A stretch of 64,000 nucleotides of DNA, taken from positions 1,240,001 through 1,304,000 of the forward strand of contig NZ_OZ034986.1 of NCBI RefSeq assembly GCF_964030895.1. Reading direction: 5' to 3'. The notes under the pieces were generated by a model. That model was not told the origin of the DNA and made no database searches. It saw only the letters and a list, made by a program, of their open reading frames with translations. The position numbers and the translations under genes are program-made. Positions 1-64,000 of the stretch are shown one piece after another. This stretch comes from Spiroplasma endosymbiont of Nebria brevicollis. Its GTDB lineage: Bacteria > Bacillota_I > Bacilli_A > Mycoplasmatales > VBWQ01. How positions within the stretch are numbered: position 1 is the first letter of the stretch; the number at the start of each line of letters is the position of its first letter.

Positions 1-188
1 ATAAAATACGGCAGCATAACTAGAAGGATTAAAACTAGAAGTAGGGACGACTATTTCAAAACCATTAGTATATAAATTTCTTAATTCACGATTTTGCGAT
101 AAAAAAATTAAGTATACTAGTTGATAAACAAGAAATATTGCTAATAATAAATAAAAACTAATAAATCACAAATTACGATTTTTCATTT
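1..188 (-). CDS. Membrane protein, 3' part outside the window
   Basis: The gene starts at 188 (ATG) behind an AAGGAG ribosome site and runs off the left edge, so only the first 62 or so residues are visible. They begin with a hydrophobic segment (residues about 6-30) followed by a polar, probably extracytoplasmic stretch. It lies directly downstream of the next membrane gene and is probably co-transcribed with it. I do not recognise the family. Confidence 0.6.
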
Positions 189-218
189 TTAAAATTCTCC
201 TTACTTTTTATTTGCTTT

Positions 219-854
219 AAGTAAAAACTTTTTTTGTTTCTTTTCACGAATTAATTCTTGTTTTTTGATTTTATAATTTTGTTTTATCATACTACGATTA
301 GTATAAATTTCGTAGTCTGAATTCATAAAAGTAAATTTACGACGCATAATTCAAAAGTAAACTTGAACAACCAAAATTAAAAAGATACTAATGATAATAA
401 AGATACGGGCAACAATGGGATTAATTCAATTGTAATGAGTACTTTTTAAAATTTCTGATTGCGAAGTATAAGTTAATTGTACTTCTGAACTTAACATGAT
501 GCTAAGAATTAAAAATCAAAAGGCAATATAAAACATACGATTACTATACTTAGAAGAAATATTACTTACCTTAGGAGCAAAAGTTAATAGGAGCATACTA
601 ATTATTAATAAAAATAAACAAAGCACAGGAGTATACAATAGATTTAAAATATTATATTTAAAATCTGTCAGACTTAAATCATAAAGTTGATACTTAGCAA
701 CATTAATAGTAGCGAATAATGAAAAAATAAAACTTCATATAAAAGGTACAACACAAACTCCTAAGTAGACAAAATATGCTTTCTTTATTTTCCTTTCATA
801 AGGGAAAAAAACTGGTTTTTTAGTTTCAAGTTTTTCTAAATCTGTCTTGTTCAT
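219..854 (-). CDS. Unknown multi-pass membrane protein (211 aa)
   Basis: A 211-residue protein with about four hydrophobic segments (near residues 30-50, 75-95, 110-130 and 150-175) and a very basic C-terminal tail rich in Lys, Arg and Gln. One TGA or more is read as Trp. It sits between two other membrane-protein genes in the same direction with short gaps, suggesting a three-gene operon. No motif identifies a substrate or family; the function is unknown. Confidence 0.65.
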
Positions 855-873
855 TATTACACTCCTACTTTTT

Positions 874-1380
874 TTATTTTTGATTTGGCAATTCTTCAAC
901 TACTAAGATTAGCATAATAGCTGCAATAATTTCACATATCCATATAACTAATGTTATCAAAGAAAAAAATAATAATACAGGTATTGCTCAAAACACAAAA
1001 CTACCACTTAAAATCAAAGTTGATAAAATTAAAGTTAAAATGGCAATGATACGAATTGAACGTTTCTTTTTCAATTTCTTAGCTGGTAACATGAAACAAA
1101 TAATATCAATTAAAACTGCAATTCCTACATATGATAACGATAATGCTAATTCTAATTTATTTAATTCAAAACCTAACTTTTTACCAACAATAGCATCTAC
1201 TAATAACAATATTAGAAAAATAACACTACCAGCAATATGGGCAATAGGACCCCAAAATAATAAACCACGGGCTAATTTTAATTTTTTTATTAAATCAAAA
1301 CGCTTAGTCTTTTTGTTAACAGTATAATTATCTTCATTAGACTCAACAGGATTAAACGTTTGTAAATCGCTACTTAACAT
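874..1380 (-). CDS. Unknown membrane protein (168 aa)
   Basis: Begins at ATG 1380 behind AAAGGAG. Residues 1-40 are polar and basic, followed by about four hydrophobic segments. An internal TGA at about residue 131 is Trp in this code; reading through it extends the protein to 168 residues ending before the next gene. It heads the three-gene membrane-protein operon that ends at the window edge. No family was recognised. Confidence 0.65.
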
Positions 1381-1453
1381 AAATAAGTTCTCCTTTTTTA
1401 AATAGTTTTTTCGTATTAATTATAACAAAACTATTAGACTTTATATTATTAAT

Positions 1454-2551
1454 TTAAACATTAAAGCGGAAGTGACAAATATCACCATCTTGAAAAATAT
1501 AATTTTTTCCTTCAACACGTAGTTTACCTTGATCTTTAACATTCTTCTCACTATCAAATGATATTAAATCTTGATAGTTATAAACTTCGGCTCTAATAAA
1601 ACCTTTCATAAAATCAGTATGGATAATACCAGCACATTGTGGTGCTTTCATACCTTTAATAAAAGTCCAGGCATGAACTTCTTTGGGGCCTACTGTAAAG
1701 AAGGTTGCTAAGTTTAATAATTGATAAGTAGCAACAACAATTTGATTAATTCCTGAATTAGAAATATTTAATTCTTTAAACATTTCTGCTTTTTCTTCTG
1801 GTTCTAGTTCTGATAGTTCACATTCAGTTTTAGCACAAACAACAATTACTTCAATCTTTTTCTTATTCATGTATGTTTTTAATATTTCAACATATTTATT
1901 AGTTTTAGTTTCTAGATCATTCTCACCAATATTAGCAATAATAATTAATGGTTTAGCAGTTAAAAAATTATATGATTTAATCGTCTCCAAATCATCATCA
2001 CTTAATCCTTGATCGCGAATAGCAATTTCTTGGTTTAACTTTTCATTAATCCTTTCTAACAATGCAACTTCAGCAATCACTTTTTTATCTCTTGTGATTT
2101 CAGCTTTTTTACGAACTTTTTCTTTTCTTTTACTAATTACTTCTTGGTCAGCAAAAATTAATTCTAATTCAATAGTTTCGAAGTCATTGATAGGGTTAAT
2201 TTCACCTTCCACATGACTAACATTAGCATCATCAAAACAACGAATTACTTCACAAATTGCGTCAACAGTTCTAATATTCCCAAGGAATTCATTACCTAAA
2301 CCTTCACCTTTACTAGCACCACGAACAAGGCCAGCAATATCGTGCATTTCTAAAATAGTTGGTACAATTTTTTGGGGATTAAAAATTTTAAGTAAATTTT
2401 TAAATCGTTCATCATTGACAGGAACGCTACCAACATTTGGTTTGATAGTGGCAAATGGATAGTTTTCAATTAATACTTGAGAGTTGGTAATGGCTTTAAA
2501 AAGCGTTGATTTACCAACATTAGGTAATCCAACGATACCAGCAGTTAACAT
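1454..2551 (-). CDS. ychF: YchF/Ola1-family ATPase-GTPase
   Basis: A full-length member of the YchF subfamily of Obg-like P-loop proteins (365 aa, as usual for the family). The G1 loop GLPNVGKST is at residues about 8-16, and the NVGSVPVND segment is near residue 43. A TGS-like C-terminal domain ends near the canonical DGDICHFRFNV. YchF binds ribosomes and is implicated in stress and translation control. I chose ATG at 2551, 9 bases after an AGGTG site, over a GTG three codons upstream that overlaps that site. No damage is visible. Confidence 0.95.
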   Translation of the reverse strand: MLTAGIVGLPNVGKSTLFKAITNSQVLIENYPFATIKPNVGSVPVNDERFKNLLKIFNPQKIVPTILEMHDIAGLVRGASKGEGLGNEFLGNIRTVDAICEVIRCFDDANVSHVEGEINPINDFETIELELIFADQEVISKRKEKVRKKAEITRDKKVIAEVALLERINEKLNQEIAIRDQGLSDDDLETIKSYNFLTAKPLIIIANIGENDLETKTNKYVEILKTYMNKKKIEVIVVCAKTECELSELEPEEKAEMFKELNISNSGINQIVVATYQLLNLATFFTVGPKEVHAWTFIKGMKAPQCAGIIHTDFMKGFIRAEVYNYQDLISFDSEKNVKDQGKLRVEGKNYIFQDGDICHFRFNV

Positions 2552-2660
2552 ATTATACACCTGTTTCTTTTTAGTTATATAATATATGGTATCATATAAA
2601 ATGTAAAGATTTTAAGGGAAAAATAAAAGGGAATAAATAAAGTTTTATGGGAGGGTTAAT

Positions 2661-2707
2661 TAAAAATAAAATAACTGATACTGAAAATATCAGTTATTTT
2701 ATTTTTA
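2661..2707. terminator. Bidirectional Rho-independent terminator
   Basis: A perfect 20-bp stem (arms 2661-2680 and 2688-2707) with a 7-base loop. T-rich tracts lie on both sides, so it can stop transcription from either direction between ychF and the decayed lipoprotein gene. Confidence 0.8.
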
Positions 2708-2775
2708 ACACTTATTTATAACACACCATTGTTGGCCTTACCAAATAATTGGAAAGCCTTTGGATGTCCTTTAAA

Positions 2776-4278
2776 TTATCAAACATCAGTATCTGCTCTT
2801 TTAATAATTCAATTATTGAAAGAAAGATTATCACCCACAACACTTTTAATATTACCACATGCAAAAGAAGTGTATTCATAGAATATCTTAAGATAATTAT
2901 ATGAAATCATACGACCTCGTCCCCTAATAATTTTGAATGTCTTATCATCTACCTTTGTCACAATTCCAGAATTGCTTAAGTTAGGGTTTTTATACCACAA
3001 ACCATTTAAAGATGTTGAAATATTATTTGTAATGATGTGTTCTTTTTTGGCATTATTGTTTATTTTTTCACTAATATAGGTACTAATATCACTTAGTTTG
3101 CTATCGTTAGAAACAAAATTATCAAAATCTGCCGGGTTTATATACATAGTTAAATTTCAACCAGTAGATAAATTAATACGACCTTGAGCAAACGTACCTT
3201 TTGAACAAAATATTGTGCCTAATGCTGTTGCTGTTTGTTCTGCCCATTTGTTTTGTGTCTGGTCAGTACGAACTTTAATAAAGTCTAAATTTATAGACTT
3301 CAATGTTAAACCAGAAATGCTTCAATCATCAATAGTAACAGGTCCATATTCATTAATATTGTCTTTATTTACTGTAATAGGGCGAGTGATTCACTTATCT
3401 AAATTAGTAGCAAATAGTGTTACATTAGATGTTAAATAATTCTTTAATAAACCAATTGCTTTATCAACTGTAGATTTACTATAAGTTTCATACATAGCTC
3501 GACTAGTTGCATAATAATTACCATTAATAACAGTATTGTTTAATACTTTTAATTCTTTATTATTAAAAACGATATTTTTAATATCTACTTTAGGATTATT
3601 AATTTTTTGCTTTACTAGTTACATCATTATCACTAGAAACAGTAACTTTTAATTCTGCAATAAAATCTTTTAAAGTTTTTTGAAAATTAAAAGTAACAGC
3701 TTTACTTAAATCAGAACCTTGATTGTCAAAGTACATCTCGTATGATTGAGTAATATCGCTAGTAATGGTTCGGTATTTTCACCTAAACATGTGAAATTTA
3801 ACTTTAAATCAGCAGTAATATGATACCAATCAGTAACACCATAATCTTCTTTCGCATCAAAACCTTGACCAAAATCATTATTCTTTCATTCAAATTGTTT
3901 GTTAGTCAATAGTTTATCTAAGCCATCGGTATTTATTGTTAAAATATCGTTGGGATTAATGCCATTAAATAATGGTTTTAATTCTGGATATTTTGTTACT
4001 AGGTTATTACTAATATTTTTAACTTGCTCTGTTAGAACTTCTAAGAAACCAGTAACTGTTTCTGAACTATCATTTCGATTAATAACTGTATCTGATATTT
4101 GACCAATTTTTTCTAAATATTTCATAATTTTATCACCATTTGTGATATCACCAACTGTTCGTAGATTTTGTCCGTCATTAACCAAATTTGCAAACTCAGT
4201 TTGAATTTTTTCTTTGGCAGTTGCTGATAGGGGTTCGTCAGTGACATCTGGCGCTTTAGTATCCCCACAGGCAATCAC
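2776..4278 (-). pseudogene. Decayed lipoprotein gene
   Basis: The reading frame starts in the sequence for VIACGD, a typical mollicute lipobox with its lipidated Cys, but the upstream signal peptide is missing and replaced by a TA repeat. The protein then continues for about 500 residues with two frame changes, near 3762 and in the A/T tract near 3605. After correction it resembles a Spiroplasma surface lipoprotein of unknown function that ends at 2776. It follows the same direction as parB-parA-rsmG but is separated by the convergent gene at 4624. I regard it as non-functional unless the frameshifts are sequencing errors. Confidence 0.6.
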
Positions 4279-4281
4279 AAT

Positions 4282-4305
4282 TATATATATATATATATAT
4301 ATATA
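4282..4305. repeat. (TA)n dinucleotide tract
   Basis: About twelve TA units sit exactly where the signal peptide of the adjacent lipoprotein frame should be. Read in that frame they would encode alternating Tyr and Ile. Such tracts mutate easily in length. Confidence 0.85.
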
Positions 4306-4623
4306 ATTGTATACTTATAGTGTTAAATATGCTTATTTTATCCAACATAGAGATGACCCTATCCAACTTTACCTATGTAATTATTAGAAACCTTCTTTAA
4401 CAAAACTACAATAATGAGAGTAAAAGTGTGTGAAATAGAATTGTTGATGCAACTGATAAAAATAAATGGACATAAAGTTAACTAAGGAAACTTGTCTTCT
4501 TAATAGAATAATTTATAGGCAAATCTTTTACTCTATTCCAAAATAAGTCTCATTTTATAGTTTTCAATGTGTTATAATTGATGAGAGATTAAAAGATTTT
4601 TTATTTTCACTAGGAGGTAAATT
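4306..4623. other. Intergenic region with promoter
   Basis: No gene seen. A TATAAT box near 4573 and a strong CTAGGAGG ribosome site just before 4624 point to transcription of the small plus-strand gene that follows. Confidence 0.5.
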
Positions 4624-4803
4624 ATGAAAAATAAATACCGCAAAGACCATAACCATAACCTACCAACGAAAATGGCAATTATTCTTGGTGCCAACAAAAT
4701 CGTGGTTGGAATCTCAATTCTATTCGCTTGTATTATGCTACTCGTTATCCATGCTAATGTAAATCATTTATTACCCGCATTATTCAGCAAACAACCATTT
4801 TAA
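4624..4803 (+). CDS. Small membrane protein (59 aa)
   Basis: ATG at 4624 follows a strong AGGAGG site by 6 bases. The protein has a polar, His- and Lys-rich N-terminus (about 20 residues) and one long hydrophobic segment (residues about 24-44), so a single-pass membrane protein is likely. A perfect terminator follows the stop codon by 4 bases, which supports a real short transcription unit. Family and function not recognised. Confidence 0.7.
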   Translation: MKNKYRKDHNHNLPTKMAIILGANKIVVGISILFACIMLLVIHANVNHLLPALFSKQPF

Positions 4804-4807
4804 TCAT

Positions 4808-4848
4808 AAAACTGGTATTAACTTTTAAAAGTTAATACCAGTTTTTAA
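4808..4848. terminator. Bidirectional terminator between convergent genes
   Basis: A near-perfect inverted repeat of 18-19 bp per arm with T-runs on both strands, placed between the plus-strand small gene and the minus-strand parB, which ends at 4852. Confidence 0.85.
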
Positions 4849-4851
4849 TAT

Positions 4852-5739
4852 TTATATTAGTTTTAAAAATTTTAAAATACGATTTAAATCATTATTATTA
4901 AGATAAGTAATCACTAATTGGTTATTTTTAATTTTAACACGTGTATTTAAAGTTCTAGTTAAATTTCTTTCTAAATCTAATAAATGAATATCATCATTTT
5001 TATGTTTATTCTTACCTTTATTCATACTTACTTGTTGCATTTTAACAACATTTTCAACTTTACGGACACTTCATTGGTCAGTTAATGCCTGCTTGGCAAT
5101 ACTTAACATTAATTGAACATTAGTTCCTAAACTTAGTAATGGTTTTACATGTCCCATTGTTAATTCATTACGTTGTACCATTTGTAAAATTTCAGCTGGT
5201 AATTGTAAAATTCGTAAAGTATTTGCAATATGACTACGTGATTTATTAACTTTTTGTGCTAATTGGTCTTGTGTTCACTTCATTTTACTAATTAATGTTT
5301 GATAAGCTTGTGCTTCTTCAAAGGCATTTAAATCAACTCTTTGAATATTTTCAATTAAAGCAAATTCCATTAATTGTTGGTCAGTTGCTTCAATCATAAT
5401 AGCAGGAATTGTTTCTAATCCTGCTAATTTTGCAGCCTTAGTTCGTCTTTCACCAGCTACTAATTGATAAATACCATCTGTTAAAGTTTTTTTAACAATA
5501 ATCGGTTGAATTAAGCCATGTTCTTTAATTGATTGACTTAGTTCTAGGATTTCTTGATTGTTAAATATCATCCGTGGTTGATAAGGATTAGGAACAATTT
5601 TGCTTAATAAAATAGTTTGCGCATAAAAATTGGCCATTTCTGGTGAACTTTCAATATTAGTTATTAATTCTGTTAAACCTTCACCAAAAATAGAAGATAA
5701 ACCTTTAGTTGAAATACGATTTTTTTTCTCATTACTCAT
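4852..5739 (-). CDS. parB: ParB-like chromosome partitioning protein
   Basis: A 295-residue ParB/Spo0J protein. The N-terminal ParB nuclease-like domain carries PNPYQPR (about residue 50) and the CTP-binding-type motif GERRTKAAK (about residue 95). ENIQRVDLNAFEEA follows, then a helix-turn-helix (KSRSHIANTLRIL) and a short C-terminal dimerisation domain. An in-frame TGA is Trp. Its start overlaps the end of parA by 8 bases, so translation is probably coupled. With ParA it segregates the replication-origin region; parS sites were not searched exhaustively. Confidence 0.93.
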
Positions 5740-6496
5740 TTTTTAACACCTCATTAACTAAATTTTTATATGCTATTGCTCCAACACATTTCGGACGATA
5801 AGTGAAAATATTTTTACCATGACTAGGCGCTTCACTTAATGTCACATTACGTGGAATGTAACATTTATAAACTTTTTCACGAAAGTTCTTTTCAATTTCT
5901 TTTATAACTTCCACTGAGGATGTCGTCCTAATATTAACCATGGTTAATAAAATTCCTTCAATTTCCAAATTTGGATTAAATAGTTGTTGTACCAATCTAA
6001 TAGTTGATAATAACTGCACTAATCCTCCTAAAGCATAGAACTCAGCTTGTAAGGGAATAATAACTGAATTAGCAGCAGCTAATGCATTACGATTAACTAA
6101 TCCTAAACTGGGAGGGCAATCAATAATAATATAATCATAATTATTTTTAATGGGCGCTAATTTTTCTAATAAAATATTGCGTTTATTACGTGATTGTTCT
6201 AATAGGAAAATTTCAGCACCAGCTAGGGAAATTGTAGAAGGCAGTAAGTCAACACCTTGACAAACATTGACTTTAATTACTTTTTCAATTTTAACATCAT
6301 GGACTAAAACATCATAAATATCTTCTTCAATCGTGTCACCAGCAAAACCCATTGAGATGGTAGCACTACCTTGCGGATCTAAATCAATTAACAATACTTT
6401 CTTATTTTCTCTGCCAATACCAGCAGCTAAATTAGTAGCAGTGGTAGTTTTTCCAACTCCACCTTTTTGGTTAGCAACTGCAATAATTTTTCCCAT
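5732..6496 (-). CDS. parA: ParA-family partition ATPase
   Basis: A 254-residue Walker-type ATPase with the deviant P-loop KGGVGKTTT at residues 11-19, the DLDPQG motif near 40 and DCPPSLGLV near 125. These are signatures of ParA/Soj. It partners the overlapping parB gene. The rsmG-parA-parB order is the usual origin-proximal arrangement. An AGGTAG site precedes ATG 6496. Confidence 0.95.
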   Translation of the reverse strand: MGKIIAVANQKGGVGKTTTATNLAAGIGRENKKVLLIDLDPQGSATISMGFAGDTIEEDIYDVLVHDVKIEKVIKVNVCQGVDLLPSTISLAGAEIFLLEQSRNKRNILLEKLAPIKNNYDYIIIDCPPSLGLVNRNALAAANSVIIPLQAEFYALGGLVQLLSTIRLVQQLFNPNLEIEGILLTMVNIRTTSSVEVIKEIEKNFREKVYKCYIPRNVTLSEAPSHGKNIFTYRPKCVGAIAYKNLVNEVLKNE

Positions 6497-6581
6497 AAAT
6501 TCTACCTTTCTAAACCCAATTATTAATATTTTAATTTAAGTAGTACTATTTAAGTTTAACATTAAATTAAATTAATATTCT

Positions 6582-7274
6582 TTACAAAGGTTTATTTTTA
6601 ATTTGTTGGTAGGTTCTTGGATATTTTAAGGCACATAATTTACATTTTTGACAGTGGACTAATGTTCTTTGACCATAATCATTTGGTAGTTGATAAGTAA
6701 ATTGATTAACTACTTTGGCACCCATAGTTTTAATGCTGTTTTGGGAAAGAGTTAATTCTTCATCAACTTTTAAACCTTTATAGGCAATAAATAAACCATC
6801 GATTTTTACTAATGCTAAGCATAGTTCACTTAAAATATTTAGTGATGCTAAAGCTCTTGCTGTAACAATATCAAACGTTTCACGATATTGGTGAGCAAAT
6901 ACTTCTGCTCTTTGATTAACAATATGAACGTTTTCTAATTTTAATAGCGTTACTACTTGTTGTAAGAATTGACATTTTTTACTATTAGATTCAACTATTG
7001 TTAATTGTAAATCAGGAAAGCAAATTTTTAGAATAATACCAGGGATACCAGCACCACTACCAACATCACAAAGATTTTGGTCTGTTAAAATTATGTCATT
7101 AGTAATTAAAAGGGCATCATAAAAATGTTTGTAATAAACATCAATTTCTTTAGTGATAGTAGTTAAGTTGTATTTTTTATTTTCAGAAATTAAGATTTCG
7201 TAATATTGTTTTAATTGCTGTTCCATGATTGGAGTTAGGGTTAGGTTATTTAGACCTGCTGTTCAGTTGTTCAT
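6582..7274 (-). CDS. rsmG: 16S rRNA (guanine-527-N7)-methyltransferase
   Basis: RsmG/GidB methylates G527 of 16S rRNA using SAM. The SAM-binding motif DVGSGAGIPGI is visible, as is TARALASL in the second half. The start at 7274 lies 6 bases after AAAGGAG. Using it requires reading a TGA at the fourth codon as Trp, which adds 16 residues before the internal Met at 7226. The resulting length (230 aa) fits the family. In most bacteria gidA/mnmG is immediately upstream; here it lies about 35 kb away (42.9-44.8 kb). Confidence 0.93.
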
Positions 7275-7298
7275 TGGTTACTCCTTTGGTCTGATTAA

Positions 7299-8038
7299 TT
7301 ATTTAAATAGTTTTTCTAAAACTCCATTTTCTAAATCAAGTAAAGTATAAAAGTTTTCTATTTCATCATATGCTTCTCTTAGATTAGGTTTAGATGTCTT
7401 TCAACCTATACCATCAGTTATTCACACAAATGTTATGTTATCCAATTTACTAATAGTTTTAGATAGCGTTTTAAATCTTGAAGCTTCACTATTTAATTTT
7501 GAACCACCAGCATTATAAAAATTAACTTCTATTAAAAATAAACATTCTTTTGTTTTAACAACAAAATCAAATTTTTTTCTGCTTCTTTATTATTTTTATC
7601 TACTAATAACTTATCTATAGCTATTCCATATTTATTAGCAATATCTATTTTCTTAATTTTATTAAAAAATTCAACATAATTTGTTTTTTTAATAAAATTT
7701 TCTACTATCTTTTCCATAATAAAACCAGTTCTATTTTTTCTTGCATGAGAATCTAAACCGACAGTAATACCTGTAACATAATCTACTAAGTTATTTGATT
7801 TATTTGAAAATAACAAAATCAAATAACTTAGTTTTTTTCATAAAATTAACATATTCATTATTTGACATACTTTTTGTTTTAAAATTATATGTTATTAAGT
7901 ATTGATCAATAACTGGTATATCAAATTTTGTAACTGCTAATAATAATGGAAGAACTGAAATTACTTTCGGATAATCATTAATAATTTTTATAAAATCTTT
8001 TTCGATATTTTTTTGAACCAATTAGTGAATTTAAATAT
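7299..8038 (-). pseudogene. DpnII/MboI-type restriction endonuclease, C-terminal part
   Basis: After frame correction this resembles the GATC-cutting DpnII family from NSLIGSKN onward. It includes NLVDYVTG, GLDSHARKNRTG and the catalytic-core region FDFVVKTKE...IEVNFY. There are frame changes in A-tracts near 8010, 7805 and 7570. The missing N-terminus lies at 32,799-32,924, next to the methylase remnant. Phage element A therefore interrupted the gene after about 40 codons. The enzyme cannot be made as one protein from this layout. Confidence 0.8.
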
Positions 8039-8070
8039 TGGGCGAATAAAATATACGTATAGATACTTTC
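8039..8070. repeat. Terminal sequence of element A, transposase end
   Basis: Read outward (minus strand) it contains TCTATACGTAT, a T-rich stretch and ends in TTCGCCCAA. The same sequence ends element B near 30,669. A related one (TCTATACCTAT...TACGCCCAA) ends element A near 32,798. Confidence 0.65.
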
Positions 8071-8103
8071 AATGAGAGAAATATATCTTTAATTGTTAGT
8101 GTA

Positions 8104-8132
8104 ATTATACCATATATTATCATTCTTGTAAA
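8104..8132 (-). promoter_or_regulatory. Outward-facing promoter at element A end
   Basis: TTTACA (8127-8132) and TATAAT (8104-8109), 17 bases apart, oriented out of the element toward the restriction-gene remnant. The identical promoter is present in element B at 30,575-30,603. Confidence 0.6.
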
Positions 8133-8213
8133 CAATAATATCACTTTAATTTTACTATTTTAATCTAAAAATTCCTAACTATTTAGGTAAATATTTATTT
8201 AATTTTATATTAA

Positions 8214-9041
8214 CTAAAAACTAATATTTTGTTTATTAAGATATGCTACTCTTGCATTTAACATATTAATAAATGTTTTAGAATTATATGCTTTTGCACC
8301 ATTTCCTTTTAATGACTTTACTAAATGAAAAACAGTACTTTCAGCATAACAACCAATATTTCAATCTGCTCCTTGATTAATAATACCTTGAGTATTATTT
8401 TTAAAATAATTAAATGTTTTTTCATCAACATTATTTTCTAAAATATTAATAAATTGATTATAATTACCGTTTTTAAAAGAAGCAGATGAATCTATATACT
8501 TAGTTCAATCAGTAGATTCTTTTTTCTTTCCCCTTTTACCAACAAATGATTTTCAAAGATAACTAAAAGCATGAAATTTATCTAATATATAATAACCACC
8601 TAATAATTTAGCCATTGCTCTTATTGATAATGCACCATCACCTGCAATTATTAAATTAAGATTTTGAGATTCTAAATCTTTTAAACTATTTATTTTAATA
8701 TCATAATTATTATTAATAGTTTCAAAAACAAAATTATATACTTTATCTTGTGACATATTATCATCATTTTTATATAATAAAAATGCTGTTGTTTTATTTA
8801 ATAATTTATTTCTATTTTTACTAATATTAATTTTATGAGTATAAAGATTAAAAATTTTAATACAATGTTTTTCTATTATTCCATAATCATTTCTTAAAAA
8901 TTCATAACAATCATCAATATCAATATGAAGTTTTTGATTATCTAATACTTTAATTTTTTCTTTTAAAGGTTGAATAGTAAATTTACTATTTTTTATTATA
9001 TTACTAATAGTTTGATTTGAAATAGGACAATCGGGTAACAT
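8214..9041 (-). pseudogene. Transposase of element A, lacking its N-terminus
   Basis: Matches residues 93-367 of the complete transposase at 29,390-30,493, apparently without change, including the last two acidic residues of the DDE triad. The first 91 or so codons are missing. The break at 9042-9047 joins the transposase directly to the middle of the scaffold gene, so about 1 kb (transposase 5' end, terS, scaffold 5' end) was deleted relative to element B. Without the N-terminal domain it is probably inactive. Confidence 0.8.
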
Positions 9042-9045
9042 ATCT

Positions 9046-9447
9046 TAAACTAAATTAAAAGAATATGAAACTAAAATTAATAGTTATGAAGAGCAACAAT
9101 TATTTTCTAATATTAAAGATACTAAAAAAGTAAATTTAATTAAAAATTTAATGAGTACTGATAATTATAAATCTTTATCTAAACAAGAAGCATTTAATAA
9201 AATAAATGAAGATTATAAAGAATTTCTTATTGATAAAATATCAGAATCTTTTAAACAAGAAAATAAACCTAATACAAATGATTTTAATCCTAAAACTCTT
9301 TTAGATTTACATACAAATAGTATTAATCCAGAAGAATTAGAAAGAAAATTAAATGAAAAAGCAAAAACTACAGGTATTACTGACCCTAACGAATTAGAAA
9401 AACTTGTAAATTTAGCAAGAGGAAATGCACTTAAATCTATTAAATAG
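9046..9447 (+). pseudogene. Scaffold protein of element A, C-terminal part
   Basis: An open frame of 134 codons corresponding to the C-terminal three-quarters of the putative scaffold at 28,265-28,789. It is Lys/Glu-rich and helical in character. It lacks its start because of the deletion joining it to the transposase. The first internal Met is at 9151. It lies 12 bases before the capsid gene, as in element B. Confidence 0.75.
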
Positions 9448-9459
9448 AAAGAGGATAAA

Positions 9460-10779
9460 ATGGCAATTCCACAAATACCTAAAGCATTTATTATTGGTGG
9501 TAATACACCTACTGAAAATGCTGTTTTAAGTGTACTTGAAGCACAAGTTCGTGGTGAATTAACTGCTGAAATAAGTACTTTATTTATGAGAAATACTGTT
9601 ACTGCTGACCAAATAGCAAATATTAGTGGTGTCGCAATGGCAATATATAGAGCAACAGTTCGTGTATTATGAGGTTCAACATGAGATGAATTTACTGGTA
9701 CTAAAAGACAAAAAGGAACAGTTAAAACAACAACATTAATTATTGATAAAGAATTAACAATTGATTTTAATATTCCAGAATTTCATATTGAAAGATTTAT
9801 GACTTCACCAGCAAATGTAGCAACTCAAATTGTTTCAAATTGAACAAGTTCATTTATGAGAAATTTAAGAGAAAATTTTGAATTAATATTTTTACAAGGT
9901 ACCAAAGATTATGTAATTGCTAAATCATTAGTATTACCTTTAAATTTAAATAATATGACTAAAGAACAAGCATTAAATGCTTATTATATAATTGGAGAAA
10001 GAAATAATAAATTAATTAAAAAAGTAGATGATATTACGGTTGGTATTAATAAAGCAGATTTAACTGGTGCTTGTGGTATTGATAGTAGTTTTAATTTGGC
10101 AAAAGCATTTACATTATTAAATTATGGTCAAATTGCTGCAAATACTTTAGCAACTGGTAAAAGATATACAAATCAAATTATGGGTATGGAATTTTATGAA
10201 AGTTTTTATTTAGAACAAGATTTTATTCATGATACAGTTTCTGGTATGCATTTAGAAAAAGATTATAATTTATTAAATTTATTTGGTGTAGTTTATAACA
10301 GATATATGTGAGGTATGCCTATTTCATTTACAAAAGTAAGAAATAAATTAGATAATGCAACAGATAATATTCGTATTATTGGGAAAGCATTATATGCATT
10401 ACCAAGTGCAATTAGACCAGATTTAATGTATATTATTCAAGAAAAAATGCCAACAATTGATGAAATTAAAACAGCAAGAGCAAAAAATTATAAAACAGAC
10501 CCAACTAATGTTAATGCTACTTATCAATCAACAGATTATGATAATATGAATATTTTAGATTTACAAAATATAATTTATTATAAAGATTTAGGAAACATTA
10601 CTATTGCTAGTGATAATCCTACTAGTGATGAATTAGATATAGCAATAGTAAAAATAGGTAATGTTGGATTTGAACCTAAAAAAGCAACATATACTAATAT
10701 TACTAATACAAGTGCAACTATGACTGGTGATAATAAAGAATATTATGGAACAGTTAAATTAACATTTACTAAGGCTTAA
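9460..10779 (+). CDS. Putative major capsid protein (element A copy)
   Basis: A 439-residue protein with in-frame TGA (Trp) codons, for example after VRVL and before GMPISF. It is nearly identical to the element B copy at 26,933-28,252; I saw only Val/Ala near residue 150 and Asn/Lys near residue 385. The capsid role is inferred from its position between a scaffold-like gene and head genes in a unit with terminase and portal, not from a recognised fold. It is complete, has an AGAGGA ribosome site, and could be expressed if a promoter is supplied. Confidence 0.65.
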
Positions 10780-10782
10780 ATT

Positions 10783-11031
10783 ATGGAATTTATATATAAA
10801 TATTTTAATGATAAATCACATATTATTATAAATTCCCCAAAACCAGAAGATTTAAATAGCTCACAAGATATATTAGCAATATTACTTTATGAATTTCCAA
10901 CATTAAATCCAAATTATATAAGAGTAAGTAATGTACATGATAATTTTGCTGTATGTGTTGGAGATAATGTTAATTTAAAAGGTAAAGTATTAATTCAAAT
11001 TAAAAAATCTACTAAATTAAAGGACGTATAA
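10783..11031 (+). pseudogene. Head-completion-like gene of element A, cut by element B
   Basis: Identical to the element B gene at 26,639-26,929 through KKSTKL, then diverges at about 11,019 where the end of element B begins. It finishes with KDV and a stop inside the element B terminal sequence. Element B therefore lies within or next to this gene. Confidence 0.7.
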
Positions 11032-11055
11032 AGTTAATAGTTATAATTTAATAAA
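11020..11055. repeat. Terminal sequence of element B, early end
   Basis: Begins AAGGACGTATAAAG and runs into ATTTAATAAAAATATAAATG. The latter part matches the early end of element A (32,758-32,798, minus strand), and the tip GGACGTAT aligns with GGGCGTAT there. It marks the left limit of element B. Confidence 0.55.
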
Positions 11056-11060
11056 AATAT

Positions 11061-11086
11061 AAATGAGAGATAATACTCTCATTTTT
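11061..11086 (+). terminator. Terminator-like hairpin just inside the early end
   Basis: A 9-bp stem (AAATGAGAG / CTCTCATTT) with a 6-base loop and a TTTTT run. The same hairpin is present at 32,733-32,756 in element A. It would stop transcription entering the early region from outside. Confidence 0.65.
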
Positions 11087-11514
11087 AATTGTTAAATTAA
11101 ATATACTGTCGTAGAAGTCAAATTGTGAGTTCTTTATGAAAATACTTCTATATCAGGATAAAAGAGTAATTTATTAATTTTTATTGAATTTGTTATTGTA
11201 TGTATTTGTCTATTAATTGAAGTCTCTATATTGAGTTAGTAAAGAATTTTTCAAGATTATGTAATAACCATAAACCCTGTTCTTTAATTATTTTTAAATT
11301 ATTACACATAAAGGGGGTTATATATAAATACATACCTTATCAATTATATATTAACATAAATTAAATAATTAGTAAATATATTTTTATTTTTTTTAGGTCT
11401 TGTCACTATCAGTGAACAAGAACCTATTTATAAGATTTTTAAAAAAAGAAAATAAAAAAAACAGCAACCGCTTACTAAAAGTAGCGGTGCTGAATAAAAA
11501 GAAAGGTTTTTAAA
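11087..11514. promoter_or_regulatory. Early-region leader with two hairpins
   Basis: No gene in this stretch of over 400 bases. It holds two stem-loops, at 11,395-11,425 (core CACT-ATC-AGTG) and 11,462-11,492 (CAGCA...GCTG), each with small bulges. They stand just before the first early gene. A TA-rich region near 11,330-11,390 could hold the promoter, but I cannot pick one site with confidence. Confidence 0.5.
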
Positions 11515-11703
11515 ATGAAACATAATTTTACTGTTAAAAGATATTATTGTAATTATTGTGATACTTATAGAATAAAACATTTATTTTATTTTCAAAATAT
11601 ATTTTTACAAGATAAAAATAATAAAGTTATTTGTATTTATTGTTGAAAATTAGAATTACATTTAAAAGAAATTTGATATGAAAAAAAAGAAAGGAAATAT
11701 TAA
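11515..11703 (+). CDS. Small zinc-ribbon-like protein (62 aa)
   Basis: The first early gene of element B, behind AGAAAGG. Contains CNYC near residue 12 and CIYC near residue 40, a spacing suited to binding one zinc ion. The remainder is basic and aromatic. The stop codon overlaps the start of the next gene (TAATG). Element A has no counterpart: its early operon begins with the third gene. The function is unknown; a nucleic-acid-binding role is only a guess from the zinc motif. Confidence 0.6.
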
Positions 11704-11900
11704 TGAGTATTGAAACAATCATATTATTATTAATAATAGGAATTTTTGCATGAATAATATTAACAACTCTGGGTTTATTTATGTGTAATGATAATAATGC
11801 AATGGGAGTAATAATATTATTTATTACTTTAAATCTTATAGGTTTATTATTAGGAATTGCAATTATTTATAATAAAAAACAAAAAGAAAGTAATAAATAA
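11703..11900 (+). CDS. Small membrane protein (65 aa)
   Basis: Two hydrophobic segments (residues about 5-25 and 36-58) and a short Lys-rich tail. Translationally coupled to the preceding gene through TAATG. Absent from element A. Function unknown. Confidence 0.6.
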
Positions 11901-11917
11901 AAAGAAAGGTTTTTAAA

Positions 11918-12406
11918 ATGATAATAGAATTTTCACAAGACCAAATTATTAAAGAAACAAATAATGGTGCAATAATAATTGAATTTGGAGAATATAAAAT
12001 ATCAATTTCTAAATGTTTTATTAACAAAAATTCTTTTAATATTGATGAAACACGAATATATTGAGTTTTTAAAGATAATATAAAAAAAGAATTAAATGGT
12101 GTGCAATTAAAAGAATTATTAAAACAATATATTCAAATTGAAGATTTAAAAGAAAAACCAATAATAAATAATAAAATGATTGAAAAATTAATTACTCTTG
12201 AATTTTATAAAAAATATAATGGTTATTATATTGGACAAATAAAAAATGAAGAATGTTTTAAATATAATATTACCTGAGAAAAAGATAGAAAAAGTTTTAA
12301 AATAAATAATCCATATAATCATAATGATTTAGTAATAAATTATATAGTAACATCATTAAAAGATTTAGTAACTCATAATAATAAAATATTTTATTTAAAA
12401 TATTAA
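11918..12406 (+). CDS. Early phage protein of unknown function (162 aa)
   Basis: A soluble, mixed alpha/beta-looking protein behind AGAAAGG. From about residue 85 onward it is identical to the element A gene at 31,932-32,417 (shared segment begins at FYKKYNGYYIGQIK), while the first half differs. This points to recombination within the gene. No known motif was seen. Confidence 0.65.
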
Positions 12407-12423
12407 GAAAGGAATTAATATAA

Positions 12424-12543
12424 ATGCTTAATTGAAATATTATTACTCATAACTGTGATATTTGTTATAAAAAATCTTCATTTGCTAATAGAACATGTAA
12501 TAACTGTTTTTATAAATTAATAGGTAAAAATAATGAAATGTAA
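12424..12543 (+). CDS. Very small zinc-finger-like protein (39 aa)
   Basis: Contains CDIC and CNNC 13 residues apart, a treble- or ribbon-like zinc site. Preceded by AGAAAGG and overlapping the next gene by 11 bases. The same small gene is present in element A (31,795-31,914), which supports it being real. Confidence 0.6.
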
Positions 12544-12712
12544 ATTACATAATAAAAAATATATTTGAATTAGTGAAATAGATAATTCTTATTATTGTAA
12601 TAAATGTATTAATAATAATAATATGATTGAAGAAGATATATATTTAACAAGTGATAACTATGATAGTTTATATAACTATTATATTAATGAATTACAATTA
12701 GAAAATTTTTAA
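12533..12712 (+). CDS. Small zinc-binding-like protein (59 aa)
   Basis: Starts inside the preceding gene. Shows CKLH near the start and CNKC near residue 24, then an acidic tail. The element A version (31,632-31,805) is two Asn codons shorter in an AAT repeat after the second cysteine pair but otherwise the same. Function unknown. Confidence 0.6.
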
Positions 12713-12725
12713 AGGAGAAAAGATA

Positions 12726-12932
12726 ATGAATCAATTAGAATTACAAAATGCAAGAAAATTAATAGATAAATTTGAAGAATTACAAGAAGAATTTAATAGT
12801 AAATATGAAGAATTAGAATTTGAAATTGATAATGATGGTGATTTAAAAATTATGAAAGATTATTTTTCATATGAAAAAATAAATAAATTAGAACAAGTAA
12901 TTATTCATTATAAAAAAATTATTAAAGGTTAA
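12726..12932 (+). CDS. Coiled-coil early protein (68 aa)
   Basis: Highly charged, with a heptad-like pattern through most of its length (ARKLIDKFEELQEEFNSKYE region). Preceded by AAAGGAG. An identical copy is present in element A at 31,412-31,618. Function unknown. Confidence 0.65.
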   Translation: MNQLELQNARKLIDKFEELQEEFNSKYEELEFEIDNDGDLKIMKDYFSYEKINKLEQVIIHYKKIIKG

Positions 12933-12946
12933 AGGAGAAAAATAAT

Positions 12947-13132
12947 ATGCAATATAATTATTTATTAAAATATAAAGTAAATTATACTAATAAAAGAAAA
13001 CAAAAAATATTTTCTACAATTGAAAATGCTATTAATTTTCATAAAAATTATAAACATCATATATTAGAAAATGCTTATATTGAACATTATGAAATATTAG
13101 TAATGGAATTAGATATTAAAGGAGTTGAATAA
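12947..13132 (+). CDS. Early phage protein (61 aa)
   Basis: A small basic protein behind AAAGGAG, identical to the element A copy at 31,212-31,397. No motif was recognised. Its conservation and tight operon spacing (14 bases from the previous gene) support it. Confidence 0.6.
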   Translation: MQYNYLLKYKVNYTNKRKQKIFSTIENAINFHKNYKHHILENAYIEHYEILVMELDIKGVE

Positions 13133-13134
13133 TA

Positions 13135-13305
13135 ATGTCACCAAAAAATATACCAAAAGAAGAATTACTAAATAAAGTATTAATAATTAGATTTAAAGAA
13201 TTTGAATTTCAAGAATTAAAACAGTTTTGTAAAGAAAGAGAAATAACTATTTCTGAATTTGTAAGGAATTTAATTAAAAATGCAATTAAACGAGCAAAAA
13301 AATAA
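13135..13305 (+). CDS. Ribbon-helix-helix-like protein (56 aa)
   Basis: The pattern VLIIRFKEFEFQELKQFCKE followed by EITISEFVRNLIKN fits a short DNA-binding ribbon-helix-helix (CopG/Arc-like) protein. The element A homologue (31,051-31,209) differs in its N-terminal half, where DNA specificity would lie, but ends with the same FVRNLIKNAI. The gene overlaps the start of the exonuclease by 26 bases. It may be the early-operon repressor. Confidence 0.6.
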   Translation: MSPKNIPKEELLNKVLIIRFKEFEFQELKQFCKEREITISEFVRNLIKNAIKRAKK

Positions 13306-13930
13306 TTTAATTTTTAAAAAAGATACACATCAATATTTTTTAAATAAAGAAGAAAAAATCTCAGTTTCTAAAATTATTCAATATTATTTATATGAAGATA
13401 AAAATCCTTATGAAAATATACCTTTTGATAGATTAGAAAATGCTAGATTAAGAGGAGAAACTGTTCATAAAGTAGCAGAATTATATTTTAAAAATATAAA
13501 TATTAATAATATAAAAGATAAATTATTAAATAATATTCAACATTTATTTAATAAAAATTATTTACAATATTGTGAAAATTTATTAAATAATTTACAAGAA
13601 TTTAAAGTAAATACTAAATATATATGTGAACAAGTATTTACTTATGATATTATTGCCGGAACACCAGATTTAATTTATAAAGAAAATAATTTATATACAA
13701 TAATTGATTTTAAAACATTATCAAATATGTATAAAGAAAATAAAGAAAAATCAATATTACAATTAACTGCTTATTATTGAATATTAAAAAATAATGGTTT
13801 TAATTTATCAAATACACATTATATTTATTGAATTCAAAAAGATAATGTAGAAAAAATATTAGTAGAAATAACAGATGAATTAGTATATGAATGAGAAATG
13901 GCAATTGCACTTTGAAAGGAAAATCACTAA
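13280..13930 (+). CDS. PD-(D/E)XK exonuclease, RecT partner
   Basis: A 216-residue nuclease of the Cas4/RecB-like PD-(D/E)XK fold, suggested by AGTPDLIYK (about residue 128) followed by TIIDFKTLSN. These supply the usual Asp and the Asp-x-Lys. QLTAYYW further on fits the conserved Gln-x-x-x-Tyr (motif QxxxY). It is followed directly by recT with a 1-base overlap, so the two probably form an exonuclease-annealase pair, like RecE/RecT. An element A copy is cut after DLIYK by the end of element B. Confidence 0.8.
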
Positions 13931-14727
13931 TGGCAAATTTAACTTTACCTAAAAATATAGATAAATCAAAAATACAACAATTTACTAACTATTATGAATT
14001 AACAAAATTAAATGATAAAAAATTATCAACATTAAATCCACAATCAGTTATTAATACTTTAGTAACTATATTTGAATTAGATTTAAGTAATAATCCAATT
14101 AAAAAAGAAATAGCATTAATACCTTATAATAATGAATTACAAGTACAAATACAAGAAGATGGTTTTTTAACTTTATTACAACGTTCAAATTGTGTAATTG
14201 ATTTTCAAAGAGAAATTATTACTGATAAACATATTTTTAATAAAGAAACTCAACGTTGAGAATTAGACCCTAGTAAAATATTTGAAAATAAAATAATTAT
14301 TGGTTATTATGGTATGATTTCTATTAAAAATTATTTAGGTAAAATAATTACTTTTATTAAAGGTATGACTAAACAAGAATGTGAAGAACATAGAAAAAAA
14401 TATAGTAAAGCAAATGGTAATAGTCCATGAACTACTAGTTTTAATGCTATGGCACTTAAAACAGTTATTAAAGCAATTATTAGAGATATTAATAAAGACC
14501 CTAGTATTAAATTAGAAAATCAAAATATTATTGATAGAGCAATGCAAATTGATCAAGCAATAGTATTAGAAAATGAAAATATAATGTATGTTGATAATCC
14601 AAATAATGATAATAAAGAAATTAAATTAAAATCTATTGAAGAACCAAAAGAAGAAATAAATATTAATTATGAACAAATACAAACTAATATTGATAATTTA
14701 GATAAGGTAGTATTTAGTAATGAATAA
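13930..14727 (+). CDS. recT: RecT-family single-strand annealing protein
   Basis: A 265-residue RecT-type annealase. LSNNPIKKEIALIPYNN near residue 55 and LQVQIQEDGFLTLLQRSN match the family's core, and the C-terminal third is a variable acidic tail. Two TGA codons are Trp. It lies between the exonuclease and the RuvC-like resolvase, making a complete phage recombination module. RecT proteins promote annealing during phage replication and explain the mosaicism seen between elements A and B. Confidence 0.88.
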
Positions 14728-15250
14728 TTATTTACTTTCAATAGATCCAAGTATGAAAAATACTGGGTTTACATTATGAGAAAATAAAATACCAATATTA
14801 ATAACTAGTCTTAATTTTTCTAAAAAAGATTATCATTATTTTACTGATTTTATTAATATAGTTTTTCTACAATGTCAAACTAATAATTTAGGTTTAATTG
14901 ATGATAAAACAGATTATAGTTTATATTTAGTAATTGAACGTGGGATATTTAATCCAAAATTTGGTAAAGGTAAAGAAACATTAGACCATTTACGTGGTTT
15001 TATTGCTGGACAATTTAATAAATTATTAACTAAAGATATGTTAGTTAGTAGTAGTGAATGAAGAAAATGATATCAAAGTTTAGATGAAATTAAATATAAT
15101 TGAAATTATAAACCTTGAACTAAAGAGTTATCAATTGAACTTTCTCAATTCATGATTAAGAACCATAATTGAAATATTAAAATTAAAGACCATGACCAAG
15201 CAGAAAGTTTATTAATTGGTTGATATTATTTAAATAAGGAAGTGAAATAA
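14720..15250 (+). CDS. RuvC-like Holliday-junction resolvase
   Basis: A 176-residue RNase H-fold nuclease. LSIDPSMKNTGF at residues 6-17 gives the first Asp and the RuvC-type glycine. YLVIERG (about residue 72) gives the central Glu, and KDHDQAESLLIG near the end gives the C-terminal acidic residues. It overlaps recT by 8 bases and probably resolves branched phage DNA before packaging. Several TGA codons are Trp. Confidence 0.8.
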
Positions 15251-15354
15251 TGGTTTGATGAGAAATATTAATAATTATAAATTCTACAATAATAGCATTA
15301 ATAAATTTAGGTTGTTTTATTGTTTTATTACTTGATTTAGTAAGGAAAAAATAA
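15250..15354 (+). CDS. Single-pass membrane peptide (34 aa)
   Basis: Starts on the last base of the resolvase stop codon. It is almost entirely one hydrophobic helix with a basic C-terminus (LVRKK). It is too short to assign, and could be a small holin-like or accessory protein. Confidence 0.45.
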
Positions 15355-15355
15355 A

Positions 15356-15532
15356 ATGAAAACTAAATTAAAATGTATTTGTAAAGATTGTAATAGTAAA
15401 GTATTAATTAAATTACAATCTACAGATTTAGAAAATACTTCTGTTCAATTTTTTAAAATGTGTAAAAAACATCAATTAGATTTTAATAATAAAGTAAAAG
15501 AAATTAAAGAATATTATAAAAATAAGGAGTAA
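15356..15532 (+). CDS. Small Cys-rich protein (58 aa)
   Basis: CICKDC near residue 7 and CKKH near residue 36 could bind zinc. It is the last clear gene of the early operon, and only a seven-codon reading frame follows. Weak dyad symmetry near 15,560 may end the transcript. Function unknown. Confidence 0.55.
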   Translation: MKTKLKCICKDCNSKVLIKLQSTDLENTSVQFFKMCKKHQLDFNNKVKEIKEYYKNKE

Positions 15533-15599
15533 ATAATGAATTTGATTGAGATTAATAACTAAATATAGATAATTTATATTTAATGATTTTTGTCTATTT

Positions 15600-16070
15600 T
15601 TATTTGATTTCAGGGACATCTTGTTCAAATCATTTCTTAATTAATTCATTATCAATAACAGATGAATTTGGAGTTTTTAATCATGGTTCTGTATCATGTG
15701 AAGCACTAACTAATCTCATTGTAGAAAATTGACTTAAATGATTTAATATTTTTTGAAATATTTTTTTATTATATTTAGGAGTTTCAAATTCTTGAAATCT
15801 ATAAATATCTATCCCATTAGAACCACAATCTTTTAAAAAATTATATAATGGTTTTACTACTGGTCCATATGTTCAAGCATAAAAATTAATATTTATTATT
15901 TCTTTTTTAAGTTCTTTTCAATAATAACAATAAAGAAATAATAAGATTTTTTGTAATCTTAAATTACTAATATTTTCTTGCATTTCTTTTGGTATATTCT
16001 TATTTTTTTGTTCTTTATCATAAAATTTTATGATTTCTTTACATAATCCTTTTACTTTATTAATTTCCAT
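15600..16070 (-). CDS. Panacea-domain (DUF4065/SocA-like) protein
   Basis: A 156-residue protein with the features of Panacea antitoxins: NLRLQKILLFLYCYYW, then FYAWTYGPVVKPLYNFLK (Trp-x-x-Gly-Pro-Val) and a C-terminal ELIKKWF. Panacea domains neutralise many unrelated toxins in toxin-antitoxin pairs, often in phages. It stands alone between the convergent early and late operons, with a terminator upstream at 16,172-16,199, like a moron gene. No obvious partner toxin adjoins it. I chose ATG 16,070; TTG 16,100 is an alternative. Confidence 0.75.
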
Positions 16071-16171
16071 TTTAATCACATCCGAACGATAACTTAGCAA
16101 AAACTATTATTTTATATTCACATATTAACATATTTAAAAAATGAATAATTGATAATACAAAAATATAATAA

Positions 16172-16199
16172 AAAAAGTTACTATTTCTAGTAACTTTTT
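16172..16199 (-). terminator. Late-operon terminator
   Basis: A stem of about 12 bp (AAAAAGTTACTA / TAGTAACTTTTT) with a 4-base loop and a T-run on the minus strand. It is placed after the holin-like gene and before the Panacea gene. Confidence 0.75.
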
Positions 16200-16362
16200 A
16201 ACCTTAAATTTAATCTATCAAAACTACTAAGAAAAAATAAATAGATTAATTATATTATACATTAATATTTAAGATTGTGGGGGAATATTATTTTGTTTTA
16301 TTATATAATCATCAACAACCTAATATTAAACCAAATATATTTAATAATATAAACAAAAAAAT

Positions 16363-16590
16363 CTAAAATATATTAGTAAATGTTGCTAACGCAACTATTA
16401 TAATGCACATAAAAACTAATATAGAAAAACAAATACCAATAATTCCGCTTTTGTTTTTAATACTTTTTTTCTTTTCAATAGAGTTACATAATAATACTGC
16501 AGGTATTAAAAATACTATCATAAAAAAAGTTGCTATTACTGCTATTTTAACTAATATAATCTCATGAGTTGTTCCTAATAATCAATTCAT
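16363..16590 (-). CDS. Two-helix membrane protein, holin-like (75 aa)
   Basis: Two hydrophobic segments (residues about 11-33 and 48-70) separated by a basic loop (SIEKKKSIKNKSG). Size and topology resemble a class II holin, and it is the last gene of the late operon, where lysis genes usually lie. A strong AGGAGG site precedes ATG 16,590. No endolysin gene is present. The holin role is inferred from size, topology and position only. It could also be the target-membrane toxin partner of the Panacea protein. Confidence 0.5.
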
Positions 16591-16629
16591 TTAATTAAAC
16601 CTCCTACTAATATGTTTATTATAACATGT

Positions 16630-19560
16630 TTATCTTGAATTTAGTATAATTTGTGAAATAGTTAAATTATAATATTTATAATATCTTATGTACTGTGTTA
16701 AACCTAAAACCGCTTTTTCACTGAATCAAGAAACTTCTAATTGCATAATATTTGGTAATAATTGTATTTTTCACTTAAATTCTTTGTCAGATAAATCACA
16801 AAATCCTAATATTGTGTCTTTTTGATTTTCAATACTTTGTGTAGTAATATTATCTTCAATTCTAGATTGCATATAAGTATTTTCAACACTATATACATTA
16901 TTTTCATTTCTATCAATTTCTATTCCTATTTTACCATTACCATAATATCCGGCATATAATCCATGATATGTAATATTATGGTCTTCATAATATTTTAATT
17001 TTAATGAACTATTATATGTTAATAATTCTTTTAAATCTCTTGAAAAAACGAAGGTTTGAGATTTAGAAGGTTTAAAAATTTCTTTTGTAGAACAACCTTC
17101 CGTTTGATGATTAATAAACTCATCTGTTTCATATTCATAACTTAAGTATACATCTATACTTTTATAATATCTTTTTAAATCATTAAAAGTATTAATTAAT
17201 AATGTAGGGTCTAAATAATCTTTAAAATTAATATCTATTTCTAAGGGTTTAATTTTTGGTGCTACATAATCATTTCAATTATAAGGTGAATATTGTAACT
17301 TATTATCATTACCTATACTAAATAAACTTTCTAATGGTAAATCCATTTTTATAGTTGGATTACTTGGAATAATAACTATTTGTTTTGCTATATTTTGTGG
17401 ACTTGGTGGTAAGATATTTGCTGGATAACTAAATGTAGTTTCTTCAGTTTCTTTATATTCATCATGATTTAATTTATATAAAGTAGTTCAATTAAAAGCA
17501 TTACTAGTTAATGCTCCTTTATTTTTATATCTAAATTGTGCTATTGAAAGTTCATTATAATCACCTTGATAAGTAAATGGATTATCACTATAAAATGTAT
17601 GTCTTTCTTCACCTTGATGTAATGATTGAGTTACAATTGTATCAATAATGTATGCATAATTAGAACTATCACCAACACCATTACTTGTTGGATTTCATTG
17701 CATTTCTGTGTCTAAGTTAGTTAATGGACTTGCTATATCTAAAAATTCAGTATCTTCTGCTAAAATATAAACTTTATTATTTTTCTTTTGTGATAAATCA
17801 ACTGTACTTATTTGTTCTTTTGTTTTTAATTTATGACCAGTTTTAGGGTCTCATGGATATACTGATATTCTATCAGTTAATTTCATAGTCATAGCAGTTG
17901 TAGAAACATTAGCACCTAATAATTTACCAATAGCAAAAGCATTTTCATTAGCAAAAGCATTTAATGGAATTAAACCACCATTACCAATAATATTTTCTAA
18001 ATTATTTGTAAAAAATGCTGACATAAAACCATTAAAATATAACATTTTTTTATATTGTTGATTATTTTGATTAATAATAAAACCAATTGGAATACCTAAA
18101 CTTAAAACATTTAATAATTTACCAATTAATGGTATATCACTTGAAGCAAAAGGTAATCATTGTACACTATCATAAGGCATTTGTATTAAACTACTAAATA
18201 CTACTGAATTAAAATTTAATATAGCACTCATATATTTTTGACTTATTTTTGAATAATCTACAGTTGGTGAACCAATAATTAAATTAGTATCTGGGTCTTT
18301 ATATTTAAAATTACTAGACATATCTACATTATAATTACCAGAGATATTATTAATATTTCATTCACTATCTCAAAAGAATTTAGCTTCTCCAATTGCTGTA
18401 CCATTACTATTAGTTGCTTTTGTTTTATCAAATGCTAACATACCTTTAAAATCTTTTGTAACAAATAAATTTGCTTGTAAATTTAAACTAGTTGATAATC
18501 ATTCTTTTCAATTTTTAAAATTAAGATATCCAGTAGGTTTTGCATCCATTAAATTATAAAATGTAGTTTCTGGATGACTATTAGTAGTTATTTTATCATT
18601 AATACCTGCTAATAAACCACCATTATTTTTAACTGATGTACTTGAATGGTCATTATTACCAGCAATAAATAATCTTCTTGAAGCAAATACTTTTTGTTCA
18701 AATATTTCATTATTATTAATTTGATTAGGTGCTTGACCTTGTATTATAGGTCTACCATAATAATAACAACTAGATAATAATTCTAAACCATAAGATTGTC
18801 TATGACTATATCTAACTCCAATATCACGCATTAAAGTACGATTTAACGTTACTAAACTATTTTGAATAGTAGGGAAAGCATAACCACTACCTGGACTTGC
18901 ATATTGTACATAATCAAGCGTATTTTGACCACTTGCTACTGCTCTATCATTAACTGAACTAAAAGTTAATACTTGCATACTAAATTCACCATTATAAGGA
19001 CTATAATAATTAGTTACATTTGAAATATATAATAATTGTCTATCTTGATTTTTACCAGTATTACCACCAATATTTTCATTTTTATCATTAAATACACAAA
19101 AAAATTGTAAATAATCATCTACTGTAATTTGTTCTTCAAACATAACTAATATATATTGTCTTGTTGTAGAAATTGTTTTAAATAATTGATTATTAGGTAA
19201 ACCACCAAAATCTACACCACTTGTATCATCAATTAAATAAGCATTTCAATAATCACCAATTTTATATTGTTTAGTATAATATTGGTCTTGTCCAGTAGTT
19301 TTATGAGTAGTTGGGTCTGTTATACCTTTATTTTTTTGATAGATTTTAGTACTATTTTTTCAAATACATACAACTGGAGTATTACCAGAAAGTATTAATT
19401 CATATTGACCAAAATCACTAATTTTACTATTAATAGGTTTATAACCAGTTTCAGTTAAAGGTATTGCTCCATTATTAATTATAAATGGAAATATTTTTCA
19501 ATGACTTAAACGTTTAATTATTGCTTGTTGTCTCTTTAGATTTAGATGTGCGTGTTTCAT
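16630..19560 (-). CDS. Large phage structural protein (976 aa)
   Basis: The largest protein of element B, with many TGA-Trp codons. It is rich in Asn, Tyr, Ser and Thr and probably mostly beta-structured, with a Gly/Ala-rich, moderately hydrophobic segment around residues 500-560 (FINGLLNVLSLG-like area) that could contact membranes. It starts inside the portal gene (47-base overlap) and is followed by the holin-like gene. The position after portal suggests a tail, tail-knob or adsorption protein. I do not recognise the family. Confidence 0.65.
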
Positions 19561-20869
19561 TAATTGAATTCGTTGATGATTGCTCATTTTCACTATCTCC
19601 TAATTCTTTATTTAATTTTTTATTTTCTGTAATAATATTTTCAAATTTATTTTCTGCCATAAGTTGGTCAATATTATCATATTCACCAATTGCTTCACTT
19701 ACTGTCATAGTACCATTATTTAATCTTGAATTAATAATTTGGTCTTGTACTATTTGGTCAGTCATTGCTATAGGTATAAATTTAAATGAATAAGGTCTTT
19801 CACCAATACCATTTCATAAATTTTCACTAATAAGAAGTAAATCAAATATACGATAAAAATAAGCACTATAAAATGCTATTTTAATTTCTGTTGTTTCCAT
19901 ATCAAATTTATTATTAAACATACTTTGTGTTTTATTAGTATAAACATCATTACCATGTTCATCATAATCATAACCAGAACCATTAAATATTGCTTTAGCA
20001 GTACCATTATAATCTAATCAATATTCACTAAATTTTGGGTCACCTTGTATAATTTGCATACTACCATTCCCATTTTTATCATATCCAGCACTACCAACAT
20101 TAACTATCATATCTTTTTTAGGATTTTCAATAATATTACCATTTTCTTGCATTTCTTTAACTGTTTCATTATCTAATACAGCAAATAAAGTAGTAACATT
20201 AAATTCTCTTTCTAATCTTTTTTTCTTAATAACTTGATTTAAATCTCATATTAAATCTCATACTGCTGTACAATCTGGATATGCATTTAAAGTAGTTGTA
20301 TTACCATATAAATTAATAATTGGTAAATTAGTTATTTCAAAAATAGGAATATAATTAAATGAATTTTTAATTTCATAAGTTTTTAATGGTGTTATATTTG
20401 GTTTTAATTTAGTTCTTGTAGAACCTAAAATAATATCTTTATTATTATCTTTATATGTTTCATATTTAACTTTTCCATTTTGTATTATTACTCAAGTTAA
20501 AGTAGCACTATCAGCTTGTTCATTAATAAAATAAAATTCTGCTGATTGTTCTTGTTCATTATATTTAGCAACTCTACCACAAAAACTATTAGGTAATATT
20601 TTAAGGGATTTACTATTATCTTCATTAATTATAATCATAATAAATACTTTACCCATTAGTGAATTTTGTAAACCAAATTTATAAAATTTTTCTAATCATT
20701 TATCTTTTAAATTCATTTCATTAAGATAATCTAATATTTCTTTTTTACTTGAATTAAATAAAAATCCTTTACCTAATCATAATTTAGTTGATTTTTGAGC
20801 AATAATCATTGGTATATCAATATATCAATCTTTTTTATCACAACTTAAATATTCCATTGTATTTATCAT
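19514..20869 (-). CDS. Phage portal protein
   Basis: A 451-residue protein immediately downstream of the large terminase (1-base gap). Its composition and order resemble SPP1 gp6-type portals: an early basic helix-rich part, a central region with FNGSGYDYDEHGNDV, and a C-terminal part with SRLNNGTMTVSEAIGEYD, a motif commonly seen near portal ends. The final 50 residues are a polar, Ser/Lys/Asn-rich tail. It forms the DNA entry ring of the capsid. The assignment rests on context plus the weak C-terminal signature. Confidence 0.75.
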
Positions 20870-20870
20870 A

Positions 20871-22340
20871 TTAATCACCACCAAAATTATTTTTATTAAT
20901 TAATAATTTATTATTAATACCATTAATTAATCATTTCATTTCATGCATTAATGCATACATATCACTATCTCAAGTATCATCATGTAAATCTAACATTTTC
21001 GGACTATTATTAGTATCTAATTTCTTTTTATCTAATCATTGCATTAAACTATATTGTCTTTTAGTTTCTGGACATCTTTCTCAATTAAAACTAATAATAT
21101 TTTTAAGCATACAAATTGTTGTAAAATCAATTCTATCATTTAAATATAAAATTGATTTATCTACTGCTATAAATTTTAATCATGTTATATTACGTTTTTT
21201 AACTCAACTTTTTAAAACATCAATAAATACTAACCCACCATTACCATAATCAACATAACAAGTAAAACCAAATAACATTGCTATATAACGTTTACTTTCA
21301 TTAATATAATAATTAATAATATCATTTGCTAAAGTATCAGTATCTTTATATTGCATAGTAACATTACTATGATAAAATTCACTTTCTTTATGTGCTCTTC
21401 TACCATTATCATTTTCACCAATAAATCATAATGAAGCAGATGTAGGATGACCACTTGGACTTGTTGCCATACCTATATCTAAACCACCAGTTAATCTTTG
21501 TACTTGAAAATCTAATTTAGTATTAACTTTATCTAAATATCTAGCAAAAATAGCACCTTGTAAAATACTTGGTACACCATAATATCAACTTTGTGCTTTA
21601 ATTGGATCTAATACTTTTAATTCTTCTAAATCATTAATCATATCTAATGTAAGATTATGAGCATTTACTTTTCAATTACTATAATGAAATAATTTAAAAA
21701 TATTATTATCAAATATTGATTTAATTTGTTCATTTTTTTCTTTCATTATTTCTAAATTAAAAGGTACAATTTTATTCATATATTCAATATAATATTGATA
21801 AATATTATCTGGATTACAACTTTTTATTTTTATTCTTTTTTTAGCATTACCTAATGCAAATGTTATTGCTTGAAATTCTTGTTGACTAAATTCATTTGCT
21901 TCTTCACATCATTCAATTGCTAAATCAAAACCTTTTATTTCACTACGAGAAAGACCTTTTAAAGGTATTCTATCATTTGAATTACTATATACACCCATTA
22001 CCCTAATAAATGATTTAAAACCTTTAAAACGAAAGTCTGCTTGCTTATTAGGGTATTTTAAAGTAAAGTCTTTATAATCATTCAATCCAATTATTATTAA
22101 AGCATTATATATTTCTTTTACTAAATCATTAATATCTTTATTTAATTTTCTAAATGCATAAATAGCAATTGATTTTTGTACTTTAATTGATATAACTATT
22201 AATATTGCTAATTCTTCTGCTATACTATATGTTTTACTAGAATATCTACTACCACTAAGATTATATTCACTATGAGTAAAATCACTTTTATTTAATAATC
22301 AATAACTAATTTCATTTAAATAAGTAAATTCTTTATTCAT
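20871..22340 (-). CDS. Terminase large subunit
   Basis: A 489-residue packaging motor. SGSRYSSKTYS near residue 29 fits the Walker A region of TerL proteins, FDLAIEWCEEANEFS near 140 gives the Walker B and catalytic Glu, and GGLDIGMATSPSG near 285 begins the RNase H-like nuclease domain. TGA-Trp codons occur throughout. It precedes the portal. Unusually, the small subunit is about 7 kb away at the start of the late region. Confidence 0.85.
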
Positions 22341-22344
22341 AATA

Positions 22345-24000
22345 TTATTCCTGTAATTCTTCTAGTAAATATAAACCAGATGAATTATATAAATCAATTA
22401 TAGTAACACAAACAATTTTTCTTTCTCGTGTACCAACTGGAATACTATTTAAATAAATTGCACCAGTAATTCCATAATTTCCTTTAACACTTCCAAAAAG
22501 ATGACATATTTTTGGAGTAAGTGGTACTTGGTCTGGTAATAATTGTGGTGTAAATATAATTTCTAATTTTGGAGCATAACTATAATAAGGTTCAAGATTA
22601 CTTACATTATTATAAGTTAATTTATATTTTTTATTAGGTTTTAATTCATATTCTATTTGTGTGTTATTTTTTATTAATTTTCCTACTTTTTTTCATTTTG
22701 GAATTCTCGGAGTAGGATTTGGATTATTTTTAAATTCAATATCTCAATAATTTTCTTCTATTTCATTAGTTTCTAAACTACTTGATTTAAGTTTTAAAGG
22801 TTTAGTTCTTTTATTTAATTCATTAATAGCACCAGTAATAGTTTTATCAGTAGTTTGTAAATTATCATCTTTAATATTTTGTTTTAAAACTATAATATTC
22901 ATATTATTAGTTACTTCAGTATGAAGTTGACTAATTTTTAATTCTACTGATTTTATATCATTATTATGATTTTCAATACTTTCTTTTTTATCTAATAAAT
23001 TATTAGTTTCTTCTTTTTTATAATAATCAGTTAAATCTGGCGGTTCACTACCACCAGTAGCACTAATAATATTATCTTTAATAGTTATATTAGTACCTGC
23101 AATTAATTTATCTTGTTTTAATAATAATTTATCATCTGCATATTTTTTTGGAATTAAAGTTCCATTTAAATAACTTGAGTAATCTTCTGTAAACGGATTA
23201 AAATTTTTATAAGCAACTCATTTATATATAAAATTAGGTACTAAAGTATGTTTTAAAATTTCAATAGCATTTTTTTTATCATCAAGGTCATCAAAATAAA
23301 TTACTTTATCACTAACATCACTATTAACTATATGAGTTTCTTTATCATATTTAATATTAATAGTTTTTTTTGGACTTTTAAATTCAGGTACTGTAGTACT
23401 TGTATTAATACCTCTAGTATCAATATTAACAACTGGTCTTAACATATTTTGTGTATTAGTAATAGTAATTTTAGTTCTAATATCTAATGATTTTATATTA
23501 GTATATGGTATATATGCATTTAATGGACTATCTTCTCCACAATTTGAAATAAATTTATTAAAATAATTATTTTTTTGTGGTTCTATTCCTTTTAAATTAA
23601 AACCTTTAATATTTGGATATTCTTTAATTTTTCTTAAATAATTAAATACTTCGGGTGGGATAAAATAAGGGTCATCTGGATTAGTTTCACTATAAGTTAA
23701 TCCACCTTGACTAATTGAACCTTGACCACGTAAATAATCTACATCTTTAGTTAATAAAAATCTAACATAATTAGTAGTTGCTGTTTGAACATTATTTGTA
23801 AAATCTGTTGGTGTTATTTCTGGTCATTTTTTACTAATAGTAAAACCACTTAAATAATCAATATTACTACTAGCTACAGATATTGCAAATCAAATTTCAT
23901 TATCTGGAGTAGTTACTTTATCAAAAAATAATTCATTAAAATATTTTGATAATTTAAATTCTTCAACTGTAATAAATAATATTGGGTCTTTAATTGCCAT
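22345..24000 (-). CDS. Phage fibre-like structural protein (551 aa)
   Basis: ATG 24,000 follows AAGGAG. The centre holds KLIAGTNITIKDNIISATG, a sequence style typical of repeats at the base of phage head or tail fibres, followed by a coiled-coil-like stretch (EETNNLLDKKESIENHNNDI) and a C-terminal beta-rich domain ending in a wall of Leu/Glu. This is consistent with a fibre or head-decoration spike that contacts the host. The host receptor is unknown. Confidence 0.6.
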
Positions 24001-24041
24001 AATTTACTCCTTAATGTAAAAATAAAGGGTATTTAAACCCT

Positions 24042-24383
24042 TTAAATTTTAATTTTAGTTACTTTTTTCTTATCTTTATTTGTTAATTCTTGACGTTTTG
24101 CTTTTTGAGCAATAATAAAATCTTCAAAATCTTTTTCATCAACATCAAAAGCATCTAATTTTTGTGCAATAGGAGTTTCTGTTAATTGTAATCTATCATT
24201 TAATTGTTTAATATTTAAAATAATATATTCAATTAATTTATTAATTTTAAGTTCTTTAGCAACTATATCTTGTTTATTTTTTTTAATTTTTTTTGAAATA
24301 ATAGATAATACAAAAGTAATAATAACACCACTAGTAACTGCTCCTCCTATAATTCCACTTAATAAATATACTGTTAAATTCAT
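24042..24383 (-). CDS. Membrane-anchored phage protein (113 aa)
   Basis: An N-terminal hydrophobic helix (residues 4-30) followed by a long charged, helical domain. It starts 6 bases after the stop of the preceding membrane gene. Such proteins in late operons can be virion membrane-penetration or assembly factors, but the role here is unknown. Confidence 0.6.
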   Translation of the reverse strand: MNLTVYLLSGIIGGAVTSGVIITFVLSIISKKIKKNKQDIVAKELKINKLIEYIILNIKQLNDRLQLTETPIAQKLDAFDVDEKDFEDFIIAQKAKRQELTNKDKKKVTKIKI

Positions 24384-24389
24384 TTTTTA

Positions 24390-24905
24390 TTACACCTTTT
24401 CTATTTGAATTTTATTTGAATGATTTTTACATAAAATACATTCTTTTTTATGTTTTTTAATTTGTTGATATTGATAAATTAAATAAGGACTTGTAATAAT
24501 AATTGGAATTATTATTAATCCAAATTTAAGTAATTTTCCATAATTACCTAATTTAGTTGCTAGATTTAATCCTATATGACTAAACATTGGAAATAAAGTT
24601 AAAACCAAATGGTCAGGTCAAGTAAAATTATATTGAGTTGTATAACTTCCAATTCCCATTTCTATTGGTATTTTAGGTAGTAATCATGGTGTTATTGTAA
24701 AAAATAATGTTATTAATATACCAATAATATGACTAGTTATTTTTAAAATATTAGATATTAATATTTTGATTTTATCTATATGAGTACTATTTTTATTAAA
24801 TCAAATTTTATTTAATTTTTTATATTCTTTATTATCTTTTGATATTGGATTAATAGTATTTCATATACCAATTGGTTTAATAGGTTTTGTTAAATCTATA
24901 TCCAT
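24390..24905 (-). CDS. Multi-pass phage membrane protein (171 aa)
   Basis: About three hydrophobic segments (residues near 50-75, 95-115 and 125-145), two TGA-Trp codons in the first third, and a basic, Cys-containing C-terminus (CILCKNH). Its presence in the late structural operon suggests a virion or assembly membrane protein. Family not recognised. Confidence 0.6.
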
Positions 24906-24913
24906 ATAATCAC

Positions 24914-25831
24914 CTACTTTCATGTTTTATATTTACTTTTATTTTTATAAATAGAAATACCTATATTTTTAGTAGTACTACTTGTTTTATGAAAATTTAA
25001 ATATTCTTTTCTTTCTACTCTTCATGCTCTACTACCTAATTCAGTTTTTGGTAAAGTTTTAAATTCTTTAAGTTTAAAAAATCCACGTTCTAATCTATTA
25101 ATAAATGCAGTTGTTTTTAATACATTAATATTAGTTGATTTAAGCACATTATAGCGTTGTTTACCTTTACTAATACCTTTCTCTTCTTTAAGTTGTTTCT
25201 TAACATATTTACGTATTTGTGAAGGTAAAAAACCCCTTAAAAAATATCTTCAAAATATTGTTCCAGCACCACTACCATTTTTACCTTTTTGAACTTTCAT
25301 TAATTCTCAAGTCTCTTCATTTACATTAGGATAAGTATATGGACCATATCAACGTTTATTTTTATATGTATCAGATTGTATTAAAACTTGTAATAATCCT
25401 AATTTAAGTGATTTATTAGATTTATAAAATAAACCTTTTTTTAATCATGAACTAGATAATATTACTCAACCTTTATCATCTTTATTATCAGTTTCTTTTA
25501 CATCTTTATTATTTAAATCTTTAGTATCTTTAGTTTTATTATCTTTAAATAAATTATTAACTTTTTTAATTGGATTAACAAATAATTTATCTAATTCAGT
25601 TTTTAAAATAGTTAATTCATTAGGTTTTAAAATAGATAATAATTTTTTAGCAATATTAGGATTAAAAACTGAATAAGGTTGATTTAATTCTTCAATAGAA
25701 ACATTTTCACTATCTAACACTGATTTTAATCCATTATCTTTACTATAATTTTTTAATAAACTAACAATTAATACTCGAATATCATCACTAGCTAATGCAG
25801 AATATATTAATCTAATAATTAAAGGTAACAT
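24914..25831 (-). CDS. Late phage protein (305 aa)
   Basis: An N-terminal hydrophobic part (residues 1-20), then a Lys/Asp-rich low-complexity linker (around residues 95-120), and a basic C-terminal half with KNKRWYGPYTYP. The Tyr/Trp/Arg-rich C-terminus could bind DNA or the capsid interior. The start ATG overlaps the previous stop as TAATG, indicating coupled translation. No family was recognised. Confidence 0.6.
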
Positions 25832-26673
25832 TATAAAGTAAATAAACTATTACTACGTTGAATATTAGGGTCATAATCATTAATAGTATCTCTTGTTTCA
25901 TAGTTATCTCAATCAAAATTATTATCATCTGATATTATTGGTTGAGTTTCATTATCAATAAATGAAGTTTCTTGCATTTCTCTATCATGATTTGTTTTCA
26001 TTGGTAATAAATTATGTATAATTTCACTAGCACCCGCTATTATTGTAGGAATAGCATAAGCATTATTAAAATCATTATTAATACCCATTGCTACACCACT
26101 ACTAATTAAACACCCACCAGTACCCATATTTGCTATTTTTCTTATTGGTTCAAATCTATTAGGTATTAATTCAGTAATTCCACTAATAAGATTTGAAATA
26201 CCATAAGCATTTAATGAAATATAAGTATCTCAATCCATTAAATTATTAGAATTATTATTAAATAAATTATCTGGAAATGGATTAACAGTTGTTGATGTTG
26301 TACTTGTAGTAGTTATAGGAGATATAGTACTTGTTATTGGATTAATTGTTGTACTAGGTTCTATTGGTGTAATAACAGTATTTAAAAACTTACTATAATT
26401 TGCTAAACTAATTGTTCCTAAACCTAATAATATTTTTTTACTACTATTAATAAATTTAGTTTTAGAAGAAGGTCTTTGATTTAAATTTCATATATCTAAA
26501 CCTAATTTTTTACCAAATAATAAAGAATTAATTGAGCCTAATATTGGATTACCTATTAATTGTCCATAATAAGCACTGGTTCCAATCATTGCTAAAATTG
26601 GACTTATACCTGTTCTTATTAATTTTATTAAAGTATAGTTACTCAATGGTATAGTTTCAGCATGTTGTGGCAT
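25831..26673 (-). CDS. Late phage protein with Ser/Thr-rich linker (280 aa)
   Basis: Hydrophobic, glycine-containing segments at residues about 15-50 and 180-210 flank a Thr/Ser/Pro-rich linker (around residues 90-130). ATG 26,673 follows AAAAGGAG. It overlaps the preceding gene by 35 bases once that gene's TGA is read as Trp. Probably a minor capsid or membrane-associated virion protein; not recognised. Confidence 0.6.
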
Positions 26674-26929
26674 GTTTATTTTCTCCTTTTAATAATTTAG
26701 TAGATTTTTTAATTTGAATTAATACTTTACCTTTTAAATTAACATTATCTCCAACACATACAGCAAAATTATCATGTACATTACTTACTCTTATATAATT
26801 TGGATTTAATGTTGGAAATTCATAAAGTAATATTGCTAATATATCTTGCGAACTATTTAAATCTTCTGGTTTTGGGGAATTTATAATAATATGTGATTTA
26901 TCATTAAAATATTTATATATAAATTCCAT
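26639..26929 (-). CDS. Small late protein after capsid (96 aa)
   Basis: Directly follows the capsid gene (3-base gap). Read in code 4 it passes a TGA after HATTC and ends at 26,639. Size and position fit a head-completion or decoration protein. An identical N-terminal part is found in element A, where it is cut at 11,019. Confidence 0.65.
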
Positions 26930-26932
26930 AAT

Positions 26933-28252
26933 TTAAGCCTTAGTAAATGTTAATTTAACTGTTCCATAATATTCTTTATTATCACCAGTCATAGTTGCAC
27001 TTGTATTAGTAATATTAGTATATGTTGCTTTTTTAGGTTCAAATCCAACATTACCTATTTTTACTATTGCTATATCTAATTCATCACTAGTAGGATTATC
27101 ACTAGCAATAGTAATTTTTCCTAAATCTTTATAATAAATTATATTTTGTAAATCTAAAATATTCATATTATCATAATCTGTTGATTGATAAGTAGCATTA
27201 ACATTAGTTGGGTCTGTTTTATAATTTTTTGCTCTTGCTGTTTTAATTTCATCAATTGTTGGCATTTTTTCTTGAATAATATACATTAAATCTGGTCTAA
27301 TTGCACTTGGTAATGCATATAATGCTTTCCCAATAATACGAATATTATCTGTTGCATTATCTAATTTATTTCTTACTTTTGTAAATGAAATAGGCATACC
27401 TCACATATATCTGTTATAAACTACACCAAATAAATTTAATAAATTATAATCTTTTTCTAAATGCATACCAGAAACTGTATCATGAATAAAATCTTGTTCT
27501 AAATAAAAACTTTCATAAAATTCCATACCCATAATTTGATTTGTATATCTTTTACCAGTTGCTAAAGTATTTGCAGCAATTTGACCATAATTTAATAATG
27601 TAAATGCTTTTGCCAAATTAAAACTACTATCAATACCACAAGCACCAGTTAAATCTGCTTTATTAATACCAACCGTAATATCATCTACTTTTTTAATTAA
27701 TTTATTATTTCTTTCTCCAATTATATAATAAGCATTTAATGCTTGTTCTTTAGTCATATTATTTAAATTTAAAGGTAATACTAATGATTTAGCAATTGCA
27801 TAATCTTTGGTACCTTGTAAAAATATTAATTCAAAATTTTCTCTTAAATTTCTCATAAATGAACTTGTTCAATTTGAAACAATTTGAGTTGCTACATTTG
27901 CTGGTGAAGTCATAAATCTTTCAATATCAAATTCTGGAATATTAAAATCAATTGTTAATTCTTTATCAATAATTAATGTTGTTGTTTTAACTGTTCCTTT
28001 TTGTCTTTTAGTACCAGTAAATTCATCTCATGTTGAACCTCATAATACACGAACTGTTGCTCTATATATTGCCATTGCGACACCACTAATATTTGCTATT
28101 TGGTCAGCAGTAACAGTATTTCTCATAAATAAAGTACTTATTTCAGCAGTTAATTCACCACGAACTTGTGCTTCAAGTACACTTAAAACAGCATTTTCAG
28201 TAGGTGTATTACCACCAATAATAAATGCTTTAGGTATTTGTGGAATTGCCAT
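26933..28252 (-). CDS. Putative major capsid protein (element B)
   Basis: A 439-residue protein, preceded by a scaffold-like gene and an AGAGGA site. Several TGA-Trp codons lie inside. Gene order (scaffold, capsid, small head gene) and its near-identity in both elements support a main virion protein. I cannot confirm an HK97-type fold by eye. Confidence 0.7.
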
Positions 28253-28264
28253 TTTATCCTCTTT

Positions 28265-28789
28265 CTATTTAATAGATTTAAGTGCATTTCCTCTTGCTAA
28301 ATTTACAAGTTTTTCTAATTCGTTAGGGTCAGTAATACCTGTAGTTTTTGCTTTTTCATTTAATTTTCTTTCTAATTCTTCTGGATTAATACTATTTGTA
28401 TGTAAATCTAAAAGAGTTTTAGGATTAAAATCATTTGTATTAGGTTTATTTTCTTGTTTAAAAGATTCTGATATTTTATCAATAAGAAATTCTTTATAAT
28501 CTTCATTTATTTTATTAAATGCTTCTTGTTTAGATAAAGATTTATAATTATCAGTACTCATTAAATTTTTAATTAAATTTACTTTTTTAGTATCTTTAAT
28601 ATTAGAAAATAATTGTTGCTCTTCATAACTATTAATTTTAGTTTCATATTCTTTTAATTTAGTTTGTTGTTCTTGTAGTTTTGGATTTAAGATTTTATTT
28701 TCCATAAATTCTTCATGTTCTTTAACTAATCTTTGTAAATTTTCTGGTTTAGAATAATCTACTTTATCATCTCATTTAAAATTTTCCAT
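28265..28789 (-). CDS. Putative capsid scaffold protein (174 aa)
   Basis: Strongly helical and charged, with a coiled-coil-like middle (QEQQTKLKEYETKINSYEEQ) and a Lys-rich C-terminus, immediately before the capsid gene. This matches phage scaffolding proteins, which guide head assembly and are later lost. AGGAG lies 7 bases before ATG 28,789. A promoter-like TATAAT is at 28,854-28,859. Confidence 0.7.
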
Positions 28790-28853
28790 TTTAAACTCCT
28801 TATTAATAATAATTCCTATTATTAGGCAAATAGTCACGCCATGTTTCATAATA

Positions 28854-28882
28854 ATTATATCATTTTTACCCTTTAAAATAAA
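28854..28882 (-). promoter_or_regulatory. Probable promoter of the head-gene operon
   Basis: TATAAT on the minus strand at 28,854-28,859 with only a weak -35 (TTTATT-like) 17 bases upstream. It follows the terS terminator and leads a 65-base leader to the scaffold gene. Confidence 0.45.
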
Positions 28883-28885
28883 GAA

Positions 28886-28910
28886 AAAATCTATATTAAA
28901 TATAGATTTT
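28886..28910 (-). terminator. Terminator after terS
   Basis: Stem AAAATCTATA / TATAGATTTT with a 5-base loop, directly after the terS stop codon, followed by a T-rich run on the minus strand. Confidence 0.65.
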
Positions 28911-29294
28911 CTAATTATTATTTTCAATTTTTCTTGGTTCAGTAATATTAATAATTATATTACTATTATTTGTTTCTACATCTTGATTATCTATTAAATC
29001 ATCAAACATATCTCTATGATTTGTTCTTAAATATAATCATTCATATTGTGCAACTTTAGTTACATTTTTTAATCGTGCAATGCCTATTTTAAGGCATGCT
29101 TTATCATATTCGTTAATAAAATCTTTTTGTCATTTTGTCGGTCTTCTTCGGCAATCAAATATGTATTTATTATCAACCTTTAAAATATAATTTAATTCTT
29201 GTTTAGTACATTTTTTAAGATTATCTTTATTTGTTCTTAAATATTCTTGTATTTTTTCTTTATAATTACCTAATTCTTTTCTTTGTTTTGGCAT
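28911..29294 (-). CDS. Putative terminase small subunit (127 aa)
   Basis: A small basic protein with KCTKQELNYILKVDNKYIF and a QYEWLYLRTNHRDMF motif resembling the helical DNA-binding and oligomerisation parts of small terminases. It is the first late gene, next to the transposase, read away from it. AAGGTGA precedes ATG 29,294. It is deleted from element A. It is separated from the large subunit gene by head genes, so the call is based on features plus the presence of TerL. Confidence 0.55.
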
Positions 29295-29389
29295 ATTATT
29301 CACCTTTTATCCTTATGTATATTATAACATTTACTATTATTCTTATATATAATCATTTTAGATTAATAATTAAGAAAGGAATTAATATT

Positions 29390-30493
29390 ATGACTTTAAT
29401 TAATAATGAATATGATTATAATTATTTTAAAACTTATGATAAAAATAAATATAAATATATACAAAGAAGACAAAAATTAATTATTAATCCTTTTGGAAAA
29501 TCTTATCTTCCATTAAGAATATATAAAAATTTAGAAACTAATGAAAATATATGTCCAGTAAAAAATTTTATTAAAATTCTAAAATATAAAAATTGTACTA
29601 ATCGTTTATTAAATTTTATATTAAAACAAATACATAAAGGTAAAAGACAATGTGATATTAAAGATATGTTACCCGATTGTCCTATTTCAAATCAAACTAT
29701 TAGTAATATAATAAAAAATAGTAAATTTACTATTCAACCTTTAAAAGAAAAAATTAAAGTATTAGATAATCAAAAACTTCATATTGATATTGATGATTGT
29801 TATGAATTTTTAAGAAATGATTATGGAATAATAGAAAAACATTGTATTAAAATTTTTAATCTTTATACTCATAAAATTAATATTAGTAAAAATAGAAATA
29901 AATTATTAAATAAAACAACAGCATTTTTATTATATAAAAATGATGATAATATGTCACAAGATAAAGTATATAATTTTGTTTTTGAAACTATTAATAATAA
30001 TTATGATATTAAAATAAATAGTTTAAAAGATTTAGAATCTCAAAATCTTAATTTAATAATTGCAGGTGATGGTGCATTATCAATAAGAGCAATGGCTAAA
30101 TTATTAGGTGGTTATTATATATTAGATAAATTTCATGCTTTTAGTTATCTTTGAAAATCATTTGTTGGTAAAAGGGGAAAGAAAAAAGAATCTACTGATT
30201 GAACTAAGTATATAGATTCATCTGCTTCTTTTAAAAACGGTAATTATAATCAATTTATTAATATTTTAGAAAATAATGTTGATGAAAAAACATTTAATTA
30301 TTTTAAAAATAATACTCAAGGTATTATTAATCAAGGAGCAGATTGAAATATTGGTTGTTATGCTGAAAGTACTGTTTTTCATTTAGTAAAGTCATTAAAA
30401 GGAAATGGTGCAAAAGCATATAATTCTAAAACATTTATTAATATGTTAAATGCAAGAGTAGCATATCTTAATAAACAAAATATTAGTTTTTAG
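29390..30493 (+). CDS. DDE transposase, UPF0236/Mbov_0401-like
   Basis: A 367-residue protein. The acidic triad is visible as LHIDIDDCYEF (about residue 133), IIAGDGALSIRAMAK (about 230) and CYAESTVFHLVKSLKG (about 323), with the pattern seen in UPF0236/ISLre2-type transposases and the Mbov_0401 proteins of mycoplasma integrative elements. Several TGA codons are Trp, including one after FSYL. It stands at the right end of element B with an AGAAAGG site and is transcribed outward. I infer that it catalyses integration and excision of the whole phage genome. Confidence 0.75.
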
Positions 30494-30669
30494 TTAATAT
30501 AAAATTAAATAAATATTTACCTAAATAGTTAGGAATTTTTAGATTAAAATAGTAAAATTAAAGTGATATTATTGTTTACAAGAATGATAATATATGGTAT
30601 AATTACACTAACAATTAAAGATATATTTCTCTCATTGAAAGTATCTATACGTATATTTTATTCGCCCAA
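30494..30669 (+). promoter_or_regulatory. Outward promoter and terminal sequence of element B
   Basis: TTTACA (30,575-30,580), a 17-base spacer and TATAAT (30,598-30,603) point out of the element. The terminal sequence TCTATACGTAT...TTCGCCCAA follows and abuts the cut exonuclease gene of element A. On a circularised element this promoter would read into the early end. Confidence 0.6.
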
Positions 30670-30674
30670 TATTT

Positions 30675-31064
30675 ATAAATTAAATCTGGTGTTCCAGCAA
30701 TAATATCATAAGTAAATACTTGTTCACATATATATTTAGTATTTACTTTAAATTCTTGTAAATTATTTAATAAATTTTCACAATATTGTAAATAATTTTT
30801 ATTAAATAAATGTTGAATATTATTTAATAATTTATCTTTTATATTATTAATATTTATATTTTTAAAATATAATTCTGCTACTTTATGAACAGTTTCTCCT
30901 CTTAATCTAGCATTTTCTAATCTATCAAAAGGTATATTTTCATAAGGATTTTTATCTTCATATAAATAATATTGAATAATTTTAGAAACTGAAATTAATT
31001 CTTTATTTTTAATAAAATATTGATGTGTATCTTTTTTAAAAATTAAATTATTATTCAATTGCAT
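30675..31064 (-). pseudogene. PD-(D/E)XK exonuclease of element A, truncated
   Basis: The first 130 or so residues match the exonuclease at 13,280, with small differences near the N-terminus (element A has NKELISVSK). The gene stops after DLIYK where the element B end begins, adding YWANKIYV from that end before a stop. It has lost the DFK part of the active site and is surely inactive. Confidence 0.8.
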
Positions 31065-31209
31065 TTTTAATTAAATTCCTTACAAATTTATTAATTGTAA
31101 TATCTTTTTCTACACAAATTATTTTTAATTTATAATAATCAGTTTTATTAACTCAAATATGAATTTGTTTAATAATTAAATCTTCTTGATTTTTCTTATG
31201 TGCTGGCAT
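31051..31209 (-). CDS. Ribbon-helix-helix-like protein, element A version (52 aa)
   Basis: Homologous in position to the gene at 13,135. Its N-terminal half is different (KQIHIWVNKTDYYKLKII), but the C-terminal ITINKFVRNLIKNAI is shared. It overlaps the exonuclease by 14 bases. The differing DNA-contacting strand suggests a different operator specificity. Confidence 0.55.
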
Positions 31210-31211
31210 TA

Positions 31212-31397
31212 TTATTCAACTCCTTTAATATCTAATTCCATTACTAATATTTCATAATGTTCAATATAAGCATTTTCTAATATATGATGTTTATAATTTT
31301 TATGAAAATTAATAGCATTTTCAATTGTAGAAAATATTTTTTGTTTTCTTTTATTAGTATAATTTACTTTATATTTTAATAAATAATTATATTGCAT
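31212..31397 (-). CDS. Early protein, element A copy (61 aa)
   Basis: The same protein as the element B gene at 12,947, with no differences seen. Function unknown. Confidence 0.6.
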   Translation of the reverse strand: MQYNYLLKYKVNYTNKRKQKIFSTIENAINFHKNYKHHILENAYIEHYEILVMELDIKGVE

Positions 31398-31411
31398 ATT
31401 ATTTTTCTCCT

Positions 31412-31618
31412 TTAACCTTTAATAATTTTTTTATAATGAATAATTACTTGTTCTAATTTATTTATTTTTTCATATGAAAAATAATCTTTCATAATTTTTA
31501 AATCACCATCATTATCAATTTCAAATTCTAATTCTTCATATTTACTATTAAATTCTTCTTGTAATTCTTCAAATTTATCTATTAATTTTCTTGCATTTTG
31601 TAATTCTAATTGATTCAT
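31412..31618 (-). CDS. Coiled-coil early protein, element A copy (68 aa)
   Basis: Identical to the gene at 12,726. A charged, heptad-like protein of unknown function in the same early-operon position. Confidence 0.6.
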   Translation of the reverse strand: MNQLELQNARKLIDKFEELQEEFNSKYEELEFEIDNDGDLKIMKDYFSYEKINKLEQVIIHYKKIIKG

Positions 31619-31631
31619 TATCTTTTCTCCT

Positions 31632-31805
31632 TTAAAAATTTTCTAATTGTAATTCATTAATATAATAGTTATATAAACTATCATAGTTATCACTTGTTAA
31701 ATATATATCTTCTTCAATCATATTATTAATACATTTATTACAATAATAAGAATTATCTATTTCACTAATTCAAATATATTTTTTATTATGTAATTTACAT
31801 TTCAT
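31632..31805 (-). CDS. Small zinc-binding-like protein, element A copy (57 aa)
   Basis: Same as the gene at 12,533 except for two fewer Asn codons in an AAT run after the CNKC motif. Starts inside the preceding small gene. Confidence 0.55.
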
Positions 31806-31914
31806 TATTTTTACCTATTAATTTATAAAAACAGTTATTACATGTTCTATTAGCAAATGAAGATTTTTTATAACAAATATCACAGTTATGAGTAATAATA
31901 TTTCAATTAAGCAT
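31795..31914 (-). CDS. Very small zinc-finger-like protein, element A copy (39 aa)
   Basis: Counterpart of the gene at 12,424, with the same two CxxC pairs and overlap with the following gene. Confidence 0.55.
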
Positions 31915-31931
31915 TTATATTAATTCCTTTC

Positions 31932-32417
31932 TTAATATTTTAAATAAAATATTTTATTATTATGAGTTACTAAATCTTTTAATGATGTTACTATATAATT
32001 TATTACTAAATCATTATGATTATATGGATTATTTATTTTAAAACTTTTTCTATCTTTTTCTCAGGTAATATTATATTTAAAACATTCTTCATTTTTTATT
32101 TGTCCAATATAATAACCATTATATTTTTTATAAAATTCACAAGATATTAATTCATTTTCATTAGCAGTAACATTTGGAATATTTTTTATATATTTTAAAA
32201 TTTCACTACCTTTAATAGTAGAAATATCATTTATAATAGATTTTTTACCTAATTTATAATCTCAATCTTCAAAAATTTTTATTAATATTTTTTTATTTTT
32301 ATTATCAATATTAGTATATTGAATAGAAAATCATGTTTCATATTCACCAATTTCTAATAATATACCTTTATCTGTTTCTTTAATTTTACTTTTTAATTCT
32401 AAATTAATAGTTGTCAT
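31932..32417 (-). CDS. Early protein, element A version (161 aa)
   Basis: The first early gene of element A. The N-terminal half (KIKETDKGILLEIGEYE and following) differs from the element B protein at 11,918, while the part after EFYKKYNGYYIG is identical. It has its own start (ATG 32,417) behind AGAAAGG. Function unknown. Confidence 0.6.
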
Positions 32418-32732
32418 ATATTCCTTTCTAACCTTTCTATTATGTATAAGCCTTATCACTTACAGTGATAAGGCTTATATACTAAATATTTACTATCTAC
32501 TACGTATAGGCTTATTGCTACTGTAAGTAGCAATAAGCCTCGGAGGGTAGGGGGTTCTAGGGGGAAGGGAACCAAAAAAAAATATAAAGTTATAAAAGAC
32601 CAACACAAAAATTACTATTAGTTATATCTGCACTATAGCCTTTAATAATTTTTATTAAGTTATGTAATAATTAATTACTTTAATAAAGTACAGATTTATC
32701 AAAATAATTAATTATAATTGTTTAACAATTAA
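32418..32732. promoter_or_regulatory. Early leader of element A with two perfect hairpins
   Basis: No gene in this stretch. A perfect 15-bp stem (32,446-32,478, loop TAC) and a perfect 14-bp stem (32,508-32,540, 5-base loop) precede the first early gene, with an unusually G-rich patch between 32,540 and 32,570. The arrangement parallels the two hairpins of element B. Confidence 0.6.
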
Positions 32733-32756
32733 AAATGAGAGTATTATCTCTCATTT
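32733..32756. terminator. Terminator-like hairpin at early end of element A
   Basis: A 9-bp stem with a 6-base loop, the same as at 11,061-11,086 in element B, inside the terminal sequence. Confidence 0.6.
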
Positions 32757-32759
32757 ATA

Positions 32760-32798
32760 TTTTTATTAAATCTATACCTATTTTGGATACGCCCAAAG
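32760..32798. repeat. Terminal sequence of element A, early end
   Basis: Contains TCTATACCTATTTTGGATAC then GCCCAAAG. It aligns with the transposase end (TCTATACGTAT...TTCGCCCAA), giving an imperfect terminal inverted repeat of about 27 bases. Confidence 0.65.
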
Positions 32799-32924
32799 AT
32801 ATTTTTTTAATTCAACAAGGTAATTTCAAACTTGATAGTAAATTTTTTCAAAGTTAACATAATATTCATAGTCAACTATTGTGGTTTTAAGATTATCAAT
32901 AATAATTGTAAATGTTCTGTTCAT
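32799..32924 (-). pseudogene. DpnII-type endonuclease, N-terminal part
   Basis: About 40 codons from ATG 32,924, with VDYEYYVNFEKIYYQVW resembling the start of DpnII-family enzymes. It begins 19 bases after the methylase stop and is broken by the end of element A after ELKKY. The rest continues at 8,038 with LNSLIGSK, so the two halves join in frame when the element is removed. Confidence 0.75.
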
Positions 32925-32943
32925 ATCTACTATTATCCCTTCA

Positions 32944-33748
32944 TTAATAATTATATATAATAGTCTCTATTCCCACTCTGCCTTTTCCATTAGAATTAAT
33001 CATTCTTTTTACAGGAACTACATCAATAGTAAAACTTTATATAACTCATTTATTAATGGTGTATTATGGTTTGTTATCATAACATAACAGCCTTTTTCTT
33101 TTAACTTATGAGCGAAATTAGATAGTCTTTTTTGACCTTCAATACCAAATTTATCTTTTGTATAATTATCAAAAGTATCTTTTTTTATTAAATCATATGG
33201 TGGATCGAAAAAAATAAAGTCTCCTTTTTGTGCATAATTACAAACGTTCTCAAAATCGCTGTTTAAAATATCAACATTGCTATTTAAGATTTTACTTAAA
33301 CCTAAAATATTATTTTTTTCATATAATTTAACTTTTTCTTTTTTATTTCAGGGAACATTAAAATGTCCGGATTTATTAACGCGATACAAACCATTAAAAC
33401 ACGCTTTATTTAAATAAATTAATCTAGCAGTTTTAATAAAAATATTTTTTTCATTTCAGTTTATATCCCGATCTTGCTTTCTAATAAGATAATAATATTC
33501 TTTGGAATTTAAACCATGATTTAGTTCATGTTCATCTAATAATTTCATTAATTTTTGTGGATTTTTTTTATTGCTTTATACGCATTAATTATAAAATTAT
33601 TATTACCATTATGTATATTAAAAAATAATGCCCCACCACCTATAAATGGTTCTAAATAATTTTTAAAATCTTTTGGCATTCTTTTTTCAACTTCTTTTAG
33701 CAACTGTGTTTTTCCTCCAACTCACTTTAAAAAAGGTCTAATTTTCAT
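32944..33748 (-). pseudogene. Dam/DpnM-type adenine methyltransferase, frameshifted
   Basis: Resembles GATC N6-adenine methylases: PFLKWVGGKTQLL at the start, FIGGGALFF (SAM binding), KGDFIFFDPPYD (catalytic DPPY), and KRMINSNGKGRVGIE near the end. There are frame changes in the A-tract near 33,575 and near 33,045, and the usual Asn-rich segment before AYKAIK seems shortened. It is the protective partner of the split endonuclease and was probably relieved of selection after the endonuclease was destroyed. Confidence 0.8.
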
Positions 33749-34046
33749 AAAACACCAACTTTCTTAAATTAATTTAACATATGATTTTTAATATAATAAA
33801 TTATTATCTTAATTATATAATAGATTAACATTATTAGTTATAAAAGTTGATTTACATTACATTTTTAAGACAATTATGATTAACTAAATACCAACAAAAA
33901 TGAAACTAATAATAATTAGTAGGATAATGCCATCTTTAATTTTTGTTAGAAAACTAGCAATAACAGTTATAGTATCAGGAGCATGTGGTCAGTCAAACTT
34001 AATTAGAGTAATTATTAATAAATTCTAATGATACTTAGCTAGCGTG
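33749..34046. other. Intergenic region
   Basis: Very AT-rich. I see no gene, RNA or clear repeat, only short reading frames. Confidence 0.5.
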
Positions 34047-34340
34047 CTAATTATTATTTTCTAATACTTGTTGTAATAATACTTGGATATTTTCTATTCT
34101 TTGTATAGACGAATGGAATAAGGTTTTAATGCTTTCACCGTGAAAAAATGCTTTTGCTAAAACATAAAACCATTACTACAATTCAGGTATCTAATTTTGT
34201 TTTTTCTCAAAGAAAGGCACCTGTTTTTTGGGCAAGAATATCATAGTCATTAAAACCAATATTATGAAGTAAATGATAGATGTACAACCAAACTTTTGAA
34301 CCAACTATTTTACTCAATCAAAAGATTAAGAAACACTCCC
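34047..34340 (-). pseudogene. Decayed gene fragment of unknown family
   Basis: Two overlapping open stretches in different frames (change near 34,155). The corrected translation includes NIGFNDYDILAQKTGAF and AFFHGESIKTLFHSSIQRIE, then a stop at 34,047. It has no start and adjoins the permease gene end. The family was not recognised. Confidence 0.35.
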
Positions 34341-34363
34341 TAATCTTTAAATTCAATAACCTA

Positions 34364-35278
34364 CTATTGTCATCTCCGTCCAGTTTTAACATATGGTACA
34401 CCTCAAGATGGTGGTAACATTGTATCAGGTCGAAATATCATCAGTGCCAATAAAGCAATTAAGTACGGTAACATCCCTCATAGTCAAGAGGGAATATTAT
34501 TACTAATCAAACTAAAACTTTGTGATGCATTACCAATTTGATAAATAAAAGAAAAAATTAAACAAATAATAGTTGTTAAAACAAATCTACTACGTGCCAT
34601 CATTCATAGCGGAATTAATAAAAACCCAATTCCATTAAAATTATTAGTATCAATAAAACTACTAGGTAGTATATAAACAAAGAATGCTCCGGCAAAACAT
34701 GCTAATGAACTAGAAATTAAAGAAATATACATTCGTGACCTTCTAACATGAATATAGTTCAAAGCGACTGCTGTGGGATTTTCACCAATACCCCTAATAT
34801 ATAGTCCCAGTTTTGTTAAAAATAACAAAGCAGCAAATAAATAAATAACTATCAATGTTACTAAAAATGATGGTCACGAAAATAAAGGAATATAAATACT
34901 TGATAATGAATAATTAATTGTTCCTGTAAAAGATAATGGTAAAACTACTGCTAAACCATATCCTAAATAATTAATAACCATAGAAACTAAAAACTGATTT
35001 GCACGAAAAATCAATGTGGCCAAACTATGTAATAAACTAAAAATCATACCGACAATAATAGTAACAAAAAAAGCTAGAATCGCAACAGAACCACCCATAC
35101 TACTCTTTAATTGAGAAACAATAATACAATAGAATGCTGCACCAACACACATGATACCATCAAATCCTAAATTAACAATTCCAGCACGCGTATTTAAAAT
35201 ACCACCTGTACATAACAATAATAATGGACAAGCAAATAGAAGGGTATTAACTAAAACAGTGGTATATGAGAAATCCAT
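34364..35278 (-). CDS. ABC transporter permease, nucleoside (BmpA system)
   Basis: A 304-residue inner-membrane permease of the branched-chain/nucleoside type, with about eight hydrophobic segments. NLGFDGIMCVGA near residue 35 and GIGENPTAVALNYIHV near residue 165 are characteristic of NupQ/YufQ-like proteins. Two TGA codons are Trp. It is the last gene of a lipoprotein, ATPase, permease, permease operon and starts 2 bases after the previous stop. Confidence 0.85.
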
Positions 35279-35280
35279 AA

Positions 35281-36507
35281 TTATTTTTCCTTTTCTTTCT
35301 TACGTATAATTTTATCTTTTAATGTTGTTAATTTATTTTTAGAAAGTTTTTCATCTGCAGTTTGTAAGTGAATTACTGGTATTTTTTCTTTTTTACTAAC
35401 TTTTTTTTGAGGTATTTTATGTCGTAATATTTTTTTCTTAAATTGTTCTCATCGTTCTTTAATAAAAATTGAATGCCATAAATAATGTCAAATAAATGGA
35501 TAAATACCCACTAAATAGATTGTTATTCCTAAAATAATTAATGCCATTTCAGGATTTTTCAAATAAATAAAAGCATTATGTTCAATAGGACTAACAAATA
35601 AACTAACAAAAAAAGTAGAAGGTAAAACAAACAATGGCGCATAACCTGCCATGGCTGCCACAACAATACCATAAAATCCTTCTTGAATCGGACTTGATAA
35701 TACTGGCAGATGATTATTCATTCCTAAAAAATATAAGTAACCAGCAACACCAGCAATTGCTCCTGAAATTGGTAAAATTATTAATCCTTGGAATTGTGGA
35801 TTTAATCTTGCTTGTTTAGCAGCAATCGGATTTTTAGCAATCGCATTAAGTTTAAAACCTAAAGTACGATTATTAAACATAATAACCGCCACAATGAAAA
35901 TTAATAGGGAAATAATAATGGCAACCGAAAATAAATTAGTAACACTAAACGTACCACTAATTAATGAAAACCGTAAATTAGTAATAGCAGTAGGGATTTT
36001 TAAATCTTCATATATCTTACTACTCATAATCCCTTTATATCCTTCTCAAGCAATGAAATTAAATAAAATGGTACTAATAACTTCATGAACTTTAAAATAA
36101 GCTTTTAAAGCAGCAATCAGTAATCCTGATAAACCACCAATCACAATCGCAACTAGTATTAAGAAAGGTGTAATTCATTGGGTATGACCACCACTTTTAG
36201 CAATCGCAACAGCTAAGACATACGCAACCATAGCACTGAACATCATCTGCCCCGAAACACCTAAATTATAAATTCGGTATTTAAAAGTAATAGCAACAGC
36301 TAATCCTGCCAGCAAGAGCACGCAAAATGTTTCCACTAAATTACTAAAAATTACTAAATTGCTTAACGGTTGAATAAAAATGGTATTTCAAAATGATAAG
36401 GGATTAACTTTAGATATTAATAAAATTAAACTAACTACAAAAATCGTGGTAATAAATAATAATCCACCTACCAATCAAAATTTCCATTTTTTAAGATTCT
36501 CTAGCAT
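35281..36507 (-). CDS. ABC transporter permease, nucleoside (BmpA system)
   Basis: A 408-residue NupP/YufP-like permease: about nine hydrophobic segments, with YNLGVSGQMMFSA near residue 80 and NAIAKNPIAAKQARLNP in the second half. A long, basic cytoplasmic C-terminal extension (about 60 residues, rich in Lys) is added to the usual length. Pairs with the second permease to form the channel. Confidence 0.85.
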
Positions 36508-36511
36508 AGTT

Positions 36512-38206
36512 CTAACCTAACCTTGACTTAATATTTGCCAATTTCTTATTAATTCAATTACGTAATTTAATCATTGGCTTATTAATATAACTAATAAACT
36601 TTTTTAATTTTTCCTTTTTTACTGACCATTTTGTTTGTGGTAAGTGATACATTTTATCAGTTTTAATAACTATTTCATTAGTGATAGGAAATTCTTGTCA
36701 TCGTGCTGGATTATTCATAATTTCCACTTTAACACTATTATTTGCTAGTTTACAAACAAATTGTTTATGATACATAACAGCCACACGCTGACATAATAAT
36801 TGTAATAAATAAGGATCTGTATCAATAATTAAAATACTAGCACCTGTTTCTCGTAATGCTATTAATTTTTTAATAATTAATTTTGCTGACTTTTCATCTA
36901 AGTCACAAAATGGATTGGATAAAATTAATAGTTGAGGATTTTCTTCAATACTACGAGCTAATACAAATTTTTGTAATTCACCTTTTGATAACTTTTGAAC
37001 TTTTATATACATATCATTTTCATCAAAAATTTGATATTCTTTAATAATTTCTCTTACTTTTTTATTAACAATGGTAGTTTTAACAACTCCTGATTTAGTT
37101 ACATATTTGGGTTTATTATAATTTCAAAATGTAAAATTTTCAAATAACGTTGCATCAGGAATAACTCCTTTATGAATATACCGACCTGATACTCAATCAA
37201 TGCCTAAATTACTAATATCTTGTGGTTTCAATTTAGTTATTTCTGATTCTTTAAAAAAGATACGTCCCGTTTTAGTTTTGTTAATTCGCACTAAACTATC
37301 AATTAACACTTCACTATAAAGGTTTTCGAAATCATAAATTCCATAAATTTCACCAGGAGCAATTACCAATTCAATGTCATGAAAATCAGAAAGATTAGGA
37401 TTATTTTCTGCTAAATTATCAACATACAATAATGGAACACCAGTAACTGCTTGTGGTTTATGATAGTTAATAACATTGCTTCAATAATCAGTTGCAAACA
37501 TTTTAGTGTTTTCACTCAATTTCATAACTTTGGTATTAATAATTTGATAATCTTTAATCCAAGAAACACGATCAGAAACAGCTTTGGCAAATTCTTCATC
37601 TCTAGTTGTAAATATGACCGTTATTTCTTCACTGCGTAATGTTTTAAAAATCATTCAAAATTCTAATTTTTGACTATCTGATAAGCCAACAGTTGGTTCA
37701 TCTAGTAATAAGATTTTTGGTTCTTTAAATAGGGCACGTAATAATGATAGTTTTTTTAATTCTTCAATGGCAAGTGTTGATACTTTTTTATCTAAATTAA
37801 GTTTAATTTTATATTTGGTCATTAAACTATTAATCCTAAACTCTGCTTCTTTTCAATTAGGAAATATTTTAGCAACTAATGGTTCATTGCCTAAAACAAT
37901 GTTTTGTTTAACATTGAAATCATTTAAGAAAAAATCATCTTGGCCAGCATATGCCATTTTAAACTTTGACATTTCACTAGGGTCTCGGGGATATGGTGTT
38001 CCTTTTTTAACACTTGAAATTATAATTTTCCCTTTGGAGGGGCTATCAAATCCAGCAAACATTCTAAGTAATGATGTTTTACCAGCAGCATTGCTGCCAA
38101 CAATGGCATGAACTTCTTGACCAATTTCTAAATTAACATCTTTAAAAATAGCACGGTTATCATAGTACTTAGTAAGATTAGTTAATTTCAATATTGCTTT
38201 TCCCAT
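36512..38206 (-). CDS. ABC transporter ATPase, duplicated domains (nucleoside)
   Basis: A 564-residue protein with two ATP-binding halves, as in sugar and nucleoside importers. First half: Walker A GSNAAGKTS (about residue 37), signature-like STLAIEELKKLSLL, Walker B LLLDEPTVG. Second half: LSKGELQKFVLARS signature and a degenerate Walker A (APGEIYGIYDFEN, lacking the normal Lys/Ser) and Walker B (LLILSNPF). One catalytic site is therefore probably inactive, as is common in this family. Confidence 0.87.
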
Positions 38207-38225
38207 AATTACATCCTTGTCTTAC

Positions 38226-39344
38226 TTAATAAAAATTAATAATACTAACACCATAAGTCTTATTTTTACTTTCTGGTAATCCCAAATCAGGAGTAATTTT
38301 GTATTTAACATCAATTTCAGGTTTTACTGTTTCATCGATAATTTCTAATCCTGCACTAAAACTAAATGCTAAATAACTATTATTATCATAAACATAATCA
38401 TTTTTATTAGTAACATCACAACCAATGAATTTAATAGTTTTACTAAATGTTGGTCTTGTGGCAATTAAACTAGCAGAATAAGAAATAATGTTGTTATATC
38501 AAGAATTAGGATTAACAATAAAATTAACGCCCTGATGTTCATATAATTCTTGGGCAATTTGTCCCACAGCACGGATACCATCGGAACTATGAACATTACT
38601 CGTAACAAAACTATCATGAGGATTAACTTCAATAATTTTATAGACAACAGTTCTACTAGCAGTATTAATAATCTTAATTTCGGCTTTAAATTGTTCTAAA
38701 ATTGTTTGGTCATAAGTAATACCAATATTATTAATAACTCCAATTTTAACAATGGGACGTCCAGTATTTAAATCACTATCAAAACTATATTCACTATTAG
38801 TAATACCTGCTTCAACATTGGTAACAAAATGTCGTGCTAATTGTTTTCCATACTCTGGTTTGGCAGAACTAGTGCCATTAGCACTGTTAAATCTAATGTC
38901 ATAAATATTATTGTTTACTTTTACTGTATCAGCAATGATGTTGTTGAAAAAATAAAATTTTACATCTTGAAATTGTTGCATAATACGAACAATATTGTTA
39001 GTGTAATGGACACTTGTATCACTACTGTGCGGAATATATTTCTGGAAACTAGGATTTAAAACAAAAACTTTTTTAATATTGTAAGTTGTTAAAAAATTCC
39101 TTAGCATATTTGCATATTGATTATCATCTTGGGAAGTAAATAAAGTTGCAACATGATTGTTTCCATAAATTGTTTGTAATTCTTTAAAAATAATTTGATC
39201 ATTATTATTTTGGTGTTGGGCATGTTCATAACTGGTTAGTACCAACACAGTGGGCTCTAAATTCCAACTACAAGCAGAAATACTACTAGCAGTAGTAGTT
39301 AATGTTGGTAAAATAATTGTTAATATTAAAAACCGACGAAACAT
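38226..39344 (-). CDS. BmpA-type substrate-binding lipoprotein
   Basis: A 372-residue surface lipoprotein. The signal peptide with lipobox SISAC places the lipidated Cys at about residue 25. The mature part resembles BMP/PnrA nucleoside-binding proteins by position (upstream of ATPase and two permeases) and by motifs such as GVINNIGITYDQ and QIAQELYEHQGVNFIV. It would deliver nucleosides to the transporter, a salvage route needed by mollicutes. One TGA is Trp. Confidence 0.8.
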
Positions 39345-39937
39345 GTTAACACCACCAAATATTACTTATTAACATTATACTAGAAAACTCAATTTAAAAG
39401 AAATGAAGCACTTTATTTACTCATATAATAATTTTAAAATTAAAAAGTCTTAAACCATGATAAATTATTAATTAATAAACTAAATTCATTTTGGGTGTTA
39501 GCAATGGTCTTATAAAATAAATTACACACAAAAATGGGTTTTGCCTTACTCAGGACCGATATCCTCATTTATTGTCGTTATCTTATGATAATGTCTTAAT
39601 AGTTAATAATAAGAGTAGATTGTTGATTCAATTAATATTTTTTCTAAGTCTACTTTAGTATAGGTGTTCACTTAGAGTTTACCCTTTCATGGTCATTTTC
39701 TCAATGTGAATTTTCACTTCTTTATTATTAATAATTTTACTTAAATCTTTTTCTGAATTTCATTTCTTATCATCATTTTTTTAGTAAGAACAACTTCTTT
39801 TTTGAAATTTTCTAATTCTTCTTTGCTTTTTTGGTTTTCATTAAATTTTTTATTATAGTTAAATTCTCGAGTTAAAAAATTATTTTTATTTTTAAAAAAG
39901 TATGTTATACTCTCAAAGAGTAAAGGAGAGTGATATC
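39345..39937. other. Intergenic region with coding remnants
   Basis: No intact gene. The minus strand between 39,680 and 39,880 holds short, frame-shifted pieces rich in Lys and Glu that look like a decayed coiled-coil gene. A TATACT box near 39,905 and an AAAGGAG site near 39,922 lead the next small gene. Confidence 0.45.
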
Positions 39938-40063
39938 ATGGCTGAAGAAGGTTCCGTCTGCAATAATATAGACAATATTACTAATATGATAATTAGTAAT
40001 ATTAAAGATATGCTTTTAGATAAAGATCCAGTTAAATATCCTCTTAAATTTTTATTAATATAA
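39938..40063 (+). CDS. Small hypothetical protein (41 aa)
   Basis: ATG 39,938 follows AAAGGAG by 9 bases, with a TATACT box upstream. The peptide (MAEEGSVCNNIDN...) is acidic and ends in a short hydrophobic tail. Whether it is a real gene or the start of a lost one cannot be decided from the sequence. Confidence 0.4.
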   Translation: MAEEGSVCNNIDNITNMIISNIKDMLLDKDPVKYPLKFLLI

Positions 40064-40128
40064 AATAATTTTTTATTGTATCAATAACTTACTCCTTATT
40101 TTGCTTTTAAATAAGGAGGTAAAAAATT

Positions 40129-42804
40129 ATGAAAAGATTTTTAAATAAAATTCATTTTAAACTACAATTTAGTTTTAAGAAAGATTTAGTATACAATAAT
40201 GGTGACCATATTAAAACAATGACCCAAACTAATCAAAAAACATTACTAAATAAATTAGAACTAGAAAATTTTGGTCTTAATAATGATCAAATTGAAACAA
40301 AAACAAAACAATATGGCAATAATGTTTTAAAAAAAGCAAAATTCAATTGGTTTTTAGAATTTTTAAAAGCATATTTTGGTCCATTCAATATTATTTTATC
40401 AATTATTACTGTTTATAATTTATTTTCATACTTTACTGATGATGATGCTTCAAGTTATTCACTTGTTGCTGCTATTATTGTTGGTACAATGATTATATTA
40501 AGTGGAACATTAATTTATATTCAAGCAATGCGTGCTTTCTTTATTACTAAACATTTAACAACTTTAGTAAATAACACTGTAACTGTCATTCGTAATGTTA
40601 ATGCAGGACAATTAATCAATAAAGAAAACTCAATTGCTATTATTAAACAAGCTCAAGAAATAAATGTAAGTGAATTATTACCAGGTGATTTAATTCCAAC
40701 TGATGTAAAAATTTTATTAAGCAATGATCTATTTATTAACCAATCTTCACTAACAGGAGAGTCACTGCCTGTTGAAAAACATGCTGATAATAATCCTAAG
40801 TATCAAAATTTATTTGATTTGCAAAACATTTGTTTTATGGGAACAAGTGTGATTTCAGGAAGTGCCATTGCCATCGTTTTAGCAACAGGTGCTAATACTT
40901 ATTTTGCCACTATTGCTCAAACAATAAATAAAAAACGACCAACAACTAACTTTTCTAAAGGAATAAAACGTGTTACTTTAATGTTAATTTGTTTTATGCT
41001 AGTAATGGTACCCATTGTCTTTATTGTTAATGGATTCTTAAAAAATGATTGAGCAAATGCCTTTATTTTTTCAATTTCGGTTGCTGTTGGTTTAACTCCG
41101 GAGATGTTGCCGATGATTGTAACATCAAATTTAGCACGTGGTGCCAACAAAATGAGTAAGCAAAATAGTAGCTGCCATTCAAAATTTAGGCGCCATTGAT
41201 GTTCTATGTACTGATAAAACTGGTACATTAACCAATGATAATATTGAAGTAGTTAATTATATAACATTAGATAATCAAGAAAATAAGGATTTAATATCAT
41301 TAATTTATTTAAATAGTTATTTTCAAACAGGAATTAAAAATCCAATGGATAGTTCAATTATTAAATTTGGTCAAGAGCATAACTTAAACGATTTACATAA
41401 ATATTATCAAAAAATTGATGAAATTCCTTTTGATTTTAATCGTCGAAAACTAACAATTGTTCTACAAGATAAACTTAATAATAAAAAATTAATTTGCAAA
41501 GGAGCTGTTGAAGAAGTTATCAAAAGCTGCAATCGTATTTTTTACCAAGGTAAAATTATGCCCTTAACAGCAGATTTACTAAGAATGACTAACGCAACAA
41601 TTACTAACTTAAATCAAAAAGGACTACGATTATTAGGAGTGGCTTATGAGGATCAAAATCTCACTGCTGACAAATATAATGAAGAAAACGAAAAAGATTT
41701 AATTTTCTATGGATTTGTAAGTTTCTTAGATATCCCTAAGCCATCAGCAGTTAAAATAATCAAACTCCTAAAAGCACATGGTGTAGATTTAAAAATTTTA
41801 ACTGGTGATAATGAATTAGTAACACGTGCTATTTGTAATCGTGTTAATTTAGAAATTAAAGGTTTAATTTCAGGTGAACAATTAATAGGATTAGCAGAAT
41901 ATGAATTAAAACAGATTGTTGAAAATAATAATATTTTTGTTAAACTGAACCCATTACAAAAAGCAAAAGTTATCGAAGTATTGAAAAGTAATGACCATGT
42001 TGTTGGCTTTATGGGTGATGGTATTAATGATGCTTTAGTACTACGTCATGCTGATGTTGGTATTTCTGTCGATAATGCTACTGATATTGCTAAAGAAGCA
42101 TCTGATATTATTTTATTGGAAAAATCATTATTAGTATTAGAAAATGGTATTGTTGAAGGTCGTCGTATATTTGGTAATATTTTAAAATACATTAAATTAC
42201 GATAGTTTCTAATTTTGGAAATGTATTTAGTATATTAACAGCGTTAGCATGATTTAGTTTCATTCCCATTTCTCCAATTCAATTATTATTTCAAAATCTA
42301 TTGTATGATATTTCACAATTTGCTATTGTTTTTGATCGTGTTGATGATTCATTTTTATTAAAACCACAGCGTTGAAATGCCAAAGATATGTTGCCATTTG
42401 CCTTTGTTAATGGACCAATAAGTAGTATTTTTGATCTTACTACCTTTGCCATTTTAGGAATTGCCTTTGGAGTATTTGCTAATCCTAGTGAAGCTAATAT
42501 TAATATGTTCAATTCAGGATGATTCATAGAAGGTTTATTAACACAAACATTAGTTGTACAAATGTTTAGAACTGAAAAAATTCCATTTATTCAAAGCCGA
42601 GCAACATGACCTGTTAATGTCATGGCCATGACCATTTGTATAATTGGTTTAGTTCTCCCATATACTTATATTGGTAATCAAATTAATATGGTAGGACCAC
42701 CACCAATTTATATTCCTATTGCCTTAGGAATAGTTGCAAGTTATTGTTTATTAAGTCAAATTGTAAAAATGGGTTATATTAAAATATTTAAAAAATGACT
42801 ATAA
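40129..42804 (+). pseudogene. mgtA: MgtA-type Mg2+-transporting P-ATPase, two frameshifts
   Basis: After correction, a P-type ATPase of about 890 residues in the magnesium-transporting class. It shows NQSSLTGESLPVEK, DKTGTLTND (phosphorylated Asp), KGAVEEV, LKILTGDN, GFMGDGINDALVLRHADVGI and a C-terminal membrane part with MVGPPPIYIPIA. One base seems missing near 41,165 (before the DKTGT region) and another near 42,195 (before the last membrane segments). If the frameshifts are real, no functional pump is made. GGAGG precedes ATG 40,129. Confidence 0.85.
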
Positions 42805-42850
42805 TAACACAATAATGACTTTTATGTATCAACATCAACCTACTAAAAAC

Positions 42851-42883
42851 AAAAAAGTTGTAATCTATGATTACAACTTTTTT
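42851..42883. terminator. Bidirectional terminator, mgtA / mnmG
   Basis: A 15-bp stem (AAAAAAGTTGTAATC / GATTACAACTTTTTT) with a 3-base loop, between two convergent genes. Confidence 0.85.
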
Positions 42884-42884
42884 A

Positions 42885-44768
42885 TTAACTATTTAAATGA
42901 GGATATTTACGCTTTAAGAAAAATAATAAAACTTGAATATCAGCAGGACTAACACCAGAAATTCTAGTGGCATGAGCAATGGTCAATGGTCGAACACGTT
43001 TTAGTTTTTCACGTGCTTCACCAGTAATACTTTCTACTAAATCATAATTAATATCACTAGGAATCTGTTTTTTTTCTAAACTATTAGCTTGTTGTGCCAT
43101 TTTTAATTGTTGATTAATATATCCTGAGAACTTAATAGTAATTTCTAATTCCATAAGTTCATGGTATAATAAATCATTTAATTGTGGTAATTCATCACTT
43201 AACATTTTTAAACTAATACCGGGACGTTTTACTAATTCATAAGCCACAATATGATTATGAGGAATTGTCCCTAAATTATTATTTACTAAAAATTGTGCTA
43301 ATTGTGAATCAGGACTAATTTTAGTATTTTTTAAATCTTCAGTAATACTATTCATTAATTGTTGTTGTGATTGAAATTTAGCATAACGTTGTTCACTAAT
43401 TAAACCCACACGATGTCCATGTTTAAGTAACCGAGTTTGGGCATTATCATTACGTAATAATAAACGATGTTCGGCTAATGAGGTTAATAAACGATATGGT
43501 TCAATAGTACCTTTAGTTACTAAGTCATCAATTAAAACACCAATATATCCTTCATCACGTTTTAAAATTAATGGTTCTTGTTTCGTTAATTTTAAGTGGG
43601 CATTAATAGCAGCCATTAAACCTTGGCAGGCAGCTTCTTCATAACCACTAGTGCCATTAATTTGACCAGCACTAAATAAATTTTTAATAATTTTAGTTTC
43701 TAAAGTCGGTCATAGTTGTGTTGGTTCAAAAGCATCATATTCAATAGCATATGCTCATTTTAATACTTCACATTTTTCTAAACCTGGTAATGTTCTTAAC
43801 ATTTTATCTTGAATATCAATTGGCATTGAAGTTGAGAAACCTTGAACATAAATAGAATCTAAATGAATTGATTCAGGTTCTAAAAAAATTTGATGACGTG
43901 GTTTATCAGAAAAACGAACTACTTTATCTTCAATACTTGGGCAGTAACGAGGACCTGTCCCTTGAATTTCGCCGTTGTACATTGGTGATTTATCTAAACT
44001 ATTATTAATGAGAGCATGGGTTTTATCATTTGTATACATTAAATAACAAGGCAATTGTTTACTTAATGGTAAGAAGTCAGCAGTTTCATGAGAAAAGGCT
44101 AATGGTAAATCACTACCTAGTTCAATACTTGATTTACTAAAATCAATACTATCTCTTTTAACACGAGGTGGAGTTCCAGTTTTTAAACGAATCATATTAA
44201 ACCCTAAGGTTTTTAATTGATTTGAAATACCATTACTAGTTCTTTGACCATCTGGACCTTCAGTTTTTTTATTATGACCTTGTAATGTTAAAGCAGTCAT
44301 ATAAGTGCCAGTTGTTAAAATAACAATTTTACTTGTAATTTGTTTTCCATTTTCTAAATTAATACCTTGCACAATACCGTCATTAATAATTAATGATTGA
44401 ACCATTACTTCTAGAACAGTTAAGTTTTTTTGGTTACTAGTAACCTCTTGCATGTATTGTGAATAAGCTATTTTATCAGATTGCGCACGAATAGCTCATA
44501 CAGCAGGGCCACGAGAATTATTTAATAGTTTCATTTGTAAAGCAGTAGCATCTGCTGCTTTAGCCATTTCACCACCTAGGGCATCAATCTCTCTGACAAC
44601 AATTCCTTTGGCAGGGCCACCAATAGAAGGATTACAAGGCATTAAAGCAATTTTAGTTTTGTCAAGGGTAATTACTGCTGTTTTATGTCCAGTTCGAGCA
44701 GCAGCTAAAGCAGCTTCAACACCAGCATGACCAGCACCAATCACAATGATTTCATAATCATGTTTCAT
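42885..44768 (-). CDS. mnmG: tRNA uridine-34 modification enzyme MnmG
   Basis: A 627-residue FAD-dependent enzyme that, with MnmE, carboxymethylaminomethylates U34 of certain tRNAs. The FAD-binding motif [20 protein letters not shown] is at residues 8-27, [12 protein letters not shown] near 45, and TGTPPRV and [12 protein letters not shown] further on. Internal TGA codons are Trp. I start at ATG 44,768, 6 bases after GGAGGTG, not at an upstream TTG. Normally adjacent to rsmG; here separated by about 35 kb of acquired genes. Confidence 0.95.
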
Positions 44769-45024
44769 ATATTTCACCTCCAATTAGATGAGTTAATGTT
44801 TTAAAAAAATTGATAATATTAAAATTAACTACTGTTAATAATAAATTTCAATAGTAATGCTATCATAAAGTTTAAAAATATAATAGATGGTTATTTAAGA
44901 ATTTATTAATATTATCGGTGTTTTTTATAAAAAATAAGATTGGATAGAGTATAATTTTTAACATAAGAAAAACTATGCTATTTACATAGTGAAACATTTT
45001 GTTTTATACAATTAAAATAAAGTC
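44769..45024. other. Intergenic region
   Basis: AT-rich spacer upstream of mnmG. Several TATAAT-like boxes, but none I can assign. No gene seen. Confidence 0.4.
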
Positions 45025-45153
45025 TTAACTTTCAAATAATTTATTAATTAAATCAAGATGAGTTTTAATTGAGTAAATACTTTTATTTTTTTTATCAAGA
45101 TTTTCAGTAAACTCTAGTTTAATAGCAACACGGTAATTCACATCTTTTTCCAT
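45025..45153 (-). CDS. Small hypothetical protein (42 aa)
   Basis: ATG 45,153 behind AAGAGGA. Charged, with a short helical pattern (KTHLDLINKLFES at the end). Possibly a gene remnant; no relative was recognised. Confidence 0.4.
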   Translation of the reverse strand: MEKDVNYRVAIKLEFTENLDKKNKSIYSIKTHLDLINKLFES

Positions 45154-45695
45154 GATTTTATCCTCTTGTATTCTAAAAATTTTTCATTTAATCCCTATAC
45201 ATAATAATTATATTACTATTTTTATAATTTGCAAATAAGTTTTATTGTTAAATACACTTATTGAGTTTCATTTAAGGGAAAAATATTTTAAATATAAAGG
45301 GTTTTATGGAATAAAAATATTTTTTTAATACATAATTTCTTTTTGCTAATTTTTTACCATCAGAAATTATTTTTCTTGGTTGTAATATTTCATAATTCAT
45401 ATTATTGTCGCTAACCATCTTAGCTCATGCCGATATCGTGTTTTACGACTTCGTTTTTAATTTCGTAGGTGTATTTTACTTTAACGTCAAATTTTTTTCT
45501 ATAATCTTACAACATAGATTTTGAAAAAAGTTAAAAGTTGTGAATTATCCCCCTATCCCTTGTAACAAAAAAATAAATTTTATTTCCAATTTTATATAAA
45601 ATCATGACAAAAACTTAAAAAAATGTATAAATGAATTAGTGTCGTATATTAGATTAATTATCCTAAGAGAAGAAAGGGACGTAGATTAATATTTC
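45154..45695. other. Intergenic decay region
   Basis: No intact gene or RNA gene visible. Only short fragments on both strands, next to the possible cas1 fragment. Confidence 0.45.
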
Positions 45696-45955
45696 ATGAA
45701 AAGCAGTGATTATAAAAAAATCAGAAAAATATCATTAAAACAAAATCAACTTTGTATTACTACTGATAAAAAAGAATCATTATTTAACTTAAGCGATATC
45801 AATTGTATAGTTTTAGAAAATAATTATACTTACGTTACGTTACAACGCAAATTTTAGCTAAGCTAGTTACAAAATGAAATTAAAGATAAATTAATTGAAT
45901 TATTGATTAATTCTAAAACATGAAGGAGAATAATAAAAAAAGATCTAAATAGGTC
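45696..45955 (+). pseudogene. Possible cas1 fragment (type II CRISPR)
   Basis: A 53-residue frame with ISLKQNQLCITTDK, NLSDINCIVLEN resembles the N-terminal beta-strands of type II Cas1. After a stop, another frame gives LLINSKTWRRIIKKDLN, resembling the WxxII(K)xKI(N)Q segment found about 100 residues into Cas1. If correct, most of the gene is deleted. No CRISPR repeats or other cas genes were seen nearby. Weak evidence overall. Confidence 0.35.
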
Positions 45956-45968
45956 TGATCACCTATAA

Positions 45969-47246
45969 TAAAGTAGACACAAAAAAGAACCATTTTGTGG
46001 TAAAACTTTATTGAGAGAGATGTTCATTTTATGCATAAATGATATTCAAAAGAAGAAAAAATAGAAATGTTAAAAAAAGTAGAAGGTTTAGGTTGTATTA
46101 CTGCAAGTAAAATATTAAATGTTGATAAAAGTAGTATTAAAAGATGACGCAAATCTATAAGAACTTTAGGTGAAGATAGTCTTATTCCAGGAAAAGGTAT
46201 CCAATCAAAAGGTAAACGGCAAGGTAGACCTAAAACTCTTGATTTAAATGAAATGACTAAAGAAGAACTAATTCAATATATTGAGGTAATGAATCATCTA
46301 AAAAAGTATTTAGAGATATCGAAAAAGGGAAAGTGCCAGGCGATATCTCAATTACAAACAAAAAATCCAGTTAATTACCTTTGTAAATTATTAAAAGTTT
46401 CAAAATCTGGTTATTATAAATGACTTAACAATGGTATGAAACAGTTTAATAAATGGATTCCATTTATTGCTAATATAATTAAAAGTACATTTTATGCGTT
46501 CAAAGAAATTTATGGTTATAACATGATTTGTTGTTGAATAAAGAAAATTTATAAGTTAAACATACAACCACATATTGTTTATAGGTATATGAAAAATATG
46601 GGTTTAAAATCCAAAATTAGAACAAAGAAGTTTGATTATAGGTTAAAATCTGGCAGTTTAAGATATGATAATTAGACCGTAATTTTGCAACTACTGGTTT
46701 AAATCAAAAATTAGGCACTGATATAACCTATTTACTAACTAATGGTAAAACGTATTATTTATCAATCGTTAAGGATTTTCACAATAATGAAATATTAGAT
46801 TACAAAATAAGTTCAAGTTTAGATATGTCATTTGTAACAAAAAATATTATTCAAGCTTGAGTTAATGTTGGAAAGTATAAAACATGAATTTTACAATCAG
46901 ATCAAGGTTTTCATTATACCAACCCTTCTTATAAAAATATCAATGTCCAGAAGAGAAAATTCTCCAGATAATGGAGCAACAGAATCATGGGTTGGTACTA
47001 TGAAAATTGAATTCTTATATCAGATTCCAAGAAAAAAACGAACTATTGAATGAATTAAAGAAAATTTACCTAAGTATATTTATTTTTACAACAATCATCG
47101 ACCACAACCAAAATTAAAAGGAATGAGTCCAATAGAATATCGATTATCTCATCCCCAAACAAATATTAAGTTTATTCCTATGAAATTAGATTTAATGTAA
47201 CATTTATAATAATAATTATATAAGGTTCTTTTTATTGTCCACTTTA
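45969..47246 (+). mobile_element. Degenerate IS3-family (IS150-type) insertion sequence
   Basis: Ends match as an inverted repeat: TAAAGTAGACAC...AAAAAAGAACC at the left and GGTTCTTTTT...GTCCACTTTA at the right, with few mismatches. OrfA starts at 46,031 with a helix-turn-helix (EKIEMLKKVEG, ITASKILNVDKSSIKRW). OrfB shows KLLKVSKSGYYKW, the DDE integrase core with GTDITYL and SDQGFHY, and a final NHRPQPKLKGMSPIEY. Stops and frame changes (for example near 46,674 and 46,945) make it inactive. Confidence 0.85.
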
Positions 47247-47685
47247 CTTGACAAGTTCATTCTTTTACTCTCCTTACTTTCTCGTAAGGCATATCCTTGT
47301 GGATGACTTCGTCTCCTAGTAAACTAGGCATCATTACTGATGTATATATTATATACCATATACAACGATTATGTCAATATTTTTATCAAACGGTGTTAGA
47401 ATAAACTTGTCGTTATCTTATTTTATTTTACTAAAGAAATAACTAAAACTACTATGGAAACTATTATTGCAATTGAACTTAAAACTCATGTTATAAATGC
47501 TCTTTTTTAAGTATTTTGTTCCTTAATTTTTTCAAGTTGCAAGTTTTGTTGATGTCTAAAATTTTCCTGATAGTGTTTAGTATCTTCCTTTTCTTTCTTT
47601 TTTCGTTCATATTCACCTACTTGTACAGTTGAAGTAGTTATATTTTATACGTCCAATGTGGACTAAAAATACTATTTAATTATCT
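47247..47685. other. Intergenic decay region with a broken membrane-protein frame
   Basis: The minus strand from about 47,650 to 47,425 encodes a charged helical stretch (EYERKKKEKED...), a TAA stop, then a hydrophobic segment (ITWVLSSIAIIVSIVVLVIS) in the same frame, so probably a single-pass membrane protein broken by one stop. Sequence at 47,640-47,662 resembles the phage-transposon end. Confidence 0.4.
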
Positions 47686-48438
47686 CTATTCAAACAAGTT
47701 TCCTAGATTAATATTTAACTTCTCAGATAAATTTTTAATATGATAATGGCTACCAAAATGAACATTAATTAATGAATGTAAAGTTTTAACACCAGCCAAT
47801 GTTTCATTATGATTAAACTTAATCTTATTATTGTGTGCTAAAGCATTTAATTTATTATTAGGATAATTATAAGCTTTCTTGAATAATTTTATTGAACAAA
47901 CGTAAAGAAAATTAGGGCATTCTAATTTATAATGTTGCAATAATGACCTTAAAACATTAATATTATAACTAGCGTTGTGGGCAATGATTATATATTTTTC
48001 TTCAAAAAAAGATGAAACTTTTTCCCAAATATATCTAAAAATAGGAGCGTTTTCCACCTTTTTTTCAGTAATCTTATTAATATGAGAGAATGTAAATTCA
48101 TAAGGATATGGTTTAATAAAAGTTTCATAAGAATCAATAATTTTTCCTTTTTGAACTTTTATAATGGCTAATTGACAGGCACTTGTTTTTTCAATATTTG
48201 CTGTTTCAAAACTTATAAAAACATAAATATGATTATCTACTCCTCATGGGTTGGTACTAAATTGTTTTTTATTATTTAATATTGCTTGTTTGTGGTTTAA
48301 TAACATTGTTTTTGCAAATAAATTAGTATTTTCTGCTTTAAATTTTGGTTTTGCTGCTTTAGTAATAGACAACACGTTTTTTGAATCTTTTTCTTTTTCA
48401 TCTTTAATAATATTACTATCTGGAATTTTTAAAGACAT
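47686..48438 (-). CDS. DnaQ-fold exonuclease-like protein lacking catalytic residues
   Basis: A 250-residue protein, with an N-terminal basic linker of about 65 residues, a TGA-Trp, and a DEDDh-type exonuclease fold. The expected first acidic motif (Asp-Phe-Glu-Thr) reads IYVFISFETAN, with Ser for Asp. HNASYNINVL has Asn where the catalytic Asp should be, and the C-terminal His/Asp pair is replaced (NHNETLAGVKTL). It may be an inactive DNA-end-binding protein, or be under decay. I am sure of the fold, less of the function. Confidence 0.65.
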
Positions 48439-48774
48439 GATAGAATGATATTTCCTTTCTATAATAATTTAAACTATAAATTTCTTTGTTCATACGGATA
48501 AATTATAGCATCTAAGATACAAACAAAAACAAAATTAATTAATAATTTTATAGTAAAATATTTATACATTATAGAGTGTTATTTATTTAAAATAAAAAAG
48601 GAAATCCAATATCTAAATTGTGATTCCTCCTACAAGCATGAACTAATATTTCAAATCTTTTTCATCTTATCTACTGCTTACTTGGGGTGTAGTCTAGTTT
48701 TATTAGAAATCAGAATTTTTATCTCTTTCTAAATGCATTAAAATCATGTTACCAATGTTAGACATAATCTTAGA
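48439..48774. other. Intergenic region
   Basis: No gene seen. AT-rich with a possible -10 (TATAGT-like) upstream of the exonuclease-like gene on the minus strand. Confidence 0.4.
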
Positions 48775-49683
48775 TTATCAATATCTAAGTGTCATAAACT
48801 CACTGCCTTTTTGTCTAACATTTTTAATAAAATCAGGTCAAGTTTTATTTTTAATAATTAGTTTTATAAAGTCTTTAAAATTAATATTGTTATCACTAAA
48901 CATGAAAGAACTAAGAGATGATTGATTACTAATAGGAAAAATAACGTCTTTTTGTTTAGGAAAAATTTGAACAATAATATTTCTTAAATTCTGATATAGT
49001 TCTTTACTCTTTTTATCAGACATTCTAATGGCGCTAACCTTCATGTAAACGTTATCATCATCATAATCGCAGTCAGTACTATATGTTTGTTTGCCCATGC
49101 AAACAGCAGGGACAATCTTACGTGAAAAGTAGTCTAAATCATAAAACATATTATTTAATTGCTCATTATCATATTTAGTAAAAATAGATTTTAAAATTTC
49201 TTCTTGACTTTCAACATAGTTAATCATTGGTTCATAAACTATGAGCATTAAAAAATTTGCTAGTTCATATGACTCTAAGTTTTTTAATTTAAAATTATAA
49301 TTTATTATTTCAACTGGAAGTTGAACAGGGTCTTGTAAAATTTCAATAGCGAACTTACTGTAAAAAATATTGCCTTCAATAATTCTAATTAAATTAGAAA
49401 GTAAGAAATATATAGTATTAAGTTTTTCTTGGTCTTTACTTCAAGCAAAGTCATATTTTAATATAAGTTTTTCCATTTCAAAACGACCTTGATAAAATTC
49501 TTTGCTATAAATAACATTGATAGCATAGTTTAAATAAGTATAACTATTATAAAAACCAATCATGTCACCAGAAATAGTATCTGTTACTTCATATTCTTTA
49601 ATGGGCTTAACAGTAATAAAGTTAGTGAAATCTTTAATTGCCATTTTTAGGTTGTATAGAAATACATTATTAGTTTCTTTCAT
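48775..49683 (-). CDS. Hypothetical protein (302 aa), possibly 5'-frameshifted
   Basis: A soluble, mostly helical protein with Asp/Tyr-rich segments (STDCDYDDDNVY) and two TGA-Trp codons. No ribosome site precedes its first ATG at 49,683. The frame just upstream (49,682-49,895) has an AAAAGGA site and fits as the missing first 70 residues if one base is inserted. Probably one gene of about 370 residues. Family not recognised. Confidence 0.5.
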
Positions 49684-49895
49684 CCAAGTGCTTGTTCATA
49701 ATCAGTTGACAAATATCTTTCTAAATTTATAGCAATTTTCCTCATACGAGTTTTCAGTTCTGACTTGTCTCATGTTTTATCTATAATGTCATTAATAAAA
49801 TTATCAACCTTAAACAAAGAATATACGGCTCTAATGCTCAAAGCCAAATCTTGAATTAACTGGTAATTATACCTGTTTTTAAGTAGTTCGGGCAT
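49684..49895 (-). pseudogene. 5' part of the same hypothetical gene, in another frame
   Basis: Starts MPELLKNRYNYQLIQD behind AAAAGGA and stays open to the point where the frame at 49,683 takes over, indicating a single-base change between the two. Confidence 0.45.
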
Positions 49896-50042
49896 ACATT
49901 TTTCCTTTTAAATCTCATTAATAAAATTAAAAAATAAATAAAATTATTAATAATATTTTATCATTATTTAACCTCCTTTCTGCATATAAAAAACAATGAA
50001 ATAAATCAAAAAATTAGTTATTAGAATAATTAACATCACTTT
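49896..50042. other. Intergenic spacer
   Basis: AT-rich, no gene seen. Confidence 0.4.
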
Positions 50043-50290
50043 AGTTTAGCAAATTCTTTGCCACAATCAAATGTAATGGTTTTAACTGTTCCACTTGGCA
50101 AACTGGCGATAAAGTTTATTAAGCTTTGTGTTCTATATCTTCACTTTTATGTGTCTTAGTAAATAAAGGAATTGATGATGTTACTAAATATATTCACTTT
50201 TTCAATAATAAACGAATTTGTAGTAAATTTAACGTTCCGTCAATGAATCAATTTAGAGTACAATAATAATGTCTCATTTTAGGGCGCAAG
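50043..50290 (-). pseudogene. IS30-family transposase fragment
   Basis: A short decayed piece with IASLPSGTVKTITFDCGKEF, typical of the IS30 catalytic core (TFDxGxEF). Stops and frame changes, and no ends recognisable. Lies just upstream of the lipoprotein gene. Confidence 0.6.
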
Positions 50291-50405
50291 AATAATTCTA
50301 ACTTTTCAAAATTACTTTTTGCTTTTTCATCAAAAATAAGTTACAATTCCTATTGAATATTTAATTATTATAAATAATTTCTTAATGTAAGGAGCATAAA
50401 AATAA

Positions 50406-51224
50406 ATGCGTAAAATAATTAGTCTTTTTTCAGCAGTTGGGTTACTTGCTACTTCAAGTAGTACTATAGTTGCCTGTGGTGTTGGAGATGGTACTCAAAT
50501 TAAGGTTAATCTTATTAATGAACCAAAAAAACAAGTTTCCAATGAAGATCCATTAACAAACTATGTTTATAACGATAACTATATTTTTGAAAAACCAAAT
50601 GGAATATATGCCGCCTTAGAAACATACCAACAATTAGCAGCAGATAAACTTAGAATTGATGAAAAAATGTTAAAAACACCTGGTGTTGCCGAAGAATTTT
50701 ATAATAGCAAGAACTATAAATCAGGACATTTTGATAGTTTTGAATATAACAATTATTTAGGTGGAAATAAATTAGTCCATCCATTTACTTTTGCTGATAA
50801 AAGTGGTGCACCAATTGCTGCACAATTAGTTGATAATGACATAAAGAAACCACAATTTGTCTACTGATTCGTTACTTTTAATTCAGCAGCACAAGCAAAT
50901 GTTGCACCAACTGATCCAAACGCTGTTACTAGTATCATAGCACCAACAATGGATAAATTTACAAGTGATAATCAAAAAATTCTTCGTCAAGGATGAATTC
51001 ACTTAGATTTAACAATGGGTAACTTTAGAATTGATTTTAATATTAGAATTGATTTTGATTTTGTTTTATATTCAGATAAAAATAGTCAAAAAATAGTTCG
51101 CATGGATCCAGATACTATTCAATATTCATTAGGGCATGTTGATTTTTATCATCCAGAATGAACATTTGATGACTATAATGGTAAAGCAGGTCGCATTAGC
51201 GATATGGTTATTTCTAAAAATTAA
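50406..51224 (+). CDS. Surface lipoprotein of unknown function (272 aa)
   Basis: Signal peptide with lipobox TIVACG (Cys at about residue 24). The mature protein is rich in aromatic and acidic residues and has no recognised domain, as is common for Spiroplasma lipoproteins. TAAGGAG lies 10 bases before the ATG. Adjacent to rlmH (2-base gap), so the two may share a transcript. Confidence 0.75.
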
Positions 51225-51225
51225 A

Positions 51226-51703
51226 ATGTTAAGTATTAGAATTATTTGTGTTGGTGATTTATCACAACAATATTGACGATTAGCTGCCAATGATTATTTA
51301 ACAAGAGTTAAAAAACAAGCAAATATTATTATTCAAAATATAAAAGAATCTAAACTAAACTTAATTTCTTCTAATATTAATATTGAACCAAATAAAATCA
51401 TTGAATATTTAGATAAAAATATTGATTATCAATGAATGCTATTAGATTTAACTGGAAATCTTGTAACAAGTGAACAACTTGCACAAATCATTGTTAAAAA
51501 TCAAAATTATCAACAAGGTAAAATTGGTTTTATCATTGGCGGTAGTAATGGTGTTAACCAAGAATTAAAAACTAATTCTAAATTAATTAAAATTGCATTT
51601 GGAAAAATCACTTTACCACATCAATTGTGTTATGTAGTATTGTTAGAACAAATATTATTGTTCGTTACAAATTATTAATAATCAACCCTATCATAAGTAA
51701 AAG
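51226..51703 (+). pseudogene. rlmH: RlmH, 23S rRNA pseudouridine-1915 methyltransferase, C-terminal frameshift
   Basis: A SPOUT-family rRNA methyltransferase with the family core LDLTGN, the knot region GKIGFIIGGSNG and the LPHQL segment. The usual C-terminus, ending in Tyr-His-Lys, appears in another frame (NQPYHK, ending at 51,703). One extra T near 51,655 disrupts it, so the gene as read ends early at 51,678. As RlmH is usually kept, this may be a sequencing indel. Confidence 0.75.
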
Positions 51704-51717
51704 CGCAGGTGAAAGCT

Positions 51718-52389
51718 ATGTATAATAAAACTTTATTTGTTGATACATCATGAATGAGTCTTTTTCAAAATGAAAATAATCAATTATATTTTCCAAAATT
51801 ATTAAAAGACATTAAAAATGAATATCAAACTTACACTTGTTTTCCCATGTGAGAAGAAATTTTTACTGCTTTTAAACTAACCCCTTTAGAAACAGTAAAG
51901 GTAGTTATTTTAGGACAAGATCCATATCATCAGCCACAACAAGCTCATGGTTTAGCCTTTAGTGTAAAAGATAAAACCCCTTTACCGCCAAGTTTAAAAA
52001 ATATTTTTCAAGAATTAAAAAATGATTTAAATATTGAAAAGGGTAATAATGGCAATTTAACAAGTTGGGCTAAACAAGGTGTACTTTTATTAAATACAAC
52101 TTTAACAGTTAGACAAGGTCAACCAAATAGTCATTTACAATATGGATGAACAATATTTACTGATCATGTTTTATCATTTTTAAATCTGAATTGTTCTAAT
52201 TTGGTTTTTATTCTATGAGGTAAAAATGCTCGTAGTAAAAAAATATTAATTAATACTGCTAAACATTATATTATTGAGAGTGTTCACCCCTCACCTTTAA
52301 GCGCATATGGAGGATTCTTTAATTCTAAGCCTTTCAGTAAAACAAATAATTGATTAATATCAAAATCTAATTTACCTATATTATGATAA
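51718..52389 (+). CDS. ung: Uracil-DNA glycosylase
   Basis: A 223-residue family-1 enzyme that removes uracil from DNA. The catalytic motif [17 protein letters not shown] is at about residues 65-82, with LLLNTTLTV next and [11 protein letters not shown] near the C-terminus, all family signatures. TGA codons are Trp. The start follows CAGGTG. Base-excision repair in the cytoplasm. Confidence 0.95.
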
Positions 52390-52501
52390 AAATATCTTTT
52401 TGCTAATATTATTTGTGTGTAAATGAACAAACAATGTTATGATATATTTGTTAAAATTAATCTAACTTTTAAATAATAATATGGGAATGGTGGTTATTTA
52501 A

Positions 52502-53446
52502 ATGCCAAATAATTTAATAATAAATAACTTAGTTTCCAAAACAGCAATAGAAACACTACCTTTGTTTAGTAAAAACACTGCTATTTATTTAATTATTGCC
52601 TTGGGCGCTACAATGTTATCCTATATTTTAATAAATAGTTTCTGAAAATTATTTAAAAAAGATAAGTATAAAGGTGTTCGTTTTACTACTAAAAATATTG
52701 CCTATATTACAATGCTGTCTTCAGTATCTGTAGTAGCTACTATTATTATTTCTATTACTATTCCACTTACTGTTTTGCCTCCTATTAGGATTGCCATTGA
52801 AGGGTTAATGATTAAGATTACTGGTTATCTTTTTGGTCCTGTCATCGGGATTATTTGTGCTGCAGTAACTGATATTTTAGTAACTTTATTTGTCCCATCT
52901 TATATTAGTCCAGTCTACATGTTTTGTATTGTTTTCACTGGATTTTTAGCTGGTATCGCTGGCATTTTAAATGTTAAACTGAAAAATTATCCATGAATTA
53001 TCTTTATTTTAATTAATATTTTTATTTTATTATTTGCTGGTGGTGGAGCTTATATTGTTTTATGTGGTGACCAATCTTCATATTCTGTTTCAGGTATGAA
53101 CTTTAATAAATATGCTACTGCTTGCATTATTGGTGGTGGTGGTGCCTTTGCGTTATTAAGTATTTATAGTGTTTTATTTTATTACTTATGGAAAAGACAG
53201 TCTGAAAGAATTAAAGAAATATTACCAATTATCTTGTTAGCAGTTGTAGCAGAATATGTAATTACTGTACTAATTGCTTCATATGCTGATATGACATTAT
53301 TTAGTTCTAATGTCAAAGAATATGGTTTAACAGCAATGGCGCGAATTATTATGGCACCATTTAAAATTATTGTTAACTCAATTATTATTTACATTACATG
53401 AAGAACAGTAAGTCCATTAATTAATATTGATAATAATAATTATTAA
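52502..53446 (+). CDS. ECF transporter S component, substrate-binding membrane protein
   Basis: A 314-residue membrane protein with about seven hydrophobic segments. PPIRIAIEGLMIKITGYLFGPVIGI near residue 95 is typical of energy-coupling-factor S components (vitamin uptake). It is next to folC, and a second S component lies just beyond, suggesting folate or a related vitamin as substrate. The ATPases and T component are not in this window. Confidence 0.7.
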
Positions 53447-53464
53447 ATTAGATGTTGGTTAACT

Positions 53465-54577
53465 ATGAATGATGAATTTTTAGAAGATATATATAAATAT
53501 CCAGGAACTGAGAGTTTAACTAAATTAAAGTTACTTTCCCCTAAATATTTAAATAATAATATTAAATATATTCAAGTAACAGGAACTAATGGTAAAGGTT
53601 CTGTTTCGAGAATGATTCATGCTGTATTATGACAAACTAGTAATATTAAAGTTGGTCTTTTTACTTCACCACATATTACTGTGATAAACGAAAGAATTAT
53701 TATTAATGATACTATGATTAGTAATCACGATTTAATTCGCATTAAAAATCTAATTAATGATGATATTGAGCATTATCAATTAGGTTTTTTTGCCATTTTG
53801 ACATTAATTGCTTTAATTTATTTTCAAGAACAAAAAGTAAAATGAGCAATAATTGAAGTAGGAATTGGTGGCAGATACGACACTACTAGTGTTATTGATG
53901 CTACATATGCTGTTATTACTTCGATTGGTAAAGACCACCAAGAAATATTAGGTAGTACATTAAAAAAGATTTTACATCAAAAAATTGGAATTGTTAAACC
54001 AAGCACCAAGATTCTATTTGTGTCAGGAAATTTAAATAGTAATTTAAAATATGAAATTTGCAAACAAGGATATCAACCGTGTTATTCGTCAAAATTAATC
54101 AATCAAACCTATTATGAAGAAAATAAATCGTTAGCATTAACTGTTATTAAAAATGCTTTTCCTAACATTGCTATTGTTAGTGCTAGTTTTATTATTAAAA
54201 ATCTTAAAATTAAATTTCGTTTCGAAAAATATGAGATTGATAATAAAATAGTTTATTTTGATGCGGCTCACAATCGTGAAGGTATTAATGCTTTAGTCAA
54301 AACTTTAAAAATTAACAATATCGTTCCTGATGAGATTATATTTTCTTGTTTAAAAAATAAGTACCCTAATCAATTAATTCTTCTTTTAAAAAAAATCTCT
54401 AATAATATCATTATTTGTCAAAATAGTCATGTACAAAGTATTAATGCAATCCAATTTGCTTATGAGAATATGATAAAAAATAGTAAAAATAAAATTATTT
54501 TAATTACAGGTTCTTGTTATTTTTTAGCAGATGTTTATAATTATTTATGCAGAATAGATGTTTTGAATAAATATTAA
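53465..54577 (+). CDS. folC: Folylpolyglutamate synthase / dihydrofolate synthase family
   Basis: A 370-residue Mur ligase-type enzyme that adds glutamates to folate so that it is retained in the cell. TGTNGKGSV near residue 40 is the ATP-binding loop. GIGGRYDTTSV (about residue 138) and DAAHNREG (about residue 270) are family motifs. Flanked by two ECF vitamin-uptake S components, so the cluster probably imports and traps folate. Confidence 0.92.
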
Positions 54578-54598
54578 AAAAGGTAGGTAAAGTAAATA

Positions 54599-55285
54599 AT
54601 GGTATTAGTATTAATTAATGCAATAAGTGGAATGTTGATTTTGTGCACCTTTGCTTTAATTGCTATTTTAGATCTTAAAAATAATAAAATTAAATTAAAA
54701 CAAATTAATTTAATTTGTTTAAGTGGCATGTTAGTTTCATTAGCTGTTATTTTAAATTTTATTAGTGGTGCTGTTTTAAGCACTATTTTACCATTTAAAA
54801 TTTTTGAAATTAAAATTGGTGACTTTGTACTAGTATTAATCGGTTTTTTTTGTGGTGGCATGTTAGGATTTATTAGTGGTATTGCCTCTGACTTTTTAGG
54901 TCTTCTTTTTGCTGGTAATGCTACACCTGCTTTATTCTTTACTTTTACTAGTATTTTATGATGTGTACTACCATATTATATTGTTACTATTTTAAGTAAA
55001 ATATACTATCGTAAATGAACAATTTATTGTTATTTACCATTTGCTTATGGTCTTACTTCTTTGTTAATTACTAGTACCGACCCTATTATTTTAGGTGAAA
55101 TGTATGCAATGCCAATATTACCAATGTATTTTTTAAGAGTTATAAAATATCCTATTAATTTAGTTGTGAATGCAACTTTAATTATAAGTTGTTATAAATC
55201 ATTAAATTTACAACACCAATTTCAAAATCGTCAATTTGCTACTAATCCTCAAACTTTAGAATCTAATATAATAGATAATAATTAA
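54599..55285 (+). CDS. FolT-like ECF transporter S component
   Basis: A 228-residue membrane protein with about six hydrophobic segments. LPFKIFEIKIGDFVLVLIGF, GMLGFISGIASDFLG matches the substrate-binding region of folate-type S components. Its position after folC supports folate. TGA codons are Trp. GGTAGG precedes the start. Confidence 0.75.
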
Positions 55286-55315
55286 TACTAATCTATTAAG
55301 GAGCGAAAATACAAT

Positions 55316-56650
55316 ATGATTAAAGTTTATGATAGTTTTTCACAAACATTAAAACCACTAGTAACTAATGATAACCAAGTTAATATATATTTATGTGGTC
55401 CTACCGTTTACAATTATGTACATATTGGTAACGTTCGTGGTGTGATTGTCATGGATGTTTTACATCGTCTATTAATTCATCAAAAATATCAAGTTAATTA
55501 TGTTCATAACATCACTGATATTGATGATAAAATTATTAATCAAGCAGAATTATTAAAAACTACAGAATCACAATTATCTAGTAAGTATAGTAGCGCTTAT
55601 TTGCATGACTTAAAAACATTAAATATTATGTTGCCTAATAGTTTGCCAAAGGTAAGCCAATATATAGACAGCATTATTAAGTTTATTGAACAATTAATAA
55701 TTAAGGACTATGCATATGTTACTAATAATGATGTTTATTTTAAAGTTAATAAAATTAAAGATTATGGTTCACTAGCACATAAAAAAATTATTGATTTAAT
55801 TCCTAATTTTCGCGTTAAAAATCAAAATCCTATTAAAGCTGATGTCTTAGATTTTGTATTATGAAAAGCAACAACTATTGGTATGAATTGAAATAGTCCT
55901 TGAGGCAAAGGTCGTCCTGGTTGACATACAGAATGTACTGCTTTTATTGAAACTATATTTAACGGAAAAACGATTGATTTACACGGTGGTGGTATTGATT
56001 TAAAATTTCCTCATCATGAAAATGAACGTGCTCAATTTATGGGATATCATAATCAAGAACTAGCAAATATTTGATGACACAATGGTCATGTTAATATTGT
56101 CAATGTGAAAATGTCAAAATCATTAAACAATTTTGTTTTAGTAAAAGATTTTTGTCAACAATATCATCCTCATATTTTACGTTACTTAATTTTAAATCGT
56201 GACCATCAACAACCCATAGATTTTAATGATGAAACTATTATTAATGGACTATCCTCAATGAAGAAATATGAACAACTATTAAAACAATGAACATATCAAT
56301 TATTCATCAATAACATTAAGACAAATAAAAAACATCATAAACCGCATTATGACCAAGTCATTATGTTTTTATCAAATAATATTGATACAACTAATACTAT
56401 AACTTGGCTAGAAACTATGGTTAAACAAATCAATGAAGCAATGGTTAAAAAAGAATTTAGTGAAATCAATCAAAATATTTTTTATACCTTTACTTTCACT
56501 CTAAAAATCTTAGGATTTGATTTTAAATTTGGCAACTATACACCAGAAATTAAAACACAAATTAAATTATGAGAACAATTAAAATCACAAAAAGATTATC
56601 AAGCAGCCGATAAAATTCGAGAACAACTACAAAGTCTTAACATTATCTAA
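55316..56650 (+). CDS. cysS: Cysteinyl-tRNA synthetase
   Basis: A 444-residue class I synthetase. [15 protein letters not shown] near residue 28 gives the zinc Cys and HIGN motif, and KMSKSLNN (about residue 265) is the KMSKS loop. GWHTECTA and HHENERAQ are family features. It charges tRNA-Cys. GGAGCG precedes ATG 55,316. Confidence 0.95.
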
Positions 56651-56662
56651 GGAGTAAAAAAT

Positions 56663-57415
56663 ATGGCATTAGAATACATTTACGGTTATCATCCCGTTGT
56701 TGCAGCAATTAATCCGCAATCATTAATTAAAGTTTGAAAGGTTTTTTTAGTCCAAGATAAATATCGGGAATTAAAGCCAGAATTGAGTAAAAGTAAAATT
56801 GATTATGAGATTATTAGTTTAGAAGCAATGAATAATTTGTTAAAAACATCAAAGCATCAAAATATTGCTGCCTATGTTAAAAATTATGATTATTTTACTT
56901 TAGACGAATTATTAAGTTTACAACCAGAAAATAAATTTGTTCGTTATTTAATTTTAGATCGTATCTCCGATCCTCATAACTTTGGTTCAATGTTAAGAAT
57001 TGCTGCTGGTAATGGTTTTGATGGTGTAATTGTTTTGAACCGTAATCAATCAGAAATTAATGGTGCAGTTGCTAAAGCTGCAGCAGGTGCTTTAAGTATT
57101 ATTCCTATTTGTCAAGTTAATAATATAACAACAACTATTACTAAATTAAAAAATGAACATAATTTTTGAATTTTAGCAGCAGCTAAAACTGATAAAGCTA
57201 TTGATTATCTTGATGTGCAATGTGATAGTAATTTAGGGTTGATTATTGGCAATGAAGGAGAAGGGATTAGTCCCAAATTATTAACTCATACTGATTTTGT
57301 TGTCCAAATTCCGATGTCTAACAAAATCGAATCATTTAATGCTAGTGTAGCTTGTGGTATTATTGCCAATCATATTTACATTCAGACTTTAAAATTAAAT
57401 ACTAATATCTCATAA
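56663..57415 (+). CDS. rlmB: 23S rRNA (guanosine-2251-2'-O)-methyltransferase
   Basis: A 250-residue TrmH/SPOUT methyltransferase with the three family motifs: LDRISDPHNFGSMLR (motif 1), IIGNEGEGISPKLL (motif 2) and IPMSNKIESFNASVACGI (motif 3). AAGGAG lies before the ATG, 12 bases after cysS. The order cysS-rlmB-sigma factor matches Firmicutes. Confidence 0.93.
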
Positions 57416-57481
57416 CTTTTTTTGATTATTCTTTTCTTTTTTCATAATTAGTGTATCTTCGTAAAAAGGGAGGTAACAAAT

Positions 57482-58036
57482 ATGGAAGATAATGAATTAA
57501 TTTATTTATATTGTATTGAATATAATGAAATAGCATTTAAATGTTTATATGAAAAATATCAACTTAAAAATGAATGGATGTTAGGCGCAATTTTACGACG
57601 TTTCTTTTCTATTCCATTAGAAATAAATGATTTAATTTCAATTTTTTATTTTATATTTTTAGAAAGTGTTTTTAAATTTCAAGAATGTAAAAATAAATCA
57701 TTTAAAAACTTTTTATATAATGAATTACAGTGAGGAATCTTGGCATATTTTAAAAAATTTTTAAACAATAATCATCGTATTATTAATACAGCTTTAGTAT
57801 ATAATGATTATTTAACTCAAGGTGTAAATGAACAATATCAACATTTAAGCATTCAAGATGTTGTTAATACAGCTAGATTAACCAAAAATGAAAACCAAGT
57901 TTTACAATTAAAACAGGATGGTTACAATATTAATGAGATTATGGAAAATCTGAAGAAGTTAACATACAAACAAGTTGATAATGCCTGAACTAGGGTTAAA
58001 ATAAAACTAAAAAATAGTTATAAAAATTATATATAA
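57482..58036 (+). CDS. SigH-like alternative sigma factor
   Basis: A 184-residue sigma-70-family protein. The N-terminal half resembles region 2 and the end LTKNENQVLQLKQDGYNINE resembles region 4 with its helix-turn-helix. In Bacillus, sigH follows cysS-rlmB(yacO)-yacP, so the location here supports a SigH homologue. GGGAGG precedes the ATG. Function in mollicutes is uncertain, but it could control competence or stress-like genes. Confidence 0.65.
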
Positions 58037-58053
58037 TTTGTGTAGGTGATTAA

Positions 58054-58560
58054 AATGAACAAAAATTTAAATTTATTGATTTAACTTCTTTAATTGTAGA
58101 AAAATTAATAAAATCAAAATTTACTATTAGAGAATTAGAAACATTTCAGGTAATCTTATTAAAAAATAAAGATTTATCATGTGATAAATTGCAAAGTATA
58201 CTAGTACATTTTCTGCCTAATAAAAAGTTAAATTACTTTTTTGAAGCTATTGATTTTAAAAATTGATTTACAAATGAATTTATTGAATTTTTAGATACTG
58301 CTTGTGAAGTAATTTTAATGAAACAGTTATTAATTGAATCTCATAACATGTTTTTAAATAAAAATAAACCTTGGATGTTAAATAATCAAAATAATTTACA
58401 TAAATATATTTTATTAGTATTAAATACTAATGATAAAAGTTTTATTTTTCAAAATACAAACGATGTTTTTAATGTTTTAAAAACAAAGTTATTAAAATGA
58501 AACAAAATTAATATTGATATGAGATTGTATAGCAACTTTGACTTTAACAAAATTAGATAA
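58054..58560 (+). CDS. Hypothetical protein (168 aa), start unclear
   Basis: An open frame with TGA-Trp codons, beginning EQKFKFIDLTSLIVEKLIKS. No ATG lies in frame at its start: the ATG at 58,055 is one frame off, so either a base is missing near 58,065 or a non-standard start is used. Soluble and helical. Located between the sigma factor and rarA. Family not recognised. Confidence 0.5.
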
Positions 58561-58584
58561 TTTACTTTAGGATGGTGTTTAATC

Positions 58585-59837
58585 ATGAATAAACCATTAG
58601 CAACTATTTTACGACCAACAACTATCAAAGATATCATTGGTCAAACCCATTTGTTAAATGATGAAAATGGTGTTATTAATCGCATGTTGAAACAAAAATA
58701 TCTAACATCATTAATTTTTTATGGTAACCCAGGCACTGGTAAAACGACAATTGCTCAAATTTTAACTAATGATTTAAACTACGAATTTGGTATCTTTAAT
58801 GCTGCTATAGATAAAAAAGAAGATTTAGAAAAATTGATTAAAAATGCCGAAAAATCACAACCATATATTATCATTATTGAAGAAATTCATCGTATGAATC
58901 GTGACCGTCAAGATTTATTATTACAATATTTAGAACATGGCAACTTTATTTTAATAGCATGTACAACCGAAAATCCATATTTTGTTATTAATCGTGCATT
59001 GCGAAGTCGTTGCTTATTATTAGAACTTAAACCAATTACCAATGAAGAAATGTTAGTTGGTTTACAAAAACTAATTGCTAAAAATAAAGCAATAAATTTT
59101 ACTATTAGTAAACAATTATTAGAAACAATTTGTGTTTTAAGTAGCGGTGATTTACGGATAGCTATTAATGTTTTAGAATTGCTAATGAAACTTTATCCCA
59201 AAGAAACTATAACTTTAGATATTATTAATGCCATTATCCCACAAGCTAGTAATTGAAATGCCAAGGAAGGCAGTGAACACCATGATTTAAAATCAGCGCT
59301 ACAAAAATCAATTCGCGGTAGCGACGTTAATGCTGCGCTTGCGCTACACTACTTATCACGCTTATTAGTTAGTGGTGATTATGAAGCATTTTAAGAAGAA
59401 TAATGATTATTGTTTATGAAGATATTGGTCTAGCAAATCCAGCCTTAGGAATTAGGGTAAAAACTGCCATTGAAACTTTCCGTCAAATTGGTATGCCTGA
59501 AGGTTTAATTCCTTTAGGATTAGTAGTAATTGAAATGGCATTTAGTGAAAAATCAAATAGTGCCAATCTTGCAACACAAGCAGCATATAATGATGTTTTA
59601 CAAGGACAAGTTTATCCCATTCCAGATTACTTAAAACATAGTTGATCAAAGTCTTTAAAAAAATCAATGGGCAAAGGAAAACTTTATAAATTTCCTCATG
59701 ATTATGAAAATGATTATGTTCAACAACAATATTTACCAACTAAAATTAAAAATAAAACATATTATCAACCAAAAATCCATAACATATATGAAAAAAAATT
59801 AAATGAAATTTATCAAAAATTTACTAAGAAAAAATAG
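58585..59837 (+). pseudogene. rarA: Replication-associated AAA+ ATPase RarA, frameshifted
   Basis: A RarA/MgsA-like protein of about 417 residues, with Walker A GNPGTGKTTI near residue 48, CTTENPYFVINRALRSR and GDLRIAINVLELL. A single-base change near 59,393 (after SGDYEA) breaks the frame before RRIMIIVYEDIGLANP, where the C-terminal domain continues to 59,837. The Walker B reads IIIIEEIHR, with Glu for the usual first Asp. Acts at stalled replication forks. Confidence 0.85.
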
Positions 59838-59926
59838 TTTATCATTGCTATTGTGATAAAATTATCTAAACAGTAAACATTTATAATATAATTAACAATA
59901 ATTATATTATAAATGTTTACTGTTTA
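59838..59926. terminator. Double hairpin with a 28-bp inverted repeat
   Basis: A first stem at 59,838-59,860 (TTTATCA / TGATAAA) is followed by a perfect 28-bp inverted repeat at 59,867-59,926 with a 4-base loop (ACAA). Both could terminate rarA transcripts. The second is unusually long for a terminator. Confidence 0.65.
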
Positions 59927-60029
59927 AAGTTCAGTTAAATCAAGTTAACTAAATATTTGGTTTTGCCTTAAAATAATTTTTATATTATTTTATGTTTTTT
60001 TATTTTTAATAAAAAAGGAGGCAATAATA

Positions 60030-61780
60030 ATTAAAAAAACTGTTAATAAAAATGAAAAATATATTGTTAATAATCGAAAAATTCGTAATAATCAATCAGA
60101 ATTAAAGCAATTAAAAACGCTTAAACCTAAAAAACAATGAATATGAAAAATATTGATATTTTTAATAATTGTTGCTTCCATAATTGGAGGAATGATAGGG
60201 TTAATAATAACCAACACATCTAACAATCCTGATATTACTAATAGCAATAGTAATTGAAATCCCAATGATACTAATACTTGAGATACTTATTATAAAAATA
60301 ATTGCCCACCTAATAAACTTTATAAGTTAACTGATTATCAAAATCATTTAAAAAACATTACTCTTGTCAATACTAGTAAAAATCCAAAACAATCATTTAC
60401 TATTAATGATTTACTAAATGAAATTGATGGTGAATTAGTAAAAGCATCTGTTAATATTCCAAATAATTTTTTTAATCATTTACCACTAAATCCTGCAATT
60501 AGTATTAAAATTGATGGCAACAATGCACTGTTATCAAATTTTACAATTTCAATGTCAAAATATAATGAACAAAAAGCAATGAATATTGAAATAATAACTA
60601 CTGATGTTGGAATTTCATACCATTTAGAGCCCAGTGATTTAAATTTTAAATTTATCGTAAAAAATGACAACAAACCTGTTTTGATAAATATTAATGATTT
60701 AGATTTAAGAATCCCTGAGGAAACTGTAGCAATGACTGACATTACTAAAGGTACTAACACAGAAGTTATAAACGGCATTGATAGTGACATTAGTTAAAGG
60801 TTTATTAATAAAGTTAATAAAATACTTGGATGATGTTCTATAACAAAATCTGATTTTACAATTAATTATGATGATATAAAACAATTCACCAATTATCAAG
60901 AACCTGTTACCATTGCTATTATTATCAATGCAGTTACTAGCAGTGATGTTATTACGGGGACATTAAATATCAATGTTAATGTAAAAGGAATTAATACAAT
61001 TAAATCTTTAAATAGTTTTAAGTCAGGATTAGAACAAGATAAATCGGTAGTTAATGATGATACTAATGTCCAAATAGATAATGTTAATAATTTGCTACAG
61101 GAATTAAAGATTATGGTAACACAATGTGACATTAAAATTTTACTAATGATGATTATATTATTACTTCTAATTTTCAAGGTGGCAATTACCAAGGCAAACA
61201 AACATCAATTAACATAACTATTGTTGGTAAAAATCAGTTAAAAGATAGTATTAATATTACTATTATTATGGAATGTCATAATAAAAATTCTAATGAACAA
61301 ACATTTACTAATAAAAAATTTGATTGTTCAAAAATAAAACCAATTCCATTTTTAAACGATATTGGTGGCCAAGGAATTTATTATCCTATTAAAATTAATG
61401 ATGATTCAGTTACTGATTCATTGTTATCTAACGCTCAAGATGATTTAAATAAGTTTACTAAACTTGATTCGCCAACTATTAGTTTAGCATTGCATGCTAA
61501 TTTTGCAATTGATGATGATAATTTTCAACTTGATTTTCAAGCAGATATTGATCCAATTATTATTAAAAATGCTGATGAAGTTAAATTATTTACTGATTGC
61601 AACCAAATCAGTAACTATGAACATATAACAAACATCGCTATTGTTATTAAATATAAATATAAACAAAATAATGAACAAGAATTAAAAATGAATAAAGTGA
61701 TGAATAATAATTTCAGTTCTAATTGTCAATTAAAATTTAATAGTATTAGTACAACAATTAAAATTAAATCATTTCGTTAA
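60030..61780 (+). pseudogene. Membrane-anchored surface protein, interrupted
   Basis: A strong AAAGGAGG site precedes a possible ATT start at 60,030. A basic N-terminus and one membrane segment (residues about 40-62) are followed by a Ser/Asn/Asp-rich outer part. An in-frame TAA at about 60,797 and a frame change near 61,115 interrupt what looks like one protein of about 580 residues. Possible adhesin. No intact domain was recognised. Confidence 0.5.
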
Positions 61781-61803
61781 AAATAAAATGTGAGGTGTAA
61801 TAC

Positions 61804-63121
61804 ATGTTAAATTTTAAAAATTTATTAATGATTACTACTGTTAGTTTATTAGCAAGCAGTGGGATTATTAACCATCATAAACTTAGTAGTAACTTACAGC
61901 AAACAAATTAGGAAACCATTATTTGCAATAATTCATATCAAAGTTTAAATAACAGCACTATTTTAAGTAATAAAGATAGTTCTGATAGTTACCACATTTA
62001 TGATATTAATAATATAAAAACAAATAACAGTTTATTTCCCTATATAAAACAACTTACTGTTAATAATGAAGGTAATTTATCATTTGATAGCAAGCAAATT
62101 CCAGATACCATTTCGGAAGACTGAAATAATGCTGTTGCCCAAGACATTAAAAACAAACAAGTTGTCAAACGCTACTGAAGGCACTAAAATTTTACAAAAA
62201 CAAAATTTGAGTAAAATAGTAACATCAGCTTATACTTCTTCAACTTCAGATTTACATTGAACATTATTACAATTTGGTGGTGCCAATACGCATATTCAAC
62301 TTACTGCAGGGGAGGGTGATGTTAGTTTAATACCTAATTTTCAAGATTTAAGTGAAAGTTTAGGATTTTACAATATTAGTCAATCTCATCCTGGGAATAG
62401 TAAAATCTTATGTAGTGGGTTTGCGAAAAACTTTATTAGTAAAAGTAGTTTAAAAGATAATAAAACATTTAATGATAATCAATATAAGCAAATAATGTAC
62501 AACATTATTGATTATAAGACCAATATTGATGGTCTGTTAAAAAATAGTTCCATTACTAATAGTAGTAAAGATTATAGTGTTAGATACTTACTAGATAATA
62601 ATCAGAATATTATTAGTGTAAGTTATTATCAATATGACAAGAGTAATTTAAATATAGAAGCACACTTGAATATTAATCATACATTTAGCAAAGAAACACC
62701 ATCAAGTGGTGAAGAATTTGGTATTCCAGCAATTACTATGTTTAAATGAAATGATTATGCTGATAGTTGAAATAATTTCATATTTTTATATCCTAGTTTT
62801 ACAGTTGATAAAACAAGTGAAATTAATTACACGGTTGCTCATAAGAATTATAAAGTTAGAAATACTGAATTATCATTTCAAACTAATGTTATTTTAAATA
62901 AACCAGAAGGTTCAAAGCAACCAATTTGAAAAATTGATGTTGAACCAGAACCAAGTAAATTTGCAGTGCAAGGTTTACTTTTATGAATGTACATGTGACA
63001 TGATGAGCAGTATGTATATGAAGGTTTTCAAGCAACTTCTCAATCTCATAATTTTGATATTGGTGCTAATTTTTCAGTTAATATAAATCAATGAATAATA
63101 AACAACTTTTTGAATAATTAA
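61804..63121 (+). pseudogene. Secreted surface protein, interrupted
   Basis: ATG 61,804 behind AGGTG, with a signal peptide-like start (LLMITTVSLLASSG). An in-frame TAG occurs at about codon 36 and a frame change near 62,155. The rest (about 400 residues, several TGA-Trp codons) is open, Ser/Asn-rich and beta-like, with no Cys lipobox. Probably once a secreted or surface protein of the same family as its neighbours. Function unknown. Confidence 0.5.
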
Positions 63122-63158
63122 AATATAAAAAATAAATTACAAAGAGGAAAAAACAAAT

Positions 63159-64000
63159 ATGCCAAGTGAAACAACAATAGTAATGAACGCACACCTTTAT
63201 TATATAATGAAGCAACAAATGAAAGTAATATAAAAGAAAATAGTAAATTAGTATTTTTAAGCACTGGAGCCTTATTTAATGCTGCAGCACTATCTTTAGA
63301 CTTAGGTATAAAAACAACTTCAGGTATAACATCATTAATAGGAAAAACTTTGAAATTTGCATCTAGTTTGATACCTAGTAAAAAACCAATTATCAAAGGA
63401 CTAGTAGAAATAGCAAGTGGGTCTTGTTTAGTGGTAGGCATAGTATACAATCTTACTGCAAATGATTCACCTGATAATGCATCAACTACTGTGCCACCTT
63501 TTACAACTTCAACTCAAACTGATGGTACAACAACTCCTAGAAATTATACTAATCCTACACCTACAGGTTATGGGTTGTTATTAAGTAATCAGTTTCATGA
63601 AGATAATAATGATGATGAAAATACTTATTACTTTTATCCAGTAATAATTGCAGGAGCAATTATTATGTTGACAGGTGCATCAAGGATTGTTTCTGCTGCA
63701 AATTGATTATCAGATAGCAATTTTAAAAAAGTAGAAGTAGCACTTAAAGGTTCTAATTTTATTAGTTGAATACTTTCAGGTAGTTCAAATATAATTAACC
63801 AACAAATTCTTAGTGGGAGTTTAAAAATTGTGGGTTCTCTTTTTAATTTCGGTGAAATTTTTAAAAAAGATGATTTGAAGCATGATTTTAGTATTAAAGT
63901 TTCATTTGAAATTGAAAATGGAGCTTCAAACTTTAGTTTTACTCGTAATGCTCAGTTAACAAAAAGTGATAATGAACTTATAATTGAAAAATTACAAAAT
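63159..64000 (+). pseudogene. Surface membrane protein, frameshifted near start, 3' end outside window
   Basis: ATG 63,159 behind AAAGAGGA, but the frame changes near 63,180 before PLLYNEATNESNIKE. Two hydrophobic segments (near LVFLSTGALFNAAALS and PVIIAGAIIMLTG) flank a Thr/Pro-rich linker. It continues past the window's end. Third in a row of damaged surface-protein genes. Confidence 0.5.

What the first reader, a model, noticed from the sequence alone, without database searches (positions are those of the whole stretch)
15600..16070. Phage-encoded Panacea-domain protein without an obvious toxin
Panacea proteins are antitoxins that pair with many toxins. This one sits alone between convergent operons and behind a terminator, as a moron would. 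It may neutralise a host toxin defence, or the membrane protein at 16,363 may be the partner.
Basis: partly seen in the sequence, partly recalled or inferred. Interest (0 to 1): 0.65.

Follow-up and report, generated by a model that had tools for sequence, protein, structure and literature searches.

The report
Orphan phage antitoxin missing its toxin
A virus integrated in a spiroplasma genome carries a well-preserved antitoxin gene whose partner toxin gene was cleanly lost, probably because the antitoxin alone protects the virus or its host from related toxins carried by other mobile elements.

Summary
Window 15600-16070 (-), read with genetic code 4, encodes a 156-aa Panacea protein (PF13274, 47.5 bits, E=4e-12). 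AlphaFold gives a confident model (pLDDT 93.6). It stands alone behind a 12-bp stem-loop, between the ends of convergent early and late operons of a ~20-kb dsDNA prophage related to Spiroplasma phage MaM-2019a. The genome holds about 11 copies of this prophage; only three carry the gene, identically.

It is the antitoxin half of a Panacea toxin-antitoxin pair that lost its toxin. The closest relatives are a 76%-identical copy elsewhere in the genome, followed by a truncated toxin ORF, and a 62%-identical copy on Spiroplasma citri phage-plasmids. On one of those the pair is intact, with the toxin start overlapping the antitoxin end by 20 nt. The window keeps that overlapping ATG, but the toxin is gone. 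The toxin family matches the downstream partners of Panacea genes in phages generally (hhalign 95%, 2e-8).

The membrane protein at 16363 is not the partner: one identical Panacea copy lacks it, and related phages carry it without Panacea. It fills a variable holin-like slot.

Retention as anti-toxin immunity is the likeliest function (inferred). A relic not yet decayed is the main rival.

The parts
15600..16070 (-). Panacea (PanA-type antitoxin) gene, 156 aa, genetic code 4
   Evidence: PF13274 47.5 bits; phrog_1281 6e-26; AlphaFold pLDDT 93.6, pTM 0.90
16075..16083 (-). ribosome-binding site GGATGTGAT, 8 of 9 match to GGAGGTGAT
   Evidence: sequence; the leader is conserved in L007 and L008
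16100..16171 (-). leader/promoter region of Panacea, moved together with the upstream stem-loop; the same block precedes the distant Panacea of locus L008
   Evidence: alignment of upstream regions; -10/-35-like 16138-16109 is no better than chance
16172..16199 (-). 12-bp stem, GAAA loop, then T run: terminator-like element closing the late operon
   Evidence: RNA fold -11.3 kcal/mol, z=-3.9; the A+T-rich stem is below the scanner's G+C rule
15617..15619 (-). vestigial toxin start codon inside the last codons of Panacea (20-nt overlap, as in the intact S. citri pair); the frame then runs 47 codons to 15476 without demonstrable similarity to the toxin
16363..16590 (-). 75-aa protein with two hydrophobic segments, last gene of the late operon; holin-like slot; not the Panacea partner
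16630..19593 (-). 987-aa late (tail-type) protein
   Evidence: function by position only
19514..28927 (-). portal-position gene, terminase, further late genes, capsid, scaffold of the same prophage
13280..15532 (+). end of early operon: RecB-type nuclease, RecT-type protein, RuvC-type resolvase, 58-aa protein

Best explanation
The gene is an orphan PanA antitoxin. Its ancestor was the first gene of a two-gene Panacea toxin-antitoxin module carried as a moron by several unrelated Spiroplasma phages. In this prophage lineage the downstream toxin was removed right after the antitoxin stop, while the antitoxin, its leader and a terminator-like element stayed intact as a stand-alone unit between the early and late operons (shown by comparison). 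The protein most likely folds as a complete Panacea domain and binds and neutralises toxins of its former cognate family when other mobile elements carry them, so that the phage or its lysogen is immune to a rival's addiction or exclusion module (inferred).
For: Family and intact predicted fold. Closest homologues pair with a downstream toxin: L007 at 76% identity with a truncated toxin ORF, and S. citri phage-plasmid CP047438 at 62% with an intact 130-aa partner, both overlapping by 20 nt. The window keeps the overlapping ATG but not the toxin, in all three copies with the same downstream sequence. No toxin of the family occurs in any prophage copy; one intact member remains in the genome, at 490300. 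Spiroplasma toxins and phage Panacea partners are one superfamily (hhalign 95.3%, E=2e-8). Of 53 scorable viral Panacea genes, 50 have an abutting downstream gene, so a solitary one is unusual. dN/dS to L007 is about 0.47 and the neutral chance of the frame staying open over that branch is about 0.002. Phages are known to carry orphan antitoxin-like genes against TA defence (DarTG1 case, PMC11825919, seen as a citation; V. cholerae phage DarTG antitoxin mimic, PMC11481870).
Against: The three copies are identical, so selection after loss of the toxin cannot be measured. PanA proteins are naturally specific for cognate toxins (PMC8832971), and no intact close cognate toxin remains in this genome: the intact one at 490300 belongs to a different PanA type (window versus L028/L031 antitoxins 25-26% identical). 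About half of DUF4065 proteins lie outside recognisable two-gene loci (PMC8832971), so other roles may exist. Nothing here shows toxicity or neutralisation.
Confidence: 0.58

Rival explanations
1. A recent relic: the toxin was lost, the antitoxin has no remaining function and has simply not had time to decay.
For: Post-loss divergence is zero among the three copies. Related loci show frequent decay of one half of the pair: truncated toxins in L007, L112 and L113; frameshifted antitoxins in L008, L114 and L116. Only 3 of about 11 prophages carry the gene.
Against: Frame, RBS, leader and predicted fold are all intact. Loss of only the toxin, right after the antitoxin stop, is what selection for immunity would leave. 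Some homopolymer frameshifts in the plasmid records may be sequencing errors.
Confidence: 0.27
2. Panacea and the 75-aa membrane protein at 16363 form a two-gene module with a membrane-acting toxin.
For: Small membrane PanT toxins exist (PMC8832971). The two genes are neighbours on one strand in two of the three copies.
Against: The third identical Panacea copy has no such gene. Related phages carry the gene without Panacea. Other prophage copies have different small hydrophobic proteins in the same slot. A stem-loop separates the two, and Panacea has its own leader.
Confidence: 0.04
3. The solitary Panacea acts as a sensor or regulator of the phage cycle rather than as an antitoxin.
For: The authors of PMC10440598 propose a sensory role for Panacea in multidomain antitoxins. 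The gene sits between the early and late modules.
Against: It is a stand-alone Panacea domain with no extra domain; stand-alone Panacea neutralises directly in tested cases (PMC10440598). Most prophage copies do without the gene.
Confidence: 0.07
4. The orphan substitutes for the broken antitoxin of the intact toxin at genome 490300, making the host dependent on the prophage.
For: At 490300 the toxin ORF is intact while its own antitoxin carries a frameshift and a stop; leader and stem-loop are shared with the window gene.
Against: The antitoxin types are distant and PanA is toxin-specific (PMC8832971). The frameshift could be an assembly error and the toxin could be inactive or untranslated.
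Confidence: 0.1

Closest known systems
PanA antitoxins of PanAT type II toxin-antitoxin systems (Pfam SocA_Panacea PF13274; PMC8832971)
   Same: Domain, motifs including GPV, stand-alone architecture; homologues in overlapping two-gene loci
   Different: No toxin next to it; the toxin was lost
Spiroplasma citri phage-plasmid pair QIA71781/QIA71782 (CP047438)
   Same: 62% identical antitoxin with the same C-terminal end and the same 20-nt overlap with the toxin start
   Different: Intact pair, in a different (HK97-like) phage, between portal and terminase
SocA antitoxin (NCBIfam NF047745)
   Same: Significant similarity, 62 bits
   Different: Far below the 190-bit equivalog cut-off; no SocB
Phage-borne orphan antitoxins and antitoxin mimics against TA defence (anti-DarTG proteins, PMC11825919 and PMC11481870; T4 Dmd)
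   Same: Antitoxin or mimic without its toxin in a phage
   Different: Those are tested against host defence systems; this one is Panacea-type and untested
phrog_8366 and the MAG6450 family (NF046006)
   Same: Families of Panacea partners: phrog_8366 members follow phage Panacea genes and are homologous to the Spiroplasma toxins
   Different: The Spiroplasma toxins are divergent, not matched by Pfam or PHROGs on their own, and only weakly linked to the MAG6450 group

Membership tests
Panacea / PF13274 | Score above curated cut-off | tested here: met
   47.5 versus 25.7 bits
Panacea / PF13274 | GPV motif and other invariant residues | tested here: met
   Aligned with 12 other Mycoplasmatota Panacea proteins and with 20 viral ones
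Panacea / PF13274 | Compact helical Panacea fold | tested here: inconclusive
   Confident, mainly helical model (pLDDT 93.6), but no significant match to a solved structure (best E 0.5) and no direct comparison with published Panacea models
PanAT toxin-antitoxin system | Two adjacent genes within 100 nt, conserved | tested here: not met
   No toxin in the window or beside the other two copies; met in relatives
PanAT toxin-antitoxin system | Antitoxin neutralises and binds the toxin | not testable with these tools
   Needs co-expression and pull-down
SocA (NF047745 equivalog) | Score above 190 bits | tested here: not met
   62.3 bits
Phage-borne orphan antitoxin (counter-TA) | Antitoxin carried by a phage without its toxin | tested here: met
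Phage-borne orphan antitoxin (counter-TA) | Protects the phage against a toxin system | not testable with these tools
   Needs infection or co-expression tests
Holin (for the 16363 protein) | Small protein with two or more hydrophobic segments in the late operon | tested here: inconclusive
   Two segments, last slot after the tail-type gene, variable among copies; no family match

The most novel reading that the evidence does not exclude
A phage that shed the toxin and kept only the Panacea antitoxin uses it as immunity against Panacea toxin-antitoxin modules of rival phages, phage-plasmids and plectrovirus-like elements in spiroplasmas: an arms race of orphan Panacea antitoxins between mobile elements.
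Probability: 0.4. Interest if true: 0.62.

Novelty: new member of a known kind. Interest (0 to 1): 0.42.

Why it matters
It gives a traceable case of how a phage antitoxin becomes an orphan: intact pair, truncated toxin and deleted toxin are all visible in related spiroplasma elements. It also names a testable cognate toxin family for Panacea, homologous to an uncharacterised phage family (phrog_8366), so counter-toxin immunity by a stand-alone Panacea protein can be tested directly.

Tried and rejected
Single-protein scans of genome contigs and viral contigs found no close relatives. Sequence search for solved structures gave nothing real. AlphaFold of the toxin family was poor (pLDDT 58.6) and its fold search meaningless; the fold search of the Panacea model gave no significant solved structure. 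A toxin remnant downstream of the window gene could not be shown above chance (shuffles reached the score in 7% and 59%). The 58-aa early protein was rejected as partner because it occurs identically in copies without Panacea. MAG6450 as the name of the lost toxin was rejected: no NF046006 match in this genome and a weak profile link. Promoter scan was at chance level. PADLOC gave no defence family for either protein.

Full report
WHAT IS THERE. The window lies in a 1.49-Mb genome that reads TGA as tryptophan. Named relatives are Spiroplasma. The frame 15600-16070 (-) needs four TGA=W codons and gives 156 aa. It is a clear Panacea protein (PF13274 47.5 bits; phrog_1281), with all residues invariant in an alignment of 13 relatives. 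AlphaFold with 20 viral Panacea sequences gives pLDDT 93.6, pTM 0.90.

SURROUNDINGS. The gene sits in a ~20-kb dsDNA prophage: plus-strand early genes (RecB-, RecT- and RuvC-type), minus-strand late genes (terminase, portal position, capsid). The nearest named phage is Spiroplasma phage MaM-2019a from S. poulsonii (69-70% DNA identity over parts; no Panacea annotated). The genome has about 11 copies of the terminase region. Identical Panacea genes occur in three of them. Between the late operon and Panacea lies a perfect 12-bp stem-loop with T run, then a leader with a good ribosome-binding site (sequence).

THE LOST TOXIN. In relatives, Panacea is the first gene of an overlapping or abutting pair. 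Spiroplasma sp. JKS002669 and a second Spiroplasma genome have Panacea followed by a 128-aa protein. Locus 490882 of this genome (L008) has Panacea with a frameshift and a stop, followed by an intact 123-aa homologue of that protein. Locus 526980 (L007), 76% identical to the window protein, is followed by a 73-aa truncated toxin ORF that starts inside the last codons of Panacea. S. citri phage-plasmids carry a 62%-identical Panacea between portal and terminase; on CP047438 the 130-aa partner is intact and overlaps by 20 nt. In the window the same ATG sits in the same place (15619-15617), but the frame runs on into unrelated sequence; no remnant beyond it can be shown. Searches with both toxin types and their profile find only the 490300 ORF and the L007 fragment in this genome. 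The toxin family, represented by five Spiroplasma and related sequences, aligns with the downstream partners of phage Panacea genes (hhalign 95.3%, E=2e-8 over 98 columns); the latter match phrog_8366. In viral contigs 50 of 53 scorable Panacea genes have an abutting downstream gene, though in dense phage genomes this is not proof of pairing.

THE MEMBRANE PROTEIN. The 75-aa protein at 16363-16590 has two hydrophobic segments and follows the 987-aa tail-type gene. It is missing beside the third identical Panacea copy. Homologues sit in the same slot in phages of two other genomes of the genus that have no Panacea at all. Other copies have different small hydrophobic proteins there. A holin-like function is plausible; partnership with Panacea is not.

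CASSETTE. The leader and stem-loop upstream of the window gene are also found upstream of the Panacea of L008, although the two proteins are distant. The loop is GAAA in one and TTTC in the other. The block thus moves with different Panacea genes between a tailed-phage-like element and a plectrovirus-like neighbourhood. Plectrovirus identity is my reading of the gene set, not a database match.

SELECTION. Window versus L007: dN/dS about 0.47. Under neutrality the frame would stay open over the window branch with probability about 0.002. This shows constraint over the branch as a whole, not specifically after toxin loss, because the three copies are identical.

HOW IT PROBABLY WORKS. Shown: antitoxin family, intact gene, loss of the toxin, no link to the membrane protein. 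Inferred: the protein still binds toxins of its former family and gives immunity against modules on other elements. Published PanA proteins neutralise directly when they consist of Panacea alone, and are toxin-specific (PMC10440598, PMC8832971). Orphan phage antitoxins against toxin-antitoxin defence are known (PMC11825919 as cited; PMC11481870). The main rival is an idle relic.

Noticed in passing
L008:9297-10205 (genome 490297-491205): Intact 123-aa toxin ORF behind a Panacea gene with a frameshift in an A-run and an internal TAA; either a sequencing error plus decay, or a toxin that needs an antitoxin from elsewhere.
   Followed up: partly
window 16172-16199 and L008:10263-10290: The same 12-bp stem in two elements with inverted loop (GAAA versus TTTC), as if the loop had flipped.
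   Followed up: partly
window 25831-26673: Late gene of the dsDNA prophage is homologous to a gene in the plectrovirus-like region of L008 (13861-14736): gene sharing between a tailed-phage-like element and a filamentous phage.
   Followed up: partly
L025, L026, L027 (Spiroplasma sp. JKS002669): Tandem arrays of Panacea plus ~160-200-aa partner genes (two or three repeats per locus), partner without Pfam match.
   Followed up: no
L055:1429-2614: Panacea overlapping an upstream 231-aa protein with a near-threshold CAP12/Pycsar TIR match (PF10137, E=3e-5): a possible Panacea-TIR pair.
   Followed up: no
L011:9241-10122: 293-aa chromosomal protein with an N-terminal Panacea-like region and a long C-terminal extension, between housekeeping genes.
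   Followed up: no
window 9151-11031 and 26639-28927: Capsid and neighbouring genes occur twice in inverted orientation, with transposase genes near each end, suggesting rearranged adjacent prophage copies.
   Followed up: no
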